Positions 1 to 40,907 of a DNA stretch of 40,907 nucleotides are shown one piece after another. A model generated the notes under the pieces. It searched no databases. It saw only the letters and a program-made list of their open reading frames with translations, and was not told the DNA's origin. The position numbers were made by a program, and so were the translations under genes. Within the stretch, counting starts at the first letter, position 1. Each line of letters begins with the position of its first letter. The DNA comes from Candidatus Brocadiaceae bacterium (GTDB lineage: Bacteria > Planctomycetota > Brocadiia > SM23-32). The stretch covers positions 1-40,907 of the forward strand of contig JAAYEJ010000038.1 of assembly GCA_012728835.1 (NCBI GenBank). Direction: 5' to 3'.

Positions 1-1
1 A

Positions 2-67
2 CTGATCGAGAAGGTCATCCGCGGCGTGCGTTTCGCGGATGGTGTGGAAGTGCGAGAAGCAGCATGA
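2..67 (+). CDS. C-terminal end of an unidentified protein (5' partial)
   Basis: An open frame enters from the left edge, encodes 21 residues (starting LIEKVIRGV, ending VREAA) and stops at TGA 65-67. It is the only frame here that reads as ordinary protein. The fragment is too short to assign a family. The rest of the gene lies outside the window. Positions 68-285 after it hold no convincing gene and are less GC-rich than the surroundings; a TTGACA hexamer at 113-118 has no good -10 partner. Confidence 0.5.
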   Translation: MIEKVIRGVRFADGVEVREAA

Positions 68-285
68 ATGGGCTCCCCGAAGGATACGTCATCAATTATC
101 CATCAACAACATTTGACAGTATCTCGCCCGTTGTCACTGCAGACGGAAATGAACAGTGGGATTCACCGAGCGATAGTGTATCCGAGCGACGACTCACAGC
201 GCCCTGCTTCCCTTAAGCTATGCAGGGCCGATCGAACCGAAATCCAGAGGTGCCATCGAGCCGTGAATGCTGAGGCCCGGCGCCT

Positions 286-609
286 TCAGGGCACGCGCGT
301 CGATTCGCGGATCCAGTCCAGGTATTCCTGGGAGCCGGCGATGATGGGGAGGGCGATGATCTCGGGGACCTGGTAGGAGTGCAGCTCCCGGACGCGCCGG
401 CAGACGGCGTCGAAGCGGCCGCGCCGCGTCTTCATCAGGAGGAGCGTCTCCGACTCGCGCGAGACGGCGCCCTGCCAGTGGAACAGGGACCGGATGCGCC
501 CGGCCATGTTGACGCAGGCCACCAGGCGCTCCTGGATCAGCGCGTTGGCGATCGTCTCGGCCTCGGCGCTGTTGCTGCACGTGACCATGACGACGATGGG
601 TTCGCTCAC
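286..609 (-). CDS. cutA: CutA divalent-cation tolerance protein
   Basis: A 107-residue protein of normal CutA length. CutA forms a small cytoplasmic trimer of ferredoxin-like fold, linked to copper/divalent metal tolerance. Family features visible are the N-terminal VMVTCSNSAEAETIA, the RLVACVN segment, the SLFHWQGAV strand, the ESETLLLMKT strand and the near C-terminal VPEIIALPI. The usual HPYEVPEI is HSYQVPEI here. The start is GTG: AAAGGAG lies 5 to 6 bases upstream, and GTGA overlaps the stop of the upstream glycosyltransferase gene by 4 bases, so the gene is translationally coupled as the last of a three-gene operon. No metal-responsive site is visible. Confidence 0.93.
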   Translation of the reverse strand: MSEPIVVMVTCSNSAEAETIANALIQERLVACVNMAGRIRSLFHWQGAVSRESETLLLMKTRRGRFDAVCRRVRELHSYQVPEIIALPIIAGSQEYLDWIRESTRVP

Positions 610-2561
610 GGGGTGCTCCTTTCGGGTGCGGGCCGGGCCCGCCGGGCGCGGCGCCGGCCGCCGCGGGCCAGCCGGACCATCATCCGCCGCCTGTGGCCCG
701 GCGGGACGAAATCCCGGCAGTAGATGCGGAAGAAGCGCATGGCTTCGAGCGTCGAGACGGGCGCCCGAATCGAGCGGATCAGACGCCGAAGGTCCAGCGC
801 GCACAGGGCGTCGCGCACGAACAGCGGCGTCCAGCGGCCCAGGCGCACGGCGCGGTGCACGCCGTCCATGAGCAGTTCCGGGGGACGGTCGTCCGGGGGG
901 CGGCGCACCAGGACGTCGCGCGCGTGCAGGCCGGGGCGGATGTAGCCGGCCGCGTGGAAGCGGCGAACCAGGTGTGCGAGGGCGCGGGTCAGGGCGTCCT
1001 TCTGCCGGCGCGTGGCCGCCGCGCAGCCGGGCCGGCCGCGGCCGGCCAGCCCGTCGCTCAGTGGGACGGCGCCCTCGACCTCCTCGCAGAGCAGGAACTC
1101 GCGGCGCCGCGAGCCGCCGGCGATACGGCAGACCGGGAACGGCGCCGGCACGCCGCGCTGCCGCAGGCCCAGCAGGTTGTGCCAGACGCGCCGAGCGCGC
1201 GAGAGGCCTAGCAGCGACCGGAGCCGCGCGCCGAGCCGCCCCCGCGTCCGGAAGCGCGTGACGGTCAGGCGCCCGCCCGCGCCGTCCGGCACGGAGTTGA
1301 CGACGCGTGACCGACGCCTCTGAAGTCGGACGGCCTCCGGTCCGGAGGCCATCCGGCGGGGGTCGCACAGCCGGGTGAACAGGTCCGGATCGCTCCAGAC
1401 GGTGGCGATGCGGCCGTGCCAGGCGCCGAGCCGGAAGGGCCACGTGCAGGGCGTCTTCAGGAGGCCGGGGCGGCCGCGGCACGCGCCGCCGCCGTCGAGG
1501 ACCTCCAGGCAGGCGCGGATGACGTCGGGGACGGCGATGGCCTGCATGCAGCGGGGGTGCGGGCAGCGGCGGCGCGTGCACGGGCGGCATTCGACGTCGG
1601 CGGTGACGACGATGCTGCGGCTGGTGAAGGGACCGGTCTGGACGGCGTCCTTCGGGCCGAAGAGGGCGACGACGGGCACGCCGAGCGCGCCGGCCATGTG
1701 CATGGGGCCGGTATCGCCGCCGATGAACAGGTCGGCGCGGGCCAGCAGGGCGGTCAGTTCGGCCAGGTTGGCGGTGGGCGGGGCGTTGACGGCCGGGCAG
1801 CGCATGTGGTGCACCAGTTCCTCGGCCACCTGGCGGTCTTCGGGGCCGTAGCTGACGACCACGTCGGCGCCGCGCCGTTCGATGAGGGCGTCGGCGACGC
1901 GGGCATAGCGGGCGGGGTCCCAGCGCTTGAAGGCGGCGAAGCGGCTGGTGCCGGGGTGGATGACCACCAGCGGCCCGCTGCCGAGGCGGCCGTTCAGCCC
2001 GGCGTCGACGGTGCGGCGCGCGGCCGGATCGACGGGCAGCACGGGGTCGGCGTACTCCGAGCGGATGCCGAGGGGCGCCAGCAGGGCGATGTCGCGCTCG
2101 ATGCGGTGCACGCCGCCGCGCGGGGCGTGCACGCGCCGGTTCTGCACGAGCCAGTTGAACTCGCGGCTGATGCCGCGGTCGAAGCCGATTCGAAGCGGTG
2201 CGCCGGCGGCCCGCACGAGCCACGCGCTCTTGAGGCTGCTCTGGAAGTCCACGGAGGCGTCCAGGCGGCCCTCCCGCAGTCGGCGGGCGAGGCGGCGCAT
2301 TTCCCGGCTCACGGCGTACCAGCGGAAGGGGTTGGCCAGCATGCGGCCCCAGGCCGTGCGGGGGATCAGGATAAGTTCATCGATGAACGGGTGCCCGCGC
2401 AGCAGCCCGGCGAAGCGTTCTTCGACCGCCCAGGCGATGTGGGCGTCGGGCCGGGCGCGGCGCAGCAGGCTGAGGGCGTTGAGCGCGTGCACGACGTCGC
2501 CGAGTCCGCTGAGGCGGATGCAGAGGATCCGGCCGCCGCTCTGCCGTTCGCATATGGTCAT
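606..2561 (-). CDS. GT9 heptosyltransferase-like domain fused to an LPS-kinase-like (possibly pseudokinase) domain
   Basis: 651 residues. Residues 10-350 are a glycosyltransferase family 9 enzyme (ADP-heptose:LPS heptosyltransferase type): RLSGLGDVVHAL at 16-27, IHPGTSRFAAFKRW at 201-214 and GGDTGPMHMAGALGVPVVALFGPKD-type donor site at 281-305, followed by a Cys-rich stretch near 329-347. Residues about 380-651 resemble the WaaP/Kdo-kinase family (GVPAPFPVC, LLCEEVEGAVPL, RRFHAAGY). However, the HRD-equivalent reads RPGLHARDVLV at 542-552, so the catalytic Asp is Gly, and the expected ATP Lys reads TRFR. The kinase part may therefore be inactive. The product probably acts at the inner face of the inner membrane in LPS-core-like glycan synthesis. 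ATG overlaps the upstream stop as ATGA; the exact sugar substrate is unknown. Confidence 0.85.
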   Translation of the reverse strand: MTICERQSGGRILCIRLSGLGDVVHALNALSLLRRARPDAHIAWAVEERFAGLLRGHPFIDELILIPRTAWGRMLANPFRWYAVSREMRRLARRLREGRLDASVDFQSSLKSAWLVRAAGAPLRIGFDRGISREFNWLVQNRRVHAPRGGVHRIERDIALLAPLGIRSEYADPVLPVDPAARRTVDAGLNGRLGSGPLVVIHPGTSRFAAFKRWDPARYARVADALIERRGADVVVSYGPEDRQVAEELVHHMRCPAVNAPPTANLAELTALLARADLFIGGDTGPMHMAGALGVPVVALFGPKDAVQTGPFTSRSIVVTADVECRPCTRRRCPHPRCMQAIAVPDVIRACLEVLDGGGACRGRPGLLKTPCTWPFRLGAWHGRIATVWSDPDLFTRLCDPRRMASGPEAVRLQRRRSRVVNSVPDGAGGRLTVTRFRTRGRLGARLRSLLGLSRARRVWHNLLGLRQRGVPAPFPVCRIAGGSRRREFLLCEEVEGAVPLSDGLAGRGRPGCAAATRRQKDALTRALAHLVRRFHAAGYIRPGLHARDVLVRRPPDDRPPELLMDGVHRAVRLGRWTPLFVRDALCALDLRRLIRSIRAPVSTLEAMRFFRIYCRDFVPPGHRRRMMVRLARGGRRRARRARPAPERSTP

Positions 2562-3922
2562 GAGCCGCCCGAGGACGAAGGCTGTGACGAGGCACGGGCT
2601 TCCGCTCTGAGCGCCTGCTGCACCCTGCGCGTTCGGGCCGCCAGGCCTGTGAAGGTCAGGTCGGTCTGGCCGGCCACGATGGTGTCCAGACGGTCGTTCA
2701 GCGGCGCGGTCCAGTGCCCGGGTATGGCCGAGGCGCCGAGCATGGCGCCCATGACGGAGCCGACGGTCGCGCCGTTGCAGTCGGTGTCGAGCCCGGCCAT
2801 GACGGCCAGGGACACGGCGCGGGAGAAATCGCCCTCGCCCCAGAGCAGGGCCATCGCCACGATGGCCGCGTTGTTGATCGTGTGCACGCGGTGATAGCGG
2901 CCGAACTCCTCCAGGATGCGGTCGGTGGCCTGTTCGGCGCTCAGGCCGTCGTCGCGCCACCGAAGGACGCGGCCGATGGCCTCGCTGAGGCGCGAGCGGG
3001 CGGGGATTTCGGACAGGCCGAAGCGCACGACGCGGGCCGGGTCGTCGGTGGCGAACGCCGAGGCGACCATGGCGGCCACCCACATGGCGCCGTAGAGGCC
3101 GTTCTTCACGTGGCTGATGCACGCGTCCTTGTACGCCAGGCCGGCGGCCTCTTCGGGCCGGGCGGGGCAGGCATAGCCGAAGGCGTCGGCGCGGATCTGG
3201 GCGCCGATCCACTCCCTGCAGGGGTTGCGGTGCGTGGCGCTCTGGGGCGGCCAGCGTCCGGCGACGAAGTTCGCGTAGGCGGCCCGTTCGGCCGTGTAGG
3301 TGCAGGCATAGGGCAGGTGGCGGAGCCAGGATTCGGCGACGTGGCGGGGCGTGAAGTCGCGGCCATTCCGCTCCAGTATGCAGAGGTTGACGACGGTGTA
3401 GTCCATGTCGTCGTCGCGGAGGGCGCGGTCGAAGTTGCCGCGCAGGGCCGGGCGCTGATCCTCGGGCACGAGCCGGCCGCCCGCACCGGCGGCGGCGTCG
3501 GGCAGGTAGTCGGTCAGGTCGGCCAAACCGATGCCGGCCATCAGGTCCAGGATTCGCTCGCGCTGCCAGCCCTCAACGGGCTTGCCGAGCATGCAGCCGG
3601 CGGCGCGGCCGAGCCAGGCGCCGAGGGTCCGGTCCTCCAGGATGTCGTCCGGCAGGGGCACGGCGATGCGCCTGGGGCCGTCCGGGCGGCGGGCGCGGAT
3701 TGCGGCCAGGTCGTCCGGCTCCTCGTAGGGGAAGCCGTCCGGAGGCGCCAGGCGGCTGAGCGCCTCGCAGAGGCTGCGTGCGCGTTGGAGCCTGTCAGGG
3801 GCGCTGTCGCGTTCGATCAGGTCGGCGCGGCGCTCCAGTTCCCAGGTGTCGCAGCCCTCGTCGGAGAGCTGGCGCATCTCTTCGCGGGCAAACGCAAGTA
3901 GTCCTTCGACCGTGTCGGCCAT
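2558..3922 (-). CDS. ADP-ribosylglycohydrolase-family protein
   Basis: About 454 residues. The core from about residue 100 matches the ADP-ribosylglycohydrolase (DraG/ARH) fold: GAWLGRAAGCMLGKPVEGW near 100-118, an acidic metal site DDDMDYTVVN near 167-176, and the C-terminal GLDTDCNGATVGSVMGAMLGA. The family hydrolyses ADP-ribose or related N/O-glycosidic bonds using two Mg ions. The usual GDA of the first motif is GCM, which I associate with a subfamily of unknown substrate. The first 100 residues are an extension that I do not recognise. Start chosen at ATG 3922 behind GGGGA at 8 bases; ATG 3931 is nearly as good. It is first of an operon and its TGA overlaps the next ATG. Confidence 0.8.
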   Translation of the reverse strand: MADTVEGLLAFAREEMRQLSDEGCDTWELERRADLIERDSAPDRLQRARSLCEALSRLAPPDGFPYEEPDDLAAIRARRPDGPRRIAVPLPDDILEDRTLGAWLGRAAGCMLGKPVEGWQRERILDLMAGIGLADLTDYLPDAAAGAGGRLVPEDQRPALRGNFDRALRDDDMDYTVVNLCILERNGRDFTPRHVAESWLRHLPYACTYTAERAAYANFVAGRWPPQSATHRNPCREWIGAQIRADAFGYACPARPEEAAGLAYKDACISHVKNGLYGAMWVAAMVASAFATDDPARVVRFGLSEIPARSRLSEAIGRVLRWRDDGLSAEQATDRILEEFGRYHRVHTINNAAIVAMALLWGEGDFSRAVSLAVMAGLDTDCNGATVGSVMGAMLGASAIPGHWTAPLNDRLDTIVAGQTDLTFTGLAARTRRVQQALRAEARASSQPSSSGGS

Positions 3923-3931
3923 GTCGATCAT

Positions 3932-4080
3932 CCCCGAGGGCGGGTACCTTGGTAGCACAAACACGACGGACCTGCAAGCCGACGCCCGGCTGCGAAAGAC
4001 GATTGCCCCGTCGAACGCGAATTGTTACGCTGGTGATGCCGGCGACGGCCGACGGGTTCCCGAGGCGGGAGGACGATTCC
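3932..4080. promoter_or_regulatory. Divergent promoter region between glycohydrolase and amidase genes
   Basis: This gap lies between divergent starts. On the plus strand TTGCCC (4003-4008) and TACGCT (4026-4031) are spaced by 17 bases. On the minus strand a weaker pair, TTGCAG and TACCAA, also has a 17-base spacer. Both are poor matches to the sigma-70 consensus, so the assignment rests mainly on gene arrangement. Confidence 0.35.
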
Positions 4081-4968
4081 ATGGAGAAGCTGACGAAGGC
4101 GAGCGTCTGCCACGTGTTCTCGCGCGATACCGAGCCGGCGCTGCGGGTGCGCCCGGGGGAGGCTTTCTGCCTGGAGACCGAGGACGCTTACAGCGGCACG
4201 ATCGCGAGTGCGGAGGACGCACCCTCGAGGGTGATCCGGACGAACCCGGCCACCGGCCCCGTCTTCATCGAGGACGCGGACCGGGGGGGCGTGCTGCGCA
4301 TCGACATCGAGCGCATCCAGGTGCGCGACTACGCGGTCATGGCCGTGCCCGCCACCCGGCTGTTTCGCATCGGGCGCGAGGGGCTGCATCTATCGGAGCA
4401 CGTGCAGCTGCCGCTCCGCCCCATGATCGGCGTGATCGGGGTGGCGCCCGCTCACCAGCCCGAGCCGACGACGTCGGCCGGGGAACACGGCGGGAACCTG
4501 TCCTGCCCGGAGGTGGGGGCGGGGTGTTCGGTCTTCCTTCCCGTCGCGTGCGAGGGCGCGCTGCTGGCGGCGGGCGCTGTGCAGGCGGCCATGGCGGACG
4601 GCAAGACGGCGGGGTGCGGCGCGGAGGTGTCGGCGGAGGTCACCTTGCGCGCACGCCTGGTCCGGCACCCGCTCCCGACCCCGAGTGTCGAGACGCCGGA
4701 CGCGCTCGTGTTCCTCGGTTCGGCGTCCACGCTGGACGACGCCTGCGTTCTTGTGATCGAGAAGGCGACCGCCTTCCTCACCGAGCAGTTGGGCCAGGAG
4801 GAGGACGACGCGACGGTGCTGCTGGGGCTGGCCGGCCGGCTGGGGGTCTGCCGGGCCGTCGGCGCGCACAAGACGATGCGGCTTGCGCTGCCGAAGGCGG
4901 TGCTGGCGCCGCTGGGCCTGCAGGACGTGCCCGCGCTGCAGCGACGGCCCTCATCGCCGGCGCCATGA
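4081..4968 (+). CDS. Acetamidase/formamidase-family protein with altered core motif
   Basis: 295 residues, normal for the FmdA/AmdA family, which hydrolyses formamide, acetamide or similar small amides to ammonia. Family landmarks: ALRVRPGEAFCLETEDAYSG at 20-39, NPATGPVFIEDADRGGVL at 55-72, and EHGGNLSCPEVGAGCSVFLPV at 135-155. The stretch that in relatives reads roughly GDxHAxxGDGE is GAVQAAMADGK at 165-175, so Asp, His and Glu positions of the family core are changed. Activity or substrate may therefore differ. Start ATG 4081 is preceded by GGGAGGA at a good distance; the longer upstream open frame is not needed. Transcribed alone, divergent from the glycohydrolase operon. Confidence 0.82.
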   Translation: MEKLTKASVCHVFSRDTEPALRVRPGEAFCLETEDAYSGTIASAEDAPSRVIRTNPATGPVFIEDADRGGVLRIDIERIQVRDYAVMAVPATRLFRIGREGLHLSEHVQLPLRPMIGVIGVAPAHQPEPTTSAGEHGGNLSCPEVGAGCSVFLPVACEGALLAAGAVQAAMADGKTAGCGAEVSAEVTLRARLVRHPLPTPSVETPDALVFLGSASTLDDACVLVIEKATAFLTEQLGQEEDDATVLLGLAGRLGVCRAVGAHKTMRLALPKAVLAPLGLQDVPALQRRPSSPAP

Positions 4969-5044
4969 CCGCCCCGGTCGACTGCGGCAAACGGACGGAC
5001 ATGCAGACGGATGCGAGCCGCGACGGGCCCGCGGCGGCCTGGAG

Positions 5045-6763
5045 TCAGGACGAGGCCGGCGGCCGCTGTGCCGGTGCCTGCGGACGGATCTCCTCGTTGT
5101 CGGGCATCTTCTCGCCCCACTGGAAGTCGCCGAGCACGGCCTGCGCGATGTTCGTCAGGTGGTCACCGATCTTCTCGTAGTAGTACAGGCAGTCGACGAA
5201 GGTCAGGCCGCTGTAAAAGTTGCAGTCGCCCAGGCTCAGACGCGTCAGGTGGTTCTGTCGGAACTCCCGCTGCATGGCGTTCAGCTTCTCTTCGCTGGCG
5301 AAGGCGGCCCGCGCGGCGTCCTCGTTGGACTCCTCCAGCGCCCGGACGACTGTCGCGCACATGCGCTCGACCTCGTCCCGCATCATCGCCAATTCCTGGA
5401 GGCCGGCCTCAGAGAACGGGAGCTGCGACTCGATGCGGCGCTGGGCAGCCTCCATGAGGTTCACGGCATGGTCGCCGATGCGCTCGATGTCGTTGACGCT
5501 GTGCAGGAGGACGGGCAGCTCGTTGGATTCGGTCGACCCGAGGCTCTCGCGGCTGACGCGGATGAGGTACTGCGTGATGCGGTTCTGAAGGTTGTCGATG
5601 GCGTCCTCCTTCTGCGCGACCAGCTTGAGCTCCTTCGGGTCGCTGTGGAAGAAGGCGTCGCCGGCGTTCCGCACGGCGCCGACGGCCAGGTCCATCATGC
5701 GCACGACCTCGCGCCGGGCCTGCTCCAGGGCGATGACGGGGGTACTGACCAGGCGCTCCTCCAGGTACTGGGGTTCGACGTGGATGACGTCGGCCTCGCC
5801 CGGCACCATGCGTTTCGCGATGGACAGCAGCACGCCCGGCATGCCGATGAAGATCAGCGTATTCACCACCTTGAACATCGTGTGGCTCAGGGCGATGTGA
5901 GCCATGACGGTTATCTCATTCAGGGGCCCGGGATAGATCGCCTCGATCAACGATGCGTATGACTTGTAGAAGGGCATGAAGATGCAGACGCCCAGGACGT
6001 TGAAGACCAGGTGTGCCCGGGCAGCCCTTCGCGCCTGCGTGTTGGTGCCGATGCTGGCAAGCTGGGCGGTGATCGTGGTGCCGATGTCGTCGCCGAAGAC
6101 GATGGGAAGGGCCTGGACGAAGGTGATCGCGTTGCTCATCGCGAGCAGTTGCACGATGGCGATCGTGGCGCTCGACGACTGGACGACCATCGTGACGACC
6201 GTGCCGATCAGCAGGCCCATCAGCGGGTTGCCCGCGACTCTGATCAGCAGGTCCTTGGCTTCCTGGCTCTGCCCCACGGGGTCGAAGGCGTCCTTCATGA
6301 GCGCCAGCCCGAAGAACAGCAGGCCGAACCCGAGCAGCGCGGAACCCCAGTGGCGGCCGTTTCGCTTGGCGATGACGCTGACGGCGAAACCGATGCCGAT
6401 CGCCGGCAGGGCGTAGTCCGTCACCTTCATGTGCTCCAGCAAGCCGATCGTCGAGACAAGCCACGCGGTAATCGTCGTCCCGATGTTGGCGCCCATGATG
6501 ACGCCGATGGCCTGCTTCAGCGTCATCAGGCCGGCGTTCACGAAGCCGACCACCATGACGGTGGTGGCGCTGGAACTCTGGATGAGGCAGGTGATACCCG
6601 TCCCTGCCAGGACGGAGACGAAGATGTTGTAGGTGAGGATGCGCAGCACGCGCCGCATGCGATCGCCGGCGGCGCGCCGCAGCGCGTCGCTCATCGTGCG
6701 TATGCCGAGGAGAAACAGGCCGAGACCGCCGATGACAAGGAAGGCAATCCGATGAGGCTCCAA
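5045..6763 (-). CDS. Na/Pi cotransporter family protein with C-terminal PhoU-like domain
   Basis: 572 residues. The N-terminal part (about 1-335) has the two inverted repeats of sodium-phosphate (NptA/PiT2-type) cotransporters: QSSSATT at 62-68 with GANIGTT at 91-97, and QSSSATI at 195-201 with GDDIGTT at 224-230, embedded in hydrophobic helices. Residues about 345-545 form a helical PhoU-like cytoplasmic domain (SVNDIERIGDHAVNLME). It is expected to sit in the inner membrane and take up, or regulate transport of, phosphate. Start is TTG at 6763 behind GGAGGA with 6 bases between; an overlapping ATG at 6767 is in the wrong frame. No Pho box recognised. The oxidoreductase gene lies 50 bases upstream on the same strand. 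Confidence 0.93.
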   Translation of the reverse strand: MEPHRIAFLVIGGLGLFLLGIRTMSDALRRAAGDRMRRVLRILTYNIFVSVLAGTGITCLIQSSSATTVMVVGFVNAGLMTLKQAIGVIMGANIGTTITAWLVSTIGLLEHMKVTDYALPAIGIGFAVSVIAKRNGRHWGSALLGFGLLFFGLALMKDAFDPVGQSQEAKDLLIRVAGNPLMGLLIGTVVTMVVQSSSATIAIVQLLAMSNAITFVQALPIVFGDDIGTTITAQLASIGTNTQARRAARAHLVFNVLGVCIFMPFYKSYASLIEAIYPGPLNEITVMAHIALSHTMFKVVNTLIFIGMPGVLLSIAKRMVPGEADVIHVEPQYLEERLVSTPVIALEQARREVVRMMDLAVGAVRNAGDAFFHSDPKELKLVAQKEDAIDNLQNRITQYLIRVSRESLGSTESNELPVLLHSVNDIERIGDHAVNLMEAAQRRIESQLPFSEAGLQELAMMRDEVERMCATVVRALEESNEDAARAAFASEEKLNAMQREFRQNHLTRLSLGDCNFYSGLTFVDCLYYYEKIGDHLTNIAQAVLGDFQWGEKMPDNEEIRPQAPAQRPPASS

Positions 6764-6813
6764 GCATCGTCCTCCGCGTCTGTCACTTCATGAGGCGCGC
6801 CGAGGCGTCCGCG

Positions 6814-7962
6814 TCACCTCTTGTCGATGGCCGCATCGCTTTCGGCCTTGCTCTCGTCCCACTCCCCGTGGAAGCTCGACGTGGCGCGAAGTCGCTCCAT
6901 CAGGCTGTCGTACTCCGCCCGGTCCAGCGGCAGGTCGACCGGCCCTCCCTTCTGGGAGGACAGGATGATGGCGTTGGCGAGTTCCAGCGAGAGCAGGGCT
7001 TCCTGGCCGGGCGACAGCAGCGGCTCGCCCTCGAGGATGGCCCGCGCGAAGTTGCCCATGATGGCGCCCTGTCCCGTTGCGCTCTCGGGCACCTCGAGTT
7101 CCACCTTGTTCAGCTTCGGCGAGCCCCACATCTCGGTGTTGGTCCGGTTGAACTCGGTGATGGGCGGCTCGTAGCGCCAGAACTCCAGGTCCCGCCCCGT
7201 CAGGCGCAGCTTGCCCCGGTCGCCGGCGATCTCGATGAACCGCTGGCCCATCTCGCAGGTGGAGGCGTAGAAGTAGCCCGTCGCCCCGTTGGCATACTCC
7301 AGGGCGGCCTCGACGTGGTCCTCGACCTCGATCCGGTGCATCCTCTGGCTGCAGTGGCCCGTGACCTTCGCCGGCAGTCCGCTGAGCATGCAGAAGACGT
7401 CCATCAGGTGGGGGGCCTGGTTGAGCAGCACGCCGCCGCCCTCCCCGGCCCAGGTCGCCCGCCAACTGCCGGAGTCGTAGTAGGCCTGCGACCGGAACTC
7501 AGGCGCCATGAACAGCGTCCGGTGGATCTCGCCGATCTCGCCGGCTTCGACCAGTTGGCGGGCCTTCCGGATCATCGGCAGGGCCCGCATCTGGAAGTTG
7601 ACGGCGAAGACCTTGCCGCTCTTGCGGGCGGCCTCGGCCATGCGCTCGGCCGCGCCGATCTCCACCCCGACGGGCTTCTCGCTCAGCACGTGCAGACCGG
7701 CCTCGAAGGCCTCGATGGCCAGCGTCGGGTGGAAGTAGTGCGGCGTGGCAATCAGCACGGCCTCCACAAGACCCGAGGCGATCAGGTCGCTGCCGCTCTC
7801 GAAGTGCCGCACGCCATACTCTTCCCCGACCGACCGCGCGCGGGCGGCGCGGATGTCGGCAACGGCCGTCAGTTGGACCTCTTCGACCTCGGAGATCTTC
7901 TTACAGTGAGACGTCCCCATGCCGCCCACGCCGATCACGCCCAGCTTGACCGTCCCCGCCAT
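6814..7962 (-). CDS. Gfo/Idh/MocA-family NAD(P)-dependent oxidoreductase
   Basis: 382 residues. The Rossmann domain opens with GVIGVGGMGTSH (GxGGxG at 11-16), followed by the family signature LSEKPVGVE with Glu95-Lys96-Pro97, the Lys being the usual catalytic residue. NQAPHLMDVF supplies the expected His185. The C-terminal alpha/beta domain runs to the end. The family oxidises or reduces sugars, inositols and similar polyols; the substrate cannot be read from sequence. Start ATG 7962 has GAGGACGGAG just upstream, and the long upstream extension would run into the tRNA genes. It probably is co-oriented with, but not tightly coupled to, the Na/Pi transporter. Confidence 0.9.
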   Translation of the reverse strand: MAGTVKLGVIGVGGMGTSHCKKISEVEEVQLTAVADIRAARARSVGEEYGVRHFESGSDLIASGLVEAVLIATPHYFHPTLAIEAFEAGLHVLSEKPVGVEIGAAERMAEAARKSGKVFAVNFQMRALPMIRKARQLVEAGEIGEIHRTLFMAPEFRSQAYYDSGSWRATWAGEGGGVLLNQAPHLMDVFCMLSGLPAKVTGHCSQRMHRIEVEDHVEAALEYANGATGYFYASTCEMGQRFIEIAGDRGKLRLTGRDLEFWRYEPPITEFNRTNTEMWGSPKLNKVELEVPESATGQGAIMGNFARAILEGEPLLSPGQEALLSLELANAIILSSQKGGPVDLPLDRAEYDSLMERLRATSSFHGEWDESKAESDAAIDKR

Positions 7963-8162
7963 TGCTCCGTCCTCGATCCTTGCCGCCGGTAGAGAGCCGA
8001 ACCGCTTCGGAGGGCCCGACCGCCACTGTTGTACCCGGCGGGCGACGCGCCCGCAACCGAAACGCACCCTCCAGACGCGGGACGTGCGCACGCGTGCCGG
8101 TCCCTGTCCGTCCGCGTGTGTCCGTGCCGGCACGAACGACCGGAACGGTGGGCGGCGGAGGA

Positions 8163-8240
8163 TGGTAGCCCCAAGGGGATTCGAACCCCTGTTACCGGAT
8201 TGAGGGTCCGGTGTCCTGGACCGGGCTAGACGATGGGGCC
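8163..8240 (-). tRNA. tRNA-Glu (anticodon CTC)
   Basis: A full cloverleaf with encoded CCA (CCA is the complement of 8163-8165). Acceptor arm GGCCCCA pairs with TGGGGCT (one G-U), the anticodon stem is CCGGA/TCCGG, and the T arm carries GGTTCGAATCC. The 7-base anticodon loop reads CCCTCAA, giving CTC at 8202-8204 (complement). Position 33 is C instead of the almost universal U. It follows tRNA-Gln by 16 bases and is presumably processed from the same transcript. Confidence 0.93.
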
Positions 8241-8256
8241 ACGCTGCGAGAGAGTG

Positions 8257-8330
8257 TGGCTGAGGATCCAGGATTCGAACCTGGAACGCCTGATCCAGAG
8301 TCAGGTGTGTTGCCGTTACACCAATCCTCA
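8257..8330 (-). tRNA. tRNA-Gln (anticodon CTG)
   Basis: A 74-base tRNA with encoded CCA. Acceptor TGAGGAT pairs with ATCCTCA, discriminator G, anticodon stem CCTGA/TCAGG, loop CTCTGGA giving anticodon CTG, and T arm with GGTTCGAATCC. It is first in the tandem tRNA unit, directly behind a strong-looking promoter. Only the CTG-decoding form is in this window. Confidence 0.96.
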
Positions 8331-8341
8331 GCGCTCCCCCG

Positions 8342-8370
8342 AGTATACACCGAGCCGGCACCCGGTTCAA
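8342..8370 (-). promoter_or_regulatory. Sigma-70-type promoter for the tRNA-Gln/tRNA-Glu unit
   Basis: On the minus strand TTGAAC (complement of 8365-8370) and TATACT (complement of 8342-8347) are separated by exactly 17 bases. They lie 11 bases before the tRNA-Gln 5' end, with a G-rich discriminator (CGGGGG) typical of stable-RNA promoters. The -35 box overlaps the stop codon of the upstream YfhO gene. Confidence 0.72.
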
Positions 8371-11276
8371 GGCAACGGCGTGCCCTCGGCTCGCCGGGCC
8401 GCCCGGTCCGCCGTGCGGAGGATCGCTCCGCCGGCGCTGTGCCGCGCGTGCGGCGCCAGGTCCAGCACCTCGCGCGCGAGGCGGCCGGCCTCCTCCACGC
8501 GCCCGGCCCGTATGTGCTCCGCCACGGCGTCCGAGGCGTACCTGACCACGACGTGGCGCAGCAGCGGGTTCTGCGGCCACCAGCGCGCGGCATCCCGCAC
8601 GATGGCATAGGCTTCGTCCGCGCGGTCACGGGATGCGGCATCCCGTGCCTGGCTGATGGAGACCTTCTGAACGTACCAGCGGGGGCTGAGCTGCAGAGGC
8701 AGGATCCGCCAGACCGTCCCGTGCAGCACAGGCCCGAGCCCCAGAAGCAGCACGGCGGCGAACGCCAGCAGGCGCTGGGGCCGGACGCCGCAGGGGGCGC
8801 CCAGAAGGTCGTCCGTCCCGGCGGGTTCGGCCGAAGCGCGGCCGGCCCGGCGACGAAGGCCGAGCAACGCGCAGGCCGTGAGGACGACCAGGCCGCCAAG
8901 CGTCGCCAGGAGCCCCACCCGGAAGCTGCGGGGCCGGAACTCCAGGACCACCTCGTGCCGCCCGGGGGGCAGCCGCACGGCCTTGACGGCGACGTTGGCC
9001 CGCAGGAGCGCGGCCGGGCGACCGTCGACCGTGGCCGTCCAGCCGGGATAGTGCTGGTCGGCCAGCACGACGTAGCCGGGGCGCGACAGCTCGGCGGCCA
9101 GGCGGATGCGGTCGCCGTCGTCTCGGATGATCCGCACGGATTCGTCGGCGCCCTGTGTGCCGTCGTCGAGCCACAGGGGCGGTTCCGCGTCGTCGTGCAG
9201 GAGGATCCGCTCTCGGGGGTCGAAGCGCTCCGCGTCGCGCAAGATAGCGCCCGCGCTCCGGTCGTCGACCGCGCGGGATGCCCGGTGGACGATGCAGGCA
9301 CGCGGAAGCGCCCGGGGGTTCTCGAAGATGTGCACGTCGCCGATCCGGTCGACGTGCGTAAATCCGCCCGGCAGATCGGGCGTCGGGGTCAGGATCCAGC
9401 GGACGTTCAGCAGATCGAGCGCCGGCGAGATCGGCACCTCTCCCAGCGTCGCCGGCACCAGGCGCATCCCGAGCAGGGCCTTGAGCGCGCGGGTCTGGAG
9501 CGGCGAGAAGCCGTTGACCGACGGGATGCCCCAGAGCATGTTGACGTTGTGCGGCAGGCGCTCGAACGAACGGGCGTAGAGGCGGGGCCGCACGGCCCAG
9601 CCCTGGGAGTCGGGGAAGAGAGCAGGCGGCTGCGCGGGGTCCACGGCGTCGTAGATGCGGTGCCGCAGTATGCGCCCGGGCGGCAGCGCGCGCACCGCCT
9701 GCGCAAGCGGGGGAGGAACGGAGTAGAGCGTCGGCGCGGTGACGGCATTCGAATCGCGGGCGGTCCAGGCCAGCTCGCCGAAGATGAGGGCGCACAGCAG
9801 GCCGGCAATCACGAACGACGGCGCAGTGCGCCGGGCCGCCAGGAGGACCAGGCCCGTGCCGGCGATCGCGGCCAGGGCCCGGCGGGTCATGTCGGCGGGC
9901 AGGGTGCCGTGGAAGTAGTTCCAGAGGTGCTCCAGACGCGCCGGGCTGAGGGGGAAGGCCCGGGCCAGACCCTCACGACTCAGAGAGGCAAACCGGCCGG
10001 TCGCAGCCCACGCGATGACCAGGGCGGTCGCGCAGAGGGCGAGCGTGAGGCCGGCGGCCCGGAGGGCGCTGCGCCGGACCCGCCGACGGTCGGTGCCGTG
10101 CAGGAGGGCGTCCAGCCCCATGCCGGCCAGCACGGCCACGCAGAGCGCCGTAACGAAGGCGAACCGCGAGGGCAACCGCGCGGAGCGGAAGATGGGCAGG
10201 AGCGAGAAGACCGCGCGGATCACGCCGCTGGAGCCCATCGCAAACAGGAACGAGAAGACCCCCAGGCCGGCGAAGAAGACGGCCCGGCGGCTCCGGTCTG
10301 CACCGACGGCCACGAAAGCGAGCAGAAGGGGCACAACGCCCATGAACAGGGTGATCTCCGCGTAGAGCCCCGGCTCGACGGCGCCCCAGTAGCCGGCCAG
10401 GCCGGGGCTGCCCCAGTAGTGCGGCAGCAGGAGCGTCATCAGATTCCCTGGGACGCCGGGGTCGGCACCGGCCAGGGGCTGAGCGTCGCCGGCGCGCATG
10501 CTGCGGCCGACGAGTTCCAGGAGCGGCAGGAGCTGGGCGCCGGCCAGTGCTGCGGCCAGCAGGCCGGCCAGGGCAAATCCGACGAGGAGCCCGGCCACCG
10601 TCCGCCGGGAACCGCCGGTGGCTTCGATCAGCCCCAGGCGCCAGACCAGGTAGGCGCCGCACGGAAGCACGCAGTAGAGCGTGTACTGCGGCTGGGCGCC
10701 CAGCACCAGCAGTGCGGTGGCCGCTGCGAATGCCGACAGGGACAGGGCGTGGCGGCGACGACAGGCCAGTTCAATGAGGACCAGCAGCAGGGGCAGGTAG
10801 CTGACGCCGACGACGATGTTCGTGTGGTGGGCGTGCGCGATCACGGGCCCGCAGAGCATGTAGCACAGGCCGGCCGCGACGGCGCCCGCGCGGCCGACGC
10901 GGTGGACGCGTGCGAGCGCGTAGGCGAACGCGCCGGCCAGGAAGAAGTGCAGCACGGTGTAGTAGTTGTACGCTACCCACGCGGGGAGGAACCGGAACAG
11001 GACGAGGAATGGCGGATAGAGCGGGTTGCCCTGGCTCTCGGCCAGCAGGGGGAACCCGCAGAACAGGTCGGGCGTCCACAGCCGCAGGCGGCCCTGGCGC
11101 AGGCCCTGGGCGAAGAAGGCGCGGAAGGGGTAGTTCTGCAGGGCGTGGTCGTAGTGGAAGAAGACGCCGCGCAGTGCGACGGCCTTCCGGAAGAACAGCC
11201 CGCAGGCCAGAAGCAGCACGAACAGCGGGCCGAGTTCGCGCCGCACGGCGGATCGTCGGTCGGTCGGCCACCCCAT
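8367..11276 (-). CDS. YfhO-family large membrane protein
   Basis: About 969 residues. The N-terminal 550 residues hold many hydrophobic segments (LGPLFVLLLACGLFF onward) with the layout of YfhO/GT39-like inner-membrane glycosyltransferases, including the early YDHALQNYPFRAFFAQGLRQG and the LFCGFPL region. The C-terminal periplasmic part has the YfhO hallmark HYPGWTATVDGRPA followed by LPPGRHEVVLEF, then a helical tail. YfhO relatives transfer sugars to wall or lipid acceptors; the donor here is unknown. Start ATG 11276 is 52 bases after the upstream stop but has a weak ribosome site; ATG 11297 is an alternative. It is last in the prmC-to-YfhO run. Confidence 0.85.
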   Translation of the reverse strand: MGWPTDRRSAVRRELGPLFVLLLACGLFFRKAVALRGVFFHYDHALQNYPFRAFFAQGLRQGRLRLWTPDLFCGFPLLAESQGNPLYPPFLVLFRFLPAWVAYNYYTVLHFFLAGAFAYALARVHRVGRAGAVAAGLCYMLCGPVIAHAHHTNIVVGVSYLPLLLVLIELACRRRHALSLSAFAAATALLVLGAQPQYTLYCVLPCGAYLVWRLGLIEATGGSRRTVAGLLVGFALAGLLAAALAGAQLLPLLELVGRSMRAGDAQPLAGADPGVPGNLMTLLLPHYWGSPGLAGYWGAVEPGLYAEITLFMGVVPLLLAFVAVGADRSRRAVFFAGLGVFSFLFAMGSSGVIRAVFSLLPIFRSARLPSRFAFVTALCVAVLAGMGLDALLHGTDRRRVRRSALRAAGLTLALCATALVIAWAATGRFASLSREGLARAFPLSPARLEHLWNYFHGTLPADMTRRALAAIAGTGLVLLAARRTAPSFVIAGLLCALIFGELAWTARDSNAVTAPTLYSVPPPLAQAVRALPPGRILRHRIYDAVDPAQPPALFPDSQGWAVRPRLYARSFERLPHNVNMLWGIPSVNGFSPLQTRALKALLGMRLVPATLGEVPISPALDLLNVRWILTPTPDLPGGFTHVDRIGDVHIFENPRALPRACIVHRASRAVDDRSAGAILRDAERFDPRERILLHDDAEPPLWLDDGTQGADESVRIIRDDGDRIRLAAELSRPGYVVLADQHYPGWTATVDGRPAALLRANVAVKAVRLPPGRHEVVLEFRPRSFRVGLLATLGGLVVLTACALLGLRRRAGRASAEPAGTDDLLGAPCGVRPQRLLAFAAVLLLGLGPVLHGTVWRILPLQLSPRWYVQKVSISQARDAASRDRADEAYAIVRDAARWWPQNPLLRHVVVRYASDAVAEHIRAGRVEEAGRLAREVLDLAPHARHSAGGAILRTADRAARRAEGTPLP

Positions 11277-11328
11277 GGTGCGTCCGCCAAGGGGCATCTT
11301 CGATGCCGGGGGAAGCTCAGCGTCCACG

Positions 11329-13434
11329 TTACGGGACCTGAACGACGACCTTGCCGCTGCCCTGGTTCCCGCGGGCATCGGCCGCGGCGAAGACGAACAC
11401 GTGCTCGCCGGGCTCCAGAACGTCCGTCTCGTGGCCGAAGGCCTCCTCGCGCGCGTCGAGCATGGCGTCGTCGGGGAACACGGGCTGCCAGTCGTCGGCG
11501 TTCTGGCTGACCTCGATCTTGGTGATGCTGCTCAGCTCGTCGCGCACCGTGCCGGTGATCCGGAAGGACCCGTCGGGCCGTCGGATGGCCCGGAGGTCCC
11601 GCACGGCCGGGCCGCGGTTGTCGATCAGCACGGGGATGGACACGCGCTCGTCGGTCAGGGCCTCGGGGCCGGGTCGCGCGAGGCGGTCGCCGGCGACGAG
11701 TTTCAGGACGTAGAGGCCGTCGGGCACGCGGGACGTATCCCACACGTGCGGCCCGTCGGCCCGCACGTCCTCGGCGACGAGTCGCCATTCGGTCTCGTCG
11801 AGTGCGCGGCAGTAGAGCGTGTAGATGAGTTCGTCCTCGTTCGGGTCGGCGGCCTGCCAGCCGACCTGGCGCAGTGACGGCGGCGTCTTCTGTTCATCAC
11901 GAGAGGAGGAGTTCGAGGGCCGGCGGGGCCGGCCGCCCTCGCCCTGCGCTGACTTGCCGAGCACGGACTGGCCGTCGACGAGCAGGTCCTCGATGCGCGG
12001 GCGCCGGTTGTCCTGCAGGTAGCTGATGCCGACCTCGACGAGGCGCGGCCCGTCGACCCCGGGCGCGCCGCGCAGCTCGGCGGCGAACTGCGCGAACCGG
12101 CCGGCGGGCCGGTCCAGTGCCTCGCCGTCGGGGTCGGCGGCCCAGGGGGACCAGTCGCTCCAGTGGTCGTCCGGCTCGCTGCTGTTGCCCGTGCGCACGC
12201 GCACGCGGATGTCCGACCCGATGCCGCCGGCGACGTGCCGCCACCAGAGGCGCCCCCAGCGGGACAGGTAGGTGGCGTCGAACGGCTTGCTCAGGTAGGT
12301 GCCCGTCCGGCGCATGCCCGGCCGGAGCCGGAACAGCCCGCCGGGGCTGCCGGTGCCGACGATCACGCCCTGGGCCCCGGCCGCGACCATGGCGGTCACG
12401 TGCGCGGCGTCGAGTTCGGTGACCACGCGCGAGACGGGGCTCGGCCCGACGCCGAACACGCGGCCGCCCGCGCCCGTGCCCAGCAGCACCTGCTCGCCCA
12501 TGGGGGCCAGGCTGAGCATGAAGACGCGGTCGATGCGCAGAAGCCGCTCCGCCCCGCGTTCCGGCAGGATGCGATAGAGACTGTTGAAGGCACCGGGCGG
12601 GCCTGCGGCCGGTGGCGGCGTCATCGGCGGCGGGTCGTGTGCGTCGGCGGAGCCGGCCGGCGGACCGGGCCGGGCCGATTCCTCGCCCTGCGCCGTGCAG
12701 GCATACAGCCGGTCCTCGGCGTCCAGGTAAAGGGCGTGGACCTCGTCTTCGTCGGCGTCGTGGATGAGCGTGGCGCGGCCGCCTCCATCGACGCGATAGA
12801 CGTAGCCGTCCGTGTCGGTCCCCACGTACACCGTGCCGTCCGGCGCCACGGCCAGGCACATCAGGTTCTTCTGCTTGAGTTCCAGAAGGGCGGCGCCCTC
12901 GCCGGCGCGGTTGAGCCTGTACAGCTTGCCGGTCGGGCCGGTGGCGCAGTAGATCTCGCTGTGCGGCCCCAGGGCCATGTCCCACACGTATGCGGCCTCC
13001 AGGTCAGCGAAGGTGGTCACGCGCCCGGCGCGGCTGATGCGGTGGATGATGCCGTTCGGGCCGGTGCCGGCCAGGACGCTGCCGTCCGGAAGCGCCAGAA
13101 CGCTCAGCACGACCTTCTGGTCGCTCGTGTGCAGCAGCTCGGCACGGCGGTCGCGCACGGCGTAGACGGCCGGCGGACCGACGGTGGCCGCGTAGACGGT
13201 GCCGTCCTCCCCCGCCGCCAGGTCCCAGACGAACTCGGCCGTCAGACCTTCGATGTCCTCGCGCTCCGGAGCCAGCTCGACCTCGCCGGTCGAGCGGACC
13301 GAGACCCCCTGCAGCTTCCCTTCGGCGAACTGCTGCGCCCCGGCCGTCGACCACGTCATGCCCACGGCGCCGAGCGCGATCGGCAGCGGCGGCAACAGGG
13401 CGATCGTCATGAGCAGCAGGCATCGTCGCATCAT
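11329..13434 (-). CDS. Secreted beta-propeller-like protein with C-terminal Ig/fibronectin-like part
   Basis: 701 residues. The N-terminus MMRRCLLLMTIALLPPLPIALGAV is a signal peptide. Residues about 60-370 are repeated blades of the type DGTVYAAT, DGSVLAGTG, EIYCATGPTGKLYRL, DGTVYVGTDTDGYVYRV, as in PQQ/SMP-30-like propellers. The C-terminal 330 residues contain beta-rich segments (DRPAGRFAQFAAELRG, AVRDLRAI) ending in a small Ig-like module. It is likely exported and of scaffold or sensor type; no catalytic motif is seen. The start is fixed by the ATGA overlap with the upstream S55 peptidase gene, so the two are made together and may act together. Confidence 0.75.
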   Translation of the reverse strand: MMRRCLLLMTIALLPPLPIALGAVGMTWSTAGAQQFAEGKLQGVSVRSTGEVELAPEREDIEGLTAEFVWDLAAGEDGTVYAATVGPPAVYAVRDRRAELLHTSDQKVVLSVLALPDGSVLAGTGPNGIIHRISRAGRVTTFADLEAAYVWDMALGPHSEIYCATGPTGKLYRLNRAGEGAALLELKQKNLMCLAVAPDGTVYVGTDTDGYVYRVDGGGRATLIHDADEDEVHALYLDAEDRLYACTAQGEESARPGPPAGSADAHDPPPMTPPPAAGPPGAFNSLYRILPERGAERLLRIDRVFMLSLAPMGEQVLLGTGAGGRVFGVGPSPVSRVVTELDAAHVTAMVAAGAQGVIVGTGSPGGLFRLRPGMRRTGTYLSKPFDATYLSRWGRLWWRHVAGGIGSDIRVRVRTGNSSEPDDHWSDWSPWAADPDGEALDRPAGRFAQFAAELRGAPGVDGPRLVEVGISYLQDNRRPRIEDLLVDGQSVLGKSAQGEGGRPRRPSNSSSRDEQKTPPSLRQVGWQAADPNEDELIYTLYCRALDETEWRLVAEDVRADGPHVWDTSRVPDGLYVLKLVAGDRLARPGPEALTDERVSIPVLIDNRGPAVRDLRAIRRPDGSFRITGTVRDELSSITKIEVSQNADDWQPVFPDDAMLDAREEAFGHETDVLEPGEHVFVFAAADARGNQGSGKVVVQVP

Positions 13435-15368
13435 TGTCCCCCGGAGGCCGTCCAGGCGACGGCTTCTCGTTCCTTGACGGTGAGGGTGAGAACCAGCGCG
13501 CCCTCGATCACCCACGGCGTCTGCACGCGCTGCACGATGTCGGTCACCAGGGGCCGGCTGCGGCCCGCCCCATCGCTCTGCGTGAGGATGCCGCGCGCCG
13601 ACGGCGGCAGGGCCGGCATGGCCGCGCCGTCGTAGCGGAGCCCCTCATCCATGACGGAGGCCCTCAGGACCAGGTCGCGGTTGGAGCCGGGCTGCGTCAG
13701 GCTCCCGATCAGGTCCTCCAGGGACCTGGGGTCGTAGAACCCGGGGTCGAGGCCGCGCTCGATCATCCGGTTGGTGACGGCGTCGCAGACGAGTATCTGC
13801 AGGGTGCTGCCCGGCCGGGCCGTCTCGGGCACGTCGAGGGTGAGCGCGCGGGTCTCCTCCTCGCCTCTGTACTGCTTCAGCCGCACGTGCACGGTGGCCC
13901 GTCCGCCCGGGGCGACGCGCGTGCGGTCGACCCAGGCGCCTTCGATCAGGGCGCTCTCGAAGCCCGGTCGGACCTCCACCTCGTAGTCGACGCTCTCGAT
14001 CTCCACCTCACGATACGGGTTCAGGAGCAGGGCGTCCAGCGGCATGGCCACCAGGTCGAGCGCGGGCAGGACGGCCGAGGAGTCGGTGTAGGCGTTGCGG
14101 AGCACGAGCGGCTCGGTGCGCCCCTTCAGGCGGACCTCCGCCCGGGCGTCCAGCGTGCAGGGCGAGCCGTCGCCATCCCAGCGCTGACCGCTGTAGTACA
14201 GGGCCATGAAGGTCAGCATCGGGGCGGTCGCCCAGTAGCCGGCCACCCGGTAGTTGTACTGCTGGTCGACCGCGCCCCGGATGCGCACCGTGCACGGAAA
14301 CGTGGGCGCCTCCTCGCCGAGGCGCGCGAGGATCGCCGGCTCGCAGTCCTGCACGATGCGGCCGATCGCCCTGCCGGCCGACGCCAGCTTGAACGACCTC
14401 ATCGACGACGGCACGATCGCCTGCACCTCGCCGAGCACCAGCGGGTAGTCGGCCTGGCCGCCGCCGAACATGGGGTGGCCGAACGCCAGGGCGTGCTCGT
14501 CGTCGAACCAGGTGAGCGTGCCCATCCCGCAGACGTCCATGTCGCCCGTGATGAGCCCGGCGCCCACCGTCATGCCCGGCTCCAGGTCCGGCGCCTCGGC
14601 CGCGCCGGTGCCGGTCACCTGGACGGGAAGGAAGCCCGAGCCGTCCAGCATGGACCGCACGAAGGAATCGGCCGCCAGGCCGCCCGTCATGCCCAGAGGC
14701 ATCGGGAGGGGCTGGATGAGGGGGTCGACGCCGGCCGGCAAGAGGCCGGCCGGGGCGGCGCCCCCGCTCGGGGTGGCGAAAACCGTCGTCAGGGGAGGCA
14801 CCATGAGGCGGACGGCGGCCTCCTGCACGGCGGCGCGCAGTCCGCCGTCCCCCGGGGGCGAGGACACCGGAGCGGCCAGGCCCCGGGCGCGTTCCCGCTG
14901 CACCCGGCGCGCCTGTTCCCGGGCATCCGCGTCGGCACGTCGGTCGATCTCGCGCACGGTCAGCATGTCGACGAAGGGCGTCACGCCGGCCAGGGGAATG
15001 GAGGTGAAGGTCCAGCCGTAGGCAACCGCGCCGAGCAGCTTGCCGTCGATGTAGACGGGGCTGCCGCTCATGCCGGCGATGATGCCGGCTTCGTCGATGA
15101 CCGGGCCGCTCATGCGGATCAGCACCAGGTCGCCCTTGGGGAAGTACCCGGCCATCCGGCCGAGAACTTCGAACTCAAACCGCTCGGGCCGCATGCCCTT
15201 CAGCGTGGTCATGCCGTAGCCCTTCATGCCGGTACGGACGTCGGCAGGCGGCATGACCTGCGGCCCCGCCGCCGCCGCCCCGGCCGAGACGGCCGGCATC
15301 GCAAGCAGCAGCCCGATGAGCAGACACGCGGTCCTGCGGAGCACGGCGGCGGTCCTACGTTCGGTCAT
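13431..15368 (-). CDS. SpoIVB/S55-type peptidase-domain protein, exported
   Basis: 645 residues. A signal peptide (residues 1-30, LLIGLLLAMPAVSA) is followed by VRTGMKGYGMTTLKG and GIIAGMSGSPVYIDGKLLGA, the serine motif of S55 peptidases (GMSGSP near 99-104). Further on, MGTLTWFDDEHALAFGHPMF carries the conserved His at about 298. In SpoIVB the His block comes before the Ser block, whereas here the order is reversed. The C-terminal part is beta-rich with no known motif. Likely a periplasmic serine protease or regulator. Start ATG 15368 follows AGAGG; an in-frame GTG 6 bases earlier is less well placed. ATGA overlap with the next gene. Confidence 0.8.
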   Translation of the reverse strand: MTERRTAAVLRRTACLLIGLLLAMPAVSAGAAAAGPQVMPPADVRTGMKGYGMTTLKGMRPERFEFEVLGRMAGYFPKGDLVLIRMSGPVIDEAGIIAGMSGSPVYIDGKLLGAVAYGWTFTSIPLAGVTPFVDMLTVREIDRRADADAREQARRVQRERARGLAAPVSSPPGDGGLRAAVQEAAVRLMVPPLTTVFATPSGGAAPAGLLPAGVDPLIQPLPMPLGMTGGLAADSFVRSMLDGSGFLPVQVTGTGAAEAPDLEPGMTVGAGLITGDMDVCGMGTLTWFDDEHALAFGHPMFGGGQADYPLVLGEVQAIVPSSMRSFKLASAGRAIGRIVQDCEPAILARLGEEAPTFPCTVRIRGAVDQQYNYRVAGYWATAPMLTFMALYYSGQRWDGDGSPCTLDARAEVRLKGRTEPLVLRNAYTDSSAVLPALDLVAMPLDALLLNPYREVEIESVDYEVEVRPGFESALIEGAWVDRTRVAPGGRATVHVRLKQYRGEEETRALTLDVPETARPGSTLQILVCDAVTNRMIERGLDPGFYDPRSLEDLIGSLTQPGSNRDLVLRASVMDEGLRYDGAAMPALPPSARGILTQSDGAGRSRPLVTDIVQRVQTPWVIEGALVLTLTVKEREAVAWTASGGQ

Positions 15369-15456
15369 GTCCACCTCTTAGGATGCACCCGGCACGGCGC
15401 CGCCACTGTACGCGCTGCGGGCACCGAATGCAAATCCTGCCGGCGGACGACGGGAG

Positions 15457-15470
15457 GCGCCTTCAGGCGC
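15457..15470 (-). terminator. Hairpin around the murA stop codon
   Basis: The 5-bp perfect stem GCGCC/GGCGC closes a 4-base loop that contains the murA TGA. There is no U tract, so it is at best an RNA-stabilising or weak termination element. The same CCTGAAGGCGCC string also surrounds the cutA stop at 281-291. Confidence 0.3.
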
Positions 15471-16755
15471 GTTTGCGTTCGGCGGCCGCCTCGGCCTCGC
15501 GGCGGCTGATGTCGGCTCCGAGCAGCGCCAGGCGGCGCACAAGCTGGTCGTATCCGCGGTCGATCTGGGCGACGCCTCGGACAACCGTCTCGCCCTCGGC
15601 GGCCAGCCCGGCCAGCACCAGTGCGGCGCCGGCACGGAGGTCGGCGGCATGGACGGCGGCCCCCCGGAGCGATGCGGGGCCGTCGATGACCGAACTGGCG
15701 CCCCGCACGCTCACGCGGGCGCCCATGCGGTTGAGCGCCTCCACGTGGGTGAACCGCTCGGGATAGACGGTCTCGTGCAGGACGCTGCGGCCCCGGGCCA
15801 GGCACAGGACGGCGCAGACCTGCGGGTGCATGTCGGTGGAGAAGTGCGGGTAGGAGCCCGTGCGCACGTCCACTGGGCGCAGGGGCCCGGCGCACGAGCC
15901 GGTCAGGACGGAGTTGCCCTCCTGTACGTCGAGCCCGGCCCGGCGGAACACGTCCAGCTCGGCGCGCATGTGATCGGGGCAGGCGCCCGCCAGGCGGATG
16001 CGGCCGCCGGTGAGGGCGGCGGCCGCCAGGAACGTGCCGGCCTCGATGCGGTCGGGGATGATCGTGTATTCCGTTGCCTGCAGGCGGTCGACGCCGTCGA
16101 TGGTCAGGGTGTTCGATCCGATGCCGGCGATGCGCGCGCCGCAGCGGTTCAGGAAGTGGGCCACGTCCTGGACCTCGGGCTCAGAGGCGGCGCTCTCGAT
16201 GACGGTGCGCCCCCGGGCCAGGACGGCGGCCATCATCACGTTGGCCGTGCCCAGCACGGTGTAGCCGCGGGGCCCCGCCATGTCGATGCGCGTGCCGGTC
16301 AACTCCCCGGCCTGGGCGTACACGTAGGGATGGCAGAGGCGGAAGCGCGCCCCGAGGGCCTCCAGGCCCTTCACGTGCAGATCGATCGGGCGCTTGCCGA
16401 TGACGCACCCGCCGGGGGCGGGCAGCACGACGGCTCCGCGCGTGGCCAGCAGCGGCCCGAGCACGCAGACGCTTCCGCGCATGTCGCGGACCAGATCGCA
16501 CGGCCCGACGTGCGGCTGGGTGCCGCCCGGCGTGAGGCGCACGCTCTCGGGACCAAGCCAGTCGACGGCGGTGCCCAGGTGTTCCAGGATGCCGCACATC
16601 GTCTGCACGTCGCGCAGCCGCGGCACGTGGTGCAGCGTGGTGGGTTCCGGCACCAGCAGCGAGGCCGCCATGATGGGCAGCGCAGCATTCTTGGCGCCGC
16701 TCACCTGCAGGTCGCCCCGCAGGGGACGTCCGCCCCGGATGACGATCTCTTCCAT
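15463..16755 (-). CDS. murA: UDP-N-acetylglucosamine 1-carboxyvinyltransferase
   Basis: 430 residues, normal length for MurA, the first committed step of peptidoglycan precursor synthesis (transfer of enolpyruvate from PEP to UDP-GlcNAc in the cytoplasm). Conserved residues include Lys22 in SGAKNAALP, Cys117 in PAPGGCVIGKRPIDLH (the PEP/fosfomycin cysteine), IIPDRIEAGTFLAAAA, FSTDMHPQ and HIDRGY-like QIDRGYDQL. With Cys present, fosfomycin could bind. It starts 9 bases after prmC with GGGG upstream, so the two form an operon. A MurA gene implies a cell wall in this organism. Confidence 0.97.
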   Translation of the reverse strand: MEEIVIRGGRPLRGDLQVSGAKNAALPIMAASLLVPEPTTLHHVPRLRDVQTMCGILEHLGTAVDWLGPESVRLTPGGTQPHVGPCDLVRDMRGSVCVLGPLLATRGAVVLPAPGGCVIGKRPIDLHVKGLEALGARFRLCHPYVYAQAGELTGTRIDMAGPRGYTVLGTANVMMAAVLARGRTVIESAASEPEVQDVAHFLNRCGARIAGIGSNTLTIDGVDRLQATEYTIIPDRIEAGTFLAAAALTGGRIRLAGACPDHMRAELDVFRRAGLDVQEGNSVLTGSCAGPLRPVDVRTGSYPHFSTDMHPQVCAVLCLARGRSVLHETVYPERFTHVEALNRMGARVSVRGASSVIDGPASLRGAAVHAADLRAGAALVLAGLAAEGETVVRGVAQIDRGYDQLVRRLALLGADISRREAEAAAERKRA

Positions 16756-16764
16756 CGACAGCCC

Positions 16765-17667
16765 CTATCGTTTGCACACGCAGAAGACGCGTTCGCATCC
16801 CGCCGTGTCGGAAACCGTCTCCACGGTCTCCATTCGGAATGCCCCGGTGAGGGCGGCCAGGGCGGCCACCGCGGGCGCCTGCCCCTCGCCCAGTTCCAGG
16901 ATGAGCCAGCCGCCGGACGGGAGCACGGCCGCGCCCGCCGGCACGAGTCTTCGGATGACGTCCAGCCCGTCCGGCCCGCCGTCGAGGGCCGCGCGCGGTT
17001 CGTGATCCCGCACTTCCGGCGCCACCGTTTCGATGTCCGCCGAGCAGACATAGGGCGGATTGGCGGCCAGCAGGTCCACGGTGCTCCGGCCGCACGGGAG
17101 CAGCTCGGACAGTGGCTCGGCCAGATCGCCCCGGCCGAACGCCACGCGCTCGGAGACGCCCAGGGCGGCGGCGTTCCGCCCGGCCACCGCCAGGGCGTCG
17201 GCGCTCGAATCCGTGGCGGCGACGTGCAGGTCGGGACGCTCGGCCGCCAGGGTGACGGCAACCACGCCGCTGCCCGTGCACACGTCGGCGGCCCGGCACG
17301 CGCCGGCCGGCAGACGCTTCAGGCAGGCATCAACCAGCAGCTCGGTCTCCGCCCGCGGGACCATGACGGCGGGGGTCACCTCGAACGGGCGTCCGTAGAA
17401 CTCGCACCGGCCCGTCAGATACTGCAGTGGCTCCCGGGCCGCGCGCCGGCGCACCAGCTCCCGGAACCGTGCCCGGTCCTCCTCGCCCGGAACGCGCTCA
17501 AAACGGGCGTAGAGCATGATCCGGTCCACGCCGAGCACGTGCCCGAGCAGCACCTCCGCATTGAGGCGGGGATTGCAGATGCCGGCAGCGCGGAAGTGCT
17601 TGGTGGTCCACTCCAGGAGCCGCAGTATGGTCCACGTCTGCTTGCCGCTCTGCGCCGTCATCGCCAT
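16765..17667 (-). CDS. prmC: Release-factor N5-glutamine methyltransferase
   Basis: 300 residues, typical for PrmC (HemK), which methylates the Gln of the GGQ motif of release factors 1 and 2 with S-adenosylmethionine. The N-terminal helical domain is followed by QYLTG at 82-86, PRAETE at 104-109, the SAM loop DVCTGSGVVAVTLA at 128-141 and the catalytic NPPY at 203-206, then a DGGPDGLDVIRRL segment. Start ATG 17667 has GGAG 6 bases upstream; a second ATG two codons later is possible. The usual partner prfA is not adjacent on this side, where a 465-base gap separates it from the divergent pckG. Confidence 0.96.
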   Translation of the reverse strand: MAMTAQSGKQTWTILRLLEWTTKHFRAAGICNPRLNAEVLLGHVLGVDRIMLYARFERVPGEEDRARFRELVRRRAAREPLQYLTGRCEFYGRPFEVTPAVMVPRAETELLVDACLKRLPAGACRAADVCTGSGVVAVTLAAERPDLHVAATDSSADALAVAGRNAAALGVSERVAFGRGDLAEPLSELLPCGRSTVDLLAANPPYVCSADIETVAPEVRDHEPRAALDGGPDGLDVIRRLVPAGAAVLPSGGWLILELGEGQAPAVAALAALTGAFRMETVETVSDTAGCERVFCVCKR

Positions 17668-18132
17668 CGCCCGCTCCGGTGCCGCACCCGACAGAAACCC
17701 ATCGGATTGTATGCGCCCAGCCATGACCGAAGTAAAGAAGCGCCGCCCCAAACCGCTCTGAAGGCCCAGATCGGCCCTCAGAGCCCTTGAGACCCGCACC
17801 GGAATCTGGCGCGGCGACCCGGAAATGAATGCCCGGCCCGCCCGCGAAACGGACCGCGGGGGCGTTTTACCTTGACGTGGCGCCATTATCCCTTACAATC
17901 TCCCCACACGACTGGGCCAATTCCGGCCGAAAAAAGCCGTACGGCTGCCTCGCTGCAGAACCGCAGGTGAGGCGTTTCACCTATGATGGTACGCTGAGGG
18001 ACGGCCCGGACCGAACCGGCGTGCCGGCCACGGCAGTTCGCGCAGATCCATCCATGCCAGGTGGGGCTGCTGTACGCGACGCCGGACGGCCTGCACCGCC
18101 GAGGCCCGAGGAACCGATCCCGGGAGACCCGG
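17668..18132. other. 465-base intergenic region between divergent prmC and pckG
   Basis: No coding region is supported. On the minus strand a TACAAT (complement of 17706-17711) lies about 40 bases before prmC, without a clear -35. On the plus strand the pckG promoter at 17872-17899 leaves a leader of about 225 bases. That leader contains a 6-bp hairpin AGGTGA/TCACCT (17965-17982) directly followed by the tiny frame ATG ATG GTA CGC TGA (17983-17997). No known riboswitch is recognised. Confidence 0.5.
17872..17899 (+). promoter_or_regulatory. Sigma-70-type promoter of pckG
   Basis: TTGACG (17872-17877) and TACAAT (17894-17899) are spaced by 16 bases, each one base off consensus. This is the best promoter in the gap and points at pckG 234 bases downstream. 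Confidence 0.65.
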
Positions 18133-20055
18133 ATGAAGAACACCCGCACAGAGCTGTTGCGCGCCCGACTGCCGGCCGACCACCTCCAACGGCTCACCGC
18201 GCTGCCCAACCCCACCCTCCACGAGTTCGTGGCGGACGCCATCGAGCTGTGCGAGCCCGACTCTGTATTCGTATGCACCGACCGCCCCGAAGACATCGCC
18301 TACGTGCGGCGTCAGGCCGTCGAACGGGCCGAAGAGACCCCGCTGAGGATCGAGGGCCACACAGTCCACTTCGACGGTTACTTCGATCAGGGCCGGGACC
18401 GGGAGGTCACGCGCTACCTCGTGCCGGAGACGGAGACGCTCAGCGAGGCGCTCAACCAGGTCGAACGCGGGAAGGGTCTGAGCGAGGTGCGCGGCTTCCT
18501 GAAGGGCTCGATGCACGGGCGCGAGATGGTGGTCCGCTTCCTCTGCCTGGGGCCCACGAACTCCCCCTTCAGCATCCCCTGCGTGCAGTGCACGGACAGC
18601 TTCTACGTCGCCCACAGCGAGGACCTGCTCTACCGGACGGGGTACGAGGAGTTCCGCCGGACCGGCGACCGGGCCGACTTCTTCCGCATCCTGCATTCGG
18701 CCGGCAGGCTCGACGAGCGCATGACCAGCAGCGAGCCGGACAAGAAGCGCATCTACATCGACTACACGGCCGATGCCATCTACAGCGTCAACACGCAGTA
18801 CGCCGGCAACACCGTCGGCCTGAAGAAGCTGGCCCTGCGCCTGACCATCCGCAAGGCCGAGCGCGAGGGCTGGCTGGCCGAGCACATGTTCCTGATGGGC
18901 GTGCACGGGCCGGGCGGACGCAAGACCTACTTCACCGGCGCCTTCCCCAGCGCCTGCGGCAAGACGTCCACCGCCATGCTCCCCGGCGAGACGATCGTCG
19001 GCGACGACATCGCCTACCTGCGCGACTTCGACGGCCGTGCCCGCGCCGTCAACGCCGAGAGCGGCATCTTCGGCATCATCCAGAGCGTCAACCCCAGGAA
19101 CGACCCGGCCATCCACGAGGTGCTCACAACGCCGGGCGAGGTCATCTTCTCCAACGTGCTCGTCAAGGACGGCCGTCCCTACTGGCTGGAGATGGGCGCG
19201 GACGTCGAGATGCCGCGCGACGGAGTCAACTACAGCGGCGAATGGCAGGTGGGGAAGAAGGGCCCAGATGGCAAGGAAGTACCCCTCGCCCACAAGAACG
19301 CCCGTTACACGGTCGCCCTGAAAGCGGTGGCCAACGTCGACCCGGAACTGGACAACCCCGACGGAGTGCCCGTCGGCGGCATCATCTACGGAGGACGAGC
19401 CGCCCGATGCCCGGTGCCCGTCCGCCAGAGCTTCGACTGGGCACACGGCATCGTCACCTGCGGCGGAGCCCTGGAGACCGAGACGACCTTCGCCGTCATC
19501 GGCCAGGAGGGACGTGTCGAGGTCAACCTGATGAGCATTCAGGACTTCGTGTCCATCCCCCTCGGCCGCTACATCGCCAACAACCTGAGCTTCGGCGACA
19601 AGCTCCGGTGCCCCCCTCCGATCTTCGGGGTCAACTACTTCCTGCGCGACACCGACGGCCGGTTCCTCAACGGGCTGCGCGACAAGGCCGTCTGGCTCAA
19701 GTGGATGGAACTGCGCGTGCACGGCGAGGCGGACGCTGTGCGGGGCCCCACCGGCTGGCTGCCCCGCTACGACGATCTGGCACGGCTCTTCAGGGATGTG
19801 CTCCAGGCCGACTACTCGCGGGACGACTACGTCCGCCAGTTCACGATCCCCGTGCCCGAGAACCTGGCACGGCTCGACCGGGTCGAGGCATTCTACCGCG
19901 ACCACGTGCCCGGCGCCCCGGCGGCCGTGGCCCGCACGCTCCGGGAACAGCGCCGCCGCCTGGAGGAAGCGCAGGCCCGGTTCGGCGACCGGATCTCTCC
20001 GTTCGACCTCTGCTCCTCGGCACCCCCCTTGCATCCACCCGCGGGCGTCGGATAG
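18133..20055 (+). CDS. pckG: Phosphoenolpyruvate carboxykinase, GTP type
   Basis: 640 residues, the size of GTP-dependent PEPCK rather than the shorter ATP form. It interconverts oxaloacetate + GTP with PEP + CO2 + GDP, at the entry to gluconeogenesis (or running anaplerotically). Visible signatures: PTNSPFSIPCVQCTDSFYVAHSE, the kinase loop FPSACGKTSTAML with the reactive Cys275, VGDDIAYLR, and ESGIFGI with NPRNDP. Start ATG 18133 is preceded by GGGAG at 7 bases; the upstream in-frame extension of 24 codons lacks a ribosome site. The product of this enzyme, PEP, is the substrate of the nearby MurA, though the genes are divergent. Confidence 0.97.
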   Translation: MKNTRTELLRARLPADHLQRLTALPNPTLHEFVADAIELCEPDSVFVCTDRPEDIAYVRRQAVERAEETPLRIEGHTVHFDGYFDQGRDREVTRYLVPETETLSEALNQVERGKGLSEVRGFLKGSMHGREMVVRFLCLGPTNSPFSIPCVQCTDSFYVAHSEDLLYRTGYEEFRRTGDRADFFRILHSAGRLDERMTSSEPDKKRIYIDYTADAIYSVNTQYAGNTVGLKKLALRLTIRKAEREGWLAEHMFLMGVHGPGGRKTYFTGAFPSACGKTSTAMLPGETIVGDDIAYLRDFDGRARAVNAESGIFGIIQSVNPRNDPAIHEVLTTPGEVIFSNVLVKDGRPYWLEMGADVEMPRDGVNYSGEWQVGKKGPDGKEVPLAHKNARYTVALKAVANVDPELDNPDGVPVGGIIYGGRAARCPVPVRQSFDWAHGIVTCGGALETETTFAVIGQEGRVEVNLMSIQDFVSIPLGRYIANNLSFGDKLRCPPPIFGVNYFLRDTDGRFLNGLRDKAVWLKWMELRVHGEADAVRGPTGWLPRYDDLARLFRDVLQADYSRDDYVRQFTIPVPENLARLDRVEAFYRDHVPGAPAAVARTLREQRRRLEEAQARFGDRISPFDLCSSAPPLHPPAGVG

Positions 20056-20110
20056 ACATATCCCCGGGCGGGGCCTCTGTCCCCGCAGGCCCGCACGCGG
20101 GGGGATGACC

Positions 20111-20950
20111 ATGGCACAGCCGTCCGGCAGAGGTTGGCAGCGCCTCCGGACACTGGTGATCTGCCTCGGCGCGGCCGCGTTCGTGTTCCTGATGCCCGCC
20201 CGGCTGACGGCGCCCGCCCGGACGCTGTTCAACGAGGCGGTCGGACCGGTCGAGACCGCCGCCTTTCAGGCAACCGGGGACGCCCTGGCCGCCACCGGCA
20301 CGTTGACGGACATGTTCCTGCAGCGCGACCGGGAGCGGGCGCTCGCGGCCGAGGTCGCCCGCCTGGGCAACGAGGTCCTCGTCCTGGCCGACGCAGTGGC
20401 CCGCGCCCGACGCGAACTGGACGCCGTGGGCACGCTGACCGTCGTCGACCTTCCGTTCCATGCCGTCAGCGCGCGCATCAGCGCCTACGACACCTCCCCC
20501 ATGCGCCAGACGGTCTCGGTGCGCGCCGGCGCCCGGGACGGAGTCGGCCCGGGCATGGCGGCCGTCGCCCAGGGCGCGCTGGTCGGCGTGGTCACCGAGG
20601 CCGGCCCCCGCCAGTGTCGCGTGCGGCTCATCACCGACCCCGGCAGCGCCCTCCCCTGCCGGGCGGCCACGGGGCAGGACGTCTTCGTGCTCCAGGGCAC
20701 CGGCGCCCCCCTGTGCAACGTGGACTGGGTGGACCGCCACGGGTTCCTGGGAGTCGGAGACGTGCTGGTCACAAGCGCGCGACGACACGATCCGGACAGC
20801 CTGCTGGTCCTCCCGGACGGCGTGCCGGTCGCCACCGTGCAGACGCTCGCGCCGGACCGCCTCCGCCCGCTCTTCCTGGAGGTGGCCGCCGAGCCGCGCG
20901 CCCGCCTGGAGCGCCTGGAAACGGTGCAGATCCTGGTGCCCGACGCCTGA
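20111..20950 (+). CDS. mreC: MreC-like rod-shape protein
   Basis: 279 residues. One N-terminal membrane segment (about 15-33, LVICLGAAAFVFLMPA), then a coiled-coil stretch (about 70-105, RDRERALAAEVARLGNEVL) and the two-barrel MreC periplasmic domain with RQTVSVRAGARDGVGPGM, GALVGVVTEAGPRQCRVRLITDPGSALP and DVLVTSARRHDPDSL. MreC bridges cytoplasmic MreB filaments to the wall synthases. MreB and MreD are not adjacent; the gene follows pckG by 55 bases instead. ATG 20111 is used, with a G-run 6 bases upstream; ATG 20105 is in frame. Similarity is moderate, so an MreC paralogue is possible. Confidence 0.8.
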   Translation: MAQPSGRGWQRLRTLVICLGAAAFVFLMPARLTAPARTLFNEAVGPVETAAFQATGDALAATGTLTDMFLQRDRERALAAEVARLGNEVLVLADAVARARRELDAVGTLTVVDLPFHAVSARISAYDTSPMRQTVSVRAGARDGVGPGMAAVAQGALVGVVTEAGPRQCRVRLITDPGSALPCRAATGQDVFVLQGTGAPLCNVDWVDRHGFLGVGDVLVTSARRHDPDSLLVLPDGVPVATVQTLAPDRLRPLFLEVAAEPRARLERLETVQILVPDA

Positions 20951-20960
20951 CGCTCAGGCG
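20944..20960. terminator. Bidirectional hairpin containing both convergent stop codons
   Basis: CGCCTGA/TCAGGCG form a perfect 7-bp stem with a 3-base loop. The TGA in the left arm is the mreC stop and the TCA in the right arm is the yggS stop on the other strand. No U tract on either side, so termination is inferred. Confidence 0.45.
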
Positions 20961-21610
20961 CGCCTCGGACCGAAGATGGCCGTGCCGATCCGCACCATGT
21001 TGGCGCCCTCCTCCACGGCCACGCGGTAGGAGTGCGTCATGCCCATGGACAGCGCGTCCATGCGCACCCCCGGGGGGCATTCGCCGCAGAGCCGCTCGAA
21101 CAGCCCGCGCACGCGACGGAGGTAGGGCCGGGCGTCTTCGGGGTCCTCGCAGTAGGGCTCCATGGCCATGAGCCCCTCGATGCGCAGATTGGGCAGGGCG
21201 GCGACGCTGCGAATCAGGTCGGGCACGGAATCGTAGGGCGCACCGGTCTTGCTCGACTCCCCCCCCACGTTGACCTCGATGCAGACCCGCACGGGACCCT
21301 TTGCCCGGTCGTTGAGGACCCGGGCGAGCCGCAGCGAGTCGACGCTCTGGAAGACGTCGAAGGTCTCCAGCGCCCGACCCGCCTTGTTGCGCTGCAGGTG
21401 CCCGATCATGTGCCATTCGACGCCGGGCGTCGGCCCCAGTTCGGCGCGGGCGGCCTGGGCCTCCTGCACGTAGTTGTGCCCGATCACGCGCGCGCCGGCG
21501 GCGAGCACGTCGGCCATCTCGGCGGCGGTCCGCGCCTTGGCGGCGACGACGATCGTCACGTCCTCGGGCAGCGACCGTCGGATGCGGCCGTAGTTCTCAG
21601 CGGCGTCCAT
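20954..21610 (-). CDS. yggS: YggS/PLPBP-family pyridoxal-phosphate homeostasis protein
   Basis: 218 residues, the family's size. The single-domain PLP-binding barrel is related to alanine racemase but not catalytic; it controls free PLP and amino/keto acid balance. Features: IVVAAKARTAAEM with the PLP Lys25, VEWHMIGHLQRNK, EVNVGGESSKTG, RIEGLMAMEP, LSMGMTHSYRVAVEEGANMVRIGTAIFG. The usual GEN motif reads GHN (44-46), a notable change of Glu to His. ATG 21610 is chosen with GGGGTG 5-6 bases upstream; GTG 21619 is possible. Last gene of the thi4-panD-yggS group, 32 bases after panD. Confidence 0.92.
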   Translation of the reverse strand: MDAAENYGRIRRSLPEDVTIVVAAKARTAAEMADVLAAGARVIGHNYVQEAQAARAELGPTPGVEWHMIGHLQRNKAGRALETFDVFQSVDSLRLARVLNDRAKGPVRVCIEVNVGGESSKTGAPYDSVPDLIRSVAALPNLRIEGLMAMEPYCEDPEDARPYLRRVRGLFERLCGECPPGVRMDALSMGMTHSYRVAVEEGANMVRIGTAIFGPRRA

Positions 21611-21642
21611 GGTGGTCACCCCGTACCCCGCTGGAGGAGGCT

Positions 21643-21984
21643 CTACATGAAGCGCACGAAACGGTTCCGATCGTCCACCAGGACCTTGCGGACCTCGACG
21701 GGCCCCTCGGCCAGTTCGAAGCCCATCACGATCACCCGGTGCCCCTTACGGATGCGGTGGGCGGCGGCACCGTTGATGCAGACCCGGCCCAGGCCGCGCT
21801 CGCCGACGATGACGTAGGTCTCCACGCGTTCCCCGTTGTCCAGGTCCGCCACCAGCACCTTCTCGCCCTCCATCAGCCCGGCGCGTTCCACAAGGTCCGC
21901 GTCCAGGTCGATGCTGCCGACGTACTCGACGTCCGCGTCCGTCACCGTGGCGCGGTGGATCTTCGATCGCAGGAACCAGCGCAT
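21643..21984 (-). CDS. panD: Aspartate 1-decarboxylase proenzyme
   Basis: 113 residues. PanD makes beta-alanine from aspartate for pantothenate and coenzyme A. The proenzyme cleaves itself between Gly23 and Ser24 in EYVGSIDLD to create the pyruvoyl cofactor. KIHRATVTDADVEYVGS is the classic N-terminus, with Lys8, and RVETYVIVGERGLGRVCINGAAAH contains the family core. Length and motifs are complete, so it should be active. ATG 21984 lies 6 bases after AAGGAG. It sits 36 bases behind thi4, and the next gene handles PLP, so the unit groups cofactor genes. Confidence 0.97.
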   Translation of the reverse strand: MRWFLRSKIHRATVTDADVEYVGSIDLDADLVERAGLMEGEKVLVADLDNGERVETYVIVGERGLGRVCINGAAAHRIRKGHRVIVMGFELAEGPVEVRKVLVDDRNRFVRFM

Positions 21985-22020
21985 TGACCTCTCCTTCACG
22001 GCTCCTGAAGGCGGCGGCCG

Positions 22021-22773
22021 TCAGCCGGACAGGGCCTCGACGACCAGTTGGGCCACACGGCGGCCGGACTTGAGCATGCCGCCGAAGATCGGGCCCATGC
22101 GCGGCAACCCGTGCGTCGCACAGACGGACATCCCCGCCACGTAGAGCCCGGGGAAGATCTCGCCGGCGCGCTCGACCACGCCCTTCTCGGCCGGTTCGAC
22201 GTCCATGAAGCCCTCTCCGATGCTCCGCGGCAGCGCCTCGGGCCGCTTGCGCCGCAGCATCTCGACCACCTCGGACGGGTGCCCCGAGGAATCCACCACC
22301 TTGCGCGTGGCCAGGCAGACGGGGTCGACGTGGAGGCCGGCCATGCGGATCGGCGTGGAGTTGATGACAACACCGCAGACGACGTCGTTCTTCACGACGA
22401 TGTCCTCGACCTCCGTCAGGTTCAGGATGGTGGCTCCCGCCTGTTCGGCGCGCAGTGTGAGTGCAGCGGCCAGTTCGACGGCGCCGGCGGTGTGCAGATC
22501 GTTCCACTTCTCATGGCGCACGCCGAACTCGTCGAGCAGCTCGGGCTCGTCGACCACGATGACGTTCTGCCCGATGCCGCCGCCCCAGATGCCGCCGCCG
22601 GTGGACAGCTTGCGCTCCAGCACGACGGCCTTCAGCCCCGCCCTGGCCATGTGGTAGGCGGCCGCCAGCCCGGCGGGCCCGGCACCGACGACGATCGCGT
22701 CGCTCTCGAGCACACGGGTGAACTTGCGGTGGAACGTCTCCAGGATCGCCCTGGTGATGTCGATCTCCTTCAT
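22021..22773 (-). CDS. thi4: THI4-family thiazole synthase, sulfide-dependent type
   Basis: 250 residues. THI4 enzymes build the ADP-thiazole moiety of thiamine from NAD and glycine. An FAD/NAD-type Rossmann motif VVGAGPAGLAAAYHMA at 28-43 is followed by RKLSTGGGIWGGGIG and the C-terminal GMSVCATHGLPRMGPIFGGMLKSG. In yeast the sulfur donor is Cys205 in CCMDP; here the aligned site reads GLHVDP, with His148. By analogy with archaeal enzymes (Methanocaldococcus type) this suggests use of free sulfide in repeated turnover, not suicide chemistry. Start ATG 22773 follows AGGGA. First gene of the cofactor operon. Confidence 0.9.
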   Translation of the reverse strand: MKEIDITRAILETFHRKFTRVLESDAIVVGAGPAGLAAAYHMARAGLKAVVLERKLSTGGGIWGGGIGQNVIVVDEPELLDEFGVRHEKWNDLHTAGAVELAAALTLRAEQAGATILNLTEVEDIVVKNDVVCGVVINSTPIRMAGLHVDPVCLATRKVVDSSGHPSEVVEMLRRKRPEALPRSIGEGFMDVEPAEKGVVERAGEIFPGLYVAGMSVCATHGLPRMGPIFGGMLKSGRRVAQLVVEALSG

Positions 22774-22797
22774 CTCGATCTTCCCTGGCAGTAGAAC

Positions 22798-22849
22798 GGC
22801 CGGAATGCCGGCCTGAAGGCAGGGGCGGCCCGGCAGAGGGCCTGCCGGG
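22798..22849 (-). promoter_or_regulatory. Two-hairpin leader of thi4
   Basis: In the transcript, an 8-bp perfect hairpin (arms 22829-22836 and 22842-22849, 5-base loop) is followed by a 6-bp perfect hairpin GGCCGG/CCGGCC with a 4-base loop (22798-22813). They fill the leader between promoter and ribosome site. Typical TPP-riboswitch sequences such as CTGAGA are not seen. Confidence 0.4.
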
Positions 22850-22852
22850 GCC

Positions 22853-22881
22853 ATTATAGTCCCGTGTTGACGGGCTGTCCA
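22853..22881 (-). promoter_or_regulatory. Sigma-70-type promoter of thi4-panD-yggS
   Basis: TGGACA (complement of 22876-22881) and a perfect TATAAT (complement of 22853-22858) with a 17-base spacer, reading toward thi4 about 80 bases away. Confidence 0.7.
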
Positions 22882-22940
22882 TGACACAGGGAGGCGGACG
22901 GACCTCGACCGGCCGGCGCGCCGCCGTCCGATGCCCGACT

Positions 22941-22969
22941 TTGCGCATGCCTGCCACGTCTGCTATGCT
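22941..22969 (+). promoter_or_regulatory. Probable promoter of the PP-loop/sigma-like pair
   Basis: TTGCGC (22941-22946) and TATGCT (22964-22969) are separated by 17 bases and lie 70 bases before the GTG at 23039. The match is moderate. Confidence 0.45.
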
Positions 22970-23038
22970 GGCAGAGAGCGGCGCGGCGCGGCGCGCGCGG
23001 CACGCATCTGATCCTATAGAAAACACTTACGACTCCTC

Positions 23039-24028
23039 GTGGACAACGGAACTGACCCCAGAACCGTGCTCCTCTACTCGGGCGGCCTCGACAGCCGGCT
23101 GGCCTGTGAAGTGCTGCGCCGGGCCGGCGTGGACGTCGTCCTTCTCCAGCACGAAAGCGTGTTCTTCCCCCTGCGGGAGGGCTCGGAGGCGCCGCCCGGC
23201 GTCTCGGTGGTCGTGCGCGACCTGACCGAGGAGGTGATCCGCCTGGTCGCCGAGCCGCACTACGGCCTGGGGAAGAACGCCAACCCGTGCCTCGACTGCA
23301 AGCAGCGGATGTATGCGCTTGCCTGGGAGGAGGCCGGGCGGCAGGGCGCGGATTTCATCGCCACCGGCGAAGTGCTCGGGCAGCGCCCCATGTCGCAGAA
23401 CCGCGAGGCATTCGCCCGGATGGAGAAGGGCGCCGGCCTGCGCGGGCTCGTCCTGCGGCCCCTTTCGGGCCGGCTTCTGCCGCCCACCATCCCGGAGGAA
23501 CGCGGCTTGATCGACCGGGCCGACCTGCTGGACCTGCAGGGGCGCGGCCGCAAACGCCAGATCGCGCTGGCCGCCGCCTGGGGCATTCGCGACTACCCCA
23601 CCCCTGCCGGAGGCTGCAAACTGACCGATCCGCAGTACGCCGGCCGCGTCCTGCGGCTGCGCGCCCTGGGCCGCCTGACGGCGGAGAACCTGCGCGCCGC
23701 ACGCTTCGGGCGGTTCGTGGAGTTGCCGGACGGCGCCCCGGCCCTGATTGGCCGCAGCCATGCCGACAACGAGGCCCTTCTGGCCGATGCGCCGGAGGGG
23801 TCCTTCATCGTCGAACTCGCCGGGCGGCCGGGGCCGCTGGCCTGCGTGCTCGGGCCGGCCGGCGCGGCGGATCTGGAGCAGGCAGGGGCGCTTGTGATAC
23901 GCTACAGCCGGTTTGCGGGCGTGCCCGGGTGCGAGGTGCTCGCGCGCACGCGCGACGAGGCCCGCGCCGGGCATGCACGGACGGCGGCCGGTGACGGCCG
24001 GCCCGGCCGCAGGGAGCCGGCAGGGTGA
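23039..24028 (+). CDS. PP-loop ATPase, tRNA thiouridylase-like
   Basis: 329 residues. The PP-loop LLYSGGLDSRLACEV (SGGLDS at 14-19) activates a base by adenylation. NPCLDCK gives Cys84 and Cys87, and TPAGGCKLTDPQYAGRVLRLR gives Cys193, the Cys-x2-Cys plus distant Cys pattern that in several ThiI/MnmA/TtuA-like enzymes holds a [4Fe-4S] cluster for sulfur insertion. IATGEVLGQRPMSQNR is also typical of this group. The likely job is 2- or 4-thiouridine formation in tRNA; the exact position is unknown. GTG 23039 has no clear ribosome site. Its stop overlaps the next start as GTGA, so translation is coupled. The last 30 residues look unstructured. Confidence 0.78.
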   Translation: MDNGTDPRTVLLYSGGLDSRLACEVLRRAGVDVVLLQHESVFFPLREGSEAPPGVSVVVRDLTEEVIRLVAEPHYGLGKNANPCLDCKQRMYALAWEEAGRQGADFIATGEVLGQRPMSQNREAFARMEKGAGLRGLVLRPLSGRLLPPTIPEERGLIDRADLLDLQGRGRKRQIALAAAWGIRDYPTPAGGCKLTDPQYAGRVLRLRALGRLTAENLRAARFGRFVELPDGAPALIGRSHADNEALLADAPEGSFIVELAGRPGPLACVLGPAGAADLEQAGALVIRYSRFAGVPGCEVLARTRDEARAGHARTAAGDGRPGRREPAG

Positions 24029-25380
24029 GCATGTTCACTTTCGAGACCATCGGGCAACTGCACCGGCAGCTCGAACGCGGCCCGGCACGCGTGCGCCGCC
24101 AGCAGGTCCAGCGCCTCGAGGAGCTGGTGGAGGGCCTCGAGCCCGATCGCCTGTATCCGTACGACTTCCTCTTCTACCGCATCACGCGCTACCGCCCTCG
24201 CGAGGACGTCCGCGAGAGCTTCCCGGGACGCGAACTGCTTCCCGACCTCCTGACGACGCTCCGCGAACTCTCGGCCGGCGTCCCGGCCGACGTCGCCGAG
24301 GTCGACGAGACCGTCTGCTCCCTGGCCGACGTGGCCCGGTCCTGCAACGTGTCCGTGCGCACCGTGCGCAGGTGGCGCCTGCGCGGGCTGCCGACGGCCT
24401 ACTACCGGTTCCCGGATGGGCAGGCGCGGATGGGCGTGCGGGAGTCGGTGCTGGCGCGATTCCTGGAACGGAACGCCGAGCTGGTGAGTTCCTCCGGCCG
24501 ATTCTCGCGGCTGACCGAGTCCGAACAGGCGGAGATCATCCGCCGGGCGCGGAAACGCACGTCCGCCGGGGCCGACGTCACCCTGACCGGAGTCGCCACG
24601 GAGATCGCCGAGGAGATCGGACGCGCCCCGGAGACGGTGCGCCTGGCCCTGCTGCGCCATGACCGCGAACGACCGGACGAACGCGTGTTCGAGCACACCT
24701 CCAGGCGCCCGGCCCGCCCGGGCGAGGTGGCCGCGAGGATGCTGGCCGGGTACGCGGAGGGCCGGCCCGTCGAGGAACTGGCGCAGACCTTCGGCCGCTC
24801 GCGGGCGACCGTCTACCGGCTGATCAACCGCCAGCGGGCGATCAGGCTGCTCAAGGAGGCCATCGCGAGCCGGTCGGATCCGGCCTTCGAGACGCCCGGT
24901 GCCGACGAGGCCGTCCTCGGCCCGGAGTTCGGTGCGGCCCTGGCCAGGGCGGAGTCCCTGCCGGCGCGCGCCCAGAAACGGGAGCCGGACGGCGCCTGGA
25001 AGCAGTCGCCGCTGAGCCGGGCGGAGGAGGCCGCGCTCCTGCGCGCATACCACTATGCCCGGCACAGGGCGGGCCGGCTGCGGCGGGAGCTGGACCCGCG
25101 CCGATACGTGCCCTCGCGCCTCCTGGACGAGATCGAGTCGCTCCTGGCCCTGGCCGCAAGGATCAAGGACCTCGTGATGCGCATCCATGCCCCGCTGGCG
25201 GAGCACGTCGCCCAGCAGCACTCCGCGCCGGGATCCGATTCGGCTGAGCTGGTGCCGGCGGCCCTGGAGCAGATGGCCGCGTCGGTCGATTCCTTCGACT
25301 ACGCCGGCCCGGCCCGGTTCACGGCGCACGCGAACCTGGAGATGCTCAAGTACTTCGCCCGGAGGCCGGCGAAAGGCTGA
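24025..25380 (+). CDS. Multi-HTH protein with truncated sigma-70-like C-terminus
   Basis: 451 residues. Three helix-turn-helix candidates are visible: SLADVARSCNVSVRTVRRWRLRG (98-121, MerR/sigma-like), ATEIAEEIGRAPETVRLALL (191-210) and VEELAQTFGRSRATVYRLIN (249-268). Residues 328-447 then follow sigma-70 regions 1.2 to 2.4: SPLSRAEEAALLRAYHYARH, IKDLVMRIHAPLAEHVAQQH, and SVDSFDYAGPARFTAHANLEMLKYFAR. The frame ends four residues later, so regions 3 and 4 are missing. The core-binding 2.2 stretch (ELVPAALEQMAASVDSFD) is far from the usual DLIQEGNIGLMKAVEKFD type. It may be a regulator or an altered sigma factor. GTG start overlaps the thiolation gene stop; ATG 24031 is possible. Confidence 0.72.
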   Translation: MSMFTFETIGQLHRQLERGPARVRRQQVQRLEELVEGLEPDRLYPYDFLFYRITRYRPREDVRESFPGRELLPDLLTTLRELSAGVPADVAEVDETVCSLADVARSCNVSVRTVRRWRLRGLPTAYYRFPDGQARMGVRESVLARFLERNAELVSSSGRFSRLTESEQAEIIRRARKRTSAGADVTLTGVATEIAEEIGRAPETVRLALLRHDRERPDERVFEHTSRRPARPGEVAARMLAGYAEGRPVEELAQTFGRSRATVYRLINRQRAIRLLKEAIASRSDPAFETPGADEAVLGPEFGAALARAESLPARAQKREPDGAWKQSPLSRAEEAALLRAYHYARHRAGRLRRELDPRRYVPSRLLDEIESLLALAARIKDLVMRIHAPLAEHVAQQHSAPGSDSAELVPAALEQMAASVDSFDYAGPARFTAHANLEMLKYFARRPAKG

Positions 25381-25467
25381 CGGCCGGTTGCGGCGAGCGC
25401 TTCATTCGCGTATCATGGGGCCGTCCCGGTCTTCTTCCCCGGCAGCCTTGCGCAAAGGTCTTACGCC

Positions 25468-26802
25468 ATGTTTCGATTCGCCGCGTTCCGGCCGCTCCGC
25501 TACAACCCCGACGAGATCTCCTTCATCTCGCGCGTCGTGGCCCCGCCCTATGACGTGATCGATTCGCAGGAGGCCAGGGCGCTCCGGGAGCAGGACCCCC
25601 ACAACGTGATCCGCCTCATCCTGGGGCGGGAACCCGAGGGCGGCCGCCCGGAAGGCGAATACGCAGCCGCGGCCGAGTGCCTGAACGCCTGGCGGCGCGC
25701 CGGCGTTCTGATCCGCGACGAAGAGCCGTCCATCTACATCAGCGAGCAGACGTTCACGGCCGACGACCGCCAGTACGTGCGCACCGGCATCCTCTGCGCC
25801 CTGCTGCTGCAGGACTACTCGAGCGACGGCGTGCTGCCCCACGAGAACACGTTCTCCGGACCCAAGATGGACCGGTATCGCCTGATCTCGGCATGCCGCG
25901 CGATCACGAGCCCCGTCTTCGGCATCTTCTCCGACACTGACGGCCAGGCCGACGCGCTGATCGCCGCCTCGACCGACGGGCTGCCCCTCTACGAATTCCG
26001 AGACGAGGCGGATGTCGCCCATCGGATATGGCGAGTACAGGATCCGGCAGTGATCGGCCGACTGGCCGGGCTGCTGGCAGGGGAACGGCTCCTGATCGCC
26101 GACGGCCACCACCGCTACGAGACCGCCCTCCGCTACAGCCGGGAACACCGGAGCGCCGACGGCCCGCCCGGCACGGCACCGGAGGACTTCACCATCCTCT
26201 TCGCCGTCTCGATCGGAAACAGCGGCCTGGTGAGCCAGCCCACGCATCGCCTGGTCAAGGTCGGCGACTCCTTCGACGCGGGCGCGTTCCTCGAGCAGCT
26301 CCGGGAGGACTTCTTCGTCGCAGAGGTGGCCGTCCGAGGCCCGGAAGGCCTGCTGGAGGCCTATCGCGAGGCCGCGGACGAGGCGGGATGGATCGGCGTC
26401 TATCTGTCGCCGGCGCGGTTCCTGAAGCTGCGTCCGATCCTCGCGGATCCCCTCGCCGCGTCGTTCCCGGACCAGCCGGCCGTCTGGCGCGCCCTGCCCG
26501 TGGCCATCCTGCAGAACCTCCTGATCGAGCCCCTCCTGAGCCGCCCCCCCGCCGAGGCGATCCGCACGGGCGAGCTGGGCTTCACCCAGAAGCCGGAACA
26601 GGTCTACTGGCGCGTCGAGGGAGGCCGCAGCGACGTGGGCTTCCTGCTCCCTCCGATCTCGACCCGGACCGTCGAAGAGGTGGCCCGAGCCGGAGCCCGG
26701 ATGCCCCAGAAGTCGACCTACTTCTGGCCGAAGATCCCGTCCGGATTCGTGATCTATCCCCACGATGACGCTGATTGCCTGCCAAGCCTGTCGCCCTTGT
26801 AG
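25468..26802 (+). CDS. DUF1015-family protein
   Basis: 444 residues, the full family length. Family marks: RVVAPPYDVIDSQEARAL near the start, HNVIRLILG, YVRTGILCALLLQDY, HENTFSGPKMDRYRL and the hallmark IADGHHRYETALRY near the middle, with LGFTQKPEQVYWRV and PPISTRTVEEVARAGARMPQKSTYFWPKIPSG near the end. The function of DUF1015 is not established; relatives often sit near serine or phosphoserine metabolism genes, which are not visible here. ATG 25468 has AAAGG about 10 bases upstream. It lies 87 bases after the sigma-like gene and could share its transcript. Confidence 0.92.
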   Translation: MFRFAAFRPLRYNPDEISFISRVVAPPYDVIDSQEARALREQDPHNVIRLILGREPEGGRPEGEYAAAAECLNAWRRAGVLIRDEEPSIYISEQTFTADDRQYVRTGILCALLLQDYSSDGVLPHENTFSGPKMDRYRLISACRAITSPVFGIFSDTDGQADALIAASTDGLPLYEFRDEADVAHRIWRVQDPAVIGRLAGLLAGERLLIADGHHRYETALRYSREHRSADGPPGTAPEDFTILFAVSIGNSGLVSQPTHRLVKVGDSFDAGAFLEQLREDFFVAEVAVRGPEGLLEAYREAADEAGWIGVYLSPARFLKLRPILADPLAASFPDQPAVWRALPVAILQNLLIEPLLSRPPAEAIRTGELGFTQKPEQVYWRVEGGRSDVGFLLPPISTRTVEEVARAGARMPQKSTYFWPKIPSGFVIYPHDDADCLPSLSPL

Positions 26803-26999
26803 CTGCGGGACCGACAGCCGAATCCGGGGCAGGTTTCTTCACTCCCGGCTTCCGATCTGCCCCCCGTGTCCGGCCACGGACCGCGCGGACTCCGGCCCGG
26901 ACCGCTCGGTACGTGCGTCCCCGCAGTCAGGGATCGGGACGGGCGGCCCGTCACTCGACCCTGGACGCCTCTCTGCCCGAGAAATGCGCCTCTCCGGCC

Positions 27000-27029
27000 T
27001 TTACGCCGCAATCGGGTTTCGGGTATAAT
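27000..27029 (+). promoter_or_regulatory. Promoter-like element upstream of dnaN
   Basis: TTTACG (27000-27005), 18-base spacer, perfect TATAAT (27024-27029). It lies 400 bases before dnaN, so it may start a long leader, an untranslated RNA or transcription through the putative origin. Confidence 0.45.
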
Positions 27030-27079
27030 GGAGGCAGACGCGGGGTGGTTCACCCGTTCTTTGTGCAGGGCACGGTGAG

Positions 27080-27271
27080 TGTTGAAATCCTGTCGATAGC
27101 CGGTCGGTTACCTGTGGAAATCGTGTTGGAATGCAGCCGATTGACTGTTGCCCATCTGCCGGTTTTCGCGGGCAGATACGGCCAAGCCCGGAGTCAACGC
27201 TTATGCGGCTTCGCCCGGACCGGATTTCAACCGTTTTTCGTCAACATCTCCCTCGGGCACGGATTTCGTAA
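27080..27271. repeat. Cluster of five TGTTGAAATCC-like 11-mers
   Basis: Plus strand: TGTTGAAATCC at 27080-27090, TGTGGAAATCG at 27113-27123 and TGTTGGAATGC at 27124-27134 (directly abutting the previous copy). Minus strand: GGTTGAAATCC (27222-27232) and TTACGAAATCC (27261-27271). The first and fourth share ten identical bases in opposite orientation. The spacing and both orientations fit initiator-binding boxes, but this is not proven. Confidence 0.5.
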
Positions 27272-27428
27272 GGTATGACCAGAAGGCAACTTAGGAATAA
27301 TCCCCTTCGTTGTCTTCGTTCTCCGTTCCCTTAGTGGTTGTTGTGAATGTCTTTATAGGTAGACGACTCAGAACACAAAACGGTTCCGCGGGAGCCGCCC
27401 TGTCGCACGCATTACTGGAGAATGCGCG

Positions 27429-28538
27429 ATGAAATTGGTAGCCGAACGGGAAGCGCTTTTCCACGGGTTCCAGCGTGTCGGCGCGATCGTCAGCACCAAC
27501 ATCCAGCAGCCCGTCTATCGGAACGTCCGACTACAGGCTTCTGAGGACGTGTGGCTATCGGCCACGGACCTGGAAGTCGGGATTGCCCTGAGGATTCCGG
27601 GCGCACACGTCGAAGAGACGGGCGTGGTTCTCCTGCCCCCAACACGCGTGGCTCCCATCCTGGGCGCGACTCCGGATGAGCACGTATCCATGGTCGAAGA
27701 CGATGGGGCGGTGCGCATCGAGACGAACGACGGGAGATTCCGCATCCTGGGAGAGGATCCGACGGACTTCCCCGACATGCCCGAGCTTCCCGCGACAGGC
27801 GTCGTGGAGGTCGATCCGGAGGTTTTCAAGTACGCCGTGCGGAGGACGTTGTTTGCGGCGGCGGAGGAACGCGGCCGGTTCGCGCTGAACGGCGTCCTGT
27901 TCGTGCTCGGCAAGGACGAGGGGCTGGAAGTCGTGGCGGCCGACGGTGCCCAACTGGCACACGTCAGGAAGAAGGTCAGCAATCCCGAAGGCATCCAGAC
28001 CGAGTTCATCGTGATGAAGCGGGGGCTGGAACTGCTGATGCGGATGGCGGATTACGGCCGGGAGCCCGTGCGGTTTGCGGCGACGGAGAACCAGTTCATC
28101 GCCGAGAACGATGCGGGCCGGATGTTCTGCCAACTGGTCGACGGTCAGTTCCCCAACTACAGGGAAGTCATCCCCGAGGAGGGGAAGGTGAAGGTGCAGC
28201 TCCCGGTGAAGGAGATGTTGAGCGCCGTGAAACGCGCCTTCTTCCTGACGACGGAGCAGGCGCGGGTCGTGGACTTCCGGTTCGTCTCTGGTGAGCTGCT
28301 CATCAGTGCCGAATCGGCGGACATCGGTCGGGCGGACGTGCGGCTGCCGATCGACTATGACGGGGAGGAGGCCACGATCTCCTTCAACCCCGCGTTCCTT
28401 CAGAACATGCTGTCCGTCGTGGAGCGGGACGTCGTCAAGATGCGCTTCAACGACCATCGCTCGCCTTGCGTTCTGAAAAGCGGTCTGGACTACACCTACG
28501 TTCTGAGCCCGGTCGTCCGGGAAGAGGCCGAGGTATGA
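27429..28538 (+). CDS. dnaN: DNA polymerase III beta subunit (sliding clamp)
   Basis: 369 residues, the standard clamp length, built of three similar domains. The ring tethers polymerase III to DNA. Recognisable parts: the start MKLVAEREALFHGFQRVGAIV, LSATDLEVGIALRIPG, FRILGEDPTDFPDMPELP, LNGVLFVLGKDEGLEVVAADG, CQLVDGQFPNYREVIPEE and the C-terminal YTYVLSPV. Start ATG 27429 is 8 bases after GGAG. Its TGA overlaps the dciA ATG (ATGA). dnaA and recF, common neighbours, are not beside it in this window; the long non-coding region upstream is a candidate origin. Confidence 0.97.
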   Translation: MKLVAEREALFHGFQRVGAIVSTNIQQPVYRNVRLQASEDVWLSATDLEVGIALRIPGAHVEETGVVLLPPTRVAPILGATPDEHVSMVEDDGAVRIETNDGRFRILGEDPTDFPDMPELPATGVVEVDPEVFKYAVRRTLFAAAEERGRFALNGVLFVLGKDEGLEVVAADGAQLAHVRKKVSNPEGIQTEFIVMKRGLELLMRMADYGREPVRFAATENQFIAENDAGRMFCQLVDGQFPNYREVIPEEGKVKVQLPVKEMLSAVKRAFFLTTEQARVVDFRFVSGELLISAESADIGRADVRLPIDYDGEEATISFNPAFLQNMLSVVERDVVKMRFNDHRSPCVLKSGLDYTYVLSPVVREEAEV

Positions 28539-28885
28539 GTGGTCCCGCCCCGTGGGATGCGCGGGAGACGGCCCGGTCGTTCGGAGATGTAGTCCGTGCG
28601 GTTCTGCGCAGGAAGAAGTTCGCCGAGAAGGGTCGCTACGGACGGCTCGTGAAGGTCTGGAACGATCTGGTGGGACCGGGGGTGGCGGAGCACACCCGTG
28701 TGAAGGCATTCCAGGACGGGCGGCTTGTGGTGGACGTAGGCTCGCCGGCCCTACTCCATGAACTCAACGGCTTCCTCAAAGACAGCCTGCTGGCAGGTAT
28801 GCAGTCGACGGACGCCGGCCGCGACATCGCCCGGTTGGAGTTCCGTTTGGGCGTCGTGCGTTGCGACGGCGACGAAGGCAGATAG
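28535..28885 (+). CDS. dciA: DciA-like protein (DUF721)
   Basis: 116 residues. Small DUF721 protein; DciA loads or recruits the replicative helicase DnaB in bacteria lacking DnaC. Family marks are SFGDVVRAVLRRKKFAEKGRYGRLVKVWNDLVGPGVAEHTRVKAFQDGRLVVDVGS, with the KVWNDLVGP core and LLHELNGFLKDSLL, while the last 20 residues vary. It overlaps dnaN by four bases and is followed 18 bases later by gyrB, the gene order that is typical for dciA. The role therefore rests on both sequence and position. Confidence 0.9.
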   Translation: MSGPAPWDARETARSFGDVVRAVLRRKKFAEKGRYGRLVKVWNDLVGPGVAEHTRVKAFQDGRLVVDVGSPALLHELNGFLKDSLLAGMQSTDAGRDIARLEFRLGVVRCDGDEGR

Positions 28886-31378
<2,493 letters not shown>

Positions 31379-31442
31379 GATGAGCAGACACGCGTCCGCC
31401 GGCGCGCCTGGCCTTCAGGCCCTTCGGATCCGGGAGGCGGAG

Positions 31443-32429
31443 ATGGAGTGTCCGCACTGTGGAGCGCCCCTGGCCGGCTCGTATCTGGGGCGCCGGGACC
31501 GGAAGGCCGTCTGCCCGGTCTGCGCGGGGTCTCTGGCCCCGGACCGGCCGGCAGAGCCCGAGCCCGAGCCCGAGCCGGAGCGGACGCGTTGGTCCTTCGG
31601 CCACTCGCAGGAGGACGACCCGTCCGGGCCGGCGTTCGTGTGTCTGCCGGAAGGGCAGAAGGTCAACCCGCTGACGGCCGGGCCGTTGCTCGAGCAGTAC
31701 GCGGGTCTGTCGCGCATCGACGCGCGGCGGCGCGCCGCCCGCAACATGGGCCTTCTGGCCGAGGGACTGGGCCTGGACAGGGCCCGGGACCTAGTGGCCG
31801 CCCTGCGCGAGTTGGGCGTCGAGGCGTTCGCGCTGTCGGCGGCCCGCGTGCCCGGCGAGATGGTCGAGGTGCCGATCGAGCGGATCGACGGCGCCGAAGA
31901 CGATGCGCTGCACATACAGATGAACGCCCGGGGCGAGATCCGGGCGGTGGCGTGGTCGCAGGTCGTGGCGGGACTCTGCACGCGCAAGCGGTTCCCCGAA
32001 CGCGAGCAGGTGGCCGTCACGGTGGACCGTCCCGTCAGGCGGGCGGCCGGGCTCGGCATCCGGTGGACGACGATGGAGTCCGAGACGCGATACATGACGC
32101 AACCGGTGCGGCCGCGGCCGCAGGTGACTCTGGTGCTTTCGGGCCGGCCGGGCCAGGCGCACATCGTGACGTTCGGTGAAGATGACGTGCGGTACGCCTA
32201 TCTGGGCGCGCGCATCCTGCCGACTCAGCAGCGGAACCTGGGCCTGCTGTTGCGGGACATCGCGGCGCACTGCCCGCACGGGTTCTTCCCGCAGGGCTAC
32301 CGGGCGGCGTCGGGAGGTGCGTTCGATCGCGTGCCGGCGGTGGTCGGCACGCTGGAGTACGGGCGTTACGTGCAGTGGGCGGTGTGCTGTGCCGCCGCGA
32401 GCAACCTGTTTCATACCGACGGCGCGTAG
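31443..32429 (+). CDS. Unrecognised zinc-ribbon protein between gyrB and gyrA
   Basis: 328 residues. I do not recognise the family. The N-terminus has a four-cysteine zinc ribbon (Cys3, Cys6, Cys24, Cys27: CPHCGAP and CPVCAGS), followed by a Pro-Glu repeat linker (35-47). Residues about 85-140 are helical and repeat-like (SRIDARRRAARNMGLLAEGL, RDLVAALRELGVEAFAL). The last 180 residues form a mixed domain (TQQRNLGLLLRDIAAHCPHG) with no catalytic motif seen. ATG 31443 is chosen since GGGAGG stands 5 bases before it; the frame is open back to ATG 31380, 2 bases after the gyrB stop. Co-transcription with the gyrase genes is very likely. Confidence 0.75.
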   Translation: MECPHCGAPLAGSYLGRRDRKAVCPVCAGSLAPDRPAEPEPEPEPERTRWSFGHSQEDDPSGPAFVCLPEGQKVNPLTAGPLLEQYAGLSRIDARRRAARNMGLLAEGLGLDRARDLVAALRELGVEAFALSAARVPGEMVEVPIERIDGAEDDALHIQMNARGEIRAVAWSQVVAGLCTRKRFPEREQVAVTVDRPVRRAAGLGIRWTTMESETRYMTQPVRPRPQVTLVLSGRPGQAHIVTFGEDDVRYAYLGARILPTQQRNLGLLLRDIAAHCPHGFFPQGYRAASGGAFDRVPAVVGTLEYGRYVQWAVCCAAASNLFHTDGA

Positions 32430-32459
32430 CCGTCCGGACAGACGGAAGCGTGTGATCAT

Positions 32460-35021
32460 ATGACCAAGGACGCGGGCCGGGTCGAGGAACTGCTCATCGA
32501 GCAGGAGATGAAGGACGCCTATCTGACGTTCGCCATGAGCGTCATCATCAGCCGGGCGCTGCCGGACGCCCGCGACGGGCTCAAGCCCGTGCAGCGCCGC
32601 ATCCTGCGGGGCATGGACGAGCTGAACCTCGGTCCCCGGTCCAAGACGCGAAAGTGCGGCAAGATCGTCGGCGACGTCCACGGCAACTACCATCCTCACG
32701 GCGAGACGGCCATCTACGACACGCTCGTGCGCCTCGCGCAGCCGTTCACGCTCCGCTACCCGCTCATCTCGGGGCAGGGCAACTTCGGATCGCTCGACGG
32801 CGATCCCGCAGCGGCCCAGCGCTACACCGAGGCCCGGCTGAGCCGCGCCGGCGCCGAGATGCTGGCCGACCTGAACCTCGACACCGTGGACTTCGTCGAG
32901 AACTACGACAACACCCGCATGGAGCCCTCGGTGCTCCCCGGGCGCTTCCCGAACCTGCTGGCGAACGGGGCGGCCGGCATCGCCGTGGGCATGGCCACGA
33001 GCATCCCGCCGCACAACATCCGCGAACTCTGCGACGCCATCACGGCCGTCATGGACAACCCCGGAATCACCGTGCGCGAGATCATGCAGATCATGCCCGG
33101 CCCCGACTTCCCGACCGGCGGGACGATCTGCGGGCAGCAGGGCATCTACGACGGCTACAGCACGGGCCGGGGGACGCTCGTCCTGCGCTCGCGGTCGCAC
33201 CTCGAGGAGGGCCGCGGCGGCCGGCGGCGTCTCGTCTTCACCGATCCCGCCTGGCGCATGGACCGCGACTCCCTGGTGACCCGAATCGCCGAGGCCGTGC
33301 AGGCGGGGCGCGTCGAGGACGTCAGCGACATCCGCAACGAGAGCGACAAGGGCGGCACGCGCATCGTCGTCGACCTGAAGCGCGAGGCCGACGCCGACGT
33401 CGTGCTCAACCAGCTCTACCGCTACACCCCCCTGCAGGGCACCGTCAGCCTCATCCTGATTGCCATCGTCAACGGCTACCCGGAGACGCTGGGCATCAAG
33501 CGGGCGATGCAGCTCTACCTGGAGCACCGCACCGAGGTCATCCGCCGCCGCACGACCAACCTGCTGGGCAAGGCCGAGGACCGCGCACACGTCCTGGAGG
33601 GCCTCCGGATCGCCATCATCAACATCGACGAGGTGATCCGCATCATCCGCGACAGCCGCGAGGTGGCCGAGGCCCGGCAGCGGCTCAAGGACAGGTTCCA
33701 GTTGACCGACCGGCAGGTCGACGCCATCGTCTCAATGCAGCTGCGCAGCCTGGTGGGCCTGGAACGCCTCAAGGTCGAGCAGGAACACGCCGAGCAACTG
33801 GCGCGGATCGAGGAATACCGGAGCATCCTGGCCAACCCCGAGAAGGTCAAGGACATCATCCGCGATGATCTGGCGGACATCCACCGCACCTACGGCGACC
33901 AACGCCGCACGGACATCTCCGGAGAGGTGGAGATCTTCGGCCGCGAGGACCTGATCGCGGAGGAGGAGACGATCGTCACCGTGAGCCATCGCGGCTACGT
34001 GAAGAGGACGCGGCCCGACGAGTTCCGCGCCCAGGGCCGCGGCGGCAAGGGCGTCATCGGGGCCGACGTCCAGGACGACGACTTCATCGAGTTCGCCTTT
34101 GCCGCCAGCACGCATGACTACATGCTGTTCTTCACGAACCTGGGTCAGGTCTACTGGCTCAAGGTGTTCATGCTGCCGCAGATGCCGCGCACCGCCCGCG
34201 GGCGGGCGCTCGTCAACGTGCTGACGCTTCAGGAAGGCGAGCGCGTCACGGGGGTCATTCCCGTCAGCGAGTTCGACGAGGACTACTACCTGCTGATGGC
34301 CACCTCGGCCGGCGTTGTGAAGAAGACGCCGCTGGACGCCTTCGGCAAGCGCGGTTCCGGCGGCATCATCGCCCTGAGCCTGGCCGAGGGCGACCAGCTC
34401 ATCGGCGTGCGCAAGACCAACGGCAAGCAGGACATCATCCTCGGCACGCAGAAGGGCCGCGCGATACGGTTCAACGAGCAGGACGTGCGGCCGATGGGCC
34501 GCACCGCCGCCGGCGTGCGCGGCATCCGCCTGCGCAAGGGCGACCGCGTCGTGGGACTGGCCATCGTGTGCGAGGGCGCCGCCCTGCTGACCGTGAGTGA
34601 GAACGGATACGGCAAGCGCACGGACTTCTCCGAATACGCCTCCCAGCGCCGCGGCGGACAGGGCGTCATCGCCATCAAGGTGTCCGCCCGCAACGGCGCG
34701 GTCGTGGCCGTGCACGAGACGTTCGAGACCGAACAGCTCATCCTGGTCACCGAACAGGGGAAGACCGTGCGGATCCCGGCCGCGTCCGTCAGCTGCATCG
34801 GGCGCAACACGCAGGGCGTGCGCATGATCACGACCGACGCCGGCGACCGGGTCAGCAGCGTGGCGGCCATCGTGCCGGACGACGACGAGGAGGAGACGGT
34901 CGAGACCGCAGGCGAGGTCCCGGAGCCCGCGCCGGCCGAGCCGGAGCCCGCCGAGGATGAGGATGGCGGCTCGGATGCCGACGACGCCGAGGATGCCGAC
35001 GCTCAGGAGTTCGATGCCTGA
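32460..35021 (+). CDS. gyrA: DNA gyrase subunit A
   Basis: 853 residues. The N-terminal winged-helix region contains the catalytic Tyr122 in AAAQRYTEARL, at the same number as in Escherichia coli. The quinolone-pocket motif is GETAIYD (81-87): Glu82 and Thr83 replace the usual Asp and Ser, and Asp87 is kept. The C-terminal beta-pinwheel repeats carry the GyrA box QRRGGQG at 729-735, which separates it from ParC. The last 50 residues are highly acidic, as in many gyrases. ATG 32460 has GGAAG upstream. It forms the cleavage-rejoining core with GyrB. Confidence 0.97.
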   Translation: MTKDAGRVEELLIEQEMKDAYLTFAMSVIISRALPDARDGLKPVQRRILRGMDELNLGPRSKTRKCGKIVGDVHGNYHPHGETAIYDTLVRLAQPFTLRYPLISGQGNFGSLDGDPAAAQRYTEARLSRAGAEMLADLNLDTVDFVENYDNTRMEPSVLPGRFPNLLANGAAGIAVGMATSIPPHNIRELCDAITAVMDNPGITVREIMQIMPGPDFPTGGTICGQQGIYDGYSTGRGTLVLRSRSHLEEGRGGRRRLVFTDPAWRMDRDSLVTRIAEAVQAGRVEDVSDIRNESDKGGTRIVVDLKREADADVVLNQLYRYTPLQGTVSLILIAIVNGYPETLGIKRAMQLYLEHRTEVIRRRTTNLLGKAEDRAHVLEGLRIAIINIDEVIRIIRDSREVAEARQRLKDRFQLTDRQVDAIVSMQLRSLVGLERLKVEQEHAEQLARIEEYRSILANPEKVKDIIRDDLADIHRTYGDQRRTDISGEVEIFGREDLIAEEETIVTVSHRGYVKRTRPDEFRAQGRGGKGVIGADVQDDDFIEFAFAASTHDYMLFFTNLGQVYWLKVFMLPQMPRTARGRALVNVLTLQEGERVTGVIPVSEFDEDYYLLMATSAGVVKKTPLDAFGKRGSGGIIALSLAEGDQLIGVRKTNGKQDIILGTQKGRAIRFNEQDVRPMGRTAAGVRGIRLRKGDRVVGLAIVCEGAALLTVSENGYGKRTDFSEYASQRRGGQGVIAIKVSARNGAVVAVHETFETEQLILVTEQGKTVRIPAASVSCIGRNTQGVRMITTDAGDRVSSVAAIVPDDDEEETVETAGEVPEPAPAEPEPAEDEDGGSDADDAEDADAQEFDA

Positions 35022-35048
35022 GCAACCCTTGCCTGAGGAGCGCTTTCC

Positions 35049-35948
35049 ATGCAGATGCCCGAAACCCTGGCAGTCACGGACCTGCCGGGCCTCGAGCCGG
35101 TCAGTCGCGGCAAGGTGCGCGACATCTACGCCGTCGATGATCGCCTGCTGATCGTCGCCACGGACCGCATCAGTTGCTTCGACGTCGTGCTACGCACGGC
35201 GATCCCCTGGAAGGGCAAGGTGCTGACCCACCTGACGGAGTTCTGGCTGGGCCGCCTGGCCCACCTGGCGCCCAACCACCTTGTGACGACCGACGTCGGG
35301 CGGATGGGCCTGGCCGTTGCGCCCCATGCCGCCTCGCTGCGCGGCCGCAGCATGCTGGTCCGGCGCGCGGACATCGTGCCGGTCGAGTGCGTCGTGCGCG
35401 GCTACCTGTCCGGATCGGGCTGGCGCTCCTACCGCGAGAGCGGCTCGGTGTGCGGCGTCGCGCTGCCGGACGGCCTGCGCGAGAGCGATCGGCTCCCGGA
35501 ACCCATCTTCACCCCCACCACGAAGGCCGACGCAGGCCATGACCTGCCCCTGACGATGGCCGAGGTCGAGTCGCGCGTGGGCGCCGACCTGGCCCGGCGC
35601 CTGAAGGACCTGTCCATCCGCGTCTACCTGGAGGCCTCCGACTACGCCGCCGGGCAAGGCATCATCATCAGCGACACGAAGTTCGAATGGGGCTTCGTGG
35701 ACGGAGAGCTGACGCTGGCGGATGAAGTGCTCACGCCTGATTCCTCGCGCTTCTGGCCGGCCGATCTCTATGCGCCCGGGCGTGCGCAGGCGTCCTACGA
35801 CAAGCAGTACGTGCGCGACTGGCTGGATGAGGCGGGATGGGACCACGAGCCGCCCTCCCCCGAGCTGCCGGACGAGGTCGTGCGCAGAACCGCCGAGAAG
35901 TACCTCGAAGCCTGCCGCCTGCTCACCGGCCGCACGCCGGAGGCCTGA
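35049..35948 (+). CDS. purC: Phosphoribosylaminoimidazole-succinocarboxamide synthase
   Basis: 299 residues, typical of the longer SAICAR synthetases. It joins aspartate to CAIR with ATP in purine synthesis. Motifs: SRGKVRDIYAVDDRLLIVATDRISCFDVVL at the start, IVPVECVVRGYLSGSGWRSY, PIFTPTTKADAGHD, GIIISDTKFEWG and LADEVLTPDSSRFWPAD, with YDKQYVRDWL near the end. ATG 35049 follows GAGGAG by 8 bases. It begins 27 bases after gyrA, on the same strand. The stop TGA lies only 7 bases from the stop of the convergent next gene. Confidence 0.97.
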   Translation: MQMPETLAVTDLPGLEPVSRGKVRDIYAVDDRLLIVATDRISCFDVVLRTAIPWKGKVLTHLTEFWLGRLAHLAPNHLVTTDVGRMGLAVAPHAASLRGRSMLVRRADIVPVECVVRGYLSGSGWRSYRESGSVCGVALPDGLRESDRLPEPIFTPTTKADAGHDLPLTMAEVESRVGADLARRLKDLSIRVYLEASDYAAGQGIIISDTKFEWGFVDGELTLADEVLTPDSSRFWPADLYAPGRAQASYDKQYVRDWLDEAGWDHEPPSPELPDEVVRRTAEKYLEACRLLTGRTPEA

Positions 35949-35955
35949 GGCCGGC

Positions 35956-36513
35956 TCACCCCAGCCCGAAGAGCGACTTGACCGCGCTCCAGAGGGCTGT
36001 GAAGTGCTCGACGGCATCGGGGTCGCGCACGGTGCCGGACCAGACGTGCCTGCCCACGCCGGCCTGCGCAAGCACGTACGTGCCGATGGCAAGCTGCCCG
36101 ATCGCAGTCGTCCCGGTCGCGAACTGCCCCAGACCGAAGCTCACCCCCAGCGCAACCTGCCCGACGGCGGCCAGGCCGGCGACCACCTGTCCGAACCCGA
36201 ACAGAAGCCCGACGCCGATCTGGGCGATCGTCACGAACCCGAATCCAAACTGGCCGACGGCCACGATGCCTTTGGCGACCCGCAGCTTGAGCGTCTGCGG
36301 GTCCCGTCCGATGGCCACGTGCACCAGCGGAAGGCCGAGCAGCTCTGCCTTCGTGCGCCATTCAAAGCCCCACCCGCGTTTGGGCCGCCGGCCGGATGCA
36401 GCGACGACGGGAGCCGGGGCGGCGGGCTCTTTGAGCGGATAGCCGCACTGCGGACAGGTGACGGCCTTCTCACTGACGCCGCGCCCGCATTCCGGGCAGA
36501 CGATCAATGCCAT
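35956..36513 (-). CDS. Zinc-ribbon protein with hydrophobic Gly-rich repeats
   Basis: 185 residues. A zinc ribbon is formed by Cys6, Cys9, Cys20 and Cys23 (CPECGRG, CPQCGYP), followed by a linker. Residues about 80-155 hold at least six hydrophobic repeats of about 12 residues built on GQ-hydrophobic-x-x-G (IVAVGQFGFGF, GFGQVVAGLA, AVGQVALGVS, GLGQFATGTT, AIGQLAIGTY). The stretch may be a beta-helix-like stack or may sit at the membrane. I do not know a function. ATG 36513 has AGAGAGGGA upstream; the longer open frame adds a poor N-terminus. Confidence 0.75.
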   Translation of the reverse strand: MALIVCPECGRGVSEKAVTCPQCGYPLKEPAAPAPVVAASGRRPKRGWGFEWRTKAELLGLPLVHVAIGRDPQTLKLRVAKGIVAVGQFGFGFVTIAQIGVGLLFGFGQVVAGLAAVGQVALGVSFGLGQFATGTTAIGQLAIGTYVLAQAGVGRHVWSGTVRDPDAVEHFTALWSAVKSLFGLG

Positions 36514-36530
36514 GGTTCCCTCTCTGCCGT

Positions 36531-37682
36531 TCAGCGGCCGCACACGGCGGCCCACTCCCGTTCCATGATCTCCCAGGCCGTGCGGATGTAGAAGCGGTAG
36601 CTCGCCAGCGGCGTGCCGTTCGGCACGCGATGGTCCAGCGCCAGCACGCAGCCGCCGCTGCGCACCATCGGCGGGATCTTGTATTCCAGCTCGGCGACGA
36701 TCTCCTCGCGGCTGCGGCGCAGCACGTGCTTGTCGATCCCGCCCATGAACGCGAGCCGTTTGCCGTATTGCGCCCGGAGGCGGACGACGTCCATGCCGGC
36801 CGCAGGTTCGAGCGGGTGCATCATGTTCAGGCCCGCGTCCAGAAAGGTCGGGATGACGGCGTTCATGTTGCCGTCGGAGTCCTGGTCGAACAGGCGGGCG
36901 CCGCGGTCGCGCAGCATGTCCCAGATGCGGCGGTAGTACGGCGCGATGAACTCCTGGACCTGCCGCGGGCCGGCCAGGGGGCCGCTCTTGCCCGCCATGT
37001 CCTCCATGGTCGTCAGCTGGTCGACCGGCACGGTGGCCGACACGCGGTCCAGGACCTTGTAGGCCGTGTCCCCCATCGTGCGCAGCATGTCGTGGATGAG
37101 TTCCGGCTGCTCATAATACGCAAGGCACACCGCTTCGTCGCCCATCAGGCGGCGGGGTTCTGCGAAGCCGCCGGGGATCGAGACCGTGACCACGTGGCCG
37201 GCCGCCCGCGCGTCATGGGCGCGCCGCGCCCAGTCGCGGCCGAACCGCCCTTCGGAGAACTCGTAATGCGGCTTCACCCGGAGCCAGTCCTCCATGCTTT
37301 TGACCGGGTATTCGAGCGGCAGCGGCAGGGATGCGGCGTCCTTGCAGAGCTTCACGCGGCACCCCATGTAGTCGCGGGCGATCACGTACTCATCGGTCTC
37401 CTCCAGGATCACTTCCTTGATGTCGCCGACCCAGGCCGTGTTGACGTCCACGAGGGAGCTGACGGCCGTGCGGTAGCGGAACGCGGAGAAGTCAAGTTCC
37501 TCCGGCGTGGCGCCCTGGGCCGCCCACTCCTGCTTCAGCCCCGGCAGCGGGCCGAAGATCTCCGTCAGCATCGGCGGGATCAGCGCCTGGAAGGTCATGT
37601 GGTCGAGGTATTCCTCCCGCCCGACCGGCTCGATCGTCCGCCGGATCGCCAGCGCGTCGTGGGCCTCTCGGATGCTGCGCAT
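36531..37682 (-). CDS. Uroporphyrinogen decarboxylase (URO-D)-family protein
   Basis: 383 residues. It resembles the URO-D/MtaA/CmuA fold used for methyl-transfer and for catabolic enzymes of unknown substrate. Marks are DQDSDGNMNAVIPTFLDAGLNMMHPLEPAAGMDVVRLRAQYGKRLAFMGGIDKH near the end and VPNGTPLASYRFYIRTAWEIM at the tail. It is not the haem-pathway HemE, as the HemE N-terminal RQAGRY motif is absent. It starts 7 bases after the lyase gene upstream, so both are one transcript, which suggests a part in the breakdown of a sugar-derived or methylated compound. The ATG 37682 ribosome site is weak. Confidence 0.82.
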   Translation of the reverse strand: MRSIREAHDALAIRRTIEPVGREEYLDHMTFQALIPPMLTEIFGPLPGLKQEWAAQGATPEELDFSAFRYRTAVSSLVDVNTAWVGDIKEVILEETDEYVIARDYMGCRVKLCKDAASLPLPLEYPVKSMEDWLRVKPHYEFSEGRFGRDWARRAHDARAAGHVVTVSIPGGFAEPRRLMGDEAVCLAYYEQPELIHDMLRTMGDTAYKVLDRVSATVPVDQLTTMEDMAGKSGPLAGPRQVQEFIAPYYRRIWDMLRDRGARLFDQDSDGNMNAVIPTFLDAGLNMMHPLEPAAGMDVVRLRAQYGKRLAFMGGIDKHVLRRSREEIVAELEYKIPPMVRSGGCVLALDHRVPNGTPLASYRFYIRTAWEIMEREWAAVCGR

Positions 37683-37689
37683 TCGGTTC

Positions 37690-39681
37690 TCAGAAGCTGA
37701 GGGTGAAGCACTGCGGCGCCGGCCGTGCCGCCGGCGCATAGGGGCGGATGAACGTGCCGTCGACCACTAACGCGCGAACCGGCCGCCCGGCGGGGTCTCG
37801 CATGATGTGAACCATCGAAGCGTCGGTCTCGAAATCATCCCGCAGGTCAAGGGCCGTGCCGAGGCAGCCCGTCCAGTGGATCTCGTCCGACGAGCCGTCG
37901 TCGCGCCGGAGGAGGAGCCGGCTGGCGCCGCCCCTGGACTCCGCCTCCGCCTGAACTTCCGGCGCGCGCTCTCCCCGGAACGGCAGCAGCACCGTGGCCA
38001 GGTCCGTCCAGCCGGCGGGAAACGGATCGAGACACTGGCAGAGCTGCGGCGCCGGCACGCAGCCGCCTTCGGCCGGGAGCCAACCGCGGATCGGATCCTT
38101 CTCTCCTTCATGCACGTGGAGCGCGATGCCGGCCGGCCTCTTCGGGAAGAGCAGGAGCACGTTGGAGTCGGGATGGCACGTCCGCGCCCACCCGCCTTCG
38201 TGATCGACTTCCACGGGGCCTTCGCTGAGCTGCCAGTTCGACTCCAGGAAGACGGGCCGCTCCCCGTAGTCATGCCAGACCTGATCGAGCACGAAGATCC
38301 CGCGCCCGCGCACCCACAGCATCGTGCGGTGATGCCAGGCATAGACGCCCTCGCCGTGGCTCGGTCGGAAGCCCCACGTGTGCTGCCCCGTCCAGTAGCC
38401 GCCGTCGTACCGCGAGACGGCGAGATCATACCCGGGGAGCGACTCGAAGCGGCTCCGGGGATCTGTCTCGGACTGATTCCACCCGTTCAGGTTGATCGTG
38501 CTGTGCGCGCGCGTGGACTTGCCGTGCGCGCAGAACGGATCGCTCGCCTCGTAGCTCAGGTAGCCGGGGTCGACGATGAGCGACCGGCGGCCGGCGTGCA
38601 ACTGGATCGCGTTGCGGCTGAGATGGCAGTGGGCGAGGCCCCACGCGGTGGCGTCGAACGTCACGTAGGTGGCGTCTTCGTCCCATGCGTCCCGCAGGAA
38701 GGCCTGACCGGCATGTGGGAAGAGCTGCGAGGTCGGAGGAAGCTCGTCGGGCAGCCCGGCCTCGCGGCGGAACTCCGCCCGCCGCTCCCTCGGCGCGTTC
38801 GGCTCCGAGCCCGTGCGACGGCCGACGCAGTCGTGCATGGCGTTGAGCGCCCCGTTGGGCCGCGTGACGGCCACTGCGTAGTCGTGCATCCTGGCGACGG
38901 GCTCCGCCTGCATCACGAGCCCCAGCTCGGGCAGCGTGCGCGCCATGCGCCAGCAGTGTTCGAAGACGGCCGTCATCCACAGGTGATAGCCGGGATTGCG
39001 CTCCATGTGGGCGCCGTCGGGCAGGATCTGGCGGTGATAGGCGTCGTTGAGCACGTGCACGCCGAGCGTGCGCCAGCGCTCGGCGCCTTCCAGGCCGTCC
39101 AGCCGCACGCCGTTCGTGAGCAGCGAGTCCGCCTGGGCGATGCGCCAGTTCATGCGCGACGAGAGGTGCGCGGTCAGGTAGCCGTACTGGGCCTGGAGGG
39201 ACTCCAGCATGGCGTCGGCGGCGTCGTCGTCGAACGCCGGGCTGTCCAGGAACGCGGGGAGCGCGGTGAACCAGTGGAGCGTCCGGATGCACAGGTTCAG
39301 CGTGTTGTCGTAAGGCGCCAAAGACCAGTCCGGGCGGGACGGATGCGCACGGATCCAGTCGAGGATGTAATCGCGGGCGGCCCCGGCGTACCCCTCGTCG
39401 CCGGTGGCAAGGTAGGCCGCTGCGAGCGGCGCGAGTTGCATGAAGCGGTTCAACTGGGCGGGCCATTCCTGGTGAGCGTGTTCGGGCGCACTCCAGTCGA
39501 TGTCCCGTCGGCCGACGTCCGTCCACGCCTCGATGGTGGCCTGGCGGAAGCGGACCTGCCCGCGCACGGCCCGGTCGGCGACCTCGGCGTCCGGGGCGAT
39601 GGTGCGGAACTGTTCGCCCTTCCGGAGGGCGGGTTCCAGGCGGGCGGCGTTGCGGCGGATGTTCTCGCGCGAGAGTCTCAT
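37690..39681 (-). CDS. Heparinase II/III-family polysaccharide lyase-like protein
   Basis: 663 residues. The N-terminal alpha-helical toroid contains RFMQLAPLAAAYLATGDEGYAGAARDYILDWI and the conserved block HMERNPGYHLW with Tyr232. The C-terminal beta-sandwich has HCHLSRNAIQLHAGRRSLIVDPGYLSYE and STRAHSTINLNG, the usual shape of heparinase II/III-like lyases (PL12, 15, 17, 21 and relatives), which cleave uronic-acid glycans by beta-elimination. No signal peptide is seen, so it may work on imported oligosaccharides. ATG 39681 follows AAGGGG. Genes for sulfatases or transporters are not visible in the window; UROD-family protein follows. Confidence 0.88.
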   Translation of the reverse strand: MRLSRENIRRNAARLEPALRKGEQFRTIAPDAEVADRAVRGQVRFRQATIEAWTDVGRRDIDWSAPEHAHQEWPAQLNRFMQLAPLAAAYLATGDEGYAGAARDYILDWIRAHPSRPDWSLAPYDNTLNLCIRTLHWFTALPAFLDSPAFDDDAADAMLESLQAQYGYLTAHLSSRMNWRIAQADSLLTNGVRLDGLEGAERWRTLGVHVLNDAYHRQILPDGAHMERNPGYHLWMTAVFEHCWRMARTLPELGLVMQAEPVARMHDYAVAVTRPNGALNAMHDCVGRRTGSEPNAPRERRAEFRREAGLPDELPPTSQLFPHAGQAFLRDAWDEDATYVTFDATAWGLAHCHLSRNAIQLHAGRRSLIVDPGYLSYEASDPFCAHGKSTRAHSTINLNGWNQSETDPRSRFESLPGYDLAVSRYDGGYWTGQHTWGFRPSHGEGVYAWHHRTMLWVRGRGIFVLDQVWHDYGERPVFLESNWQLSEGPVEVDHEGGWARTCHPDSNVLLLFPKRPAGIALHVHEGEKDPIRGWLPAEGGCVPAPQLCQCLDPFPAGWTDLATVLLPFRGERAPEVQAEAESRGGASRLLLRRDDGSSDEIHWTGCLGTALDLRDDFETDASMVHIMRDPAGRPVRALVVDGTFIRPYAPAARPAPQCFTLSF

Positions 39682-39763
39682 GGCAGCCCCTTCCAAGCGC
39701 TCCTCAGCGCAACATGCGCCATCATACCGCGCCGGCCCCCGCGATGCTATCGGCCTGCCGTTA

Positions 39764-39792
39764 TTGACGTGCCCCGCCCGAGCCGGTACAGT
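39764..39792 (+). promoter_or_regulatory. Sigma-70-type promoter of the aspartase/fumarase-family gene
   Basis: TTGACG (39764-39769) and TACAGT (39787-39792) are spaced by 17 bases and point to the ATG at 39829, giving a short leader. The -35 is identical to that of the pckG promoter. Confidence 0.65.
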
Positions 39793-39828
39793 GTCAATCG
39801 CTCGAAGGCCTCTGGATGGAGTTCCTTC

Positions 39829-40907
39829 ATGCGGGATGCGGCCGGCGGGATGCGTACGGAGCATGACATGCTGGGCACGGTGCTTGTGCCGGCGGATGCC
39901 CTCTACGGCGCGCAGACTCGGCGGGCGGTCGTGAACTTCCCCCTGCGCGGGCAGCGCTCGCTCGGCGAGTTCCCGCACGTCGTGCGCGCCCTCGTCCTGG
40001 TCAAGCAGGCTGCAGCGATGGCCAACGGCCGGGCCGGCTGCCTGGATGCGCGCCTGGCCGACGCCATCGTTGCGGCCGGCGGCGACGTGTTCGACCGTGA
40101 ACTCTACAACCAGTTCCCCATCCACCACCTGCACGGCGGCGGCGGCACGTCCGCGAACATGAACGCCAACGAGGTGATCGCCAACCTGGCGGAGGAACGC
40201 CTTGGGGGGCGGCGCGGCGAGTACCGGATCGTGCACCCGATCGAGCACGTCAACCGCCACCAGTCCACCAACGACGTCTACCCCACTGCCTGCCATCTGG
40301 CCATTCTCCTGCGCTGGCCCGAGATCGAGCCCGACCTGCGCGCGCTGGTCGAATCGATGGGCGTGCGGGCCGCACAACTGAGCGGCCGACCGCGCATCGC
40401 GCGCACGTGCCTGCAGGACGCCGTGGCGGTCGACTTCGGGGACCTGCTGGGCGGCTACGCGGCCCTGCTGCGGCGCGGGTGGGCGCACGCCGCCGCCGCC
40501 GTGGACGCCCTCCACGCGGTGAACCTGGGCGGGTCCATCGTCGGCCGCCTGGACGATGTGCCAGGCGGCTACGCGGAGGCCGTCGTGCCTGCCTTGCGGG
40601 AGATCACCGGCGACCCGTGCTACGTGCGCAGCGACAACCTCTTCGATGCGGCCCAGAACATCGACGACCTCGTGCGCGTCTCCAGCGAACTCAACGTGCT
40701 GGCGCGCGGGTTGGTGAAGGTGTGTCGCGACCTGCGGCTGCTGAGTTCCGGCCCGGAGGCCGGCCTGGGCGAGATCCGCCTGCCGGCCATGCAGCCCGGC
40801 TCCTCGGCCATGCCCGGCAAGGTCAATCCGGTCATGCCGGAGCACGCCATCCAGCTTTGCCTGAAGGCCACAGGGCTGCACGCCGGCTGCCAGGCGGCGC
40901 TCGACCA
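39829..40907 (+). CDS. Aspartate ammonia-lyase/fumarase-family enzyme (3' partial)
   Basis: The first 359 residues are present; the gene runs off the window. The superfamily adds or removes ammonia or water across a C-C bond of dicarboxylates. GTSANMNANEVIANLA is close to the standard active-site block. The signature GSSAMPGKVNPVMPE is intact, with the catalytic serine loop. The HPNDHVN motif is HPIEHVN here, and QSTNDVYPT is retained. Aspartase is the most likely enzyme; fumarase or a related lyase is possible. ATG 39829 has GGAG 7 bases upstream; ATG 39850 and 39868 are in frame. Divergent from the lyase operon. Confidence 0.85.
   Translation, partial: MRDAAGGMRTEHDMLGTVLVPADALYGAQTRRAVVNFPLRGQRSLGEFPHVVRALVLVKQAAAMANGRAGCLDARLADAIVAAGGDVFDRELYNQFPIHHLHGGGGTSANMNANEVIANLAEERLGGRRGEYRIVHPIEHVNRHQSTNDVYPTACHLAILLRWPEIEPDLRALVESMGVRAAQLSGRPRIARTCLQDAVAVDFGDLLGGYAALLRRGWAHAAAAVDALHAVNLGGSIVGRLDDVPGGYAEAVVPALREITGDPCYVRSDNLFDAAQNIDDLVRVSSELNVLARGLVKVCRDLRLLSSGPEAGLGEIRLPAMQPGSSAMPGKVNPVMPEHAIQLCLKATGLHAGCQAALD

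Follow-up and report, generated by a model that had tools for sequence, protein, structure and literature searches.

A candidate replication origin of diverged DnaA boxes beside dnaN in a planctomycete family whose single DnaA lacks the arginine finger

The window analysed here covers 40,907 bp of a contig from a Candidatus Brocadiaceae bacterium. It carries dnaN, for the sliding clamp (27429..28538, + strand; PF00712, PF02767 and PF02768), followed on the same strand by dciA, for the helicase operator/loader (28466..28885; PF05258; this is the longest frame, and the true start may be further in), gyrB (28904..31378) and gyrA (32460..35021). A frame of 349 aa (31380-32429) with no Pfam match lies between the two gyrase genes. 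Upstream, 626 bp (26803-27428) separate dnaN from a DUF1015 gene ending at 26802; the frame just before the latter (24025-25380) is matched by several helix-turn-helix families (Sigma70_r4_2, HTH_23). The gap contains a sigma70-like promoter, TTTACG-18 bp-TATAAT (27000..27029, +), about 400 bp before dnaN, at its upstream edge. On the dnaN side there is an AT-rich stretch (27329..27378), a candidate unwinding element by composition only: among 50-bp bins over the 600 bp before dnaN it has 60% AT, against 22-52% in the others. It begins about 85 bp from the closest box, so that by composition an AT-rich element adjoins the box cluster, as an oriC would have it. The length of the gap and the order of boxes, AT-richer stretch and dnaN-dciA-gyrB-gyrA are as the first-pass annotation gave them.

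Six boxes of 11 bp form two facing arms. Box 1, TGTTGAAATCC (27080..27090, +), which read as a DnaA box gives ATTTCAACA, opens a tandem pair with box 2, TGTCGATAGCC (27091..27101, +; DnaA-box reading CTATCGACA), 11 bp away. Box 3, TGTGGAAATCG (27113..27123, +; DnaA-box reading ATTTCCACA), stands 22 bp from box 2, and box 4, TGTTGGAATGC (27124..27134, +), 11 bp from box 3. The convergent arm is made up of box 5, GGTTGAAATCC (27222..27232, −), and box 6, TGACGAAAAAC (27233..27243, −), again 11 bp apart. There are thus three head-to-tail pairs with an 11-bp step (27080/27091, 27113/27124 and 27222/27233), where the earlier reading had seen a single direct tandem; the two + pairs are 33 bp apart. 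That reading had counted five boxes in 190 bases on both strands. The clustering stands, with six boxes, but the copy at 27261 (−) was dropped: it fits only five of eight core positions and is out of phase. The pair in opposite orientation, 27080 and 27222 (−), is indeed identical over ten bases.

The cluster rises far above background. Box 1 is the sole exact copy of TGTTGAAATCC in the 3.07-Mb genome, and of 14 sites within one mismatch of it genome-wide, two fall inside the dnaN gap. The core TGTNGAAAA, at six or more of its eight positions, is matched seven times within 170 bp of the gap and at most four times in other windows of the same genome (313 kb); the box is thus enriched here, as an origin would have it. 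Over the 40.9-kb window, sites with up to three mismatches number 43 against 32 +/- 5 by chance, a slight excess; since this count is barely above chance, the signal is carried by clustering and phasing, and not by overall abundance. tRNA genes for Glu (ctc) and Gln (ctg) lie at 8163-8330 on the − strand, and their T-loops account for the near-matches GGTTCGAATCC.

Ten bases of 27080-27090 can pair with 27222-27232, and both copies are downstream of the promoter; conceivably, then, the inverted copies are not protein sites but pair with each other in a structured dnaN leader RNA. This is very improbable: tandem copies follow one another on a single strand with an 11-bp step, and in relatives, where the opposing arms are incompletely complementary (for example in G003), every box matches the consensus independently. 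With no Rfam match and arms that do not fully pair in relatives, an RNA leader element was rejected.

The plan is shared by the family. In the dnaN gaps of seven further family genomes (dnaN 45-67% identical), the order common to the other genera is 11-bp-stepped tandem boxes in two facing arms, an AT-rich stretch, and dnaN. Relative to dnaN, + boxes occupy about -350 to -300 and − boxes about -207 to -155; an AT-rich 50-bp bin recurs at -100 to -50, with 60-68% AT in the GC-rich members. The eight family gaps hold 14 pairs of same-strand boxes spaced exactly 11 bp apart, against 0.6 +/- 0.8 in shuffled sequence (maximum 5 in 300 trials), with echoes of the spacing at 22, 33 and 44 bp. Counts of single boxes are somewhat circular, as the core TGTNGAAAA was picked after viewing these gaps, and counted singly the boxes are not above chance in G002, G004 and G008; that choice bears far less on the spacing peak and on the genome-wide searches. 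A strict tandem pattern, TGTNGAAANNNTGTNGNNA, has four matches in nine family genomes, all four in the dnaN gap; its reversed control has one match, in G007. When a related strict tandem pattern was run against 75 genomes of the class, 11 matches were returned, five in the gap before dnaN and six inside ORFs (tmk-like and TPR-like among them); given the position of these six, the idea of another conserved tandem-box locus in the class was rejected.

The promoter is conserved as well: its columns TT and GTAT.AT are invariant in five family genomes, and relatives have TTGAC-N17-TATAAT at the same distance before dnaN. DnaA is known as a transcription regulator. One way to understand the boxes, then, is as operator sites, through which DnaA or another regulator controls dnaN-dciA-gyrB from this promoter, with replication starting elsewhere. 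A strong, conserved promoter just upstream of the boxes and directed at dnaN suits such a role, and dnaA itself, searched for signs of autoregulation, has no box cluster before it. Against this, an oriC is usually laid out in just this way, with facing tandem arms and an AT-rich stretch next to them, and in sister families the equivalent place falls in the dnaA-dnaN interval, where an oriC is commonly located. GC skew in one relative also argues against operators. In G009, of the same order, the cumulative minimum on a 340-kb contig falls at 321,406, which is 657 bp before the dnaN start at 322,063. In the source genome, a draft of 82 contigs whose own skew was computed within the window, there is a local minimum at 27,013 (within 17-40.9 kb). 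On the contigs of G003, G007 and G002, which are short, the minimum falls no more than about 250 bp from where dnaN starts; G028, a closed member of the class, turns locally at dnaA-dnaN, and its coarse genome profile is irregular. For the skew check named in the first-pass annotation, the local minimum in the window and the one in G009 agree with an origin, but in the family contigs G008 and G005 the minimum lies elsewhere than in the dnaN gap. On balance a purely operator role is unlikely, and the original proposal of a candidate origin gains support from box enrichment, from the recurrence of the 11-bp-stepped plan upstream of dnaN in relatives, and from the G009 minimum.

What kind of box is this? 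On the opposite strand it reads TTTTCNACA, that is, TTWTNCACA with the free base shifted from position 5 to position 6. Exact TTWTNCACA is missing from the dnaN gap, in agreement with the earlier annotation; the nearest approach is the box at 27113 (ATTTCCACA), with one mismatch to the canonical form. Instead of the new 11-mer family that had been claimed, the repeats appear, from their sequence, to be a variant of the 9-bp DnaA box set on an 11-bp repeat step, in which C6 of TTWTNCACA has been freed. Among other families of the class, TTATCCACA is the box in the dnaA-dnaN interval of f3, f5 carries TTTTCTACA or CTTTCTACA in tandem with an 11-bp step, and f6 has mixed box types.

The source genome encodes a single DnaA (PF08299 and PF00308, both above cut-off), on contig C17 (5303-6751), unlinked to dnaN. 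The same holds for seven further family genomes in which DnaA was matched: one copy each, in no case next to dnaN. Most genomes elsewhere in the class carry two copies, of which one is dnaN-linked, and at least two PF08299 matches are present in 139 of 148 sampled Planctomycetota genomes; this points to two or more DnaA genes as the general state in Planctomycetota, on which a search of an open-access library found no paper. Several closed Planctomycetota genomes have a short frame of about 340 aa with a PF08299 match at the contig start. By its named neighbours, the class itself can be placed in Planctomycetota, at no finer level. In the tree, the family DnaA groups with the unlinked second paralogue (support for the split 100/100, and 100/99 when the long-branch G009 is left out), and the alternative placement was rejected (p-AU 0.024). 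The evidence that it is the second paralogue is good but not final, as long branches affect the placement. A test that grouped f1 with linked DnaA copies alone was set aside: named planctomycete DnaAs nest among the linked copies. By these comparisons the dnaN-linked copy appears to have been lost from the family; its genomes are all drafts (67-97% complete), but eight independent absences with a readable dnaN context make loss in assembly unlikely. The dnaN-linked DnaA of G023 and G021 (L196, L199) has LLLDNVEQL in place of LLIDDIQF at Walker B; in those two genomes it is apparently the linked copy that is degrading, and not the unlinked one.

The family protein has kept the fold of DnaA (predicted structure, pLDDT 88; TM 0.92 to domain III of Bacillus subtilis DnaA), and the helix-turn-helix of domain IV is retained across the family genera. 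Its recognition helix has changed: the E. coli-type GGRDHTTVLHA is GGLTHSSVKHA in the window genome. Among the DNA-contact positions (399, 423, 432-435 and 438-439, from PMC5043019; the contact list also from PMC5742627), the base-contacting D433 has become T or S and L438 has become K in all eight family members. In this family, then, both residue 433 and box base 6 have changed. Yet f5 has boxes with T at position 6 while a canonical D433 DnaA persists there beside the second paralogue, so a pairing of residue 433 with base 6 can be proposed only hypothetically. The first-pass annotation had left it between an initiator binding a diverged box and some other factor; as the box is TTTTCNACA and the genome's only DnaA has changed recognition residues, the diverged-box alternative is the one favoured.

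A second set of changes concerns ATP. The arginine finger R285 and the box VII residue R281 are absent from 8/8 family members (DRLKSRFGWGL is PGLQALLRSGF in the window genome), so that part of the ATP switch seems to be lost; class paralogues outside the family retain R285. Five members also lack the sensor 2 Arg, and four have an altered Walker B. All eight retain Walker A, and ATP is therefore probably still bound. A further scenario supposes that the family replicates independently of DnaA, as some cyanobacteria do (PMC7198777), the boxes being regulatory only or a relic and the degenerate AAA+ domain a mark of relaxed selection. The loss of both arginines throughout, and of sensor 2 and Walker B features in part, would fit. 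Such independence fits poorly with the retention of Walker A, or with box phasing and a domain IV helix-turn-helix that persist across genera whose dnaN is only 45-67% identical; this scenario is quite unlikely, somewhat more so than an operator role.

The best explanation, to which we would give a probability of roughly 0.7, is that the gap at 26803-27428 is oriC, and that its six diverged boxes are bound by the sole, respecialised DnaA without the usual ATP/Arg-finger filament. It draws on the boxes with their phasing and conservation, the single DnaA with its altered residues and the skew minimum near dnaN in a relative, all of them read from sequence; from these we infer DnaA binding, firing, ATP-independence and a melting site at the gap. 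The six boxes (core TTTTCNACA), in two facing arms, would be bound by the DnaA of contig C17, with the 11-bp step placing about one domain IV per helical turn. In E. coli, R285 contacts ATP on the adjacent DnaA, and the filling of weak ATP-DnaA sites depends on it; an origin of only non-discriminating sites, without ATP-DnaA sites, rescues DnaA(R285A) (PMC6727663). The family origin may be of that kind: few, phased, independently bound boxes. As R285 and R281 are gone, DnaA would occupy them by direct binding and by contacts other than an ATP/Arg-finger filament; once bound, it would strain the gap and melt the AT-rich stretch about 100 to 50 bp before dnaN, and helicase would then be delivered with DciA, encoded just downstream.

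A more tentative proposal, for which we put the odds somewhat below even, is that the lineage swapped the standard initiator for an Arg-finger-less DnaA paralogue, and thereby came to ATP-filament-free initiation at origin boxes of changed specificity. The indispensability of the ATP/Arg-finger filament for origin opening has been argued mostly from E. coli mutants; in a family with a well-conserved origin and an Arg-finger-less DnaA as its only one, the question could be put to the test in nature. Such a family also offers an example of change on both sides, in the box and in the recognition helix.

Known systems offer partial parallels. The basal unwinding system of B. subtilis (tandem boxes with DnaA-trios; PMC8287927) likewise has tandem boxes near the opening site; unlike it, the gap gave no clear trio pattern 0-16 bp from the convergent boxes in a scan of one orientation. 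E. coli oriC (TTWTNCACA) shares the layout of box arrays as two arms that face each other, with an AT-rich stretch next to them, the close tandem spacing and, putatively, one DnaA domain IV per box. It differs in that here position 6 of the box is not restricted to C, the candidate origin is the gap before dnaN with dnaA unlinked, and DnaA has T/S at 433 and K at 438 and no R285 or R281. A further parallel is tma-oriC of Thermotoga maritima (9-mer ACCTACCAC; PMC10316083): a diverged box goes with a DnaA of changed recognition helix, which reads RSHPVV at the corresponding place. The box sequence differs, however, and T. maritima forms ATP-DnaA oligomers on its boxes. Engineered oriC-allADP of E. 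coli, functional with DnaA(R285A) (PMC6727663), resembles the proposed origin in that the Arg-finger filament would be dispensable; that is a man-made single case, whereas the present one would be natural, presumably ATP-independent and common to a whole family.
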